A stretch of DNA of 64,000 nt from NCBI RefSeq assembly GCF_027579695.1, contig NC_083570.1, positions 4,929,001-4,993,000 of the forward strand, in the 5' to 3' direction. Both the position numbers and the translations under genes were made by a program. Shown here piece after piece: positions 1-64,000 of this stretch. Within the stretch, counting starts at the first letter, position 1; each line of letters opens with the position of its first letter. A model generated the notes under the pieces. It saw only the letters and a list, made by a program, of their open reading frames with translations. It did not search any database and was not told the origin of the DNA. The DNA is from Neoarius graeffei. Its lineage: Eukaryota; Chordata; Actinopteri; Siluriformes; Ariidae.

Positions 1-3000
1 GTAAGTAGAAGTCCATAGCGCTTGAGCTCTTTCCTTCCTTCTCTGACATAAAATGGCCCGAAACAATCCATCCCACAATAGGTGAAGGGAGGGGCCTCTT
101 CTGTGCGCTCAACAGGAAGATCTGCCATCTTTTGTTGTTCTGGGGATCTTCTTAATTTCCTGCATTTGGTGCACTTGTAAATGTATGATGACACAGACTT
201 GCTGCACCCAAGGATCCATATCCCATTAGCGCGGAGCTCGTTCATAGTCAAAGCACGTCCTTGATGGTGCACTCTCTCGTGATAATGCTTTATGAGGAGT
301 GATGACAAGTAGCTGTCTCGAGGAAGAATCGCGGGATGCTTCACATGTGGATGGAGGGCTGCATGAGTCAAGCGCCCACCTACTCTGAGGACACCTTCCT
401 CATCAAGAAATGGACTCAGTTTCTGCAGTTTGTTCATTACTTCGGTGCGCTCCCCGTTGCAATGTCTCAAGTACTGTATTTCTTGAGCAAAGCTATCCCT
501 TTGTACCATCCTTATAAGCATTAACTCTGCTGCTCTTCTTTCCTCCAAAGTTGTGGCTTCACTTGACCTTTGCGGGAGTCCCTTGGCCTGTTTTACTCTG
601 CGCGTCAGTCTAGCTACAGCTCTGACAAGTCTTGACCAGTCTGAGAACTTGTGTATACGATCCAGAAGTGAAACATCTTCGTTGGCTTGAGTGTTATGAG
701 CATAAGCCTCTTTGACTTCAGGATCAGCACTTGAGATTTCTCCCACCATGGCATCTTCAGGAGGCAGCTCCTTTTGCCACAAAAATGCTGGGCCTGTGAA
801 CCAGTTGGAGACCTTGAGTTGCTGTGCTGCAAGACCCCTAGACGCATAGTCTGCAGGGTTGTCTTCAGAAGCCACATATCGCCATTGAGCAGGTTCTGTG
901 CTTTGCTTGATGCGCTGCACTCGGTTAGCCACAAAGACATGAAACCTTCTGGCATCATTGTTGATATATCCAATGACTACTTTAGAATCAGTCCAAAAAA
1001 ACTCATGCAAGAAGTCAATTTCAAGTTCCTTTTTCAGCAAGTCACTGATGCGAACAGCTGTGACTGCTGCTGAGAGCTCCAGTCTTGGTATAGTAGTGAC
1101 CTTGGTAGGTGCAACTCTTGCCTTAGCCATGACCAAGGAACAGTGAACCTTTCCTGTTGTGCTCACTGCTCTAAGATATGAGCACACTCCATAGCCTGAT
1201 GTACTGGCGTCAGAGAAATGGTGGAGCTCATAATGTTTGACAATGAAGCCTTTGGGAGTATAGCACCTTGAGATTGATATGTCAGCCAAGTGTATCAAGT
1301 CCATAAGCCAGGATTCCCACAATGGCTTGAGGTCTTCGGGTAAGACATCATCCCAGTCAAGCTTGCCTCGACACATTTGCTGCAGGATTTGTTTTCCTAT
1401 CAAGATGTACGGGGCCACAAAGCCAAGTGGGTCATACAGTGAGGCAACTGTGGACAAGACCCCTCTTCTGGTAAGTGGATTGTCTTTTACTGCAACTTTG
1501 AACTGGAACTGATCGGAAGCCACGCACCACTGAACCCCAAGGGCTCGCTCTACTTGAGACCCTCCAAATGCCAGATCCAGGTCTTTGGTGCCTTCTGCAC
1601 GTTCCTTTTCAGGGATTGTGTCCAGTACTTCCTTGCAATTTGAGACAAACTTGTGCAGATGGAGTTTTCCCATATTGCAGAGGTCTCTTGCTTCCTTGAC
1701 TAATTGGATTGCCTGGTCTTTCGTTTCTGTGCTCGTTAGACCATCATCGACATAAAAGTTCCTCTGAATGAACCTGACTGTGTCCTGACTGACCGAACTG
1801 CATCCTGTGGCAGCAATGTGCTTAAGTCCAAAGTTGGCGCAGCCTGGTGAAGATGCTGCGCCAAACAGATGAACTTTCATGCGGTAGACGGAAGGCTGTG
1901 CCTCCAGGTTGCCACTATCCCACCAGAGGAATCTCAAATAGTCTTGGTCTTCCTTTTTGACATGAAACTGGTGGAACATGCGTTCAATGTCACACATGAG
2001 TGCCACCGGTCCTTTGCGGAAACGGCACAATACTCCCACTAACGTGTTTGTCAAGTCAGGACCAGTTAAAAGATGGTCGTTCAGGGAAGTCTGTTGAAAC
2101 TTCGCAGCACAGTCAAAAACAACACGGATCTTGCCCGGCTTCTGTGGATGGTATACCCCATGGTGTGGGATGTACCAAACTGGGGTTTTGCACAGGTCTT
2201 GCTCCATGACCTTTTCTGCATCTCCACTCGTGATTGTTTCATTCATAAAGGCTGTGTAATCCTTGTAGTATTGCTGATTCCTTTTCAACTTTCTTTCCAG
2301 ACACCTCAGACGATGCATGGCAGAGGACTTATTGTCAGGTAGGTTAGGCCTTTCTATCTTGAATGGTAATGGCATTTCATAATGCCCATCAGTCTTTAAT
2401 CTGATGCCGTCCGCCATCTTGGCCAGAAATCTCAGATCTTCTTGAGATATTTGCCCATCATCTGTGCTTCTTTCAATGAAGTCAGATTCAAGAATGTTCA
2501 TTATCTCCGAAGGTGACACAACTTCTTTGATTTGCGTTCTGTGGACAAAATGAACTTCACATGCAAGATCCGACAAGGGTTGGCATGGCGTCACCTGTTT
2601 CACAATGACATGATGACTGGCTCCAATCAAATCTCCACAGTCAACATGAGGGTTACCATAGCCAATCACACTCCAACCTAAGTCTGTCCTTATTGCAAAG
2701 GGTTGGTTTTCTCTTCCTGGCACTACCTGCCTTGGGACAAGAGCCTGCGGACAATTATATCCAATAAGCAGGCCAATATCGCAACCTTGCAGGGGGGCAA
2801 TTTCATCTGATAAGTGTTCAAGGTGAGGCCATGCTTTTGCAGTGTTTGGTGTAGGGATATGATCTCGGTTTCCTGGGATGAATTCTCTGGAGTACGTTGC
2901 TGGTAGGGGAATTATTTTGTTTGAGTGGAACCCCCTCACTTGTAGACCTGTTAGTTTTTGACATGATATTCTAGTTTCCTTTGAAGCCATTGTTGACAGC

Positions 3001-5297
3001 TTTAGATGGACTGGCTCACTCTTAGCATGTAGAGCTTCAGCAGTTTCTTTAAGAATGAACGTCGTATCACTTTGAGTGTCAAGAAGTGCGTATATAAGAA
3101 CCTCGTGATCTGGCTCATGAGCTGTTGACACCCACACTGGTATCACTGTGGAGGTATGAGTGCCACGGGCACTTTGTATGATTCTGTTAGACGTTGCTCT
3201 GCTTGACGCACTGTCTGCTATATCCTGGATGCCATCTTCTCTCTCTACCATTACAGTGTCGCCTCTTGGTGGGGGCCGTGCATCACTGCTACGGTTTTCA
3301 TGGAGGCACGTAGGATGTTTTTTGTTACATTTTTCACAGGTCTTTCTCCTTTCACATTCCTTTGAGCGATGCCCTGGTTTCAAGCAACCAAAGCACAATC
3401 TATTTTCTTGAATATACTTGTGTCTTTCAGAAACCTCTCTTTCCATGAATTTTCGACAGTTGTCTAAACTGTGATTGGCCTTTTCACAGAGGACACAGCT
3501 GGCTGGCACAGCTTTGTCATCCGAATTGGTGGCTAGTGTCTTTCCTGCAGGGCTTCTGTTTCTCTGCACTCTGGCCCTCTCACCTTCACTTGGTTTTAGT
3601 GCATGCAAAGAAGTCACAGGATTGCATGCAATCTTGGCTTCACGTGTCAGAAATGCTACGAATTGGCTGAAAGTTGGGAATGTTTGGCTTTCTTCCTCCA
3701 CTTCCATAACCTTTCTATTCCACCTTGAAGTCAACCAGTCTGGAAGTTTGATGAGCAACTTCTGATTTTCATTGCAGTCATTGAGCACATCTAGCCCTTT
3801 GATCTGTGACATGGCTGCCTCACAGCTTCGCAGGAAGTCCACAAATTCCTGTAGCTCTAAGCTATTCTTGGGGTTTAGTTTAGGCCATGTAGCTAGCCGA
3901 TCTCTGAACGCCTTGGCAATAAGGAACGGATTTCCATATCTTTCTTCTAAAATGCTCCATGCGGAATGGTAGGCTGCCTCTGTACCTAGCATAAAGTAGC
4001 TCTCAATTGCTTTCTTGGCCGGTCCGCCAACGTACTTTCGCAAATAGTAAATCTTTTCTTGGCCTGGTATGTTCTTCCTATCAATGAGAGTTTGGAATGA
4101 GATTTTCCAGTCATTATACCGAAGAGGATCACCATTGAATACTACTGGCTCAGGTACAGGAAGTCTATTTGCCACTAAGGATTCTGCAAGTGCTCTTATA
4201 AGAGAAGTGGTGTCGTCTTCTCGCTTGACATTGCAAGTTGTTGAGTGGGTTACGGCTTGTGGATTGACTAATTGCTGCTTTGAGACATTCTGGGTTGTGA
4301 CTTTTTTCTTTACCCTCACAGAACCACAGCTGTGCATTGGCTCACTTATCTCTTCATCTGAGCATATACTCTGTGCATACACCTCCTCCCGTGCCTTGGC
4401 AGCCTTCAGTTTCTTGACTGTCTCCAATCGTTCTATCTCTCTGCGCTTGGCTTCTAATGTCTGCCTTCTCTTCTCATTTTCAGCTTGTTGTTTCACACGT
4501 AACTGAGCAGCAGCAGCTTCTTGTTCTGCTTGAAGGCGTTTATCTTCAGCTTCAAGTCTTTGCAATTCTTTAAAATGATGCTCTTGCTCGTGAAGGACTT
4601 CTAACGTAGCTTCATTAGCAGCAGCTTCGGCTGCTGCATCTTGTCTCTTCAGTGATGACAGACTTGAGGATCTAAAGCTAATTACTGAACTGGCGTGGGA
4701 GCGATGCACAGATCTTGAGTGGCCAGAAATGATGCTCTGTGTGTCAGGCCTTAGCTTTAGAGACTTTGCACTTTTGAAATCTTCTTCTTGCTCATTTCTC
4801 ACTAGACAGCCATTCGCAACTTCAATGATTTCCTTGGTTACTACTTCACAAGTGTCTATTCTACGACGCATGTCTTGTTGTGGTGTTTGGATATGACGTA
4901 TGTCTTCATAAATCTGCTCTAACTTAGTTGAGGCCTTCCTTATCTCAACTACATGTTTCTGTAGCATGGCATTCGAATTACTGGTCTTAGACGATTGTTT
5001 GGCATCTTTAACGAGTGCCTTCCACTTTTCATAGTTTGAATTGAACCTGCGTTCCAGTCTTTTTATTTGCTCTTCCTGCAGTTCTTGGCCCTTCTCTGTC
5101 AACTTGCGGACTCTTCGGCCTTGCAGTACTTCTTGTGAGCAGTTGGGATTGGATGCCACGTTTTCAATCAAATATGAGTGTTCTGGCTCATCTAGCCTTA
5201 CATCTTGTTCCTTGCCAGCATCTTCCTTGGTGGGTGTCTCTACGGTTTGTTTTACACTTTCTCTGTCATTCTCAATTACACTACCTGACACAGACAT
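1..5297 (-). CDS. BEL/Pao retrotransposon Gag-Pol polyprotein, intact frame, C-terminus beyond window start
   Basis: I read this frame codon by codon from the ATG at 5297 to the window edge and found no stop, giving 1765 codons and still open. Residues 1-600 are Gag-like: a charged coiled-coil N-terminus, then a region resembling the DUF1759 Gag domain of Pao elements. A zinc knuckle (CX2CX4HX4C) lies near residues 635-648, followed by a second Cys/His cluster. The protease aspartate is in a DTQSD motif near residue 740. Reverse transcriptase has the YVDD active site near residue 1182 (positions 1743-1754). RNase H follows, then the His/Cys zinc domain of integrase near residues 1680-1715 and the first part of its catalytic core. 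Domain order PR-RT-RH-IN is standard for LTR elements; the DTQSD and YVDD variants fit BEL/Pao. An undamaged frame suggests a recent insertion. Confidence 0.9.
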   Translation of the reverse strand, partial: MSVSGSVIENDRESVKQTVETPTKEDAGKEQDVRLDEPEHSYLIENVASNPNCSQEVLQGRRVRKLTEKGQELQEEQIKRLERRFNSNYEKWKALVKDAKQSSKTSNSNAMLQKHVVEIRKASTKLEQIYEDIRHIQTPQQDMRRRIDTCEVVTKEIIEVANGCLVRNEQEEDFKSAKSLKLRPDTQSIISGHSRSVHRSHASSVISFRSSSLSSLKRQDAAAEAAANEATLEVLHEQEHHFKELQRLEAEDKRLQAEQEAAAAQLRVKQQAENEKRRQTLEAKRREIERLETVKKLKAAKAREEVYAQSICSDEEISEPMHSCGSVRVKKKVTTQNVSKQQLVNPQAVTHSTTCNVKREDDTTSLIRALAESLVANRLPVPEPVVFNGDPLRYNDWKISFQTLIDRKNIPGQEKIYYLRKYVGGPAKKAIESYFMLGTEAAYHSAWSILEERYGNPFLIAKAFRDRLATWPKLNPKNSLELQEFVDFLRSCEAAMSQIKGLDVLNDCNENQKLLIKLPDWLTSRWNRKVMEVEEESQTFPTFSQFVAFLTREAKIACNPVTSLHALKPSEGERARVQRNRSPAGKTLATNSDDKAVPASCVLCEKANHSLDNCRKFMEREVSERHKYIQENRLCFGCLKPGHRSKECERRKTCEKCNKKHPTCLHENRSSDARPPPRGDTVMVEREDGIQDIADSASSRATSNRIIQSARGTHTSTVIPVWVSTAHEPDHEVLIYALLDTQSDTTFILKETAEALHAKSEPVHLKLSTMASKETRISCQKLTGLQVRGFHSNKIIPLPATYSREFIPGNRDHIPTPNTAKAWPHLEHLSDEIAPLQGCDIGLLIGYNCPQALVPRQVVPGRENQPFAIRTDLGWSVIGYGNPHVDCGDLIGASHHVIVKQVTPCQPLSDLACEVHFVHRTQIKEVVSPSEIMNILESDFIERSTDDGQISQEDLRFLAKMADGIRLKTDGHYEMPLPFKIERPNLPDNKSSAMHRLRCLERKLKRNQQYYKDYTAFMNETITSGDAEKVMEQDLCKTPVWYIPHHGVYHPQKPGKIRVVFDCAAKFQQTSLNDHLLTGPDLTNTLVGVLCRFRKGPVALMCDIERMFHQFHVKKEDQDYLRFLWWDSGNLEAQPSVYRMKVHLFGAASSPGCANFGLKHIAATGCSSVSQDTVRFIQRNFYVDDGLTSTETKDQAIQLVKEARDLCNMGKLHLHKFVSNCKEVLDTIPEKERAEGTKDLDLAFGGSQVERALGVQWCVASDQFQFKVAVKDNPLTRRGVLSTVASLYDPLGFVAPYILIGKQILQQMCRGKLDWDDVLPEDLKPLWESWLMDLIHLADISISRCYTPKGFIVKHYELHHFSDASTSGYGVCSYLRAVSTTGKVHCSLVMAKARVAPTKVTTIPRLELSAAVTAVRISDLLKKELEIDFLHEFFWTDSKVVIGYINNDARRFHVFVANRVQRIKQSTEPAQWRYVASEDNPADYASRGLAAQQLKVSNWFTGPAFLWQKELPPEDAMVGEISSADPEVKEAYAHNTQANEDVSLLDRIHKFSDWSRLVRAVARLTRRVKQAKGLPQRSSEATTLEERRAAELMLIRMVQRDSFAQEIQYLRHCNGERTEVMNKLQKLSPFLDEEGVLRVGGRLTHAALHPHVKHPAILPRDSYLSSLLIKHYHERVHHQGRALTMNELRANGIWILGCSKSVSSYIYKCTKCRKLRRSPEQQKMADLPVERTEEAPPFTYCGMDCFGPFYVREGRKELKRYGLLL

Positions 5298-6033
5298 TTT
5301 AGTGAACCTATCTTAATCTTTATGAATTCAGAATGACATTTAAGTTAGAGAAAAAGAAGTAATATGTTCCTGGTTTTATGTCTCACTTTCTGCTTAAATC
5401 TCAGAGAACTGCAATAATTATTAAAAGGTAAAACCCTTTTAACTTAAAGTTAGGTTGTCAAAAGATTGAAATAACTAAATATATTAGCCTAAATTCAGCT
5501 TACTTAACATCAGGTCTTAATAATTAGTTTAAGATCAATAAGAGTGAACTTTACATTAAGTTTATCCAACCTTAAAGATATCTATTTAAATAAGCATTTG
5601 CAATAACTGTTAGGTTACTCATACACATTTCTGTGATCATACATAATGCTACAACCTGCCATTGTGGTATTGAAATGGTCTAAACCAAGGGACTATCATC
5701 AAACCAAAAGTTATTAACCAACAAAGAAAACATAGATTGACATAGATATGAACACTGTCCCTTTTAAATGTGAATTCAAACCCAAGAGTCTCTTGTTGTA
5801 GTCAAACACCATTCAAATGAATTCCTACAGAGCTCAAACCGAAGTCTCTGCAAAAGTCTGTTCAAAATGTTGAGCATACGCTAGCAAAACAATGGCACCT
5901 GCACCGTACTGCGGACGGCAAAGTAGCTCTCGTGCGTCGTCTCTCCGAAGAGGCGCTGACGAATACGAAGCGATGACGATGGCTTGCCGCTCGCTTCTCC
6001 ACACGCCTTGGGTGTTGACATCCGAGTTTTCAC
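5298..6033 (-). other. Untranslated leader of the BEL/Pao element
   Basis: AT-rich sequence between the Gag-Pol start codon and the candidate LTR. I see no open frame and could not identify a tRNA primer-binding site, which should lie at its upstream (higher-coordinate) end. Confidence 0.45.
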
Positions 6034-6526
6034 TGTAGCTCCCCCAGTAACACGAGGAAACAGAGTTTTCGTTTAAACCACAGGGCGCTCTTTATTCTGC
6101 TTGGTCCCGTGAAAACTGACAATAACAAACAACAATTAAACTAATGCAGATCATGCTATACAAACATAGGTAATATTAACAACTATTTAGAGACATAAGC
6201 TTACCTCGCTGGCAGCTTGTTACCAAAAGGAGCTAGGTTCCTTGCACAAAAAGCTTCGTCATTCTTCAGAACATTTCTTCTCGAACAATATTCCAAACCT
6301 GGGTTCCATACAAACTTTAAATGTCCGTGTTACATTCTTCACGCAATGTTCATCAAATGCATCTCACAAACAATGCATAAAGTGTCCTTTAGTCCTGATA
6401 TGCAAAAGACTGGATTACCGCCGTTTCTGAAGATATTCCCTTTGTTTTACGGTCATAAATTATGTCCCCCAGAGCGTAGCTCCAATAATAGGTTCCGCCC
6501 CAATACAAACACAACAAATACAACAC
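6034..6526 (-). repeat. Candidate 5' LTR of the BEL/Pao element
   Basis: The block begins TGTAGCTCCCCCAG on the plus strand and ends near ...AAATACAACA, so it could be a TG...CA-bounded LTR. Read on the minus strand it carries an AATAAA signal (TTTATT at about 6090). The partner LTR would lie outside the window, so neither the ends nor a target duplication can be tested here. Confidence 0.35.
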
Positions 6527-6777
6527 AAAAAATATGGCGCACCATAAAAATCATGCCCCCAATAAAGAAATAAAATTACAAAACTAATTTATATATTAGA
6601 AATATTATTCATGCCATTTATGTAACTGATGACAGTTATACCCATGATGAATTGCAGCAGGGCGGGGTAGGCGTAGCAGGCAACGATGAGAGCGAGGAGG
6701 AAAATGGGCTGGAGCGAGAGAAGGAGTGTGTGAGAGACCAATGACGAGAGAGAGAGAAAGCGCTGCAATTTAAAAAA
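6527..6777. other. Unassigned sequence between BEL LTR and hAT fragment
   Basis: AT-rich sequence, then a purine-rich stretch leading to the ATG at 6778. It is probably the 5' untranslated part of the next element; no ends are visible. Confidence 0.3.
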
Positions 6778-7376
6778 ATGGCTAGTGGAAGTGATGGCAC
6801 GGAGAGCACAGACACTGATTATGAACATTTAAGACAATTGTACACACTGTCACACCAAGACCCCGACGGCAAAAACCTTACCTTTCTGTGTAAGATATGT
6901 CCACCTGCTCAGAAAAAACAAATAAGGACTTCAACAACTTCGTTCTCGAATTTGAAACGACACATCGAGTTGAAGCACCCATCCAGCGTTAATGCATATA
7001 TGCACGTCCTCGAGGGTCAAAAGGGAGGAAAGGCAAAGAAAACACCCTCCCCCTGCCAACCCCCCCAAACGCAAATTACACTGCCAGCTGCCTTCAAGAG
7101 GTCCGTGATCTCCCAGGAGCAGGTAGATAAACTGATTATCGACTACATTGTGGAAGATTTACAACCTCTAAGCAAAGTTGAGAAACCCTCGTTCATCAGA
7201 CTAGTGACAGGTTTGCAACCAACCAGACATGTGCCTTCAAGAAAGCAAGTGCAGGGACTGCTGAACAGAGAATTTATGGAGGTTATTAATAAATTAAAAA
7301 GTGAACTTGCCGAGCTTGATTTTGTTTGCACAACAGCTGATTGCTGGTCAGCTGTCAACAAGGGATTCATGGGCAT
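6778..7376 (+). pseudogene. hAT transposase N-terminal fragment with BED zinc finger
   Basis: The frame opens at an ATG at 6778. A BED-type finger is visible with the Cys pair at residues 38/41 (CKIC) and the His pair at residues 62/67. The following 130 residues match the N-terminal region of ZBED-like hAT transposases, with a run resembling FIRLVTGLQP and the TADCWS segment that opens the catalytic fold. The sequence then stutters (a duplicated GTTCATTACA) and runs into a TG microsatellite, and the rest of the transposase, including most catalytic residues and the dimerisation domain, is missing. It is either a truncated copy or the first exon of an element whose remainder has been lost. 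Confidence 0.75.
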
Positions 7377-7697
7377 TACAGTTCATTACAGTTCATTGTG
7401 TGTGTGTGTGTGTGTGTGGGTCAGTTTTCAGTTTGTACCAGTGTAACCATGTTCCTGTTTTGAACAGATAGACCACGTCCCCAACACTGAATAGAAATGG
7501 TCACCAAATACTGTTTGAAAGTTACCTAAAGTTAACCTAGTTGCATTACGTTGCATTAAGTTATCTTACAGTTACATCTTAAAATCACTCTATCAACCAT
7601 AAAGATATGCAGTTTCCTTAAAAATAGTTTTTTGTGCCTTTGAGCATCTTGTAACAGTTTTGCCTTCATTGCCTTCATTCAAGAGTTTTGCTCATTT

Positions 7698-7730
<33 letters not shown>

Positions 7731-7916
7731 TATATAATATATATCAAATAATTTATATATCTATATATTAAACTATATATTATTTACTTCTTTAATTAAA
7801 TGCTGGTATATTTCATTGCACTAAGTATAGAACTGGTCTACCTTGTCTGTACTGTTGCAAGTTTCATCACCTGGTAAAAAACCCACAATTGCAGTGTCAT
7901 GAGCAAATGTCTACAG
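7377..7916. repeat. Microsatellites and AT-rich spacer
   Basis: Contains a (TG)n run at about 7397-7418, an (AC)n run at about 7701-7729 and TATA-rich sequence near 7730-7790. No gene was recognised. The last 8 bases (7909-7916, GTCTACAG) are the left target duplication of the next element. Confidence 0.7.
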
Positions 7917-8294
7917 TAGGGCTTTGACCTTGGCCCAAAAATCATATTCGAAGTTCGTTTGGAAATTAATCTAGACATTCGAATAGTATTCGAACTTTTA
8001 TTAATTATATTATTCTTAAATGCCTCACTAACACCTCGGCATCAAAATTAAATATGATATTCAGTCCACCAGGGGGCAGTGTTCAGTCAATGTCAATAAG
8101 ATTACGTGCAGGAAATATGAAATATTCAGGCGTGTTTTTACAACCACTACTAATGAAACGTGCAGTGTCGTAGTATACCGGCTGACACTTTTAACATTAC
8201 ATAATCCACAAACTTCGTCGTTTGTCCGTTGCCTTTGTGTGAAACGCTGTTCCTTCGGTTTCCTGGTTGCTTGTACTGATGAAAGCCTCTAAAC

Positions 8295-8550
8295 CAGGGG
8301 TGTCAAACCTGATCCATAAAGGGCCTTGTGGCTGCAGGTTTTCATTCCAGCCATGCAGCAGCACACCTGACTTGGCTCATTCAATCAACTGAACTGTCTT
8401 CACACAGTCAAATACTTGCAGCCACACCCACCCTTGATTAAAGGGTGGGTGTGTCAGTTGATTGAATAAGCCAAATCAGGGTGCTGCTGCATGGCTGGAA
8501 TGAAAACCTGCAGCCACACGGCCCTTTATGGATCAGGTTTGACACCCCTG
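8295..8550. mobile_element. Foldback hAT MITE nested in the hAT element, target duplication CTCTAAAC
   Basis: A 256-bp element that is nearly one long palindrome. The ends are CAGGGGTGTCAAACCTGATC and its inverted copy, and the flanks are the exact 8-bp repeat CTCTAAAC (8287-8294 and 8551-8558). The inner part (CACCCACCCTTGATTAAAGG) also folds back. CAGGG tips with an 8-bp duplication place it with hAT MITEs. Confidence 0.92.
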
Positions 8551-9133
8551 CTCTAAACTGTAGCCTCACTGACAATCAAAGGGGAACGTTTACAAAATGA
8601 GCAGGTGCTGCTAGGCCTACACCTAATCTGTGAGTTTATAACACTGCCGTTCCGAGCCCATTCGTGTTGGCTTTTGAGAATGTTTGTTTTGAATGAGACC
8701 GGTGTCAGCTGTCATGTCACTGCTTCCTGCTCGCGTCTCTGATTCACAATTCAAACAAACACGGACACGATATGTTATAAGATCACAGATTAGTTTTACG
8801 TGCTCACTTCGTTAACTTATGAACTTCATGGTATGTAAATTCCACCATGTGTAGGATAAGTAATTTAGGCCTATAGGCTACTTGCGCAAGTAAGCTAATA
8901 ATTTATTTTTATTTTTTTTAGCAACTATCCAAAGTTGACAAAAATAACAGCACATGAAAGCATTACTGCGCAGTGTCGCATAGTCTACGTTAGTAATTTC
9001 ATTTATGTTATAACATCAGGTGTACAAAAACCAACCAAATATCTGCAGAAAAAAAACAAACACCGATATTTTCAGAAGAAAAGTCACATTTTATATTGCA
9101 TTTAATCACATCAGCAGTTACATTACACTTCAT

Positions 9134-9508
9134 TTATTGTAGGCCTATGTTGTACTTAATAAAGTCAGACTCTGTCCAATCTCGCAAAAATGACTGACTT
9201 CTGATGAGGAAATGAAAAATATTAGAGTTAATATTAGGAATTAGAGTGTCTATCTTCACCTGCCGGCGTATCACAGCCCCCTCTCGCAGCCCCCTCTCAC
9301 CTTCTAGCGCTCCCGCGTGCAATGTCTTCAAGTGGGCCCTCAAGTTTGAAGTTGTTGATTGATAGGCCAATTTGTTTCCACATATTTTACAGGTAACCTT
9401 TTTTTTATCGCATTCTCCATCTTTTTTTTCGAATCCAAAATAGCACCACGCATCACTTTTTAAATTCTCCGGAGTGCAAATCTCCAACGTGCTAGCATCA
9501 GACTCCAT
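9134..9508 (-). pseudogene. BED zinc-finger fragment of a hAT transposase
   Basis: A 124-codon frame with a BED finger: Cys40 and Cys43 (CKIC), His59 and His64 (HLKTLH), preceded by the aromatic WCYFGF motif typical of ZBED proteins. It ends soon after the finger and no catalytic domain follows, so the carrier element is an internal deletion derivative. The start codon lies about 290 bp inside the right terminus of the element, as expected for a transposase first exon. Confidence 0.75.
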
Positions 9509-9804
9509 TGTTCAATGCCTGCCAGCTTGACGCTAATGTCTACAGGTGCCCAGATAAGACAAAAGACAATGACCTTCGCGATTCACATAAATTCCACAGA
9601 CGTTAAAAAAAAAAAAAAACCTGCGACCTGAACTGAAAACGTTTACAACCACATTCACAAAAATAAAAGAATTATGCCTAATGATACCATATACAGGTTC
9701 GAATATTTAGAGCTGCCTAATATTCGTTCGAACATCACTTTTTTTTCACAACATTCGAATTGTATTCGAATATCGAAGTTCGAAGTCAAAGCCCTAGTCT
9801 ACAG

Positions 9805-10103
9805 TGAAGAGTTTCAGAGAACGTATAGTGATTTTCTAGCTCGTGGTCTGAAAAATGTTTTTATTTTCATATCTCACCAAAAAGTAAAATGAACTGAACT
9901 TTGAACTAGTTCAGAATTAAAATTGTGAACTTTGAATGTGAACTGTTCACTTTGAGCATGTATGAACTGAACTTGAACTAGTTCAGAAAAGGTGTGAACT
10001 GGCACAACACTGGTTTTCAGCCCCAATTTTCACTCCACACACATAATTTTCTCAAAAGTAGTAGCCACACTTGTCCTGATTCACACAATGTGTCTACCTA
10101 CAC
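9805..10103. repeat. Repeat with GAACTAGTTCAG motifs, then left part of a dispersed repeat
   Basis: From 9890 to about 10000 the palindrome GAACTAGTTC recurs with TGAACT-type units. From about 10010 the sequence matches, inverted, the stretch around 57.79-57.90 kb, so it is the left part of a dispersed repeat that continues after the MITE at 10104-10839. The last 8 bases, ACCTACAC, are duplicated at 10840-10847. Confidence 0.65.
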
Positions 10104-10839
10104 TAGGGGTGGGCAATTATTTTTTCCATGGGGCCACATGAGAAACAGAAAATTTTGTGGAGGGCCGGACCAAAAGGCTGAACTAAATTCTGCATAATAT
10201 TAATTGTATTTCTTTATATAAAGCAATAAATAACATTGTTCTTACAAACTGCTAAGACTGGTAAGAGTATGGAAAAAACGAGGTTGCCTTACAAAAAAAT
10301 GTCATTTATTCCATCAAATTTCCCAAAACAATGGTTAACAAAATGTGAACGTTTGTACCATTTTTTTTCAGTCACATTCACCCCAAAACACAATAAAAGA
10401 TATCACAATATTGTCTTTCTACTCCAAATATCAAGCAAGATACATCATATTATAATAATGATACCCACATTTGTAGTCTAATCACCTCATTTGGTGCTTT
10501 TCGCCGGAGATCGGCTCCGGCGCCTGCTGGTGACGTCACACGATGTGATTGGCTGGACCGTTTGAAGGATGACGTACAAGTTTGTGGTTGGTCTGGACAA
10601 ATTACGGAAGTAGTTATCGCGCGATTAGGTTTCGTGGGATTTCATGTCATTTTCATGTCGCGTGCATTGCATTTTTGTTGAACACAACTTCAAAATAAAA
10701 GCAATGTACATTCAGTCCATGCATGAGGTAAAATTAGAAAATACGTTTATTTTGTAATTTCTCATTAACTTTATGCGGGCCGGTCAGAATGAACCAAAGG
10801 GCCGGATGCGGCCCGCGGGCCGTAAAATGCCCAGGTCTG
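10104..10839. mobile_element. hAT-type MITE, target duplication ACCTACAC
   Basis: A 736-bp element with ends TAGGGGTGGGCA at the left and, inverted, CAGACCTGGGCA at the right. It is flanked by the exact 8-bp repeat ACCTACAC (10096-10103 and 10840-10847). The same dispersed repeat near 57.8 kb has no insertion at this site, so the boundaries are supported by a paralogous empty site. It is GC-rich near both ends (GGGCCGGAC, GGCCCGCGGGCC) and has no coding capacity. Confidence 0.92.
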
Positions 10840-10847
10840 ACCTACAC

Positions 10848-11390
10848 GATAGGACTTGCAGTTTTTGAATGAGAAGCCTGAAAGTGAGGAGAGGACAGGC
10901 GCGCTGCCCCATAGACTGCCATTATAAACTTGGCAGAAAAGTCACTCGTTTTTAACTCGCTCTAGTGGCCTCGTTTTTTACAATACAGACAAAAAAATTA
11001 CATCAGTGTGTTCAGGAGATCCTTGTGGCACTCACTGTGAAAGAATTTTGTGAATATCTCCTTCCGTTTTCATGTAAATCCCCATTGTTTGGAGGGAGCG
11101 CACTGAGAAAATCCTGCGCTCTGTGTGACACTCTGCTCGTTCTCTCACACACACAGAAAGGCCAGGCTGCTCGCGGGCTTCAGTCTGATTGACGTGTCAG
11201 TATCCAATCATTTTGAGGTGGTACCTTGATATGATTGGATGACGTTTTTCCTTTATTTTACACTGTAGACTGGATTAAAATATTTCGTTTTGGGATCAAA
11301 CCTTCTATTGTACTGCTTGCAACATGGGTGTGAGGAGCTTTTCAAGCAATATGGTAAAAAATACTCCTGAAAAAAATCTCATACCCCACC
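10848..11390. repeat. Right part of the dispersed repeat shared with 57.5-58.2 kb
   Basis: Matches in inverted orientation the sequence at about 57.5-57.8 kb (for example CTCATTCAAAAACTG and GAGCGAGTTAAAAACGAGTG there). The match is diverged and has small indels. No coding frame or terminal repeats were found, so the class is unknown. Confidence 0.7.
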
Positions 11391-11541
11391 TTTAAGCAAA
11401 AAACCGCCCAACAACGTTTTTTCACATGAAAACATTTAATATTTGAATAAACGTGCGTTTAAAAGCATTTACAGTATTAAATGTATTAGCCCAAATGTAA
11501 AATGGTATTTTATCACAGATAGATGACAGTGACACAGAACA

Positions 11542-12421
11542 CATACATGTCAACCTTTGGTCAATCAAACCTGTATAACCAACCCCCAAAATCCGTATTT
11601 CCCTTATAAAATCCGTATAAGATGCAAATTAAAATAATTTACCTAAAATTTGAATGATAATTAACAATGATATATCCCAGTTACTTTTATTAATAACAAT
11701 AAACCTTCAGAATGAATACAAAGCTCCAATGTTTGACAAAAACACAAAGTGTTATCAGCGTAGTTACGAAGGAAATACTTCGTTGTTTGGAGACAGGTTT
11801 CACCGAGCGGCTATTATGCGCGAGACTTCATATTAGCCACGAAGTCAGAAAAATCTGTTCGTAAAATTACGTTATAATGGCCAAACACAATGAAAAGTAT
11901 TTTTCCAGTCTCACCTGTGAAAGGTAATCCCATGTGATCTCGTTTGGACGGTAAACCTGTTGGTACAGTTAAACGCAGCACATGAATGAGGCATCTTTAT
12001 TCTCGGCTACTGTAGCTATACCAGAGACGGCTGAAGAATCTCCACTTTGCCCCATCCAATATGGCGGCAAGGATGACGTATGATTCTACGCAGAAGGCGG
12101 CATCTATGTTTATATGTCAATGACTTCCCGGTTGGCGGGATTCTCGCAATGCGGTGTGCGCATGATCAAAAGTGGAACGAAGTCTCGCTACCACAAGATA
12201 ACGCGCGATTTAATAAGACTCTTTACTGGCTGTCTGTGGTGTACAGTACGTTTGTAAATGTTATGCGTTCTTTTATCATCGTGGGAATTGATTATAGCTC
12301 TAAATAAATATTGAAGTTTTTTTTAAAGAATCCGTATAACTTTATTTATATGCCCATATACTACGTTTATTGAATCAAATCCGTATAAAATACGGACATT
12401 CCGTATAGGTTGACATGTATG
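11542..12421. mobile_element. MITE with perfect 15-bp terminal inverted repeats
   Basis: The ends are CATACATGTCAACCT and its exact inverse AGGTTGACATGTATG. A second inverted motif, TCCGTATAA/TTATACGGA-like, recurs next to both ends. The flanks share AGAACA (11536-11541 and 12422-12427), a 6-bp direct repeat. There is no transposase. It interrupts a region that otherwise belongs to the hAT remnant ending at 13885. Confidence 0.8.
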
Positions 12422-12756
12422 AGAACATGTGAAAAACATACACTCACGACATAGGCCCACTCATTCCCAGGTTTGAGTGTTGAAACCACAATCTCACAAC
12501 AATCAGGATAGAAAAAAAAACTAGCTATATAAGCACATGTAACGTAGCCTATAGTATATGGCTTTTTACATTAATTAATTAAAAGGCATTATGGCATTAA
12601 TGAATGAATCAGATATTGTAACTGGCCATAAGTTTTCTTTACGCATAAACACAGGCTATAATTCAGAACAAAAACAGCGCATTAGGCCTACCATCTTCTT
12701 TACGCATAAACACAGGCTACATATTCAGAACAGCACATTACCATCATCATCAGCTG

Positions 12757-13550
12757 TTACTCGTACATCGAAGAATTAAACCTCTCCAACAGCTGCTGGG
12801 GAGGTCTGAAGGTAGCGGACGTCCATCCATTCCTGGACAGGCCGGAGCGGACCTCCATGAGACTGGACAGGAGAGAGAGTCCCATATGATTTCTTGTATT
12901 GTCTTTCAAGAGCGCAACTTGGGAAAATGCTCTCTCGATGTGCGCATTGGATATGGGCAAAGACAGCAGTCGGATGGCACCCAATGCAAGATCTTGAAAA
13001 CATGCATTCCCCCCTGCGTCTTTGAACGCTTTGATCTCCATCCAAAACGTGTCAATGGCCTGGTCGCCTGAAAAAGCAGCTGATGTGACATTTCTCCACT
13101 GGCACTCCAAGGTGTCAACGGCGCACATGAAAAACTCCATCGGTAACTCCCTCACCCTTGGTCTGTCCATGGTGGACATAACTGACTTAGGGGAGAGCAG
13201 CTCCATTTGCCGCAGCATATCCAGTGAGTCAGTTAAGCGCATTTGGTATTGCACCAAAAGTTCTTTGATGAACGCAAAGCACCACGCGGAGATGGTTTCT
13301 TTCATTTCAGGAGGCAGTGCGCTCGCGCTGAGCTCTTCCTGAAATGTGGTGCCAAGGTCAGCGTCTTGAGGTGAGAGGTATCTGCGTGGTCTTTAAGGTC
13401 GCTTAGTTGAGCTCGGATCTCACTTTTGCAGTACTTGCACCGTGCCTTGGACAGATCTTGCAGGACAGGTGCAATCCATGCTTTCAAAGCCTCGTCAGAT
13501 TCTCACTCCTTTCGATAATGTTTTTTATATTTTCCCCACTCGGACGACAT
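12757..13550 (-). pseudogene. hAT transposase remnant: N-terminal finger joined to C-terminal dimerisation domain
   Basis: Read on the minus strand, a frame starts at an ATG at about 13550 and meets a TGA after 15 codons. It then continues in the same frame with a zinc-finger-like segment (CKYC at 13430-13441 and HADTSH) down to about 13340. The frame then changes to one that carries the hAT C-terminal dimerisation region (LPISNAHIERAFSQV near 12910) and stops at 12757. The whole catalytic middle is missing. The original protein would have been over 500 residues, so this is an internal-deletion derivative that has also gained a stop and a frame break. Confidence 0.75.
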
Positions 13551-13739
13551 GCTGGCTAGTTTAAAAATACTTGCGTAGCTGCGCTTAGCTGTAACTATAG
13601 AAACGTTCTAAAATGTATCATTTTTATCTCACGTAGGCTGCCTCCATATGGTGGCCATATCGGTCGCCTGCTGTGTGTGATTGTGTGTATATGGATAGGA
13701 ACACAATTTATTTGATTTGTTTATTTATTGAATAAAATG

Positions 13740-13885
13740 TATGGCTGGCGTGAGAACAAAACCCCCCGCCCAAACTTCTTGAAAGCAGCCCAAATTTTAT
13801 TTGCCCGCCCAAGGCTTTTTCTGCCCGTCTGAGGCAGTCAAAAGACGCCCAATTGGGCGGGCACCCGCCCAATCTGGCAACACTG
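13740..13885. mobile_element. Right terminus of the hAT remnant
   Basis: Sequence rich in GCCCGCCCAA motifs that, read inward from 13885, begins CAGTGTTGCCAGATTGGGCG, a hAT-like tip. The junction at 13885/13886 falls exactly where homology to the Gypsy LTR starts, so the element inserted into an LTR. The left tip was not found; it may be lost to the insertion at 11542-12421 or to a deletion. Confidence 0.55.
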
Positions 13886-14153
13886 CTCGTGGTGCTTCTT
13901 TCAAGCTCCCTCCTACAAAACTTTACCCAGGAGATTCTTCAAAATAAAAGGAAATACTTAAAATTTGCACATTTGTGTCTTTTTAAATCTTTTTAGCGTA
14001 TTTATTACACTCTACTCTTTTATCAACTATTTTAACCTTTATGAAATATCCTTTCCACACTTTTAATCACATTTTTAACCAACCAATGAACATATTAAAC
14101 TATTTATTATTTATTATCTCTTTATGGATAGTGATTTTTTTAACAGGGTTACA
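13886..14153. repeat. Partial LTR of the same Gypsy family as 27187-28363
   Basis: Matches about 28108-28363 and 46945-47201, including the terminal AACAGGGTTACA at 14142-14153. The left part of the LTR is missing because the hAT remnant abuts it. No internal Gypsy sequence follows, so it is a truncated or solo LTR. Confidence 0.85.
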
Positions 14154-14203
14154 TGTTGATTTGACAATTTGTTGATTTCGCATTGTTTATGCAGTAATTG
14201 TTT

Positions 14204-14505
14204 GTTAGTAATTACCAGTCATACACACCGCCTAGTGGCCAGTGTTAGTAATTACCAGTCTCACACCGCCTAGTGGCCAGTGTTAGTAATTACCAGTCAC
14301 ACACCACCTAGTGGCCAGTGTTAGTAATTACCAGTTACATACCGCCTAGTGGCCAGTGTTAATAATTACCAGTCACACACCGCCTAGTGGCCAGTGTTAG
14401 TAATTACAGTCACACACCGCCTAATGGCCAGTGTTAGTAATTACCAGTCACACACCGCCTAGTGGTCAGAGTTAGTAATTACCAGTCATACACACCGCAT
14501 AGTCA
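14204..14505. repeat. 39-bp minisatellite, about seven to eight units
   Basis: The unit is GTTAGTAATTACCAGTCACA followed by CACCGCCTAGTGGCCAGT. Units differ by single changes and one or two small indels. No coding role is apparent. Confidence 0.9.
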
Positions 14506-15541
14506 AGACTGTGAACGGCGTGCATAGACAAGAAGTATTTCATAAACATATGAGATTAAAATGGTTTTCGTTGTTTACTATCTAGTGAAATGCAAACTGA
14601 ATATATAATAGTATGTCTGCTATTTTAATTTATCTTACGAAATATAATCAGTCAATGCAGTCAGTGATTGAACTGTGTGCAAATGATGCTTGCTGCAGTA
14701 CCGTTGGCATTTTCAATCGGTTTCGTACTGGTAGCCGAGCGCTCAGATTTTAACCTGGGTGCCATGATTCAGCCAATGCCACCAAATCACAGTCGGCATG
14801 AGCTGCAGTTTTATGGAAGCGGCACGCTCCCGGTTGCCGTGGCTCAGCCGATGCTCAGTCAGACGGAGCCAATTAAAGACCTGGCCCAATTGCGGTTGCC
14901 ACTATTCAGCCGATGGCGCTGGAGGTTTTACGGAAGTGGCCCGATTCTCATTGCTACTTGGGTAGTGATAAGTATTACAAATTAAGCTACACACACACAC
15001 ACACACACACCCCTGGTGAGGAAATGAAAAAAATTAAAAAGAACAAAAAAAAAATCACACTGATCATAAAAAAATTAAAAGTTAAAAAAGAAAGTTATGT
15101 TGAGTATGAAAACTCTTGTTCATTACATTTCATTTCATAATTGCAACCACGTGTTGTATTCATTGTTGCAAAACTTGTTCTGTAAATAGTTCGTTTGCTG
15201 TCGTGATCAAAACCATCGATCTAAAGCTCAATGCTGATGCTGTCCTGTAAATAATTTTCTAATCAGCAATAAATATAACAATTTCTGATCAACCCATATC
15301 AACTGCATGCTTAAAATAACATACTGGTTAAAGCCCCGCCCATTTCAAGACAACCAGCCCCACTTCCGGGTTAAATCCAGCCCACTTCTGGGTTAAATCC
15401 CGCCCACTTCATGGTACGGATACAGATACAGATAATTCATATGGTTTACAGATAATGCTGTACTCGCTCATCCCTAGTTAATACATTGCCCATTCCGCAA
15501 TTGTATCAAGGCATTTAAAGTCATCTGTGTCCTCTCAGATT
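14506..15541. other. No gene recognised; short internal repeats
   Basis: 14700-14980 contains loosely repeated motifs (TTTTATGGAAGCGGC / TTTTACGGAAGTGGC). An (AC)n run lies at about 14990-15011. At 15330-15420 the motif GGGTTAAATCC(A/C)GCCCACTTC repeats. The segment ending CTCATCCCTA at 15475 resembles a hAT-like terminus, but I found no partner end. Confidence 0.5.
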
Positions 15542-16406
15542 GAGTCCAACGAAACTGAAACTGGAATGGACCTCAGTAAAAATCAGTCTCAGGTTCCAGA
15601 AGATATTGATATTAGTTCATTGTACATGAGGAATCTGTGCCTGTTTTACATGCAACTCCAGGCAAAGTACCTGGTTCCATCATCAACTATTTAAATGATT
15701 GTTGAAGAAATTAATGGCCTGAATGCCATTTGTCATCAGTACACAAAAGACAAGATTAAAGGGACACTTAGAGCTAATAGTAACATGTCAGATGCTGAGC
15801 TTGATTCAGTTTTTCAGAATCTCCAGGAAACTGATTTGCATGCTGCATGTAGCTCTCATCTCTCCACTGAACATACCAGGAGGCAGTATTTTGAGAGGAA
15901 CTTTGCCTATGTGCACCCAGAAAATGTTTACCTGGGCACCAATGAACATAGAAGAGACTGTTATGCACAATACATACCCTTGCATGACACTTTAAGAGCC
16001 ATTCTAAAAGATCCTGTTGTGTGGGAAGAGTGTGTGGAGTCTCAAAATCGTCCTGTTTCTGATATCATCTTAAGTGATATTTGTGATGGCTCTGTCTTCA
16101 AATCCAAAGACTTGTCTCTACAAGCAGGTGGCGTAGTCCTGAAACTGATTTTGTATCAGGATGTGTTTGAAGTTGTGAACCCACTTGGGTCATCCAGGAG
16201 AAAACAAACTTGTCGGAGTATACTTCACACTCGCTGACTTTAAGCCATTCCATCATTCCAGTATTGACAATATGCAGTTAGGACTGTTGTGCAAAGAGAG
16301 AGACTTTAAATCCTTTGGTCAGGACACAGTGTTATCGAGATTGTTGTCAGACCTGAGACAACTTGAAGAACATGGACTCGTGACACCTTCTGGTCATGTG
16401 GTTTGA
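15542..16406 (+). pseudogene. CACTA/EnSpm transposase-derived gene, N-terminal part (broken)
   Basis: An open stretch begins after a splice-acceptor-like ...CCTCTCAG at about 15540, reads about 50 codons, meets a TAA at about 15692, and then continues in the same frame for 180 codons from the ATG at 15695. Near 16195 the frame shifts; the second frame runs to the TGA at about 16406 and includes YFTLADFKP. I recognise the whole as the N-terminal half of a large fish protein family related to CACTA (EnSpm) transposases. The stop and the frameshift show that this copy cannot make the full protein. A splice acceptor (CTATTGCAG) follows at 16427, so the ancestral gene was split by introns. Confidence 0.65.
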
Positions 16407-16427
16407 GCAACCATAATATCTATTGCA

Positions 16428-17727
16428 GGTGACAATTAGGGGTCACACTGCATTGGTGGCTACACTCAGAATTTCAGCACCTCCAAGTACTTCTGCAGGT
16501 ATTGTGAGGTACAAAGAGACCAACTTGAGAGTGTGAGTCAGAGCTTTCCTGTACAAACAGTTGATAACTACAAAGAAGCAGTGCAGTTATTGCAGGAGAG
16601 TGATGTGAATCATGTCAAAGGCATAATTTGTGACTCCATCTTCAACACTCTGAAATATTTCCATGTATGTCAGCCAGGCCTTCCTCCATGCATAGGGCAT
16701 GACTTGTTTGAGGGAGTTGTAGCCTATGGCTTAGCCATTTACCTGCGCTACTTCATAAAAGTCAAACATTGGCTCACATACTCTCAGTTGAACAGGAGAA
16801 TCACACAATTTGCCTACAAGGACTCAGATTCCAGCTCATCTCCTTGTCAGGTGAATGAAAAGGCCAAAACAGTAGGTGGCCAAGCAGCTCAGAACTGGTG
16901 TCTCCTTAGACTCCTGCCTGTCATTATTGGTGACAAAGTTGATCCTTGTAACCCAGTGTGGCAACTCGTGATCACTTTGAAAGAACTTGTGGAACTAGTG
17001 TGTGCACCCAAGATCACCACTGCCCAGGTAGCTTACCTCAACATTGTTGTGGTTGAATATCTGGAAACAAGAAAAGCAGCGTTTCCTTCTGACCATCTAA
17101 AACCCAAGCACCACTATCTTCTCCATAATGCATCATTGATCCTCAAACTGGGCCCCCTAATACAGCTATGGACAATGAGATTTGAAAGTAAACACTCGTA
17201 CTTTAAGAGGTGCATAAGGAGGATTCAAAACTTTAAGAATATATGCCAGTCACTCGCAAACCAGCACCAACTCCTCCAAACAACCCTCTGCTCAAACTCC
17301 TTTTTTGCACCAGTGTTGAAATAAAAAAACTCAACTCCATATCATGCTCACCTGTACAGTGATGCAGTGCGCAATGCAGTCGAAGCACACGTTTCCAGAA
17401 CCGGATTCTCTGTCCACCGAGGTTGACTTTAAAGGCACCCTTTACAAAAAAGGATCTTTTCTCTGCCTAAAACGTGAGTCTGATGAGTCGATCACGTTTG
17501 GTCAGATTGAGCTCATTTTGATTAAAGATGACAAAAAGGTTTGCTTTCTGGTGACACCATACACTTCATTGTATTTCTCAGCATATGGACTCTATGAAGT
17601 CAAACAAGCAGCTGAGGATATGCAGTGCGTGAGTGCAGAACACTGCCTGGATTTCTATCCATTGCCTCTGTACAGTCTGAATGGACATAAAGTAATATCT
17701 CTTAAACACAGTGTTGTTGATCAGTAG
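16428..17727 (+). pseudogene. CACTA/EnSpm transposase-like core (broken)
   Basis: After the acceptor ending at 16427 the frame reads three codons and meets TAG at 16437-16439. It then stays open to 17324, with a CRYC zinc pair near 16495, the GLPPCIGHDLFEGV segment near 16680-16720 that corresponds to the MHD-LEGV motif of EnSpm transposases, and KPKHHYLLH followed by MRFESKHSYFKR near 17100-17215. After 17324 the frame is disturbed; the C-terminal beta-rich domain (FGQIELILI..., YPLPLY) resumes from about 17395 and ends at 17727. So there is one nonsense codon and at least one indel. Whether the family is a domesticated host gene or still mobile cannot be told from one copy. Confidence 0.7.
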
Positions 17728-17821
17728 GGGTGAACTAAACTGAGCGAAAATTATTCTTCAGGTATCCCGGAAGCTAACGAAAATAGTTGGACCATTTTCT
17801 GTCTTTATCCCCTCTTGTAGT

Positions 17822-18038
17822 CATGGATGAATGGGTGAGCGACCTAACCTCATCCCTCAGTTCTGTCTTCAGCCAAGAGGATTCTATACAGCGAGTAGTG
17901 GAGGTTATCAAAACTATTGGAGTCTGTTCAGCTGAGGACCTGAAGTATGTGGAGGCAGATGACCTTGCAACCAGCAGAAATCCCTCTCTGAAGCCAATAG
18001 AAATCAGAAAGCTTATGGCCTGCATTAAAAGTAAATAA
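17822..18038 (+). pseudogene. SAM-like C-terminal exon of the CACTA-derived gene
   Basis: Starts right after a good acceptor (TATCCCCTCTTGTAG at 17806-17820) and encodes about 71 residues, beginning MDEWVSDLTSSL. The helix-rich pattern (IQRVVEVIKTIGV, AEDLKYVEADDL) looks like a sterile-alpha-motif fold. It lies 95 bp downstream of the core frame, so it could be a short-intron last exon. The domain call is by eye. The exon itself is open and undamaged. Confidence 0.5.
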
Positions 18039-18556
18039 AACAATAGCTGTGAGCAGCTGATAAATATTCACATTTTCATATATAGTATACAGTTATAAGC
18101 AACAAGTATGACATCTTTCAGATATTTTACCAAGGGTTTTGCTAGGGGTTTTTGGTGTATACAGTTTGTGCGTAGCATGCACCTTAGATTGTTGTGCACT
18201 TTAATGGGGGGAAAAAGAATCACGATTTGGAAGACTAAAGTGCCCATTAGGGCTTTAAATTTTATACCAAGATGGTGAAAAAGATGAAAATCAAGGTTGT
18301 TAAAAATGACTGTTAATTTGTAGGCCTGGGAAGATATGCTTATTATGGATGCTGTGATGATACTTGGGTGTCGATTTGATTCATAAGAGAGAGTTAATTG
18401 AAAGAATAGAAAAGTCTCAGTTGCCACTATATTTTGTGCCAAACTAATCACTGGTGTCCTTTTTCCATGAAAACACAATATGAAACTTAACTGGCAATTA
18501 AGATGATTGAGATATGGTCTGCAGCCTCTTTATTTTAAAACTGCATTAATTAATTG
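18039..18556. other. No feature recognised
   Basis: AT-rich sequence with short spurious frames; no terminal repeats or coding signal. It is probably the 3' part of the preceding element or gene. Confidence 0.4.
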
Positions 18557-18709
18557 ATTGATGGATGGATGGATGGATGGATGGATGGATGGATGGATGG
18601 ATGGATGGATGGATGGATGGATGGATGGATGGATGGATGGATGGATGGATGGATGGATGGATGGATGGATGGATGGATGGATGGATGGATGGATGGATGG
18701 ATGGATGGA
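18557..18709. repeat. (ATGG)n tetranucleotide microsatellite
   Basis: About 38 uninterrupted ATGG units. Runs of Ile-His-Pro-Ser or Met-Asp-Gly-Trp predicted in this interval are artefacts of the repeat. Confidence 0.98.
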
Positions 18710-19509
18710 ATATTGTCCTGTATGAGAATAACAAAATAGAACAAAATAAGAGGTGGCAGAGTGCTCCACTATTATTAATGTTAACATAGGTTTTATCTCC
18801 AGCAATGCAGAGATTTACTATTACAGTTTAACCTTGACTCAAAGTACACGAATGTTCAGCGATAGGCCAGAATGTTCTTAAATATATTGACTCAAAATAA
18901 AGCCCGTGGAGGAGTGACGGTGAATATGACTGAATATAGACTTTTATCAGTGTCACAGGTGCAGATCTTAGTGATCAGACATGACTTGTGGTCTGTTAGT
19001 CAGTGCTGCATTAATATTTATAATGAAGTGGACTTGTTTAACGTTAAAAATAGGAAAGCTCCAAAAAGTGATGTTGTGTAAGACTCGCTAGGACACAATG
19101 GATTTGCTGAAGGGCCTGAGAGCTGCTGGGATTTTGGATCCTAATATTAGATTTTTAATCATAACATTTACTTATTAGGATATGAAACAAGATTTTGGTT
19201 CATTTAACGCTCTGACCCGAACCCTAGCCTTTTGGAAATAAACCCTTCGATGAACATCTGCTTGGTTTTATTCTTGCCGAGTGTAGCCGGTCATCAGCGT
19301 GTTCTAAACACCTCGGGAATCAACAATATTTACAGTGTTCTTTATGAAAAACCTCCCAACAGAACAAAATCGGTGAGTAAAGATGCAAAAGTGGTGTGGT
19401 TGCTTTTATAAATGCACAATGTCCCGAACGCTACGTAACGATGATGCGGTGACAGACCTGTGTGACATAAAGAGGTAGGGGGAGGCGTTTGTACTCTTGG
19501 TGTTGTTTA
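18710..19509. other. 3' flank of gsdf; nothing else recognised
   Basis: No coding signal on either strand. On the minus strand this is the region downstream of the gsdf stop codon; an AATAAA-type signal could lie here, but I did not place one with confidence. Confidence 0.4.
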
Positions 19510-19653
19510 TCACAGTTGAAGGGCCTGGGTGTCATCACCATGGCGACAGCCACACGTGCGGGTCAGGGGGACGGAGCTGAGAATGAGGGTGCTTGTTTCA
19601 TCCATGTACAGGAAGGGCACAAGGTCAAGTGAGGTCACCTTGCAGCACGGCTT
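19510..19653 (-). CDS. gsdf: gsdf exon 5: C-terminal cysteine-knot strand and stop
   Basis: After the acceptor GTTCTCCTGCAG the exon reads KPCCKVTSLDLVPFLYMDET and onward to LTRTCGCR, the paired-Cys and CxC ending of TGF-beta ligands. It then adds 11 more residues before TGA at 19510-19512. A short tail after the final CxC is unusual for the superfamily but is a feature I recall for Gsdf. Exon 5 shows no damage. Confidence 0.85.
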   Translation of the reverse strand, partial: KPCCKVTSLDLVPFLYMDETSTLILSSVPLTRTCGCRHGDDTQALQL

Positions 19654-20215
19654 CTGCAGGAGAACCAGTACGAAAACATCATCAATATCAACATCGTCAC
19701 TTTATCCTTGGCAGGTGAAAATATGTTAAATGTTGGTGTATTTGTGTCATATTTTACTTATTACTAATGCATTAATATGACTTGATAAGATATTTTTGCA
19801 GTGCATAAAGCTGGACGGATTCACTCGGCTGGATTATCTTCCAAAAATCTGCAAGCTCAAATATGATTTGTTTACACAAATCAGCCTACAGTGTCACCTA
19901 GTTCCCATGTAAATATCACAAGGTCACCTGTCCCCTTTAACTAACCATCTATATTCAAACTTTTCTTTTTTTAATGCTATTTTTTCCCCAACGTGCCGAG
20001 AAATACAGCCACCTTACAAAGAAAAAAATCATACTCTTCTGTAAGACACATTTCCTCCAGCATTCAGGTCACACACTAAAGATCTTCCCTGACAAACAAA
20101 AAGTTCAAAGCAGTTGAGTGTTTTTGCTCTCCTGGCTCTCAACACCACGTAGCAGGAACTCCGTATTCGGTCATTTACTGTTGTGCCTTTTCTGATGGTT
20201 TGGAACAGAACTGAC

Positions 20216-20352
20216 CTGTGAGGGAGGATCCAGAGCTGGTGGATCATCATTTCTGCAATTAAACATGCGCTGATTCTGCTGGGACACGCACACACTGCAC
20301 TGGACGAAGGTGAAGCTGTCTGGGTAAATGATCCACTGATCCCAGCCCAGAT
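20216..20352 (-). CDS. gsdf: gsdf exon 4: first half of the cystine-knot domain
   Basis: Acceptor TATATATCTCAG and donor GTCAGT frame 137 nt reading (D)LGWDQWIIYPDSFTFVQCSV and onward to DPPSQ. LGWD-WII-P is the hallmark opening of TGF-beta-family mature domains. The conserved glycine-containing CSG motif of most family members is replaced by CSVC, in line with Gsdf lacking the usual Gly. The frame is open and joins exon 5 in phase 0. Confidence 0.85.
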
Positions 20353-20658
20353 CTGAGATATATAAAGGAGTAAGCACCATATTACAACATGCTAAGATAA
20401 GGGATTAGGAACAGTTCATAAGTGACATTTTGTAAGGGAATTAAATTTAAAATTCTTAAATGATGCATCTTGTGATACACATCATTAACTTTAACATTAA
20501 TGAACCTTTTATGAAAACCTGGGAGGCAAACTTGCAACATTGGAGCTGTGTTGAATTCCCAGAACTGGATGATGATGATAAGGATGATGATGATGATGGT
20601 TGTGTGTTGTCTATAAGAAAAAAAAAAAGCACAGAATGAATAAAATATGTTCAATCAC

Positions 20659-20753
20659 CAGCTTTGTTCCTGAAGATCTGCCTTCCTCACTATGAGGTTC
20701 AGTTCTGCAGATCTGTGCTATCTGGATCAGATGTGCTGGGTGTGTTTACAGGA
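20659..20753 (-). pseudogene. gsdf: gsdf exon 3, with three in-frame stops
   Basis: Bounded by acceptor ATTTCATTCCCAG (ends at 20754) and donor GTGATT (starts at 20658). Its 95-nt length is the one that keeps exons 2 and 4 in phase, and the reading across the junction gives ...GRQIFRNKADLGWD, as expected at the start of the cystine-knot domain. In this frame there is a TGA after STDLQN, then TAG and TGA adjacent to each other nine codons before DLGW, where Gsdf and activin-type ligands have Cys-Cys. Other acceptor or donor choices broke the phase. Confidence 0.6.
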
Positions 20754-20836
20754 CTGGGAATGAAATCTGCTGAGTTAGTGCTCACTGATGTATAGAATTT
20801 TATTCACAGCTTTACTTACTAGCTGCCTGTTGCTCG

Positions 20837-21753
20837 CAGCGGTTCCCAAAGTGTGGTGCGCGCACCCCCGGGGGTGCGCGAGCTGCCACTAGGGGGTGCG
20901 CAAGATAAAAAATGTAATGGCGATTTTTAACTCTTCTACGCCGTAACGGTTCTGCAGTAGTTTGTGGTTTCATTCATTCATTCATTTGCGATGCTCAACT
21001 GGTTGAAATCGGCGAAACTAAATGCGCCACCACAAATCAGGGATGAAGGAGGAGAAACCCCAACAGATAGGGAGGAATCCACCCACCCACCGTCTGTCTG
21101 TCTCTCTCTGTCTCTCTCGCTGCAGACTGAGCCGTCAGCGCTGCACTTCACAATCAGATGGATCCTCTTCTTTATCTGTTCCTGATATGCTCCTTAAATT
21201 GTTGTATCTCTTTAAAATACATATGTTCATAATTATCATTGCTATTTTTACTGTTATTATATGTTAACTTTTTTGCAAATTAAATTCATTCTCAATTCAT
21301 TTTCATAACCTTGTAATGACAGGGTTGTGCTGCTAGTGTTTTAAACACGGATGAAAATCATATATTTCCCCCATATCTGGCTGGTAGACTACATGCCTCG
21401 ATGTGATCTTCCTTTGTAATGAATTTGCGCATTTACCGTGTTGCAACGTTTTAAAACTGTTACATTTCAATCAAATTCTATCTAATTCAAATACGAGAGC
21501 GCATAATATGTTAATGTGATTCGATGTTCTCATTCGAGCAGGACGTGCTGTAAGAAAGTTTTGGTGGGTTTTTTTTTCCACTTTTGTGGTTTCCTGCAGG
21601 TGTGGCAAACGATGTTTGTTATCTTTTTAGCACGATCAAAGATGCTGCCTTTATAAGAAAGCGTGTGTTTTTTGAAACTGGGGAACTGGGGGTGCGTCAA
21701 CCTGGTTGGAGTATAGAAGGGGGTGCGCGGCCAAAAAAGTTTGGGAACCGCTG
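20837..21753. mobile_element. hAT-like element inserted in gsdf exon 2
   Basis: 917 bp with the inverted tips CAGCGGTTCCCAAA at both ends, a common vertebrate hAT tip, and mirrored GGGGGTGCGC motifs just inside. The flanks GTTGCTCG and ATCTATAG do not match, so no 8-bp target duplication survives. A frame at 20992-21185 may be a leftover of the transposase N-terminus, but I could not recognise a domain in it. Confidence 0.8.
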
Positions 21754-21907
21754 ATCTATAGTGTCTGAGTTGCTGGTGCCTTTGAAAACATTTATCCAGC
21801 GCTCTCGAATCTCAGCCATTCCAGGAACGGACATGTGAGGCTCGGTCTGCAGATTCAAAGAATCCAGTATGGTCTTGCGGATGCTCTGAAGTGGATCTCC
21901 CAGGCAT
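21754..21907 (-). CDS. gsdf: gsdf exon 2, 5' part (rest displaced by a transposon)
   Basis: The acceptor ...TTGTGTTCTCAG ends at 21908. The frame reads CLGDPLQSIRKTILDS and onward through IRERWINVF to ...SNSDTID, where it runs into the transposon tip CAGCGGTTCCC at 21753. The last 17 nt of the exon lie beyond the transposon at 20820-20836, followed by a consensus donor GTAAGT at 20814-20819. Confidence 0.75.
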
Positions 21908-22982
21908 CTGAGAACACAAAGCCATCATATTTAGCATACATCTGGTTTATGAAATGCAAGGATGGATTTTAATATCAGAGTTAATACTGTCACCTGGTAG
22001 AATAAGGCTTGTGTGATAATATTTTATTATTTCCACAACAGACTGGCCATGAAACGGTAAGTAGTACAAACAAAGGGGGGTATTATCTCTTTTGTAACTC
22101 ATTACATTCATTTACATGCTTTTCACACATCCATTTTCTAGAGGAGACAAAAAAACACTCAAATAATTAAAGATCGTGTTTGCTATAGAATCGAATCAAA
22201 TCTATAAGCATTATGACCTGTGAAGCACTTTTATTATTGGGGTAAAAAGGCAGGCTTTCAAAAAAAAATTTCACTGGAGTAATTCATTACTGATGTATTT
22301 AGGTCATGCTCCGATCCTCGCAATAACTAATAAATAGGTGTGTGTGAGGGCAGGATGGTATTTCATGCCAAACTTGGAGGTGGAGTGTGAAGCTTGTCTC
22401 TGCAAGCAGATTCATACTGCTCATTCCATGAAAGAGCAGCACGCAACAGGATTCCAATTATGGGTCAGAACAGGTTCTCCCATTAAAGCACCTCATACAG
22501 ATTGCTGGCTCATAAGCCATTACAAAACAAAGTAAAAAAAAAAAAGCTTGGCCTTGACTCCAGGCTTGCGGCCTAAACCCACATTAAAACTGTAAATCTA
22601 TTCCTCCGTGAGCGTGCTAACAAGTTTAACGATTTAAAGCAAAACGCAACACAGTTGCAAAGATTTCAGCATTACTTACAAAATAGAAGACGAAGATGCT
22701 GGAGAACCTGTAGGCCAAGATTTGTGTCTGCATGCATGAAGTTATGATTATATCCGAATTAAGAAGCACGCTACCAAACAACAATTATTAAGTATGCCTA
22801 ACTTCGCTGTAAGCATTTCTACGCCAATTTAAATGGTATTGTATGAACCACAAGAAAGAGCAAAACCTTGTCAGCCAAACGGTTCATCTCAATAAAAAAA
22901 ACTGCAGCACTGATCGTCTCGAATATCTGTCAATGTAAGCTCAAGAGAACATTTGTAAAGAGTAAAGATGTACAATGCTAAC
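21908..22982 (-). other. gsdf intron 1
   Basis: AT-rich, with no element ends recognised. The GTTAGC donor and the pyrimidine-rich acceptor at its ends are intact. Confidence 0.6.
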
Positions 22983-23113
22983 CTATTTGTCCTGATAATT
23001 GGAGGAGATTGAGCATCCATCGGTTCTTCTGGTGAAGGATGGAGAACTGCTGAAGAAACTTTTCCTGGATGACAAGCAACCAGCAGAAATGGCACAATAA
23101 GCAGCAGGGACAT
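22983..23113 (-). CDS. gsdf: gsdf exon 1: signal peptide and start of prodomain
   Basis: ATG at 23113 opens 43 codons. MSLLLIVPFLLVACHPG is a hydrophobic signal peptide, followed by AVLHPSPEEP, which resembles the N-terminus of other Gsdf proteins. The donor GTTAGC starts at 22982, and the two leftover bases AG join the first base of exon 2 to give an Arg codon. No damage is seen in this exon. Confidence 0.8.
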
Positions 23114-23336
23114 GTCTGTTTATCAAGGAGTCTGCAGTTTGGAAAAATGTGGCTATGCTTTGACTCGGTCCAACACTGAGTAAGGAGATGCTTTCTCTCG
23201 GGCTACTATGTCCAGTAGGAGCACGCTGGAGGGAAGGAAATAGCTGTTGTGTCCGCCGTTCCTGGTCACGACCTGGGAGCAATAGAATCAAGGATAAACA
23301 AATGCATTTAAGCTATCATATCCGCCATCAATTATT

Positions 23337-23547
23337 TCTATATGTAGCTGTAACGTAACATCTGATGCACAGAAATCAGCAATCAAGATCTATTAGCTAA
23401 GAGAGCACTAAGAGCACTTGCTTTGTACATAAGCAGTACATTTAATTAACTGTTTAATTGCCTAATATCACAAGGCATTATGGTATATAAGTCCAGCATA
23501 AGCTCTTCAGCCTCAAGCGGATTATATTTTACAGGGAGTTCTACATC
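23337..23547. repeat. 211-bp duplicated block, copy 1
   Basis: Nearly identical to 24611-24823 (for example GTAGCTGTAACGTAACATCT at both starts and TTTTACAGGGAGTTCTACATC at both ends), with a small indel near the middle. In this copy the sequence that should follow (TATAGCTATATATAGC) is displaced by a DNA transposon to 24419. Confidence 0.9.
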
Positions 23548-24418
23548 AATGGAGCACTTGCATGTGACGTCACAGCCGATCCAGATTGTGACAGACGCCA
23601 TCTTGTCGGTCAAACACCACATTTCCGCCTTCTACTTCTGGTTCTACTTCTGCTTTTACTTCTACCTTTTCTTCTGGAAAACCCTACTATATACAATTCT
23701 ACTACAACGGCTGCGGCTACAAGCTCTCCCTACCTGTGCACGTTTTTTATGTTTTTTGTGTGTATTTTTGCGTGTTGTTCGTCTGTACAGGACTTCAATA
23801 TCCACTACAACCGTATGGACTTACTGGACATTGGTTTCCAGCAGAAAATGACGGTTTGTAGCTTTCCATCGCATGCACAACATTCCGGACGAGATAGTGA
23901 GACCAGCGGGGTCTCCGTGGATTGTTATCAGGTCTGGCAGGCGAAGGAGGCGGCGTCGGGAGCTGAAGCAAAAGCGAGGCTGCAGGCAGAGCCGGCCTGT
24001 TGACTAAGCTCAGAAAACAACCACTCAAATCTCCACTACTAAGCCTCTATCTCTCGCCTAAGAGGGGGTGAATTTCTGTAAAGATAACTGTCCAGAGATT
24101 TATAAGCATGCAGTGCTTCACCACTGAACAGCGAGTGAAAGTTGATGAGGTAATTATACACGTCCGGGTATTCCGCTGGCAGTTCAAAATCCACTGACAC
24201 GGTCGTGAAAACTCCGTCCGGTAAGCCATAAGGGTCACTAATCTGTAGATCGTTTATTTTAGACATATATCTAGTTATCTATTCATTAGAAAAATGAGCC
24301 GTGTAGTCCGTCGGTTGAAATTGATCCATTCTGTACACCAGTGCAGCAGTATTCAGCTGTGTTTTTTACTGACAAGATGGCGGCTGTGTACTTTCCAGGC
24401 ACGTGACTGCAAGATCTC
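23548..24418. mobile_element. ISL2EU-like DNA transposon, internally deleted
   Basis: The empty version of the site is the second copy of the duplicated block (24823/24824), so the limits are known to within a few bases. Inverted motifs lie near both ends: CTTGCA at the tips and CGCCATCTTGTC(G/A)GT about 40-60 bp inside. A coding remnant lies at 24039-24266 on the minus strand. Confidence 0.7.
24039..24266 (-). pseudogene. N-terminal fragment of an ISL2EU-type accessory protein
   Basis: A 75-codon frame with DPYGLPDGVFT, then YPDVYNYLINFHSLFSGEAL and HAYKSLDSYLY. I recall these motifs at the N-terminus of the SWIM/YqaJ-type nuclease-like protein carried by fish ISL2EU elements, which normally continues for several hundred residues; here it stops. 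The family name is from memory. Confidence 0.5.
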
Positions 24419-24439
24419 TATAGCTATATATAGCTACCA

Positions 24440-26545
24440 AGTCTTTCTCACCCCCAGTCTGTCTGTCTCTCTCACCCCCTCTGTCTGTCTCTCTCACCCC
24501 CCGTCTGTCTCTCTCACCCCCCTCTGACTGTCTCACCCACCCTCTGACTGTCTCTCTCACCCCCTCTGTCTATCTCCCTCACCCCCATATGTCTGTCTCT
24601 CTCGCCCCCCTCTATATGTAGCTGTAACGTAACATCTGATGCACAGAAATCAGCAATCAAGATCTAAGAGAGCTAAGAGAGCACTAAGAGCACTTGCTTT
24701 GTACATAAGCAGTACATTTAATTAACTGTTTTATTGCCTAATATCACAAGGCATTATGGTATATAAGTCCAGCATAAGCTCTTCAGCCTCAAGTGAATTA
24801 TATTTTACAGGGAGTTCTACATCTATAGCTATATATAGCTACCAAGTCTCTCTCACCCCCTGTCTGTCTCTCACCCCCCTCTGTCTGTCTCTCACCCACC
24901 CTCTGTCTGTCTCTCTCACCCCGTCTGTCTCTCTCACCCCCCTGTCTGTCTCTCTCACCCCCTCTGTCTGTCTCTCTCACCCCCTTCTGTCTGCCTCACC
25001 CCCGTCTGTCTCTCTCACCCACCGTCTGTCTGTATCTCTCACCCCGTCTGTCTCTCACCCCGTCTGTCTGTCTCTCTCACCCACCCTCTGTCTGTCTCTC
25101 TCACCCACCCTCTGTCTGTCTCTCTCACCCACCCTCTGTCTGTCTCTCTCACCCACCCCCTGTCTGTCCCTCTCACCCCCGTCTGTCTGCCTCACCTCCG
25201 TCTGTCTGCCTCACCCCCGTCTGTCTGTCTCTTTCACCCCTCCTCTGTCTGTCTCTCTCACCCCCCTCTGTCTGTCTGTCTCTCTCACCCCCCTCTGTCT
25301 GTCTGTCTCTCTCACCCCCCTCTGTCTGTCTGTCTCTCTCACCCCCCTCTGTCTGTCTGTCTCTCTCACCCCCCTCTGTCTGTCTGTCTCTCTCACCCCC
25401 CTCTGTCTGTCTGTCTCTCTCACCCCCCTCTGTCTGTCTGTCTCTCTCACCCCCCTCTGTCTGTCTGTCTCTCTCACCCCCCTCTGTCTGTCTGTCTCTC
25501 TCACCCCCCTCTGTCTGTCTGTCTCTCTCACCCCCCTCTGTCTGTCTGTCTCTCTCACCCCCCTGTGTCTGTCTGTCTCTCTCACCCCCCTGTGTCTGTC
25601 TGTCTCTCTCACCCCCCTGTGTCTGTCTCTCTCACCCCCGTGTCTGTCTCTCTCACCCCCCTGTGTCTGTCTCTCTCTCTCACCCCCCTGTGTCTGTCTC
25701 TCTCTCTCACCCCCCTGTGTCTGTCTCTCTCTCTCACCCCCCTGTGTCTGTCTCTCTCTCTCACCCCCCTGTGTCTGTCTCTCTCTCTCACCCCCCTGTG
25801 TCTGTCTCTCTCTCTCACCCCCCTGTGTCTGTCTCTCTCTCTCACCCCCCTGTGTCTGTCTCTCTCTCTCACCCCCCTGTGTCTGTCTCTCTCTCTCACC
25901 CCCCTGTGTCTGTCTCTCTCTCTCACCCCCCTGTGTCTGTCTCTCTCTCTCACCCCCCTCTGTCTGTCTGTCTCTCTCACCCCCCTCTGTCTGTCTGTCT
26001 CTCTCACCCCCTCTGTCTGTCTGTCTCTCTCACCCCCCTGTGTCTGTCTCTCTCTCTCACCCCCCTGTGTCTGTCTCTCTCTCTCACCCCCCTGTGTCTG
26101 TCTGTCTCTCTCACCCCCCTGTGTCTGTCTGTCTCTCTCACCCCCCTGTGTCTGTCTGTCTCTCTCACCCCCCTCTGTCTGTCTGTCTCTCTCACCCCCC
26201 TCTGTCTGTCTGTCTCTCTCACCCCCCTCTGTCTGTCTGTCTCTCTCACCCCCCTCTGTCTGTCTGTCTCTCTCACCCCCCTCTGTCTGTCTGTCTCTCT
26301 CACCCCCCTCTGTCTGTCTGTCTCTCTCACCCCCCTCTGTCTGTCTGTCTCTCTCACCCCCCTCTGTCTGTCTGTCTCTCTCACCCCCCTCTGTCTGTCT
26401 CTCTCACCCCCCTCTGTCTGTCTCTCTCACCCCCCTCTGTCTGTCTCTCTCACCCCCCTGTCTGTCTCTCTCACCCCCGCTTCCTCTGCCTGTCTCTCTC
26501 ACCCCCCTCTGTCTGTCTCTCTCACCCCCGCTTCCTCTGCCTACT
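24440..26545. repeat. 27-bp minisatellite, interrupted by copy 2 of the duplicated block
   Basis: The unit is CACCCCCCTCTGTCTGTCTG followed by TCTCTCT (27 bp); a common variant has TGTGTCTGTCTCTCTCTCT in the second part. Early units (24440-25250) are irregular, later ones (25250-26450) very regular and grouped by variant. The block at 24611-24823 interrupts the array. Long open frames on both strands (up to 598 codons) arise because 27 is a multiple of 3. Confidence 0.95.
24611..24823. repeat. 213-bp duplicated block, copy 2
   Basis: Second copy of 23337-23547, without the transposon insertion, and followed directly by TATAGCTATATATAGCTACC, which in the first locus lies after the transposon at 24419. 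The whole unit (block plus start of the minisatellite) was therefore duplicated. Confidence 0.9.
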
Positions 26546-27186
26546 CAAGTGAGTAGGATGCTTCTTTGCTTTGCTCCTGCTTGATCTTTATTTTTTACTT
26601 TTTCACTTAATTTCCACTATTTCTTCATTTTATTTTTCACCTTTACAAGATAAGTTAGCTTTTAAAACAAAATGCCAGGGGGCAAAAAATCCAGGAGATC
26701 CTGCAGAAAATGCACAGAACTAGAACAGATTATTTCTATCCTCAAATCAAAGATTGATGCCCTGCCAAAGACGGACGAACTAAGTGAGATCTCTCATGAA
26801 CGGAGTACAGAAACAGTGGCTGAGAATGCAGAGATTGCACCCCGACAGGCTGACGGCATTGCAGATCGAGTGGATGAATACATCGATCTAACAGGGCAAA
26901 ATGTGAGTACAGAAAACTGGCACACGATGGGTGGCAGGCCCAAAAATAAAAACAGAAGAGTAATTACCTCAAGACCAGTTTGTTCTGATACTACGGTATG
27001 CAAAATCCACAGCCCATAAGGCTTCAGAACAAATTTGAATGCCTCAGGGATGAGGAAGCAGAATTTTCAGGTGGACAAGCACATCATAGAAAGAGATCGC
27101 ACCACAACCGAAGAGCTGTGGGAAGAGGCAAAAAGCTGCTTGTAACACCACCTGATCCCACAACCCTTGTTCTTGGTGATTCCACT
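26546..27186 (+). pseudogene. L2/CR1-type LINE: 5' leader and N-terminal half of ORF1
   Basis: ORF1 opens at ATG 26672: a basic N-terminus with CRKC, a leucine/charged stretch typical of a coiled coil, then a frame change near 27000, after which NKFECLRDEE and LVLGDST are read. GDS is block I of an SGNH-hydrolase (esterase) domain, found in ORF1 of several CR1/L2 clade LINEs. The Gypsy element interrupts the coding sequence right after GDS. ORF1 resumes at 47202. The leader 26546-26671 is pyrimidine-rich. Confidence 0.75.
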
Positions 27187-28363
27187 TGTAGTCCACTTCT
27201 CACAATTACCGCAGAAAGGGGCCCTGGGTTCGTAAAGCAGCTATTTTAACTTAAAATAAACCCCCTTGTAATCATAGTTTTACAACAACTAGCCTAAATG
27301 ATGGGCAGCTACATTACTCACCTTTACCCTTAGGGTGTCTAAGAAATATAAAAACTTTAAGGAAATAACCAGTCAATTATTTATTTAGCTTTTAATATGA
27401 TTTCACAACATAACAACCCTATCTAACAAAAAAATAAATAAATAAAATTAAATAACTTTTGTCTTTCTTCGTCTGTGTCACACACAGCCAGCAGAAAGCA
27501 AAAAAAAAAAAAACCCTTTTGCAGGCCTCATATTGTGTTGCTTGTGTGCGATGAAATCCACAACTTTAATCCAAAAACAGTGAAAATACAAGTGTTACCT
27601 CCAGTGCAGCTCAACTGCAAAGAGCAGCAGTTTACCCGGTCCCGGTCTCCGAAGACAGGCGATGATACAGCACAGGCACCCAAAATGGAGGTAACCAGGT
27701 GAGAAGGCGGTGGAGTCTCTTACAGGCAGCCCATGAACACGTCCGGACGAGAGGAGTCACACACAGATCAGCAGCGGTCAGGATGAATCCCCGTGTCCCG
27801 CGTTGAGACCACGAGGCAGTCGATAGTAGCTGGGTTAGCTGCCCTCAGCTAAGTGTATTCACTGTGCTAGCGAATGCTAATAACATACTCTGGATTAGCT
27901 TAGCGGCTATGCTAAACTAGAACTGCAGCTACAAACAGAAACCTCTGAGCAGAAAGTCTCTGGCTGCACACCAAACAAGCGTAGCTCCGATATCCAAGTC
28001 AAGAATGCCGAGCAGACAGTCTCTTAGATACAAAACTACATACTTTGTCTCTGAAACAAAAGTTCACACTCGCCATCATGCATCTCCGTCCACTCTCTCT
28101 CACTGCTCGTGGTGCTTCTCTCAAGCTCCCTCCCACAAAAATTTACCCAGGAGATTCTTCAAAATAAAAGGAAATACTTAAAATTTGCACATTTGTGTCT
28201 TTTTAAATCTTTTTAGCATATTTATTACACTATTATTTTATCAGCTATTTTAACCTTTATGAAATATCTTTTCCACACTTTTAATCACATTTTTAACCAA
28301 CCAATGAACATATTAAACTATTTATTATTTCATTATGGATAGTGATTTTTTAACAGGGTTACA
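27187..28363 (-). repeat. 3' LTR of the Gypsy retrotransposon
   Basis: Bounded by TGTAG...TTACA on the plus strand (TGTAA...CTACA on the coding strand). The left flank ends CACT (27183-27186), repeated after the other LTR at 47202-47205, so the element made a 4-bp target duplication. The partner LTR (36920-47201) differs at many positions and by a 0.3-kb block, so this insertion is not recent. Position 27627-27634 (GCAGTTTA, single copy) is the empty version of the site where the giant element sits in the partner LTR. Confidence 0.92.
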
Positions 28364-28376
28364 CCCTCCCCCCTTT
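28364..28376 (-). promoter_or_regulatory. Polypurine tract of the Gypsy element
   Basis: On the coding (minus) strand AAAGGGGGGAGGG ends exactly at the LTR. It is the plus-strand primer site for reverse transcription. Confidence 0.85.
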
Positions 28377-28472
28377 AAATATCTGATGTCCTCATCAGAT
28401 TACCAGAACTTAACTTCAGTTTCTACTCAAAATATCAAGGGTGGTTTAAATAGGCCTACCTTACTGTTTACC
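28377..28472 (-). other. 3' untranslated end of the Gypsy internal region
   Basis: Short Gypsy sequence between the polypurine tract and the inserted DNA element. The last 5 bases, TTACC (28468-28472), are duplicated at 31564-31568 on the other side of the insertion. Confidence 0.7.
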
Positions 28473-28600
28473 CAGGGTTTCCCATACATAGACCATTGTG
28501 TGGCGCAGCGCCACACAATGGATTCCTAGCGCCACACAATCAGACTCGCGATTTTGAAAAAAAAAAAAAATTCCGTTGCGTATTGTTCTGTTCATTCATA

Positions 28601-29293
28601 TGGCCCTTTTCCACTACCCTTTTTCAGCTCACTTCAGCTCGCTTCAGCCCGACACAGCTCGCGTTTCGACTATCCAAAAACAGCACGACTCAGCTCGCTT
28701 CAGCCCTGCTTAGCCCCCAAAACTCGCACCGTTTTGGAGTAGGGCTGAAGCGAGCCAAACCGAGCCGAGTGAGGCTAGGGGCGTGAGCAGACACTCCCCT
28801 GCATGCTGATTGGTGAGGAGGAGTGTCCTCACATGCCCACACACGCCCCGCGAGCACGCTGGGATCTGTAAACACCGTAAACCCGGAAGAAGGAGAATTA
28901 CGAATTACGAGAATTATGAAGCCTTATGTGCCTCGCCTCAACTATACGCTCTTGCCAGTATCTGTTGGCGTTGTCGGTGACAACAAGCCACAGCACCAAG
29001 ACCAGCAACACTAACGACTCCATGTCCTCCATATTTATTGTTTACTCTCCGGGTTGTGAGACTACCGCTTAAAAGCTCACTGATGTCACTGTTTGCGCCG
29101 CCAAACGACATCACCTGACGTCCACCCACTTTCGCTAACTCCACCCAATGTGTCCACCCACTTCCAGCCAGCACGGTTCAGCGCGGTTGTAGTCGAAATG
29201 CGACTCCAACAGCCCCGCTCGGCTCGACTCAGCCCGACTCAGCACGGCACGGCTCAGCCCGACTCAGCCGCGTTGGTAGTGGAAAAGCGGCAA
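28601..29293. mobile_element. Foldback MITE rich in CAGCTCG/CAGCCCGA motifs
   Basis: Inverted ends: CTTTTCCACTACC near both tips, followed on each side by repeated TCAGC(C/T)CG(A/C) motifs. The exact ends and the target duplication are uncertain (ATA on both sides is possible). No coding sequence. Confidence 0.65.
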
Positions 29294-29317
29294 TAGTGCT
29301 CTCTCTTCTCGTTCACG

Positions 29318-29463
29318 CGCGCGCGCGCACACCCACACACAGAGACGGAGAGGCGTGTCCACAGGGAGAGACGGAGAGGCGTGTCCACAGAGAGAGGTGT
29401 GTCCACAGAGAGAGAGAGGCGTGTCCACAGAGAGAGGCGTGTCCACAGAGAGAGAGAGAGAGG
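29318..29463. repeat. GC alternating run and GCGTGTCCACAGAGAGA minisatellite
   Basis: A short (GC)n run at 29318-29329 is followed by six or so units of (A)GGCGTGTCCACAGAGAGAG with variable AG tails. Confidence 0.85.
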
Positions 29464-29757
29464 CATGTACGCAGCCTTCCCGATTCGCCTCCGACCCCTT
29501 GTTTTAAAAGGTAGCCTACGTCGTGCTCGTGATGAGCTTTATCATAGCCTTCTTGGCTAACATGAAACGGACATCCCTGAGTCAGGCTATAGCGAGGAAC
29601 CAGCCTGCATTATCCCAGTTATCCCGCTTCAGCATTCATGCAAGTTATTAATAATGGCTTGACATTCACAATAAATAAGGATTTCCCACTAGCCTAAATA
29701 AAATGTTATACTCGTGGGGATGCCTAGTTGATGCTATCTGAAGCATAAAATCTGAAC

Positions 29758-30782
29758 CAGAGATGCACCGATTGACTGGCTGCCGATCAGAATCGGCCGA
29801 TTTTCACGTGATCGGCCATGACCGGCCGGTCAGAATTAAAATATGCCGATTTTCTGCCAATCAAAACTTGTGTATCACAGAGATGAAAGTGGAAATACTC
29901 GCAATTCGCAACTAGAAGGAGACTGCAGCTCCACTGGCAGATTGAACATGCTTTCTAGTGCAATTGTGTTGCGCTTGCGCAGAACAGTGTCAGTCCTGCG
30001 CGCCTAACGAGCTCCGGCGCACGCGCCGTTAACAAAACAAACAAAAAAAAAAAAATTCACTATATTTGGATATCCAAATATAGTGATTTTTTTTGTGCCA
30101 GATATTGGATGTGAAAAGAAGAAAATGTTTGTGGTTGTGTGAATTTCCCATTATGGAATTAATATGTTAGCCTATTACCAAACATCTAGTTAGATTTGTA
30201 CAAAGAGAGAGAGAAAAAAATGTCTTTTTGTTTGCTTTACAATCTTGGTTGCACTTGATTCCATTGGAAATTACTCTACAAATACACATTTGACAAAGAT
30301 GATAGAATGGCTATGGTATAAGTATGACTGGAAATTATTTTTGTATTTTGATACTGAATGAAGAAATGGGTTGTTCCATAAGGCATAAGTTTTCAGATCT
30401 AAATAGGCTTATGAAAGTGTGTTCCATAGCAGTAGGCAAATATCGTATGAGGGGGAAGTTGTTTTTGTGCCAGATATTGGATGGGAAAAGAAAAAATGTT
30501 TGTGTGAATTTCCTATTTCAGGAATTAATATGTTAATACCAAACATGAAGAAAGATTTTACAAAGAACAATGTCTTTGTTTGTTTTCAACCTTTGAGGTG
30601 TTGAAAATTTATTACTGAAAATCTGGCAGAATGTTCTATTAAAGAAAAGATAAAATAGTCTTTGTGTGTGCTGTGAAGTGGTCTGAAAAAATGAAATCGG
30701 AATCGGCCAAAATCGGTATCGGCAGGTCACACTCCATGGAAAATCGGAATCGGCCCAGAAAATTGCAATCGGTGCATCTCTA
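29758..30782. mobile_element. hAT element, target duplication ATCTGAAC/ATCTGAAT
   Basis: Tips CAGAGATGCACCGATTG and, inverted, TAGAGATGCACCGATTG; subterminal AATCGGCC motifs recur at both ends. The flanks 29750-29757 and 30783-30790 match at 7 of 8 bases. Inside are a 30-bp perfect palindrome (30057-30086) and an internal duplication (about 30090-30190 resembles 30465-30560). No transposase. Confidence 0.88.
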
Positions 30783-31568
30783 ATCTGAATATTTTAAGAA
30801 ACATCTTTATTAGCAAAGTAGATAAACCATCACTGCATCACTGATACGCACACACACTGGCAGCTGAATTAAATGTTCTGATGGGGCATGCAGGCTTTGC
30901 ACCAATTAGGGTAATGCTTTTTCATTATTGTTAGTTGCTTTGGTGTTACCTTAAGTGGTTTCTTACATCTAATTATGATATTTTATTTTATTATTATTTT
31001 GTTGTTACATTATACTATTTATTTCATTTTAGTATTGGTTGAGGTAAGTGTTGAGTTCAATATTTAAAATAAAAACCTCCAGCTTGTTTTTTGCAATTTA
31101 TTCCTTGAATGTCAACTAAAGAATGATTGAAAGATTGCCACCAAAAAGGCAAAAAACTAAGGTAAAAACTAAACTTTAACTTCAATTTTGGTAATTTTCA
31201 TAAAAGACAGGTTTTCCACCAACATCAGCCCAGCAAACTAATGGCCTGCCCTGTAATGGAAAGTTGGGTCGAGGAATGAAACCAGGCAGGGTTCTGGTAA
31301 AAATTGTTTTAGCAGTCTTCTCTTAAAGAACTTAAAAGAATTTAGATTGAACTGAATAATCTCAAATGCTTCTTGTAGCTTTAAAATAGTCCCAGCAGGT
31401 GACTCTGAAGAAAAATACTGTGTGTTTGAACACCGCCCACTGTAAACACTTTGCATACACCCCAATGACCGACTCCACCGACCGCCACGACACCACCGCG
31501 CACGATTCCCTCATTGGCACAGTGGAGCACCACAAATTGCTACCTGGTCTGTGGGAAACACTGTTACC

Positions 31569-32606
31569 TATTTTTATAGTAACCCCTCGGTGTACAATGG
31601 TAATGGGTTGATCTTTGCCTTTTCCTAGCTCATCATAGGTAAGTCTTACAATGGGTTTCAATGATCTTTTTGGCCTACTTGACTTAGGTGTCACATGCAT
31701 ATTAGAACAGCTCAAGGGTGGTTGTTCATCTTCACTAGAGCTGGGCTCTGACTCAGAGTCAGTCTTTGGAGCGACGTCTGGAGCATGCTCTACAGGTGAA
31801 TTGTCTCTCTCTGAGTGACTGTCCTCTGAAGGACTGAGGACTTCGGACTGCTCTGATCTATCAGCACTATGTCTTTCTCTCCTTTGGATGAGTTTTCCCA
31901 TAAACTTCCTGTAGGGTCTGGTTGGCCAGTCACACTCCAGATCAGAAGTGTCACTTGAGGTATTGCCCTCCCTTTGCACAGTGTGATCTGTTGTATTTCT
32001 TTTGTGTCTGTTGTGAACAGAACTTCGGGTTACAGGTCTCTTCGGCACATTCTCTGTTTCATCCATCACTGGGATCCTTACTTGATCTCCTATGGGTAGC
32101 AGATTATCCCTGTGCAATGTCTTGAGCTTTTCTTTCTCATTCAGGGGCTTCACTCTGTAGACAGGCAGGTTTGGCATCTTATCCACCACAACATAAGGAA
32201 CACTGTACCAACGATTCTCCAGTTTGTGTTTGCCCTTCAATCCAAGATTTTTCAGCAATACTCTATCACCAGGTTCCAGGTTGTGGAACCGGAGTCTCTT
32301 GTCGTATGCCTTCTTATTTTGCTGGTGTTTCTTATTGGAAACCTCCATAGCCAGGTTATAGGCTTTTTGCAAGTCTTCTTTCAATTTGGCAACGTACGCA
32401 GAATGTGGTTGGTCACCTTTGCCATCTGGGCAGGTCCCAAAACACATATCCAGTGGGAGTCTGGCCTCTCTGCCAAACATCAGAAAGTATGGAGAATATC
32501 CTGTAGCATCACACTTGGTGCTATTGTATGCATGCACCAGGTGTACCACATGCTGACTCCATTGTCGCTTCTTTTCTTGATTGAGTGTGGCCAACATGGA
32601 CAACAA
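31569..32606 (-). pseudogene. Gypsy integrase, C-terminal part
   Basis: Continues the integrase after the TGA at about 32607-32609. Contains NSTKCDATGYSPYFLMFGRE, the GPY/F-type region (DRVLLKNLGLKGKHKLENRW) and a charged tail. The Gypsy sequence ends at 31569, where the inserted DNA element begins; the open frame runs on into the transposon to 31362, but those last residues are transposon-derived. The C-terminus of the original protein is therefore missing or displaced. Confidence 0.85.
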
Positions 32607-32609
32607 AGT

Positions 32610-33717
32610 TCAATTAAAGCATTCAGGTTGGGGATCACCCTGTGGGTGGTAGGGGGTGCTCCATGACTTCTGTATGCCCAGTATCCTCAGCAGCTCTTTA
32701 ATGAGTCGAGACTCAAAATCTCTGCCTTGATCAGAATGAATATGAGATGGCAAGCCATAATGTATAAAATACTTTTCCACCAAGACTCTTGCAACTGTGA
32801 GAGCTTTCTGGTTTTGAGTGGGGAAAGCTTGGGTGTATCTCGTAAAATGATCAGTTATGACAAGCACATTACTCACTCCTCTGGAGTCAGGTTCCATAGA
32901 CAGGAAGTCGATACAGACTAGGTCCATAGGCCCAGAACTCACTATCTGATGTAATGGTGCAACTCTTGGACATGGAGTCTTCCAGAGGACACACTCTCCG
33001 CAATTTTTCACGTATTGCTCTACATCGACCGACATCTTCGGCCAGAAGAACCGGCTCCTGATCATGTCAATAACTCTTTCCACTCCTAAATGGCCGATAG
33101 CATCATGCATGGCTTTGAGTACCACTGCTCTGAACTTAGCAGGTAGCACTAGCTGCTGTGTCTTTTTTCCTGCATGGCCTGTGCTCACCTGATGTAGTAA
33201 CCCATCCGTCATGACCAGCTTAGCCATCTTTCTCTTCATAGGGAGCAACTCTGGGTTGTCTTGCCACTTGCCGCACTTTATAGCTTGGATAGTAGGTGCT
33301 ATCAAGCTGTCTTGAGCCTGGGCTGCAATTAAGTCCTGCCTGGACATTTGTTCCAGTGAGTTCAGCTGAAGATGCGTGGGGAAAGCATACACCTCAGGAA
33401 TGCACTCAGGTGGAGCTCCAAGCTGTTCAGCATATTTTGGGGAATCTACCGATGGACCCAGAACACCAACTCGCTGGCAAATTGACTTGACTCCAGCCTG
33501 AGAGATACTCTGCCATTCCATCTCCTCATCTCTTGTCTCTATGCGTGATAACAGATCAGCATTGATGTTATTTCTACCAGGTCGGTAAATTATGTCAAAA
33601 TTGTACACTGACAAATCCGACAGCCATCGATGTCCGGTGGCATTGAGCTTTGCCGATGTCAAGACGTAAGTTAGAGGATTGTTGTCTGTATGCACAGTAA
33701 AGCAGGCTCTGTAGAGC
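32610..33717 (-). pseudogene. Gypsy RNase H end and integrase core
   Basis: Begins after an in-frame TAG at 33718-33720 that splits RNase H; HTDNNPLTYVLT and GHRWLSDLS are the RNase H C-terminal motifs. Integrase follows with the His-His-Cys-Cys zinc domain (HDAIGHLG... CGECVLWK) and the DDE core: Asp in CIDFLSME, Asp in HSDQGRDF and Glu in the PQPE segment near 32620. A TGA then stops the frame where this family has an Arg codon, a likely CpG-type change. Two nonsense mutations within 1.1 kb show the copy is dead. Confidence 0.88.
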
Positions 33718-33720
33718 TAG

Positions 33721-34607
33721 TCGTGAAATTTCTCGACAACTGCCCATTTAAGCGACAGGAACTCTAACTGGTGAATGGTGTAGTTTTTCTCTGAAGAACT
33801 CAGTTTTCTGCTCGCGAATGCCACTGGCCTCAACCCCTCTGGGTGCTCTTGATATAGAACAGCTCCAAGTCCTGTAAGACTAGCATCCACGTGCAGCATG
33901 TATGGTTTGTCAGGATCTGCAAAGGCGAGCACTGGAGCATTCGTCAAACACTCTTTGATCTTTTCAAAGGATTCAGTACATGACTCATCCCATCTGTCTC
34001 CAAATGGTTCCTTCTCATCCAAATAAACATCACTCTTCCCTTTTTTTGGCCTTCTGCCATGCTGGGTGGGGCCATAACCTTTAGTGAAGTCTGTCAAAGG
34101 GCGGACGATGGAGGAGTAATTGTGGATGAATCGCCTATAATACCCACAAAATCCCAAAAAGGATCGTAGGGTCTTGAGATTGGAAGGTTTGGGCCAAGTG
34201 GTCACAGCTTCAATTTTTGCAGGGTCAGCAGAAACGCCCTCAGCAGTCACAATGTGACCCACGTACTTGACCTTTGTTTGACAAAACTGGCACTTGTTAA
34301 GTGAGATCTTTAGTCCAACCTCTCCGAGTCTGTCCAGCACCTTTATGAGTCTCTCTTCATGTTCTGCCAAGGTCTTTCCGAAAATAATCAAATCATCCAG
34401 ATAGACTATTACTTGGAGCATGTTCATATCGCCAACGGCTCTCTCCATAAGCCTCTGGAAGGTCGCAGGAGCTCCAGTTATGCCCTGAGGCATCCTTTTG
34501 AACTGGTAGAACCCAAGAGGGCAGATAAATGCAGTTTTTTTTCTTAGTCCTCTTCTTTCCTGGCTATTTGATAATATCCACTTTTCAAGTCGAGAACAGA
34601 AAACCAC
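33721..34607 (-). pseudogene. Gypsy reverse transcriptase palm/thumb and RNase H start
   Basis: Contains LGFYQFKRMPQGITGAPATF, the YLDD active site (near 34400), the GHIVTAEG and FLGFCGYYRRFI motifs typical of Gypsy, and the RNase H start (LHVDASLTGLGAVLYQ). It is out of frame with the upstream RT half because of indels between about 34540 and 34680. An insert-like charged segment near 34040 (GRRPKKGKSDVY) lies between RT and RNase H. Confidence 0.88.
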
Positions 34608-35728
34608 TTACTCCCTGACAGACAGTCAAGAGCCTCATCGATGCGTGGGGTAGTATATATTGGTTTGGGACAGTGCGGCTATTGAGCGTACGGTAGTCGA
34701 TGCACATCCTGATACCCCCATTCTTTTTTCTCACAACCACTATGGGCGATGCATATGGACTTCTGGACTCTTTGACAATGCCTGCTGCTAGTAGCTTCTG
34801 GATGTGATGCCGCACGTCGTCAATATCTGCTGGGGCAATGCGCCTGGAACGTTCACGAAACGGGCGTGGATCAGATAAGCGGATCGTGTGCTCCACCTCT
34901 TTGGCGAGTCCCACATCAAGTTCATGGAGAGAAAATACATCTGCTCTCTCCGACAGTTTCTGTCGGAGCCTTGTCTTCCATGCTTCGGGAACAGGTGACT
35001 CAGCAAAGTCGATCATGCTGACATCGAAAGCATCCTCAGCCTCTGGCTTTTGTTCTGGCACTGTGGTAGCCACATCCGCCACACACAGGTGACCCAAGAC
35101 AGCGCCAGCTGGAATTGTCACTTCCTTCTGCGACTCATTAAAAACTAGCACTGTTAACCGGTTAATGTCCACAGCATTGCTTGGTATTGCTATAGGTTGA
35201 AGCATGACACCTAATGGGAGAGAAGCTGTGTTGGAGGCCTCTACCATCAAGATGTCATTTGGCAGCGACTTTCCAAGCACCATTTTGCAGACTACTTTGC
35301 TACTGCCACCTGCAGGTAAGGTAAGTGAGCTTGGACCCCCCAACTGCACAGAACCTACTTCATCCTCCTCCTCTCTTTTTGGCAAGCCAATGGGTTTTTC
35401 TTTGATGGTTTCAGGTAGAGTGTTCTGTATGCTAAGGGTGAGGACCACAGTCCCTCCAGCTTCCGCTTCACGCAGCTGGGCCAGTCGCTTGGCTAGGTTA
35501 GCTTTGGTATTTGTCCCTAAAATCACAGGCGTCTGATCAGGACCTGGCGGATCAGGGCAAATGAGGGCCAGGGCTGACAGGGCTGTTGGGGTACCTGATA
35601 CCTTCTTGGGAAACTCTAGGCCCACCACCGCATAGCCAAGGTAAGGGTAAGCACAGTCACTTAAACCCCAAATGTTGAGACTACTTACTGGGTGAACAGG
35701 AGTATCAGCGAGATACTGAGATATTGAA
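34608..35728 (-). pseudogene. Gypsy protease remnant and N-terminal half of reverse transcriptase
   Basis: The first third (SLNIWGLSDCAYPYLGYAVV and FPD-like segments) corresponds to the C-terminal part of the aspartic protease region and its linker. The RT start is clear: LDVGLAKEVEHTIRLSDPRP, then RSPYASPIVVVRKKNG and MCIDYRTLN near 34700-34780. The protease active-site DSG/DTG is absent because the upstream part is replaced by the hairpin MITE. The frame breaks near 34650. Confidence 0.82.
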
Positions 35729-36178
35729 AAGTAGCGATTTTCTATGCTATGGAAAGTCCGCACTATAATGACAGGCGTACTAACACCTTCTGCGCACTTC
35801 GGCAGCGCATTGATACGGAGCTCAGATATCAATGCGCTGCCGAAGCGTGCAGAAGGTGTTAGTACGCCTGTCATTATTTATAGTGTGGACTTTCCATAGC
35901 ATAGAAAATTGCTATGTTTCAATGTGTGTAACTGAACTTGTTTCATATCACTGGTCATATAAACCTATGTAAACAGGAAAAACGCGGAAGAGTTTGGTCG
36001 CATCTAACTACAGCCCCAAAAAATACCATTGGCCATGCTGAGCCTAGCTACATTGCTAACAGGAGTGACAGCGCGTCTGACTGACTGGGAGGTCGCGCAA
36101 AGCTCGGACAGGTATGGAGCAGCTCGTCTCAATTCAGATAAGAGCATATTTCATTATGGAAGTACAGTGGACTGTTCC
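35729..36178. mobile_element. Hairpin MITE at the gag/protease junction
   Basis: 35729-35815 and 35827-35915 form an almost perfect inverted repeat of about 87 bp (centre near 35821, including GCGCATTGAT / ATCAATGCGC). It is followed by 260 bp of a fish-type repeat ending ...AGTGGACTGTTCCTTTAA near 36178. Gag reads into it from one side and protease sequence resumes on the other. The outer ends and target duplication are not certain, and part of gag is missing here. Confidence 0.65.
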
Positions 36179-36798
36179 TTTAAGCTTTCCATTATTCTCC
36201 TCCTTTTTTCTTTTGCCGAGCCCTCACTCTCTTCCACCATCAGGTAAGCTTGCTCTAACCAGTGGTCAAATTGTTCCTCTCCTGCTGGTGTAGGTACAGT
36301 ACCTGAAAAGATCCGCAGGCGGCGGTATCCTCCACCTTCCATTGATGGCTTGGCAGATTTATCGAACAGATCACCAACAGCACGAAGGATGGCTTCTGTA
36401 GGAGAGACAGACTGTTGGGTCAGCAAAGCCTGCACATCTGCCATAGACTTTCCTTCTGCCTGGAGAAGCGTATTCAGTTTACGGGTAAAATCCAACTCAG
36501 GACCTGAGCTTCGAGCCACAGTGAAGATTGGCCATACTGTTTGTCCATCTGAGCTTCGCACTTCACCTGGGACGTCTGCCTCAGTCAAGTTTTCTTTGCA
36601 CTCACAAAGCACAAGCATTTCATTTCCAGTGTCACTTAACATTCTTCCTCTCACTCGTACCCGTCCCAAGCATTTTACAGTTTGTAATGTCTCTTCTATT
36701 TGGGCTATTTCTGTTTTCTCAGGAACTGTGGTCAACAAGGCATGGCGCTCTTCCAAGTTTTCACCTCGACACCAGTTCTTCAGCTTGTTCCCGTACAT
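36179..36798 (-). pseudogene. Gypsy Gag, N-terminal part (PNMA-like)
   Basis: ATG at 36798 opens about 200 residues resembling the N-terminal half of PNMA-type Gag proteins, up to the [11 protein letters not shown] segment that precedes the capsid core. The capsid core and any CCHC knuckle are absent: the hairpin MITE takes over, and the last few codons of the frame (to 36154) belong to it. The start lies about 100 nt inside the primer-binding site. Confidence 0.75.
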
Positions 36799-36896
36799 TG
36801 TGACAACCTTTGCCGCACTTAGTTAAATCTACAACACTGTATTTTGTTTATCTTATTTAGTTTCAGTTATGTTAGAAACCCAAACTCTATTTGTAC

Positions 36897-36915
36897 AATC
36901 CCAGCGGTGCCTCCA
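36897..36915 (-). promoter_or_regulatory. Gypsy primer-binding site, tRNA-Thr type
   Basis: On the coding strand TGGAGGCACCGCTGGGATT lies 4 nt inside the 5' LTR. It is complementary to the 3' end of vertebrate tRNA-Thr(AGT) as I remember it, including CCA. This fixes the element's orientation and the inner edge of the 5' LTR. Confidence 0.8.
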
Positions 36916-36919
36916 TTTA

Positions 36920-37517
36920 TGTAGCCCACTTCTCACAATTACCGCAGAAAGGGGCCCTGGTTTCGTAAAGCAGCTATTTTAACTTAAAATAAAGCCCCTT
37001 GTAATCATAGTTTTACAACAACTAGCCTAAATGATGGGCAGCTACATTACTCACCTTTACCCTTAGGGTGTCTAAGAAATATACAAACTTTAAGGAAATA
37101 ACCAGTCAGTTATTTATTTAGCTTTTAATATGATTTCACAACATAAAAACCCTATCTAACAAAAATAAATAAATAAAATTAAATAAAAACTTTTGTCTTT
37201 CTTCGTCTATTTAAATCACAAATCAAATCACAAAGATCTCCTTTCCTTTACACAAATTCGCCAAATTATTACTTCCCATGACAGCAAACCATTACCCCTT
37301 CTATTCAAACAAAACCCCTCAGTCAACAAAACCACACTCCAAGTTTCAATGAAAATGATCAAATACCCTTCAAGTTGGACAATACCTTTAAGTACCACGA
37401 ATACTCTTAAATTAGTGAAATATGTTTAACTTATCACTAGTGCCTTTAAAAGTTAGAAAATACCCTTTTAAGTATAACAAATAACTCAAACACTCAGTGG
37501 GCCCACACTCACTCACT

Positions 37518-37600
<83 letters not shown>

Positions 37601-37740
37601 CCGGCAGAAAGCAAAAAAAAAATGTTGCAGGCCTGATATTGTGTTGCTTGAGTGCGATGAAATCCACAACTTTAATCCAAAAACAGTGAAAATACAAGTG
37701 TTACCTCCAGTGCAGCTCAACTGCAAAGAGCAGCAGTTTA
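36920..37740 (-). repeat. 5' LTR of the Gypsy element, part proximal to gag
   Basis: Matches 27187-27634 of the partner LTR except for an extra block (about 37207-37590) that ends in a long (AC)n microsatellite (37518-37600). It is interrupted after GCAGTTTA (37733-37740) by the giant inverted-array element and continues at 46472. Confidence 0.92.
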
Positions 37741-37859
37741 GGGACTCCCTAAAGTGAATGACGCATGAAATGGAATGACGAATGACAGCTAGTGATTTGA
37801 ACAATAAATGGTCCCTTGCCATTCAGATTCTTATAAATGGAATAACGATTGAAATGTAG

Positions 37860-39660
37860 GTGGAATGACATGCTTTCAGCTCATGAAATGGAATGACATT
37901 GTTTCTAAGTGGAATGACATACTTTGAGGCAATGTTATCAGTGATATCACCTATAACAAATGGAATGACAGTGTTTTTAGGTGGAATGACACACTTTGAG
38001 CATATGTTATCAGGGATATCTCCATTTACAAATGGAATGACAGGGAATTTAGGTGGAATGACATACTTTTAGGTTATCAGTGATATCACCTTTTACAAAT
38101 GGAATGACAGTGTTCCTATGTCTATGTTTCAAGGATATCTAGTTGGGCCAAGAGGTGGACGGTTTCATTCAATCCAAATAAAGCTAAATCCATACAGTTT
38201 AGTAGGAAAATAAATAAATGTAAATAATCACAAGCAAGGTTATGTTATCAGTGATATCACCTTATACAAATGGAATGATGGTGAATTTAGGTGGAATGAC
38301 ATACTTTTAGGTTATGTTATCAGCGATATCACCTTTAACAATGGAATGACAGTGTTTCTAAGTGGAATGACATACCTTTAGGCAATGTTATCAGTGATAA
38401 CACCTTTAACAAATAGAATGACAGTGTTTCTAGGTGGAATGACATACCTTTACCTTATATTATCAGTGATATCGCCTTTTACAAATGGAATGGCAGTGAA
38501 TTTGGGTGGAATGACTAGCTAAAAGTATGTCATTCCACCCAAATTCACTGCCATTCCATTTGTAAAAGGTCATATCACTGATAACATTAGCTAAAAGTAT
38601 ATGTTATCAGTGATATGACCTTTAACAAATGGAATGACAATGTTTTTAGGTGGAATGACAAACCTTTAGGTTATCTTATCAGTGATATCACCTTTTACAA
38701 AAGGAATGACAGTGTTTTCAGGTAGAATGACATACTTTTAGGCAATGTTATCAGTGATATCACCTTTTACAAATGGAATGACAGTGTTTTCAGGTGGAAT
38801 AACATACTTTGAGGCAACGTTAGTGATATCACCTTAAACAAATGGAATAAGAGTTTTTCTAGGTGGAATGACATACTTTGAGGCAATGTTATCAGTGACA
38901 TCTCCTATTACAAATGGAATGACAATGTTTTTAGGTGGAATGACAAACCTTTAGGTTATGTTATCAGTGATATCACCTTTTACAAAAGAAATGACAGTGT
39001 TTTCAGGTAGAATGACATACTTTTAGGCAATGTTATCAGTGATATCACCTTTTACAAATTGAATGACTGTTTTTAGGTGGAATAACATACTTTAAACTAA
39101 TGTTATCAGTGATATCACCTTTTACAAATGGAATGATAGTGAATTTAGGTGGAATGGCATACTTTGAGCTAATGTTGTCAGTGATATCGCCTTCAACAAA
39201 TGGAATGACAGTGTTTTTAGGTGGAATGACATACTTCAAGCTGATGTTATCAGTGATATCACCTTTAACAAGTGGAATGGCACTGTTTCTAGGTGGAATA
39301 ACACCTTTAGGTTATGTTATCAGTGATATCACCTTCAACAAATGGAATGACACTGTTTCTAGGTGGAATAACACCTTCAGGTTATGTTATCAGTGATATC
39401 ACCTTTTACAAATGGAATGACAGTGTTATTAGGTTGAATGACATACTTTTAGCTAATGTTATCAGTGATATCACCTTTTACAAATGGAAATACAGTGTTT
39501 TTAGGTGGAATAACATACTTTGAGGCAATGTTATCAGTGACATCACCTCTAAAAAATCGAATAACAGTGTTTTTAGTTTTAGGTTGAATGACATACTTTT
39601 AGGTTATGTTATCAGTGATATCACCTTTTACAAATGGAATGACAGTGTTCCTATGTCTAT
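37860..39660. repeat. Left 72-bp repeat array of the giant element
   Basis: Each unit contains GGAATGACAGTGTTTTTAGG, then TGGAATGACATACTTTTAGG, then ATGTTATCAGTGATATCACC and TTTTACAAAT. Units are diverged by point changes and deletions. A block of about 90 bp (ATATCTAGTTGGGCCAAGAG...) at 38133-38222 recurs at about 39668-39757. A short inverted piece at about 38515-38590 forms a local hairpin. The 24-codon period makes spurious open frames. Confidence 0.92.
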
Positions 39661-40689
39661 CTTTCAAGGATATCTAGTTGGGCCAAGAGGTGGACGGTTT
39701 CATTCAATCCAAATAAAGCTAAATCCATACAGTTTAGTAGGAAAATAAATAAAAGTAAATAATCACAAACACCCTGGCTTAAATTTACATAGTAACTGTT
39801 ATTGGGACACTCACATAAACTCGATCATTATGAAGGTATGTCTGTTAATTAACTGTTTGAGAAGCCTCAAATATCGTTTATCGTTTACAATTCCTAAAAA
39901 TATACAATTCCTAAATTCTTTCCCAGTTGAAAGAAGACGCTTTCCTGAAGTGTGTAGATTTTTCTAGAATTTTTAGAAGCTGTTTAATGTGGGAAATCTG
40001 TTGATAAGCAACCTCACCCCTGCCCATTTTAATGGAAAAACAAGCTTCAAACTGATATATAATTGTGAAAACTTACTAAAACAATTTTAAACTCTTTTTA
40101 TGATTGTATTATATTAGGACCAAAAACAGAAAAAAATTAATTTAAGGCCAAAGCCTTTTTCTCAAATTGATGCTGTTAGGCCCCCAAAAACGCCTTTCCA
40201 GTCCACAAAAGAATGTGAAAAAAATCAGTGGTGCTATGAAAAAAATTATGCCATTATAATTAACACCAAATGTGGAAATAAAACATTTTGGTCGTTCAAC
40301 TCTGATTATGCAACTTTAAGTGCATTAAGGCTTGTTAAACTCAGAAAAATTCTTCAAATATGTTATAGCACTGAAGGTGTGCTGGAACATTTAACTGGTG
40401 AAAACAATATATAATGGAAACACTTTTTCAAGCTTCCTATCCATTCATGGATGATCTAGATGTATTTAGTGAGTCCTATGTTGAAAAGAAATTAAGATAA
40501 GTCACCAATGCCTTCTGGATAATTTGTCTTAGTTCTTTTGTTGTTTTTGTCAAAAAAGTTAAACCTGATTCATGCACTTGTTTTCTGACTGAGCAAATGA
40601 TTTATAACCCACCTATTTAAGTTAAGAAAAACCTGTCTTCATTTAACAGTTGTACAGCTGTCTTACAACTCATACTTATGTAAGCTAGA

Positions 40690-41045
40690 ATATATAGATA
40701 ATGGAAACTTTACATTTTGTCAAAATGATAGTGAAACAATTGCTCATTTGTTGTGAGAATGTAATTTTACCCAGTTTTTTAGGAAAAGTTTTTCTTCATG
40801 GATAAAGAATTGTTCCCACTTATGTAATGTGATTCTTGGTTTACAGTTTATCTTATTTGGACAGGTCTGTTACAGACAAGATTTTTACTTCATTTAATTG
40901 TTTGCCAAGTTTTTCTATTTACAAATGTAAGTATCAGAATTGTCAAGATCACTTTGGAAGTTTATTAAAAGAAATGTCTGTTAGTTATGAAATAGAAAAA
41001 GACAATTTATTTATCAATTGCTCCTCTAATAAGTTATTCGAATTC
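40690..41045 (+). pseudogene. Decayed LINE ORF2 C-terminal remnant, plus strand
   Basis: Read with stops ignored, the segment gives a zinc-knuckle-like FCQNDSETIAHLL, a Cys, a WIKNC segment and an ILFG segment, the order seen at the C-terminus of L1-type reverse transcriptases. At least one stop falls inside. The similarity is weak and judged by eye. Confidence 0.35.
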
Positions 41046-42289
41046 TAGTGGTTATATCAAAATTTATTTACGAACAGCCCTAGAAACACATATTTAATTT
41101 AGATAACCAATGCTTGCTTGAACCATCTGGAATGAATGTGTGAGCGGTTAACCGTTTAATAACATAAAAAAACCTGAATCACATTATCTACACATTCAAC
41201 ATCTTATGTCAAGAGGTCAGGAATTCGTCATTAGTAATAGGATTCAGTGATGAAATGTTGAAAAAAAAGGATTATCTAATTCTAATTATTTAATTAAGAA
41301 ATACTTTCATAACATTTCATGAAAATGATAGATTTTTAAAAATTTATTTTGCTGTTTGAGTTCAAATGTTTTTTAGTTGTTTTTTTGGCATTTATTCATT
41401 TTTGTCAAGTTTATGTGCATTTTTTTTTTTATATCATACATTCTAAAGTACCAAAATGATAAATATGAGCCCAATTGGCAAAAATGGTATGATTTAAAAA
41501 AAACTGGTTAGCAATTATGACAGATGCACATATAAAAATTGATAAAATAACTATTTTGCTCAGATATGTGCAAAGAAGAAAAAGAGGCATAAATACAATT
41601 TTAACTTAGCCAAACAAAATATTTTCAAATGTAAAAGCATAGGTGTAAAACTTTGTTTAGATTGTTCAAGACTTCAAAAACACTTACAACATCGATAAAT
41701 ATAATGCATTTTCAGCCTGCAACTACTCCAAAATTATGAAATATTGGTCAACCTGACATTTACTTTGCTAAAATCATTATACTTCGAATTCACAAAATTA
41801 AAGCCAGAATCCCAGATTTTAATTGACACTTATCCTTTTCAAAACATTACAAAAAACACCCTAGTGAACAAGTTTTGTATTAGAACAGTGTAGTTTTCAA
41901 GATATTGGCGAAAAAACTAAGATCGACTTGAACATTGGAGATGTAAACAACAGTGGCGGACAGAAAACACAATGAGAGAAATTATGTATTTTCGTGGCTC
42001 CCTAGGCTTGAATCTTAGTTTTCTTCCTTTCTGAGTCATTTTAGTCACAATCGACCTAACATCACATGTCCTGATATAAATTAAGCCCACTGGTACCAAA
42101 TTGACGGGAAATAATCCCCGAATGTAACTATGCCTGTTTCGAAGGTCATATTATGTTATACGAGAAGGATCTGGGATTCTGTCTTTAAGAAATGAAATCA
42201 CCTATTGTTCTTTTTTTAGACACTACCTGTTATCGCTACATTACACCAAATTTGTAAACCTTTATATATGCGTATATATTTAAATATCA

Positions 42290-43150
42290 AGAAAGCTCAT
42301 ATTTTGAAACATGCTGGCATTCGTAAAAAAGATAACTTATAGTTTCTTCTTCCTGTTTACAGAAGTCACACATTTTGGAATCTTTAAGTTTCATTTTATG
42401 CAATAGGCTATTTGTAGGTATAATTTTATGTAAAATAGTCTTGAAACTATTACCATTTTCAATTTTAGATTGCTCGCTTCTTCACTTGTTTGTCAATCAT
42501 ATTATTTGTGGTTTTTTTCATATATGCTTTAATTGAATGAAGTATACTCATATAATAAGACAAGTTTATCATATGACATGATGCTTCCATCTTATTGACA
42601 ATATCAATCATGTAGACGAAACCTGATATGAACATATTCTTATCATCTAAAGTCCTATTGTGAATCACTATGTTAACATTATTCCATCGACAGTCTCACA
42701 TTGCGTTTTAAAAAGTTTCTCTTTTATCTTACTATATTGTGCCCATCATTTTAAGACATCTGACCAGAATTCATTTGTTTTTGATGCAGATGAATTGTTG
42801 CTAATCGATGCCTTATTATACAGATAAAAATCTGCATGTTTTGGTGATGTATTCATCATAAATAGATTTTCAAAGTTTGATTTATCATGGGAGTGGAAAA
42901 CTCATCCAACACTAATTCCATCCTCAGGGTAATTTCTGGTGATTAATTTTCTTTTCATTATGTCTGGTTTTCCATTCCAAATTGAACGTAATCAAAGTTT
43001 TTCGATTTCTTTAGTTGCAGCATAAGTAGGAAGTGGTAGTACAATAGAAATAAGATTGAGCTTTGGTACAAGACGTTTTCATGACATTTGCCATGCCTAT
43101 TGAGGTAATTTCTCTTGCAAGCAACTGATTCATGTTCATTTTAATTTAAG
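42290..43150 (-). pseudogene. Decayed L1-type LINE ORF2 C-terminal remnant, minus strand
   Basis: On the minus strand, LPLPTYAATKEIEKL and IWNGKPDIMKRKLITR (about 42930-43070) match the region after the RT domain in L1-clade elements (KLQK-FIWNGKK-R). Further on, HKMKLKDSKMCDFCKQEEET and ISYLFYEC (about 42320-42400) form the C-terminal CCHC-type motif. Several stops and frame changes separate the pieces. It points to an old LINE captured in the loop of the giant element. Confidence 0.6.
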
Positions 43151-44239
43151 TTTATCCTTACAGTTTCTCTCAACCATTTCTGCCAAATTATTGGTAAATG
43201 TTATGTCAAGGATGGTAAAATCTTTTGATGACCAATCTAAGTTATAGTTTTTACATACAAGGGTGATGTCTAGAAAACAAGCACATAATAGGATTTGAAC
43301 ATATGAATGGTCAAAATTAGTCCTGCTCCATTACTGTATATCATATTTAACAGCCTTTTAGTTAGGGAACAAATTTCACAGACTATTTTTTAGTCTAGGA
43401 ACAAATGTTTTGTTATCTCATTAATTGCCGTGTAAAAATAAGATTAATTTTTTCTATTTTCCACTTTGTTTAAAAAGCATGCATAACAAATATATGTCAT
43501 GCGAGCTCTGCCACTCAATCGTAATGCCACTTTTATCAGTTAACACTGGTAAAACCAAATATATAATGAAAGATCAGATGTGTTTGTTGTCTTTGAATGA
43601 AAAGTGTTGTAATCCTGTTTTAATTCATACATTTTGTTGACAAATGCATTTTCAGTAGTGACAATTGATGTCTGTGTTTGAATGATAGTTTATTGAAATA
43701 ACCAAAACCTGTGCACCAACTACTACTTGAAATAAGCAGACAACAGAAAAGAAATTATTGTGGCAAAGGAACAGTGAGAAATTAACTACAATTTGAATCA
43801 TAATTAAATTTGTCAAATTTTAGTTTTATCTCTCTGGGTTCCTAACATGCCTAATCCCATAAGAAAATGATTTATCACTATGGCAAGTTTTGGTAGAGGT
43901 AGTCCTTTAAGTTTTTAAGATCTGCTCTGAAACTGAAATTCTTTGAAAAAGAACTGCCATTCAGACTGGTTTCTATGCAAGAAAATGGAAAACCTTGCAG
44001 GAAATGATTGATTATGGTAACAAGTTTGGTTGACCTTGACTTTACAGTGTTCAAGATATACTCTGAAAATGAAATTCTAGGAAATTATGTAAGACTGCAA
44101 TAAAGAAAATCAATGAATTACCAGCTAGTGCATGCTTTTAGAAGATTATAATTTGAAACAGTTTATAGACAGACTGACGTCAAACAACTGGCCACATCAA
44201 AGGGCCTATACCTTTAACTGAATTCTAAAACCTGTAACT

Positions 44240-46300
44240 TTAAATCAATACCACCTAGAAACCCTGTCATTCCATTTGTAAAAGGTGATGTCACTGATAA
44301 CATAACCTCAAAGTCAGTCATTTCTACTAAAAACACTGTCATTCAAATTTGTAAAAGGTGATATCACATAACATTAGCTCAAAGTATGTCATTCCACCTC
44401 GAAACAGTCATTCAATTTGTAAAAGGTGATATCACTGATAACATTGCCTCAAAGTATGTCATTCCACCTAGAAACACTGTTATTAGATTTGTAAAAGGTG
44501 ATACTGTTAATTTAACCTCAAAGTCTGTAATTCCACCTAAAAACACTGTCATTCCATTTGTAAAAGGTGATATCACTGATAACATTTCCTCAAAGTATGC
44601 CATTACACCTAGAAACACTGTCATTCCATTTGTTAAAGGTGATACCACTGATAACTTAACCTAAAAGTATGTCATTCCACTTAGAAACCATGTCATTCCA
44701 TTTCTTAAAGGTGATATCACTGATAACATTAGCTAAAAGTATGTCATTCAACCTAAAAACACTGTCATTCCATTTGTAAAAGGTTATATCACTGATAATA
44801 TAACCTAAAAGTATGCCATTCCACCTAGAAACACTGTCATTCCATTTGTAAAAGGTGATATCACTGATAGCATTGCCAAAGTAAGTCATTCCATCTAGAA
44901 ACGCTGTCATTCCATTTGTAAAAGGTTATATCACTGATAATATAACCTAAAAGTATGCCATTCCACCTAGAAACACTGTCATTCCATTTGTAAAAGGTGA
45001 TATCACTGATAGCATTGCCAAAGTAAGTCATTCCATCTAGAAACGCTGTCATTCCATTTGTTAAAGGTGATATCACTGATAACATTAGCTTAAAGTTTGT
45101 CATTCCACCTAAACACACTGTCATTCCATTTGTAAAAGGTGATATCACTGATAACATAACCTAAAGGTGTTATTCCACCTAGAAACTGTCATTCCATTTG
45201 TGGAAGGCGATATCACTGATAACATTAGCTCAAAGTATGTCATTCCACCTAAAAAGCAATGTCATTCCATTTCTAAAAGTGATGTCACCGATAACATAAC
45301 CTAAAGGTGTTATTCCACCTAGAAACTGTCATTCCATTTGTGGAAGGCGAGATCACTGATAACATTGCCTCAAAGTATGTCATTCAACCTACAAACACTG
45401 TCATTCCATTTGTTAAAGGTGGTATCACTGATAACATTAGCTCAAAGTATGTCATTCTGACTCAAAACCCTGTCATTCCATTTGTTAAATGTGATATCAC
45501 TGATAACATCAGCTTAAAGTATGTCATTCCACCTAGAAACACTGTCATTCCATTTGTAAAAGGTGATATCACTGATAACCTAAAAGTATGTCATTCCACC
45601 TAAATTCATTGTCATTCCATTTTTAAATGGAGATATCCCTGATAACATATGCTCAAAGTGTGTCATTCCACCTAAAAACACTATCATTCAATTTCAGTAA
45701 AATCACTGATAACATTAACTCAAAGTATATCATTCCGACTCGAAACACTGTCATTCCATTTGTTAAATGTGATATTAACATCAGCTCAAAGTATGCCATT
45801 CCACCTAGAAACACTGTCATGCCTCAAAGTATGTTATTCCACCTATAAATACTGTCATTCCATTTGTAAAAGGTGATATCACTGATAACATAATCTAAAA
45901 GTATGTCATTCCACCTAAATTCCCTGTCATTCCATTTGTAAATGGAAATATCCCTGATAACATATGCTCAAAGTGTGTCATTTCACCTAGAAACCCTGTC
46001 ATTCCATTTGTAAAAGGTGATATCACTGATCATATAACCTAAAAGTATGTCATTCCACCCAAATTCACTGCCATTCCATTTGTAAAAGGTGATATCACTG
46101 ATAATATAAGGTAAAGGTATGTCATTCCACCTAGCAACATTGTCAATCCATTTGTTAATTTGATATCACTGATAACATTGCCTCAAAGTATGTCATTCCA
46201 CCTAGAAACCTTATCATTCCATTTGTAAAAGGTGATATCACTGACATTAGCTCAAAGTAAGTCAATACATATAGAAACCCTGTCATTCCATTTGTAAAAG
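44240..46300. repeat. Right 72-bp repeat array of the giant element (inverted)
   Basis: The same unit as the left array in opposite orientation: CTGTCATTCCATTTGTAAAA, GGTGATATCACTGATAACAT, then AAAGTATGTCATTCCACCTA. Two neighbouring stretches (about 44770-44900 and 44915-45040) are almost identical, suggesting recent expansion. Open frames here (up to 98 codons) have a 24-residue period and are not genes. Confidence 0.92.
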
Positions 46301-46471
46301 CTGATATCCCACCAAGCACCCACTTATCTTATCCTAGGGGGGTCTAAAACTAAAGATTTCAATCGTTATTCCATTTGTAAGAATCTGAATGACAAGCGAC
46401 CATTTATTGTTCAAATTTACTACCTGTCATTCGTCATTCCATTTCATGCGTCATTCACTTTAGGGAGTCCC

Positions 46472-47201
46472 GCAGTTTACCCGGTCCCGAGGACAGGCGA
46501 TGATGCAGCACAGGCAGCCAGAATGGAGGGGAGCAGGTGAGAAGGCGGTGGAGTCTCTTCCAGGCAGCCCGCGAACACGTCCGGGCGAGAGGAGTCCCAC
46601 GCAGATCAGCAGCGGTCAGGATGGATCCCCGGGTCCCGCGCTGAGACCGCGAGGCAGTCCATAGGAGCCGGTTAGCTGCTCTCGGCTAAGTGTATTCACT
46701 GTGCTAGCGGATGCTAATAACCCGCTCTGGATTAGCTTAGCGGCTATGCTAAACTAGAACTGCAGCTCCAAACAGAAAGCTCCGAGCAGAAAGTCTCTGG
46801 CTGCACCCAGCAGGCGCAGCTCCGATATCCAGGTCAAGAATGGCGAGCAGACAGACAGTCTCTGAGAACCGAAACTACACACTCTGCCTCTGAAACAAAA
46901 AGCTCGCACTCGCCATCATGCTTCTCCGCCCCCCCTCTCTCACTCCTCGGTGCTTCTCTCAAGCTCCCTCCCACAAAACTTTACCCAGGAGATTCTTCAA
47001 AATAAAAGGAAATACTTAAAATTTGCACATTTGTGTCTTTTTAAATCTTTTTAACGTATTTATTACACTATTATTTTATCAGCTATTTTAACCTTTATGA
47101 AATATCCTTTCCACACTTTTAATCACATTTTTAACCAACCAATGAACATATTAAACTATTTATTATTTCATTATGGATAGTGATTTTTTAACAGGGTTAC
47201 A
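46472..47201 (-). repeat. 5' LTR of the Gypsy element, distal part
   Basis: Begins with the second GCAGTTTA and matches 27627-28363, ending GGGTTACA at 47201. The next four bases CACT (47202-47205) repeat 27183-27186, closing the Gypsy insertion. Confidence 0.93.
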
Positions 47202-48345
47202 CACTGTAAAACATTTAAAAGGACATGGAATGATTATTTGCTGCCTTCCAAATGCATCCATCTCTGACACCAAAGACAGCATTTTGAAACTCATGTCCAA
47301 GCATAAAACTATCAAACGTATTGTTATGCATGTGGGAGCAAATTATGTTTTCAGAGAACAGCTGTTTGTCCAAGATGATTTCAGAAAAAAATTTTCTGAC
47401 CTCTATAAGACTAGAATACAATCTATTATCAGTGGCCCACTCCCTGCAAGGGGAAGTTTTGCATTTACTAGACTCTTCAGTCTTAACACCTGGCTTGGAA
47501 AAACTTGTTTTTCATTTGGTATGAACTTTATAGACAATTTTAACCTTTTCTGGAATCGCAGAGAATTCTTCAGGCCAAATAGCACTGAACTCAGCTGGAT
47601 TGGGACCAAAGTTTTGGCTGATCACTACAGCCTCTCTCTCCAGCATGCATTCTTTTCTCAGCCAACATTGGGCAGAACTGATGATAAATGCTCACAGACT
47701 GACCCAGTTACAGATATCAACAAAACCTCTGCAAAGCCAAAACAACTACCCATGCAAGCACAGCAGAGATGCTTCAACAAGGACACACAGCCATCTGGGG
47801 CAGACTGCCAAGGACCATCTGGGGCAGACTGCCAAGGACATCAGCAATCACATGGAGAATGTGAGCATGTTGTTAACAATGGGCAGCCACAGATATCTGC
47901 ATCACCCATCCAAATTGAGGACCTGACCAAAGACAATCATGCCAAGGCTGAATCATCCACATCTCGACCCCATGCAAGTATCACAGAGACTGTCACGGAG
48001 ACAGTCACCACGGAGACAGTCATGGAGACACTCACAAAGACCTCACCAAAGTCCCAATCTCAGTCTCGCTCTTCTAACTTCATTGTACCATCCCCGTCTC
48101 CCCCCTGCATGGATTTCCCTAAAAGTATGCAGAGATTGCTGCCAATGGCTGCACTCTCTTTTTCCAGCCCAAATCATTCGCGACAAGCAGTGTACGCAGT
48201 TCATCGAAAATCAACCAACAGACTGAACTGTGTTTGCCCAGGACTTTCAGCTGCCTACCAATCTTTTTCACCATCTAAAAAATACATTACATCTCCACTC
48301 TTTCCCCCTCCCAACCTCATGGAATATACAAAGAGTCTTGTATGA
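47202..48345 (+). pseudogene. L2/CR1-type LINE ORF1, C-terminal part with SGNH esterase domain
   Basis: Continues the ORF1 broken at 27186. The esterase fold shows CCLPNASISDTKDSI and the VGAN motif in MHVGANYVFRE (block III, normally GxND), then WIGTK and LADHYSLSLQ, where the catalytic Asp-x-x-His would be. A low-complexity tail follows with a duplicated PSGADCQG motif and a run of TETVTETVTT. The open frame extends upstream into the LTR (from 47173), but those first ten codons are LTR sequence. It ends with a stop at 48345. Confidence 0.78.
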
Positions 48346-48351
48346 TGTGCT

Positions 48352-48720
48352 GTGGGTCCCTGCATTGGGTGTAGTTTTGAAAACAAGCTGGGACCCAGTA
48401 TGCCTATGCCATTCTCTATTCCTGTGTTGATAAGAAATAGAAAACATAGAGCATATTTAACCCAGGGGGTAAACCAGTCTAGTCTCCTTCCTGTTTTAAA
48501 ACATCAGAGTGCCCAAGCGGATATTACTTCTAGACTTTCTGTAAAGCTAGCTCTTCTGAACATTAGATCACTTTCAAACAAGTCATTTTTAATTAATGAT
48601 CTTATTTGCAAACACAATCTTGATTTTTTGCTTCTAACTGAAACATGGCTGGATCAAGCAAAGAGTGCTACCACCCTTATTGAAGCAGCTCCCCCAAATT
48701 TTAATTTCATGAGTGTGTAG
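48352..48720 (+). pseudogene. LINE ORF2 N-terminus: start of the AP-type endonuclease
   Basis: Starts 7 bp after ORF1. After a linker, the frame shows LALLNIRSLSNKSFLINDLI and LDFLLLTETWL, the first two motifs of the apurinic-like endonuclease of L2/CR1 LINEs (Asn in LNIRS, Glu in TETWL). It stops at 48718-48720, so the rest of the endonuclease and the whole RT are missing. LINEs usually lose the 5' end; loss of the 3' end points to a later deletion or rearrangement. Confidence 0.8.
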
Positions 48721-49274
48721 GTACAATCACAGTTACTATTAATATTAAGTGATCAATCTCATTAAATCAGTCTCATTAAATTTGAAGGTTAATAATTATT
48801 GAATCAATCCCATTGAATCATTTAATTTGACTCATACCATAGAATCAGTCTCATTGAATCGTTTGAACTGAATCATTCAGGTGAATCATTCAAATGAATC
48901 ATTCAGTGAATCGTTTAGTGAATCATTTAGTGAATCATTTCATTAATCCTGGATAAATTACCAAACAGCTAAATTATGGTATATTTCCAAATTATTATTG
49001 ATCACTTACCATATTACATAAATCATCTGCACCTTTTTGAATTCTTTGAGAGATTGGGGACTTCACAGATATTGGAACACCAACAACTGAACACACAGTT
49101 TTAATAATAATTGAATTTATTATAACAAAGATAAAAACCGGCATGAAAACGGGTCAGGGGTGAAAAAGGTGAGAAGGGTGCGCGAGTGGTAACGTGGCCT
49201 CTGGTGTTGTTTTATTTTGTTGGGGGGGGGGTCCTCCCCCAGAATAAATATTATAGCCTCCTTACTAAGTATAC
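48721..49274. repeat. GAATCATT-rich tandem repeats and unassigned spacer
   Basis: 48760-48950 consists of loose repeats of (T)GAATCATT(C/T)A(A/G)T-type units. 48960-49274 holds a G run (49221-49230) and nothing recognised. The last five bases, TATAC (49270-49274), are the left target duplication of the retrovirus. Confidence 0.7.
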
Positions 49275-49705
49275 TGTTAGGATTGCGCTGCGTGCTGTTC
49301 AGATGCGTTACCAGGAGTACTCCGAGGACAAAGGAGGACAAACCACATGAGTTAAATCAATCTGGTTTATTCTCAGCCGCGCCCCAACGCGCAGCTGCGT
49401 CGGGGCCTTATATACACTCCTCGCAGGTAGTATCAGCAGTGGAAAGTTACGGAATGTGCTTTGCACACTCAGTATCAAGGTCACACAAGAGTTATGCACA
49501 GTTCAACAGGATGTTTCACACAAAAACATAGACAAAATCAGGATATGAAACAGGAACAGAACATGTGGAAGTGCAAAATGTACAGAGCAGCACGTATTAT
49601 AGCTGGCCTAAAGTAAACCCTAAACTGCTACACTAAACGACAGTCACCCTTCGGCCGCGCATTTACAAGAGTAGGTTTAGGAGTATTCAGGATTATATTC
49701 TTACA
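49275..49705 (-). repeat. Retroviral 3' LTR
   Basis: Bounded by TGTTAGG...CTTACA on the plus strand. On the coding strand it carries TATATAA (about 49408-49414) and, 37 bp downstream, AATAAA (about 49366-49371). Confidence 0.95.
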
Positions 49706-49717
49706 ATCCCCTCTTTA
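49706..49717 (-). promoter_or_regulatory. Retroviral polypurine tract
   Basis: Coding strand TAAAGAGGGGAT directly precedes the 3' LTR, the expected position for the plus-strand primer. Confidence 0.85.
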
Positions 49718-49832
49718 ATACTCTGACGCAAGCCCAGAGTATTATTCACACCCCAGTCGTGGCCGACACAGGGACATAACCTGTGTGCGAGATCATCATA
49801 TTATATATTAACCTCAGAGTAGTTAGACGGGG

Positions 49833-50039
49833 CTATTCGGACCGGAAAGGAGCGCTGCTGTCATGGGGTAACAAAGAACACACATAACAGGGTTTACTCA
49901 TATTCATTGATGTTTTTACAGTGAAGTTTACATATTTCCAAAACTCGTTATCCCTTGGGTCCCGGTGTATTGCTTGTGCGGGTAACCCTGCCCCAAGCGT
50001 TGAGATCAGCACGATGATGAAGAAAGTCATACTGGTCAC
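49833..50039 (-). pseudogene. Start of a retroviral env gene, truncated
   Basis: A 68-codon frame beginning with a hydrophobic signal peptide (residues 1-23), followed by an N-glycosylation site (NFT), a second Asn-Met-Ser sequon and a CYVC motif. This is the layout of a retroviral surface-subunit N-terminus. It stops after 68 residues, and only about 130 bp remain before the 3' LTR, so the rest of the surface subunit and all of the transmembrane subunit are deleted. It lies downstream of pol, where env is expected. Confidence 0.55.
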
Positions 50040-50279
50040 TGACTTTGTTCTCTAATGCTCACAGGGTGCAGACGGCGAAAAATGTCACAGGCTCCCGTGC
50101 TTTTCAGACTCTTCAGCCCAGAACTTTGCAAGACTCACCAACCATCCCCTCTTTGTAGATCAGCCGAAACTGGATTGCTCCAGATGCTGGAAGGGGATCC
50201 CTGAAAAGGCCGTCAGCTATTGTCACAGCAACTTTCTGAAACACAAAAGTCTGTTAAGCATCAACAATATAGATTTCTA
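50040..50279 (-). other. Spacer between pol and the env fragment
   Basis: 240 bp after the pol stop with no frame of note. A splice acceptor for an env message could lie here, but none was placed. Confidence 0.4.
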
Positions 50280-53200
50280 TTACATTGGAGCCTTCTTTAT
50301 TCTGCTGGCATGGATCCACTGTGGAAAAAGGTCCGTTAGCACAGCCGTGCGAGTTACAGCGAGTACATCGGTGGGCCCACTGTAGGGTGACTCCTCCATG
50401 GGAGCGTTTAGTTTAGCGAATCTCTGTACTAAAACTCTGTCCCCTACCTCAAAGGGGTGAGTGTGTGCCTCTGGAATGGGAGGCTTTTTGGAATTTACTC
50501 TCGCCCAATACTCATCCAGCACCCGCATGAGACCCACCGCGTACTCGCTGAGATGTACTTCAAGATCACCCGTTCCTATAACCTGCATGCCTCTACGCCA
50601 AGGGACAGGAAAGGGGCGTCCCATGACGAGCTCGTACGGAGATAAATTGTCGAGAGCGACCTGAGCAGTCATGCGCATATCAGCGAGGACCAACGGTAAA
50701 ACTTGGACCCAATTTTTCGTGCCTGCGTCTTGCATAGCCTTACGCAACTTACCCTTAATTGTTCTATTCGCGCGCTCCACAATGCCAGAGGACTGTGGAT
50801 GGTATGGGATATGAAAACGCCAATTGATCTTGAGGTCTTTACATAGCTCCTGCGTTACCTTAGAGGTGAACGGCGTTCCCTTATCAGAGTCAATTCCTAC
50901 CGGAAGACCGTAACGTGGGATAATTTCCTGTGTAAGTTTGTTCACTGCTGTTTGGGCGTTCTCTTTGCTACACGGGAAAGCCTCAATCCACCGTGAAAAT
51001 TTGTCAATCATGACCAAAAGGTATTTGAACGGGCCCTGCTTTGGCATGTGAGTGAAGTCGATCTGCCATTCTTGGAAAGGCGTGTCGGGTATGGGAAGGT
51101 GCTGATGTACCGCGCCTGGTTTAGATAGATTATTCTGGGCGCACGTTAAACACTTGTCCAGAATGTTGTGTGCGTCTGTGTGCAAATTATTGATGCAGAA
51201 TGTTCTGTTCATATCCTCCACTACCCCTCTTCGGCCGCGATGAGTGGGACCATGGAACTCGCGGACGAGAAAGGGAGTACAGTGACGAGGTAAACAAAGA
51301 CGGCCCTGTGCGTCAAGCAAAACGCCACTCTTCTCTGTCGCGCCCTGGGCGTCCCAGAACTGCGTATCTGCCACAGAGGCCGAGGCCTGGATGGAAATGA
51401 GATCTATGTCAGGTAAGACAGCGCTAACCATGCGATCAGTAGAAACTAAAGCGCAGTTAAAGCCTGGAGGCAGGACACCGGATGCGGCTGCAGCTTTAGC
51501 GACTCGATCAGCGAATGAATTGCCCTTTACTTCAAATGAGTCCCCTCTTGTGTGCGCGCGTGTCTTAACAATGGCCAACGTGCACGGAAGGAGACAGGCG
51601 GTGATTAAATCAGTAACAAGTGAAGAATGAGAAATGGGCTTACCGTCGGCTGTCGTAAACCCCCGAGACGCCCAAATGCGGCCGAAGTCGTGCGCCACGC
51701 CGAAAGCGTAGCGTGAGTCGGTGTAAATAGTAACGTCTGTGTCTTGAGCCAAAATACACGCGCGAGTCAAAGCATAGAGCTCCGCAGCCTGAGCAGAAGA
51801 AAAAGGCAAAGAATGAGCTTCAACAATTTCATCAGGGAGGCGACAAACAGAGTAACCACACAGGAACACACCATCCGCAGGGCGGGAACAGGAACCATCT
51901 ACAAAAAGAGAATCGCCTGTGGAAAGAGGGGTGGAGTGTAAGTCTGGGCGGATGCTAGTCTCAAAAACGATATTAGAAAGACAGTCATGTGAGTCAAACG
52001 CAACATCGTCATCCTGTGAGTTAAGAAGACGCTGAAGAGCGTGGGCGACAGAATCAAACGACGAGGAGGGCTTAACAGTGAGATGCTCTGTGGCCAAAAG
52101 AATAAACTCATAGCCAGAGCGACGCTGAGCAGACAAATGCTGAGTGCTAAGATTCCGCAGAATATACACGACGTCATGTGAAGTGTGTAAAATGAGCGGG
52201 TGCGACAAAACAAGTTTTTCAGCGTCCGTGACCATGAGAGCACACGCAGCAACAGCCCTAAGACAGCCAGGAAGCCCTTGTGCCACAGCGTCAAGAGTTT
52301 TAGACAGAAACGCGCAAGGTCGCATGCCCCCCCCGTGCTCCTGAGCCAGCACCCCAGAGGAGGTCCCCTTCTGATTGCACACATACAGGTGAAACGGCAA
52401 ACGATAGTTCGGCAGCCCGAGAGCAGGGGCAGAGCACAAAGCTTGCTTCAGAGCCTTGAAGGCCGTTAGCATGTCCTCAGTCCAGACCAGGGGCTGAGTC
52501 AAAGGATCTGAGTGACGTATAGCTGAACGCAAACACTTGTCATAGATTGAACAGTCAGGGATCCATTGACGACAGTAATTGATGAGGCCCATAAATGCCA
52601 TGAGAGCGTGCTTGGTTGCAGGTACCTGAGTGTCCATAATGACTTGAACGCGTTCCGGGCTAAGCCTCCTGGAACCCTGGGAGAGGTCATGTCCCAAGTA
52701 GCGAACAGTTGTGAGGCAAAACTGCAACTTCGTGCGGGAGACCTTGAAACCCTTCTGCACCAGGAGTGTGAGGAGAGACAATGTGGCGGCAGCACAAGCG
52801 TCTTGATCCTCCGCCGTTACCAGAAGATCATCCGCATACTGGAGCACCGTGGAGCCCCGGGGAAGACAGAGATCAGCCAGCGCGTCCCGCAATACGGCAG
52901 TGAAGACCGCCGGTGAGTCAATGAAACCCTGTGGCAACCGCGTCCACGTGTATTGTCTTCCCCTGTGTGTGAAAGCAAACAGGGGCTGAGTCTCATGGCC
53001 CACAGGAACACTGTAAAAGGCAGAGCACAAATCAATCACAGAGAAATAAGCATGGTCACATGGAATAGAAGACATAAGAGAAGGAACGTCAGGGACCACT
53101 GGAGCCACGGGAACGATGAGTTCATTTATTTTACGTAGGTCTTGAGTGAGGCTCCATGTGCCATCCGGTTTTGGGACCGGGTTCACTGGGGTGTTATACG

Positions 53201-53459
53201 GGCTGACACAAGGAACCACGACACCTTGCTGCAAAAGAGATTTTAGAATATTGTCAATACCATTGAGCTTACTAGGAGACAGAGGGTATTGTTTAACATA
53301 AACAGGTGTAGAGTGTTTAATAACAGCTTCATACGGAGAGCAGCTCACAGAGCCCACATCGTCCTTATGATCCGCCCACAGGGTGTTAGGAAGAGCAGAG
53401 AGAACAGGGGAAGGAGCTTGGGACGTACAAGCAGCGTTCAGAATGTTATGTGGCAGCAC
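50280..53459 (-). CDS. pol: Retroviral Pol: reverse transcriptase, RNase H, integrase (uninterrupted)
   Basis: 1059 codons without a stop; the frame is open back to about 53497. The first listed codon is GTG, so the real product would come from read-through or frameshifting from the upstream protease/gag frame. RT: LPQGFIDSPAVF and the YADD active site (near residue 210). RNase H: FVDGS, AELYAL, YTDSRYA and ADRVAK carry the four acidic residues. Integrase: HHCC zinc domain ending CLTCAQNN, then Asp in QIDFTHM, Asp in GIDSDKG and Glu in GIVERANR, then an SH3-like C-terminus with DRVLVQRF. The motif set is closest to class I (gamma/epsilon-like) fish retroviruses. All catalytic residues I can name are present. 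Confidence 0.92.
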   Translation of the reverse strand: MLPHNILNAACTSQAPSPVLSALPNTLWADHKDDVGSVSCSPYEAVIKHSTPVYVKQYPLSPSKLNGIDNILKSLLQQGVVVPCVSPYNTPVNPVPKPDGTWSLTQDLRKINELIVPVAPVVPDVPSLMSSIPCDHAYFSVIDLCSAFYSVPVGHETQPLFAFTHRGRQYTWTRLPQGFIDSPAVFTAVLRDALADLCLPRGSTVLQYADDLLVTAEDQDACAAATLSLLTLLVQKGFKVSRTKLQFCLTTVRYLGHDLSQGSRRLSPERVQVIMDTQVPATKHALMAFMGLINYCRQWIPDCSIYDKCLRSAIRHSDPLTQPLVWTEDMLTAFKALKQALCSAPALGLPNYRLPFHLYVCNQKGTSSGVLAQEHGGGMRPCAFLSKTLDAVAQGLPGCLRAVAACALMVTDAEKLVLSHPLILHTSHDVVYILRNLSTQHLSAQRRSGYEFILLATEHLTVKPSSSFDSVAHALQRLLNSQDDDVAFDSHDCLSNIVFETSIRPDLHSTPLSTGDSLFVDGSCSRPADGVFLCGYSVCRLPDEIVEAHSLPFSSAQAAELYALTRACILAQDTDVTIYTDSRYAFGVAHDFGRIWASRGFTTADGKPISHSSLVTDLITACLLPCTLAIVKTRAHTRGDSFEVKGNSFADRVAKAAAASGVLPPGFNCALVSTDRMVSAVLPDIDLISIQASASVADTQFWDAQGATEKSGVLLDAQGRLCLPRHCTPFLVREFHGPTHRGRRGVVEDMNRTFCINNLHTDAHNILDKCLTCAQNNLSKPGAVHQHLPIPDTPFQEWQIDFTHMPKQGPFKYLLVMIDKFSRWIEAFPCSKENAQTAVNKLTQEIIPRYGLPVGIDSDKGTPFTSKVTQELCKDLKINWRFHIPYHPQSSGIVERANRTIKGKLRKAMQDAGTKNWVQVLPLVLADMRMTAQVALDNLSPYELVMGRPFPVPWRRGMQVIGTGDLEVHLSEYAVGLMRVLDEYWARVNSKKPPIPEAHTHPFEVGDRVLVQRFAKLNAPMEESPYSGPTDVLAVTRTAVLTDLFPQWIHASRIKKAPM

Positions 53460-53481
53460 AGAACTGGATAGGGCAAAAACA

Positions 53482-53667
53482 TCAGGCGGAGAAATACCTA
53501 GTTAACTGCTCACGCAGGAGCTGCAAAGCATTCGGTGTGTCCCTCCAAAAAAATGTCGACACGGTGCGTTGACGCGGACGGCCACCTTCCTGAGCCGGAG
53601 CTATTTCTTCCTTTATATTCACAGCGACGTCATTTCTAGGTTGCAACACATCGACTATTTCGAGCAA
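53482..53667 (-). pseudogene. Protease-pol linker in a different frame
   Basis: A 61-codon frame overlapping the end of the protease remnant and stopping just before the pol frame opens. It could be the remains of the pro-pol connection after indels. No domain recognised. Confidence 0.3.
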
Positions 53668-53945
53668 ACGCTCCTCATCATATAATCTGTGTCAACTGAT
53701 GAGGTGTTCAAGTGTGCGAGCTGTACAAGGTGTTTTGGAGTTTGTGTGAGCTGATCTGAACAGAGCTGCCAGACATACACATACAGAGGGCTTCCAAACC
53801 CATACTGCACACCGCACATTTCACTTACTTCAATAGTTAGTCCATCTGGAGTGGATGTGAGATTTACTTCTAATTTGCACATTAAATCATGTGCTAACAA
53901 ATTTACTGGACATGTATATGAGATGAGGAATGAGTGGGACGTAAC
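53655..53945 (-). pseudogene. Retroviral protease, C-terminal remnant
   Basis: Reads VNLLAHDLMCKLEV and then TPDGLTIEV, matching the NLLGRDLL region near the C-terminus of retroviral aspartic proteases. The active-site DTG half is not present: upstream sequence belongs to a gag-like frame. With only about 1 kb between the primer site and pol, most of gag and half of the protease have been deleted. Confidence 0.6.
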
Positions 53946-54056
53946 TATTCCTCCCTCGCTTTACATGGGAGGTTGACTGAGAAAGTTTTGGTTTTGGAAT
54001 AGCCTTTAAAACAGGTCTCGGGGTGTAAACACCCTTTGATTTATCCCATACCTTCT

Positions 54057-54290
54057 TCATGTCAAACCATTGCTTTCGTAAATCATACGGTGCGCTGAAG
54101 CAAGGAAGCCTGGATTAAACGTCCCATCACGGGGATACGATGGAATCTGAGGATTTGCCTCCGTCCACCCAGCCAAATTGTCCAGCCACGGCGTAACGTA
54201 ATAGCCTAAACCGCACTTATTCATCCATTCCGCCGGGGTGTCTGTGACCTCAGGTTTAGGATACGAGCCCCCCATCGTACAGTAAAGCAA
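54057..54290 (-). pseudogene. Truncated retroviral gag-like frame
   Basis: A 77-codon frame at the position of gag, starting about 225 nt after the primer-binding site. It contains a second Met-Gly-Gly (residues 6-8) that could be an N-myristoylation start, and several aromatic/Pro-rich stretches. After its TGA, another frame continues with a basic, proline-rich stretch to about 53950. There is no major homology region or zinc knuckle. Assigned by position, not by sequence match. Confidence 0.4.
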
Positions 54291-54330
54291 ACGGATCTGA
54301 ACAGAAACAAACAGCAGATATTTATCTAAA

Positions 54331-54462
54331 TTTCTATAGCGCGCTCTTCCTGGACTCGAACCAGGGAAAACAAAGCCCTCCTTAGGGCGCTACACAAATT
54401 TCTATAGCGCGCTCTTCCTGGACTCGAACCAGGGAAAACAAAGCCCTCCTTAGGGCACTACG
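54331..54462 (-). repeat. Tandem 65-bp leader repeat containing a tRNA T-arm-like hairpin
   Basis: Two copies of a 65-bp unit. On the coding strand each contains CCTGGTTCGAGTCCAGG: a 5-bp stem (CCTGG/CCAGG) around a 7-nt TTCGAGT loop, a tRNA T-arm with the pol III B-box core GGTTCGAGTCC. Just upstream, GCCCTAAGGAGGGC forms a second hairpin. It lies in the retroviral leader between primer site and gag, where packaging signals usually lie. Confidence 0.7.
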
Positions 54463-54514
54463 GAGCTACTTCCAACCAGGTAGTCAATCAAACATGTCTT
54501 ACCTGATTGAGAGT

Positions 54515-54532
54515 ATCACGTCGGGGTCACCA
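54515..54532 (-). promoter_or_regulatory. Retroviral primer-binding site, tRNA-Trp
   Basis: On the coding strand TGGTGACCCCGACGTGAT lies 3 nt inside the 5' LTR. It is the exact complement of the 3' end of vertebrate tRNA-Trp as I remember it, the primer also used by avian alpharetroviruses. Confidence 0.9.
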
Positions 54533-54535
54533 AAT

Positions 54536-54966
54536 TGTTAGGATTGCGCTGCGTGCTGTTCAGATGCGTTACCAGGAGTACTCCGAGGACAAAGGAGGAC
54601 AAACCACATGAGTTAAATCAATCTGGTTTATTCTCAGCCGTGCCCCAACGCGCAGCTGCGTCGGGGCCTTATATACACTCCTCGCAGGTAGTATCAGCAG
54701 TGGAAAGTTACGGAATGTGCTTTGCACACTCAGTATCAAGGTCACACAAGAGTTATGCACAGTTCAACAGGATGTTTCACACAAAAACATAGACAAAATC
54801 AGGATATGAAACAGGAACAGAACATGTGGAAGTGCAAAATGTACAGAGCAGCACGTATTATAGCTGGCCTAAAGTAAACCCTAAACTGCTACACTAAACG
54901 ACAGTCACCCTTCGGCCGCGCATTTACAAGAGTAGGTTTAGGAGTATTCAGGATTATATTCTTACA
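54536..54966 (-). repeat. Retroviral 5' LTR with promoter and poly(A) signal
   Basis: Same length as the 3' LTR with one difference by eye. Coding strand TATATAA at about 54669-54675 and AATAAA at about 54627-54632 mark U3/R; transcription would run towards lower coordinates. Confidence 0.95.
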
Positions 54967-55091
54967 TATACTGTATTGACATTTGCACAAGGACATACAG
55001 TACAAATACATGTAGTTATAGTGAAATTATGCCCTGGAAAAAAATGTGAATAATAGAACGAAGAAAGTAGAGAACACACAAGGAATAGTGA
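54967..55091. other. Right flank of the retrovirus
   Basis: Starts with the second TATAC. AT-rich; no feature recognised before the end of the hAT reading frame at 55092. Confidence 0.5.
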
Positions 55092-55360
55092 TCATTTTTT
55101 CCTTTTATTTGCCTGGACCACCAGTGTCTGCATGGCCCGCTTTCGCCAAGTTGCCACATGTTTCAGCCTTGCCCGCTTCTCTCCTTCAGCAGTCTGTTTC
55201 TTGGCCTGCTGAGCACTGCAAGTTGCTTGAGAGCCATACTTGCTCTGCTGCTTTTCCTCCTTGTTCACCCTCTGCTGGTGTTTGTATGTGGCTGCTGCAG
55301 AGTTAATGTTCTTGCACAATGTTCTGTCCACTTCCCCAAACTTCACGTCCTCCCTTCTAA
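55092..55360 (-). pseudogene. hAT gene, extreme C-terminus (basic tail)
   Basis: Continues, beyond the Harbinger-like MITE, the frame at 56101-56432: a Lys/Arg/Gln-rich helical tail (KFGEVDRTLCKNINSAAATY and onward) ending in KRKK and a stop at 55092. The two parts are consistent with one ORF split by the 738-bp insertion. I do not recognise the tail as a named domain. Confidence 0.55.
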
Positions 55361-56098
55361 GGTGGTGTTTACATTAGACCGTATCCGTCTCATTTTCGTC
55401 GCGGATGCACTGTCCGTTCACATTAAAACGCCGGGAAACGACTCCACAGGCGGAACAACTTGAATCCGCCAGGGCCCACGTATTCAATCCAGTTCATATC
55501 TGATCCAGTGCTGTGTAAACATTGAGATACGAGGAAACACAGTGCTGAGCTCTAGCTGACATCGTCATTGGACAACGTCACTGTGACATCCACCTTCCTG
55601 ATTCGCTGGCGTTGGGATCACACACACAGCGGCTCAGTCCCGAATCATTGCTCGTGCACTTCACTCGCACGCTCTGTGAGCTGCACAGGGCCGGAGTGCG
55701 CACCCTCCAGAGGGCACTTGCTGTTCAGGGCAGAGTGATTTGGAGCGCAGGAGGAAGCGCTGAGCCGCACTGAGGTTTATTTACACATTTCAACTTATTT
55801 ACCTCCTTCAGGCGCTTAAACTCAGTGAGAACATGAACATCACAGCCAGGTGTGTTTATCTGCTGGAGAAGGTGTTCGCTTGCCATCCTTCCACTTGCAA
55901 ATGGTGAGTGACTTGCGCATGCCCGATATGCAGTGGGATCATGTGACGTGCCGTCTAATTAGTCATGTGATTAGCGTATCCATGTATTGGCGTTGCTGTG
56001 TACACGCGAATCGTGTATTGGCGTTGCTGTGTGCACGCGAATCGTTTTAAAAACGTTAATCTGATGATCCGCTGATACGGTTTAATGTAAACACCACC
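55361..56098. mobile_element. PIF/Harbinger-like MITE, target duplication TAA
   Basis: Inverted ends GGTGGTGTTTACATTA(G/A)ACC; flanks TAA at 55358-55360 and 56099-56101, the 3-bp TWA-type duplication of PIF/Harbinger. A CGTGTATTGGCGTTGCTGTG motif is duplicated near the right end. No transposase inside. Confidence 0.9.
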
Positions 56099-56100
56099 TA

Positions 56101-56432
56101 AAGAGCTGCATAGCTGTCTTTCCCCTGGACATCAGCGTGTACTTGACTGTCTGTATTGCATTAAATGTTTCCACACTCATGTTGCCACTCCTTCGATCAA
56201 TTACATCATTCATCAGACTAAATGAGGACTCAACTCTAGGTCCATGAAAGATGGAGAGGCAACACTTAACCAGTGCACCCAGGGAGGGGTACTTGTCTGG
56301 TTTGTCGAAGACATGACCCCACCACTCCACGATGCTCTCTCCCTCCTTGAAGCTGGGGATGGTCAGGTCAACACTGAACCGCACAAGTTCCCTCTGGATA
56401 TCCTGGTCTGCTGGCAAGAGGTGCCCCAGCAT
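56101..56432 (-). pseudogene. hAT transposase C-terminal dimerisation domain, interrupted
   Basis: A frame of 110 residues with YPSLGALVKCCLSIFHGPRV and ESSFSLMNDVIDRRSGNM, the C-terminal hAT dimerisation region (LA-L-LSIP-ES-FS-). A splice-acceptor-like CTGCAG lies about 50 bp upstream and a TGA in frame before it, so this may be the last exon of a spliced hAT-derived gene. The MITE at 55361-56098 splits it near its C-terminus. Upstream exons were not found in the window. Confidence 0.75.
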
Positions 56433-57495
56433 ACCACTCAGCCTGCCGAGATATGGAAGTACCTGCAGCTTTCAGTTCTTTTTAAAATCAAGGCTGAATA
56501 CTTTCTTCTTTGCTGCTGTCTTTTATTAAATCAAATTTGAGACTTTTAATTTGATTTCTTTCAGCACGGACAGCACTACAAAATGGCGTCTCCACTATAC
56601 AGTGCCCTATATAGTGAGTAGCGAGCAATTTCGGACACAGGGATTGTCAAAAGACACACGCGCCCTCTTTCGAATGCTGACGTAATCAAGCCGGAAGTTT
56701 TGTTTGTTTTGATAGCAATCAGGAAAGTTTGAAAAAAGTAGGAATTTCAGTCCGATGACTCAATCCAGCTTCCAGCTTCTGGTGGTCTGGTCTGCACTCT
56801 GACTGATGTGTGCACGCTCTGGCCAGCAGGAGAAGACGTGCGAAATGATGCTGCTTGCCCTTTGCAGCGAGATGTACTCGTCACTATGGCGTCAATATCA
56901 AAGCAGGAGGAGGAGGCGCAAACCGGCATGAACTGTCTATGGGTGCAAAGCGACCTCCTTGCCCTTTGGGTCAACCCCCCCAATTTTTTTTCTCATTGGA
57001 TCCACACGATTCACGTAGGTCACCCATTTTGGTTTCAAAACGGCGAATTTCGCCAAAAGGTGAGGGATTTTCATGTATGTAAAAATGAATAATCAGTTGG
57101 AATATATACAGTGAGGTGTGTGTGTGGGTGTGTGTGGGAATATATGTGTGTGGGTGTGTGTGTGAGAGAGAGAGAGAGTGTGTGAGAGGGGGGTTGTAAA
57201 GTCTGGAATGTTATCTGCAATCTTGGGGGAGGTGAATCCTCATGGTTTAGTGAGCACGTGTTTTCTAAGTAACAAAGGAATTCCACACTCATAACATTAT
57301 CAAACCCCCTGAAGTCTTAATAAGGTCAAAATGTGTGTTAAGGAGATTGAGGATATTAGTAAAGCATGCACAGCCTATCTATAAAATTATTGAGAGATAA
57401 CAGAACAAGATAAATCAATTCAACACTTCAGTGTCTAATAGTGTAAACAGATAAACAGTTTCTGAGTTTAAAATTCACACTACTTCATAAACAAC
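56433..57495. repeat. Unassigned sequence with a GT/GA microsatellite
   Basis: A (GT)n/(GA)n microsatellite lies at about 57113-57190. Short frames (56747-57092) show no domain. A stretch near 56590-56720 (CTATACAGTGCCCTATATAGTG) resembles a dispersed fish repeat. Confidence 0.5.
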
Positions 57496-58216
57496 TTATT
57501 AAGACTAGCGAGTCACACAAAATCTTGTCAGTTTTTTGCTGTTTTTTGCTCAGGAGCAGGCCTCGAACAACGACGATTTACTTAAAAACAAAAGCAGCTA
57601 TTCACAAAACTCTTTCACAGTGAGTGCCACAAGGGTCTCCTGAACACACTGATGTAATTTTTTTGTCTGTAGTGTAAAAAATGAGGTTGCTAGAGCGAGT
57701 TAAAAACGAGTGACTTTTCTGTCAGGATTTGAATGGGAGTCTATGAGGCAGCGTGGCTGTCCTCTTGTTACTTTCAGGCCTCTCATTCAAAAACTGTAAA
57801 TCCTATCGGTTAGTTAGGCACATTGTGTGACTCAAGACAAGTGTGACTACTACTTTTGAGAAAATTATGTCTGTAGAGTGAAATTTGTGGCTGAAAACAC
57901 AGTTTAAATGAGAAAGTTTGAGCTATTTTTTTCAGGCCCTCTACACTCTAACTTAACGAGCTCCACTGGTGTGTAACGCAATAGACACCCATTATAAAGT
58001 GTGAATTTCTCCAGATTTGCTCATGGTGTTTGAGCTGGGACTGAGCCAAAAGTATAGAACCTAGCAAAAAAGTTAAATGCCAGATCCACACAGGAGAAGT
58101 TTCTCCACGTTTTCCAGTTTGAATCATGTCTCTAGGTGAAAGCATGCCAGAGCAGCGGAGGTTTGAAAAAGTGTGTTGTTTTTCAATTAATTCCATAGAA
58201 ATGAATGGGAAGTTTG
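57496..58216. repeat. Dispersed repeat, second copy (inverse of 10.0-11.4 kb)
   Basis: Matches 10010-10103 and 10848-11390 in inverted orientation. It lacks the hAT MITE found in the other copy: at about 57815 the sequence reads ATCGGTTAGTTAGGCACATT without interruption. It abuts the hAT pseudogene at about 58217. Confidence 0.75.
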
Positions 58217-58410
58217 TACTGTCAATTCTTTCAGCAGCAGAGCGGTGTCAGAGACCTCAGCTGCCAGGGTTTTTTGAATTCTGACAAGTTTGTCTTCCCC
58301 AAACAGAATGCGCTCGCCTTCATCCTTCGGCCAGCTTAAGGGGCACAACGCAGCACACACAGCAAGCACACCATTGTCATCCAGCCTGTGCGCCACATTA
58401 TCTGCCAGCA
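58217..58410 (-). pseudogene. hAT (KIAA1586/ZNF862-like) gene, continuation beyond the LINE insertion
   Basis: Reads LADNVAHRLDDNGVLAVCAA and LCPLSWP, which continues the sequence ending at about 59737. It includes the conserved LS-LCPLSWP segment of KIAA1586-like hAT proteins. It is cut off by the dispersed repeat at 58216, so the dimerisation domain is missing. Confidence 0.65.
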
Positions 58411-59736
58411 AGGTGAAGGCAAGGCAAGTTTATTTATATAGCACATTTCATACACAGTGGCAGTTCAATGTGCTTTACAGAAGTAAAAGCAAAACAGTAA
58501 ACAATAGAGAATAAAATTACATAAAATAAATGGGAAGAAATATAATAAGAATTAAACAATAGTAGAAATAAAATAAAATGAAGTAGAAGTTCAAATAGGG
58601 GAAAGAAAAAAACAGCAGAATAAAATAGAATAAAAGTTAAGTAAAATTTTAAACATGCAGAGACTGTAAAAGTAAAGATTATAAAACATGTAAAGAAGAC
58701 AATATTAATTATTTAACAGAAAGCATCTGAAAACAGCTTGGTCTTTAACCTAGATTTGAAGCTGCCAACAGCAGGAGCATTTTTAATGTCCTCTGGCAGT
58801 TGGTTCCATAGCTGCACTGCATAGTAGCTAAAAGCTGCTTCACCATACTTTGTTTTAACAACAGGTTTTAATAGTAAATTTTTCTGCTGCGATCTGGTAG
58901 ATCTGATTGGGTTAGGCCGCTGCAACATATCAGAGAGGTAGTTGGGCCCTGTACCATTTAGATATTTGTACACCAGCAGCAATGCTTTAAAGTCAATTCT
59001 GTAGCTTACTGGAAGCCAGTGAAGGGACCTTAGAATTGGAGTAATGTGCTCTGTTCTTTTTGTTCATGTGAGAACCCTAGCTGCTGCATTTTGAACCAGC
59101 TGAAGTCGTTTGATGGTCTTTTTTGGCAGGCCTGTGAAAAGGCCACTGCAGTAATCAACTCTACTAGAGATGAAGGCATGTATCAGTTTTTCCAGATCAT
59201 TTTTTGACATAAGTCCTCTTAGTTTGGAAATGTTTTTTAGGTGATAAAATGCCATTTTAGTGATTGCTTTCATGTGACTGTCAAAGTTTAGCTCACTGTC
59301 AATGAAAGCACCAAGATTTTTAACCATATATTTTGTTTTAATCCCTTTTGTGTCAAGAATAGTGGTAATCCTGAGTCTTTCATCTTTTTTCCAAATAGAA
59401 TTACTTCTGTTTTATGTGTTCAGCTGAATAAAATTTTGTGACATCCAGTTGTTGATTTGATCGATACACTGGTAGAGACATTCAAGGGGGGCATAATCAT
59501 TAGGTGATAAAGCAAAATAAATTTGGGTGTCATCTGCATAGCAGTGATACAAAATTGAATTGTTATTGATAATTTGCCCAAGTGGGAGCATATAAAGGGT
59601 TGAATAGTAATGGTCCAAGAATCGACCCCTGGGGGACACCACAGGTCAAGGACATTGACGTTGAGGAACAATTTCCCATGGTAACAAAGAAGCTTCTATC
59701 TTTTAAGTATGAATTTAACCAATTGATAACTTTACC
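58411..59736 (-). mobile_element. L2-type LINE insertion, 5'-truncated
   Basis: The minus strand reads YADDTQIY (RT active site, about 59520), then NLGAFIDSELNFDSH, SRVDYCSGLF and LQLVQNAAARVL (59064-59327), and the C-terminal LVYKYLNGTGPNYLSDML and PAVGSFKSRLKTKLF (58713-58982), the order typical of L2/Maui LINEs. Several frameshifts separate these blocks. The 3' end is ...AATAAACTTGCCTTGCCTTGCC, a short tandem tail as in L2. It splits the hAT gene. Confidence 0.88.
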
Positions 59737-60661
59737 AGTTATCTATTAGAGTGAAGAAGCGGTCACGGAACGCACTTGCCCTCTGCTGCTCTCAGTCGCT
59801 CGGCTGGCAGATATTCACCCCCTTGAATGAGTGCGTGTCGAGTTCCTGTCTCAGGCTTTTGGTGTTGGAGCCATCAGTGAGCTTCATGGAGCGCAGGGCC
59901 CTCACTGTGATGTCCACCTCTGCATTGGCCTGGATGGCAGTGGCATCTCTCCTCTGAAGGAACAGAGACAGGGCTTTCAGAGTTTCCAGGGCATCTTTCA
60001 CCAGCGCTAGTTCCATCAGAAAGATCCACTGAGTCATCTGGAAATGAATTCCCTGACACTTCGCCCTTTCTGTGGTGGATCTTGAGGTGTCCACAGCCAG
60101 CGCAGAAAAGAGACACACCAAAGCTGGATAACTCTCCCAGAGAGCTGTCTCTGACGTGCATGATGAAGACAGCCAGCGCACACCAAACACCCTGCCTATT
60201 CTGCGAGCATGCATGCCCAAATTGGAAGCGGTGATTTCAAGCTCGCGGGTGTGCTTGGGGCTCTGGGAGAAAAATGCATACAGGCAATCTGTAAACATCT
60301 GAAAATGACTTGCGTCTGTTGTGTGCTTCATCGCATCATGGACTGCAAGTTCCAATTTGTGATTCATGCAGTGAATTACAGTAAGGTCAGGGTTAATCTC
60401 ATCACGCAGGAGAGTGGCAGCTCCCATGTATCGGCCCAGTATAGCGGCGGCCCCGTCAGTCACGAAACCAATCAACCGGGAGCACAGCATTTCCTTGGTG
60501 ATGCCATCTCTCTCCAGGGTGTCCAGCAACATGTCTCGTATGGCAGAACCTGTGCATGATTCCAATTCGATTAATTGATAGAAGCTGCAAACCTCTCCAT
60601 CAAAGGGAATGTGAATGTAAACTATGAGATGTTTTATTTGAGATGGTCGTGCTCTCGTCAA
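59737..60661 (-). pseudogene. hAT transposase-like gene (KIAA1586/ZNF862-like), catalytic part
   Basis: Reads on from the upstream frame after a shift near 60630. Visible: VYIHIPFDGEV, then FVTDGAAAILGRYMG with the second catalytic Asp, then HCMNHKLELAVHDAM (the C/H motif), VFGVRWLSSS and a long helical insert with LALVKDALETLKAL. A TGA at about 59790 (probably from CGA) interrupts it before the LINE. The protein type is a hAT-derived family often annotated as E3 SUMO-protein ligase KIAA1586-like; this copy is not functional. Confidence 0.75.
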
Positions 60662-61160
60662 TGAGGATGCTGAATTTGGCAGTTGATTTTGTTATGAACC
60701 CTACTAATTGGCTTGCCATTTTCTGGGCGATGAACATCAGCATACTCTGACAGGCTTTGTCGGAGTGCAGCATTGACCCTACATCAACCCCATTCAGTTC
60801 TTGCAGTTCGATCACCTGTGGTAGCATTTTGAATGACGGGTCATTCTGGCAGATCATGTACGCAGTGCGTATACAGTACGCTGTGGCCCATACCCTCTCC
60901 TCATTCTTCCTCCACAGACTTGCGCTTACATTATTGGCAGTTTCAAATGCTGCATCACGTCTCTTTTGGAGAATTTCAAGGCATTTCACGTGGGACTGGC
61001 ATTTGCCATGCTTGTTAATTTTATCATTCAGCTTTTTAGCTGAGCTGGTTTTAACACCATTCACAAATGACAGATCAATGTGAAGGTGCTCATCTGTGTT
61101 GGGGCCTAAAGTTTTTACTTCAGAGCAAGCTGCACATTTCACTGACCCATCAGTTGACAC
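60600..61160 (-). pseudogene. hAT transposase-like gene (KIAA1586/ZNF862-like), N-terminal part
   Basis: 186 codons from an ATG at 61160: a zinc-ribbon-like CAAC...H segment, WATAYCIRTAYMICQNDPSF, then ILIDESTTISNKTS with the first catalytic Asp. The frame then shifts by one near 60630 and the catalytic part continues in another frame. Any earlier exon would lie above 61160, where I found none. Confidence 0.72.
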
Positions 61161-61200
61161 CGGTAGCCACTCTCGACCATCGTGCCGGCTCTAGACAGCC

Positions 61201-61305
61201 ACCAACCACATGCTGCGAGATGTTCCCAGACTCGTGAACAACGTCATCTTCTCTACGGGACTTATCCTGGGCATCCTCCTCCTGTTCATCCTTTGTGCTG
61301 CAGGT
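61201..61305 (+). other. Possible host exon with one transmembrane segment
   Basis: Between a CTCTAG acceptor-like site and a strong donor GTAAGT (61305-61310) there is an open segment reading ...VNNVIFSTGLILGILLLFIL, a plausible membrane helix. There is no homology I can name, and the exon may be accidental. Confidence 0.25.
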
Positions 61306-61352
61306 AAGTGTGGATGTTGGGTTGCGTTTTCATTAGCAATGCTAATTTCTAT

Positions 61353-61928
61353 GGAAGCCGAGAGAGGCCCTTCATATAATCCTTTTTTTTTATTCACCTT
61401 GTTATCCCGAGATAACGACATAATTAATTCAGGATCTCGAGAAAACAACACAACTAATTCGAGATCTCGAGAAAACAAAACCGTTATTCTGAGATCTTGA
61501 GAAAACAGCTGAGAAATGGTTCATTCAGTCATGCCAAGAGACTTGTGATATGCTGACTTTGGGGCTATTGCTCGTTCTGTATAGACGCAACTTTGGTCAT
61601 TAGAATGTCTGGAATAATCGATCACCTAATAAAGCAATATTTTGATCAGGGGTTGACACAGGGAGAGATTGCATTAAGTCTTTTAATAGGGGATAATTTC
61701 AAAATTAGTCTGCGGCACCTCTGCAGAAGACTGGCCCGGCATTGTCTCTACCGACGGAGATACAGTGATCCAGCTGAGATCATGAAATAATTTTGTTTTC
61801 TCGAGATCCTGAATTAATTGTCGTTATCTAGGAATAATGGTTTTGTTTTCTCGAGATCCTGAATTATGTTGTTACCTCAGGATAAGGTGAATAAAAAAAG
61901 ATTATATGAAGGGCCTCTCTCGGCTTCC
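61353..61928. mobile_element. Foldback element with TIR GGAAGCCGAGAGAGGCCC
   Basis: Perfect inverted ends of 29 bp (GGAAGCCGAGAGAGGCCC...). Inside each end are repeated GATCTCGAGAAAACAA/TTGTTTTCTCGAGATC-type motifs in opposite orientation, about three at the left and two at the right. No clear target duplication. A short frame with a helix-turn-helix look lies in the middle. Confidence 0.8.
61593..61790 (+). pseudogene. Helix-turn-helix-like fragment of a transposase
   Basis: 65 codons with FDQGLTQGEIALSLLI, then ISLRHLCRRLARHCLYRRRY, the pattern of an HTH DNA-binding domain at the N-terminus of an integrase-like transposase. It stops at 61790 with no catalytic domain. The family is not identified. 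Confidence 0.5.
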
Positions 61929-62392
61929 GTAAATTTCCGTATAGACTGCAAAGATATTGTTATTATCTACAATGATCTATTTGCTGGGGACGTTCGTGAA
62001 CATCAAAGCTGCCACTTTGGGTCATTTTGAAAGTGAGTGCAATGTAGACCATAGAAAACTGTCACAACATGCCTGTCATGTCAACTTTTTTTTGGTTTGT
62101 TTGTTTTATTGATGGGGTTGTCCCCGAGGATTTTTTTTCAGCAGAGATAACCAGAGGGGGGGATGATCCCCACCATCCCCCCCCCCCCAGCAAATCGCAC
62201 CCAGCGTATACATACTGCTCAAGTTAGGAGTCTCAGTGCATTTCTACTCTCAACCCCCTCTAATGATTGGAAATTGCATAGTGTAGCTTTGTGAAAACGT
62301 ATTAACTTTGTATCTAAAGATGCTGTTTCACTGGCTTTAATGCCAACATTAGTTTTCTCTGAATGGTTTGTGTTAAATGTTCTTCCAACAGA
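61929..62392. other. No feature recognised
   Basis: A mixed sequence with a T-rich stretch near 62090-62140 and a C-run near 62180-62190. No terminal repeats or coding signal. Confidence 0.4.
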
Positions 62393-62521
62393 TGCATCTT
62401 CAGAATCAACCCAGATCAAGGGACCAAAGTCGAGCGAAAAGCAAAGGGACGTCAGTATGCTGTCAACCCAAGGGTGCTGAGCCTCATTTCCAAAATTGCC
62501 AATTTTGAATGGACAGAGTAA
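62393..62521 (+). other. Possible last exon of a host gene
   Basis: After the acceptor GTTCTTCCAACAG the frame starting with the second base reads CIFRINPDQGTKVERKAKGR and on to ISKIANFEWTE before TAA at 62519-62521, 42 codons in all. The composition looks protein-like, but I cannot name a family; another frame could join 61201-61305 in phase and stop after about 30 codons. Confidence 0.25.
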
Positions 62522-62622
62522 AAGGGTGAGATCACTACCTCACCAAACAAACACGTGTCCATGTGAATGCCAGGACCAAAGGTTTCCAAGTAGAACAGTG
62601 CATTGAAATAAGTTGATGGATG

Positions 62623-64000
62623 TTATTGAAGTGTTAATTCATTTGAAACAAACTTTTTGTAAGCACAGCCTTTTTCTATATATTGTTTCTTGGGTGTTTT
62701 TTTTTTTTTAATACTTGCAATAGATTGAAGATTTCTGTTATCAGTGTCTCACTCTGTGGCTGGCATGTTATTGGTGCATCAGACGTGTTCGTGTGTTAGG
62801 CCTATTTGGCACACACAAATTGAAGCTTCAATTTGGAGGCCCTTCATTCAAAAGAGCACTCTGGGGGTTCATGATGACCTTATCATTAAGTGTAAATGCA
62901 CTGATGAATGTTTGAATAAAACATTCAACAGCAAGAAGCTAATCGTTGTTGCTACTTCCTGCCTGGACTACTGCAATCCTTTTTCCTGACTTTGCCTTTC
63001 CTCATTTTATTTTTGTCAGATTCATTGGCATTATATCCAGAATTACAGTTTGAATATTAAAGTATATAAGTCTACACCAGCACTTTTATATATACCATAC
63101 AAGTACTAGTGAATAAGGTTTACCTTAACATTACAGAGAAAAACATCAGTATGGACATGCGTGTAAGCCTTTATAAAATGAGCTACATATTTAGAGTTTG
63201 AATGTAAAAATATACGGATATAAAACTAATCTTTTTCCTTATAATTACAGAGAAAAACATTGGGTTGTTAGTGTGGACATAAACCTTTATATAAAAAACC
63301 ACATTTAATTAAAGTTTGAATGTAAAAGTACTCATAAATCTAAAACTAATAAGATTTACTTAAATTACAGAGAAATGTTAGATTGTTAGTATTAATTGTT
63401 AATAATTAATAATATTATTAATAGTATATTAATAATTAATAGTATATTAGTATAATTAATAGTATATTAATAATAATTAATAGTATTATTGAAGTGTTAA
63501 TTCATTTGAAACAAACTTTTTGTAAGCACAGCCTTTTTCTATATATTGTTTCTTGGGTGTTTTTTTTTTTTTAATACTTGCAATAGATTGAAGATTTCTG
63601 TTATCAGTGTCTCACTCTGTGGCTGGCATGTTATTGGTGCATCAGACGTGTTCGTGTGTTAGGCCTATTTGGCACACACAAATTGAAGCTTCAATTTGGA
63701 GGCCCTTCATTCAAAAGAGCACTCTGGGGGTTCATGATGACCTTATCATTAAGTGTAAATGCACTGATGAATGTTTGAATAAAACATTCAACAGCAAGAA
63801 GCTAATCGTTGTTGCTACTTCCTGCCTGGACTACTGCAATCCTTTTTCCTGACTTTGCCTTTCCTCATTTTATTTTTGTCAGATTCATTGGCATTATATC
63901 CAGAATTACAGTTTGAATATTAAAGTATATAAGTCTACACCAGCACTTTTATATATACCATACAAGTACTAGTGAATAAGGTTTACCTTAACATTACAGA
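62623..64000. repeat. Tandem duplication, 863-bp unit, second copy runs off the window
   Basis: 62623-63485 is repeated from 63486. The encoded 81-codon frame (62744-62989 and 63607-63852) is identical in both copies, and by eye the rest differs at most in a T-run length. Inside the unit, three diverged copies of a roughly 117-bp repeat (from about 63050, 63199 and 63316, each with ATTACAGAGAAA) and a TTAATAATTAATAGTA-rich stretch (63395-63485) are seen. Confidence 0.93.

Follow-up and report, generated by a model that had tools for sequence, protein, structure and literature searches.

The best-known foldback elements with tandem-repeat arms are those of Drosophila, where FB / NOF elements consist of long inverted arms of tandem units around a variable loop and FB duplicates 9 bp of its target. 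An element with this architecture is described here in the fish Neoarius graeffei, in a window (the whole stretch of DNA analysed) of 64,000 nucleotides. Compared by description, it has the tandem-unit inverted arms and the variable loop of FB / NOF (MULE-NOF class) and differs in the target-site duplications (TSDs) of its family, 8-10 bp against 9 bp; no NOF-like gene linked to the family was found.

Based on published descriptions, the closest architectures would be those of Tetris, FB and Galileo of Drosophila. In the available text on the Tetris foldback and the DAIBAM MITE of Drosophila virilis these are non-autonomous and Tetris has its tips in common with the MITE, the tandem repeats of the Tetris arms share a stretch with the tip, no conserved ORF is described and TSDs are 8-9 bp long (9-10 bp in rearranged copies), all of which resembles the family reported here; satellite arrays are also reported there (PMC4079207). 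Tetris differs, by the same description, in its host and in the length of its repeats, about 220 bp vs 72 bp. Galileo (P superfamily) likewise has long, internally repetitive arms, the repeats of which contain secondary transposase-binding sites, and is distinguished by 7-bp flanking sequences and TIRs of up to about 1.25 kb in the part of the literature consulted (PMC3573991). Muta1, a MULE of Aedes aegypti, is described as duplicating 8 or 9 bp of its target, as carrying a variable number of subterminal tandem repeats and as having more than 300 non-autonomous derivatives with mostly varied interiors (PMC5225508), traits that recall the present family; it differs in that an active autonomous copy is known, and none was found here.

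In fishes, the MULE-NOF class was counted in a table covering four teleost genomes, one entry of which, with a percentage that agrees with the size of the zebrafish genome, gives 1,159 copies (PMC4746887), so that a named match may exist for an element which the initial annotation could not match to any named fish family. A 2019 survey of MULEs considered nine Repbase reports of vertebrate MuDR elements as probably mis-identified (PMC6446971, in the portion available). No paper on teleost foldback elements, nor on a MULE-NOF foldback with its transposase, was found in the open-access literature searched; the element is a new member of a known but seldom described kind of transposon.

A foldback element inserted into an LTR

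The element is 8,731 bp long, with tips at 37741 and 46471 of the window (Table 1). Its first 48 bases are the reverse complement of its last 48 with no exceptions, and inward of these tips the similarity between left and right ends continues with small gaps. The exact 8-bp duplication GCAGTTTA lies at both flanks and occurs once, as an empty-site control, at the corresponding place of the partner LTR, to which the interrupted LTR aligns in three pieces (36920-37208, 37592-37740 and 46472-47205). Inverted tandem-repeat arms around a loop are found together with a TSD and an empty site: the element is of the foldback type and was inserted into the LTR by transposition, with an 8-bp duplication. 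The matching ends, the flanking repeat, its single counterpart in the partner LTR and the opposed arrays of 72-bp repeats had all been pointed out in the initial annotation and were confirmed.

The 72-bp units run in direct order in the left arm (23 anchor matches), where the array is broken once, and in inverse order in the right arm (26 anchor matches), both within approximate limits. Copies of the unit core GGAATGACA are almost all forward in the left arm (23, against 1 reverse) and all reverse in the right arm (34, against 0 forward); the loop and the remainder of the window have none. Mean likeness among units is 75% in the left array and 80% in the right one, and a 35-base piece of the unit gave 955 matches in the genome vs 0 in the control. 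Unit and tip have AAATGGAATGAC in common, with a score reached by 4 of 2,000 shuffles, and the first 146 bases of the element score 46 against the unit, a value reached by 0 of 2000 shuffles.

Two irregularities of the left array bear on how the arms evolve. The two copies of a 168-bp duplication (4 mismatches in 168) place the loop edge a second time inside the array, which points to unequal exchange in the arms. The first 52 bases of a single flipped unit are identical to a right-arm stretch beginning at 46039, suggesting a template switch; as this unit pairs with the adjoining stretch at 38444-38515 too, a local snap-back could explain it equally well.

The loop has a GC content of 30% (39751-44230), and a six-frame Pfam scan of 39751-44253 (E up to 1) revealed no transposase domain and nothing other than two zf-RVT pieces, supporting the view that the element is non-autonomous. 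Its right part is present at 6 places in the genome, the window copy included.

Table 1. Features of the element and of the host retroelement in the window.
Positions	Strand	Feature
27187-28367		Partner LTR of host retroelement, without the foldback insertion
27627-27634		Lone GCAGTTTA, same place in partner LTR (empty-site control)
36920-47205		Second LTR, interrupted by the element at 37741-46471
37733-37740		Left 8-bp TSD, GCAGTTTA
37741-37788	+	Left 48-bp perfect terminal inverted repeat, includes AAATGGAATGAC (also in the 72-bp unit consensus)
37789-37885	+	Left subterminal stretch with diverged unit-like segment
37886-39649	+	Left 72-bp unit array (approximate limits), broken at ~38119-38236 by the loop-edge copy
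38069-38236	+	168-bp duplication, copy 1, carries array/loop junction
38519-38595	-	Single inverse unit within left array
39604-39771	+	168-bp duplication, copy 2, at the real left loop edge
39650-44250		Loop, AT-rich
39884-42430		Loop part (~2.5 kb) with no second genome match found (counts are lower bounds)
40655-40777	+	Possible LINE debris: zf-RVT-like piece, weak and below the cut-off (E 0.086)
42305-42436	-	LINE-like debris: zf-RVT piece, above the cut-off (E 1.3e-6), orientation opposite to 40655-40777
42873-44230		Right loop; five further places match at 98-99%, three over the whole length and two over part of it
44251-46308	-	Right 72-bp unit array (approximate limits), inverse orientation
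46424-46471	-	Right 48-bp perfect terminal inverted repeat
46472-46479		Right 8-bp TSD, GCAGTTTA

Copies and target-site duplications across the genome

Searches for other copies with the same tip, suggested in the initial annotation, showed that the 40-bp tip matches the genome 327 times and its reversed control never, and that the 20-bp tip, with up to 3 mismatches, matches 520 times vs 96 for the control. Tip pairs were sought in the window and in 48 loci, and 8 of these 49 sources gave none: L002, L003 and L005 cover short parts of the places contained in L011, L010 and L012, the right end of L012 has no recognisable tip, the left tip of L037 bears an insertion outside the pairing criteria, the partner tips of L047 and L051 were supplied by the 40-bp tip search, and L050 has no partner tip within 8.9 kb. 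Among 40 independent two-ended copies, 29 measure 0.6-1.2 kb (MITE-like) and 4 exceed 3 kb, the window copy being unusually long for the family. Long and shorter copies are collinear at their outer ends, loops vary among the long copies, and a telomere-like hinge (CCCTAA), 1-3 repeats long, is present in 25 of the 40. A copy on C9 (L009) follows the plan of the window copy: arms with 31 and 41 unit anchors enclose its loop of 1.36 kb, which matches the window loop at 98.7%; these two copies are nevertheless absent as a pair when 94% over 150 bp is required. Fourteen MITEs of 695-720 bp have a mean pairwise identity of 99.0%, which shows that the family moved not long ago. The window copy is a long relative within a MITE-like family having hundreds of tip matches; of the giant non-autonomous foldback first annotated, the foldback nature and the lack of a detectable transposase domain hold, and its standing as an isolated giant does not.

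Exact TSDs flank 31 of the 40 copies (17 of 8 bp, 13 of 9 bp and, at L011, one of 10 bp); among the other nine, 6 have duplications with one mismatch and 3 have no recognisable duplication. The swapped-flank control gave 0 of 1,716, and the count leaves out L026 and one of the two L025 copies, because their flanks repeat those of the L025 copy that was kept. The 9- and 10-bp duplications occur with the element boundaries fixed, so the annotated 8-bp length is right for the window copy and is not family-wide. The left end begins with G in 42 of 42 rows and the right end with A in 36, G in 4 and C in 2, the right tip being mostly AG. In hAT, P and Zisupton elements duplications have a near-fixed length of 8 bp, a constancy absent from this family, where 14 of 40 copies have exact duplications of 9 or 10 bp. 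Of the 40 copies, 30 have exact duplications of 8 or 9 bp, the lengths described for Merlin, and one has 10 bp; the left tip is GG and the right one mostly AG. The family's lengths of 8, 9 and 10 bp match the range of 8-11 bp described for MULEs (PMC6446971, as far as available). Taken together, mixed 8-10-bp duplications and a GG tip fit MULE (FB/NOF) or Merlin elements better than hAT, P or Zisupton elements; from the shortlist of superfamilies in the initial annotation, Merlin is retained and the other three are disfavoured.

Possible source of the transposase and proposed remodelling of the arms

Transposase domains were searched in the genome for Merlin (DDE_Tnp_IS1595) and for the MULE-type PF10551 and PF20700, resulting in 50, 8 and 4 matches, respectively; many of the Merlin matches lie in open frames, frames with MULE domains are also present, and the PF20700 matches have E values of 4.5e-5 to 7e-4. 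Among the tip places listed for comparison (100 of the 520 and 100 of the 327), none lies within 200 kb of a match to any of the three domains, nor within 1.5 Mb of PF10551 or PF20700; among the same listed matches, 10 of the 50 Merlin and 2 of the 4 PF20700 places are on contigs without a listed tip. Neither family tips nor units were seen at 3 of the 8 PF10551 places (L033-L035) and 1 of the 4 PF20700 places (L059). Tip-like words with 5 mismatches in L035 and 6 in L059 are regarded as chance. By eye, the gene in L059 resembles a THAP transposon rather than a MULE. The interiors of two long copies, L057 (C5) and L058 (C2:51.58 Mb), yielded no Pfam domain with an E value of 0.1 or less, and no hAT, P or Zisupton transposase domain appeared in the Pfam scans of these interiors and of the window loop. 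L056, located beside the L050 array, carries Tc1-like pieces and a 158-aa ORF that could not be assigned to a family; it was discarded as an autonomous copy, having no left tip within 8.9 kb. A longer copy with a transposase, the existence of which the initial annotation had contemplated, was not linked to the family among the places examined and the tips listed.

Mobilisation of the family by a Merlin (IS1016-like) transposase is the most serious competitor and is a possible, if less probable, explanation. As described in the available text on this superfamily, Merlin families begin with GG, duplicate 8 or 9 bp, have TIRs 24-462 bp long and in some cases contain internal tandem repeats (PMC8101967), and the abundance of open Merlin frames in this genome is in keeping with it; however, no 10-bp TSD is described in that text, the L011 duplication and the mostly AG right tip fall outside the described traits, no Merlin gene was found linked to the tips listed, and around 4 of the 50 Merlin places (L029-L032) the nearest 1.1-1.6 kb or so contain no tip even when 6 mismatches are allowed. 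It is unlikely that the foldback is a hAT, Galileo-like P or Zisupton element for which 8 bp is the nominal duplication length: the long repetitive arms of Galileo (PMC3573991, as described) and the 17 copies with exactly 8 bp speak for this, and the 14 longer duplications at fixed boundaries oppose it.

The tandem arms themselves admit two further readings. Long tandem arrays are difficult to assemble and could be an assembly artefact, which is very improbable: as units are on average 75% and 80% alike in the two arms, collapse or false expansion is unlikely, and the same plan recurs with different lengths at other loci. A satellite array that acquired inverted ends by chance and never moved would also consist of tandem repeats, and foldback arms can seed satellites, as described for Tetris (PMC4079207); this is hardly credible in view of the TSDs, the empty site, the tips at hundreds of places and the MITE copies.

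Based on the available evidence, the element is best regarded, with a probability of roughly 60%, as a non-autonomous foldback DNA transposon moved in trans by a DDE-type transposase (MULE of the FB/NOF kind or Merlin), with arms remodelled by exchange; as the trans-acting source, a MULE of the FB/NOF kind is somewhat more likely than Merlin. A transposase supplied by a DDE-type element elsewhere would bind the tip and the many tip-like sites in the units, and would mobilise the complete element by a cut-and-paste mechanism, cutting the target with a stagger of 8-10 bp. Arm length may then change in both directions by unequal exchange, and the template switches made when DNA is replicated or gaps are repaired, from one mirror arm to the other or inside a single arm, may also resize the arms; internal deletions between arms would convert foldbacks into abundant MITEs. 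A bolder and rather doubtful extension of this model holds that these are recently active vertebrate foldbacks of FB/NOF-type MULEs whose arms evolve via unequal exchange and arm-to-arm template switching, and that the abundant MITEs descend from a founder in which a few telomere-like (CCCTAA) repeats rejoined the two arms, so that the MITE would have begun as a broken foldback repaired with telomeric sequence.

The family provides natural material for studying the growth of tandem arms and the origin of MITEs from foldbacks, and is suited to asking how dozens of tip-like sites inside an element may benefit a transposase. With frames encoding MULE domains in the same genome as a young family with MULE-like duplications, MULE activity in vertebrates becomes testable.

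Insertion and architecture of the element

The element is bounded by tips of 48 bases that are identical in inverse orientation, and it is flanked on both sides by the 8-base GCAGTTTA, which occurs once in the partner LTR, at the corresponding place (27627). The LTR pair is aligned in pieces around the element, evidencing its entry into one LTR of a pre-existing pair. Each side carries a tandem array of a 72-bp unit, the two arrays being oppositely oriented. The left arm contains the unit core GGAATGACA in 23 forward copies and one reverse copy and the right arm in 34 reverse copies; the rest of the window has none. These observations agree with the initial annotation as regards the matching ends, the exact 8-bp flanks with their single counterpart in the partner LTR, and the opposed 72-bp repeats.

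Tip and unit have AAATGGAATGAC in common, with a score that 4 of 2,000 shuffled sequences (dinucleotide shuffling) attained; for the subterminal stretch, itself a diverged unit, the figure was 0 of 2,000. The units may represent extra transposase-binding sites, by analogy with the role proposed for Galileo and Tetris.

Features of the element and its family (L-numbers, genome stretches fetched around tip or transposase-domain matches; C-numbers, genome contigs)
Feature	Position	Remarks
Element	window 37741-46471	8,731 bp
Partner LTR	window 27187-28367	aligned with 36920-37208 (96%), 37592-37740 (93%), 46472-47205 (90%)
27-bp tandem array	window 25062-26523	55.5 copies, near partner LTR
Loop part 42873-44230, whole	window copy, C24, C17, C9	genome search
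Loop part 42873-44230, partial	L024, L022	genome search
First 81-112 bp of remaining 3.1 kb of loop	C2:51585770, C9:92644252, C17:71662055	genome search
Hinge example	L017:456-479	CCTAACCCTAACCCTAG-type telomere-like stretch between arms
Repeated MITE-like insertion	L025 + L026 (G000:C2:73.84-73.86 Mb)	identical flanks, three times, ~7.4 kb apart
MULE-domain frame	L033:3407-4672 (G000:C2:48103806-48105071), minus	open, 422 aa, E 9e-8
PF20700 match by frame with THAP-like N-terminus	L059:1450-3270, minus (C1)	by eye
Two overlapping frames	L056:3278-3944	158 and 151 aa, cysteine-rich C-terminus

A young family of mostly short copies

Further copies, for which a genome search had been proposed, are abundant in the 2.34 Gb and 38 contigs searched (the window being C2:4929001-4993000): the 40-base tip gave 327 matches with at most one mismatch (control 0), the tip with up to three mismatches 520 (reversed control 96) and a 35-base unit word 955 (control 0). 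Copies were fetched from part of 100 places among the tip matches listed (100 of 520), which provided 42 two-ended rows, 40 of them with independent flanks. The duplications, anticipated as 8 bp, are exact at 8 bp in 17/40 copies, and also at 9 bp in 13/40 and at 10 bp in 1/40; in six of the 40 the duplication carries one mismatch and three copies have no duplication, and flank pairs swapped between different copies gave a duplication in 0/1,716. The first base is G at the left end in all 42 rows and, at the right end, A in 36, G in 4 (including the window copy) and C in 2.

Copy length ranges from 206 to 8,731 bp, with 29/40 copies between 600 and 1,200 bp and 4/40 above 3 kb. The mean pairwise identity of 14 copies of 695-720 bp is 99.0% (minimum 97.8%), indicating that the family moved not long ago. 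The repeated insertion in L025 and L026 is a local tandem duplication.

In 25/40 copies the arms are joined by a telomere-like stretch such as CCTAACCCTAACCCTAG, present in 22/29 copies of 600-1,200 bp, 3/4 of 1,200-3,000 bp, 0/3 shorter and 0/4 longer ones. The hinge-bearing copies likely descend from one founder, and it can be speculated that the hinge arose from a broken element healed with telomeric sequence. By eye, two MITE-like copies (L047, ~397; L051, ~283) are split at or beside the hinge by unrelated sequences, as if it were a preferred spot for nested insertions.

Long copies and turnover of the arms

The copy L009 (C9; 6,972 bp) has 31 + 41 unit anchors flanking a 1.36-kb loop that corresponds to window 42873-44230, a part found at least at six places in the genome. 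Of the remaining 3.1 kb of the window loop, a right-end segment of ~0.45 kb recurs at C24, and the genome search gave no second match for 39884-42430. The C2:51.58-Mb locus carries unit words in both orientations spread over 8 kb and has 278 bp in common with the left edge of the window loop at 97.5%. The simplest reading is that the window copy would be near an ancestral long form and that the others would have lost differing inner parts.

When copies were compared at 94% over 150 bp, shorter copies matched long ones in the outermost 200-345 bp of the latter. The window copy, L024 and L022 matched over the loop plus ~300 bp of the array next to it, as did L009, L024 and L022; mid-array matches were isolated (e.g., 240 bp between the window copy and L022). 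The window copy and L009 gave no passing pair, despite the 98.7% match of their loops, and the 150 + 150 bp ends of the four copies >3 kb are 93.9-98.7% alike. As tips and loops match between copies and array middles mostly do not, turnover is faster in the arrays than in the loop and tips. The array/loop junction lies in a 168-bp piece that recurs, with 4 mismatches, in the left array at a distance of 1,535 bp; this duplication is read as the product of unequal exchange. The first 52 bases of the one flipped left-array unit are identical to a right-arm stretch, and this unit pairs with its own neighbour over 72 bp, mismatches included; either arm-to-arm template switching or local snap-back may have produced it. 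Similarity in L009 is higher between units three positions apart than between adjacent units (0.889 vs 0.839 in one arm, 0.872 vs 0.836 in the other), evidencing a three-unit higher order.

Transposase and affiliation

Pfam recognised no transposase in the window loop, the only matches being two zf-RVT pieces in opposite orientations, one above and one below the cut-off. Genome-wide, 50 Merlin, 8 PF10551 (MULE) and 4 PF20700 (Mutator) domain matches were detected; among the matches listed (100 tip places per tip search) none lay <200 kb from a tip, and the fetched domain places (4, 3 and 1, respectively) were without the family tip. The MULE-NOF class is named after Drosophila NOF-FB. It has been counted in teleosts, in an entry that fits zebrafish by percentage (PMC4746887). 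Target-site duplications are given as 8-11 bp for MULEs (PMC6446971) and 8 or 9 bp for Muta1 (PMC5225508), which the mixed 8-10-bp duplications of the family fit, and as 8-9 bp, with GG tips, for Merlin (PMC8101967), which they mostly fit. MULE is ranked above Merlin as the more likely superfamily, with modest confidence, on account of the foldback architecture and the one 10-bp duplication. The genome, taken to be a fish's from the initial annotation and from repeats of kinds common in fish, holds the MULE-domain frame of L033; a 2019 survey doubted the vertebrate MULEs of Repbase (PMC6446971).

The L059 gene is perhaps another THAP transposon and not a MULE. The two L056 frames, which lie ~3 kb inward of an array that has a single tip, gave no match in the Pfam scan and look like one frame-shifted protein.

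The foldback type proposed in the initial annotation is real, and the element's non-autonomous nature is retained as apparent. This real, young and apparently non-autonomous foldback family adds a new member to an already known kind of transposon.
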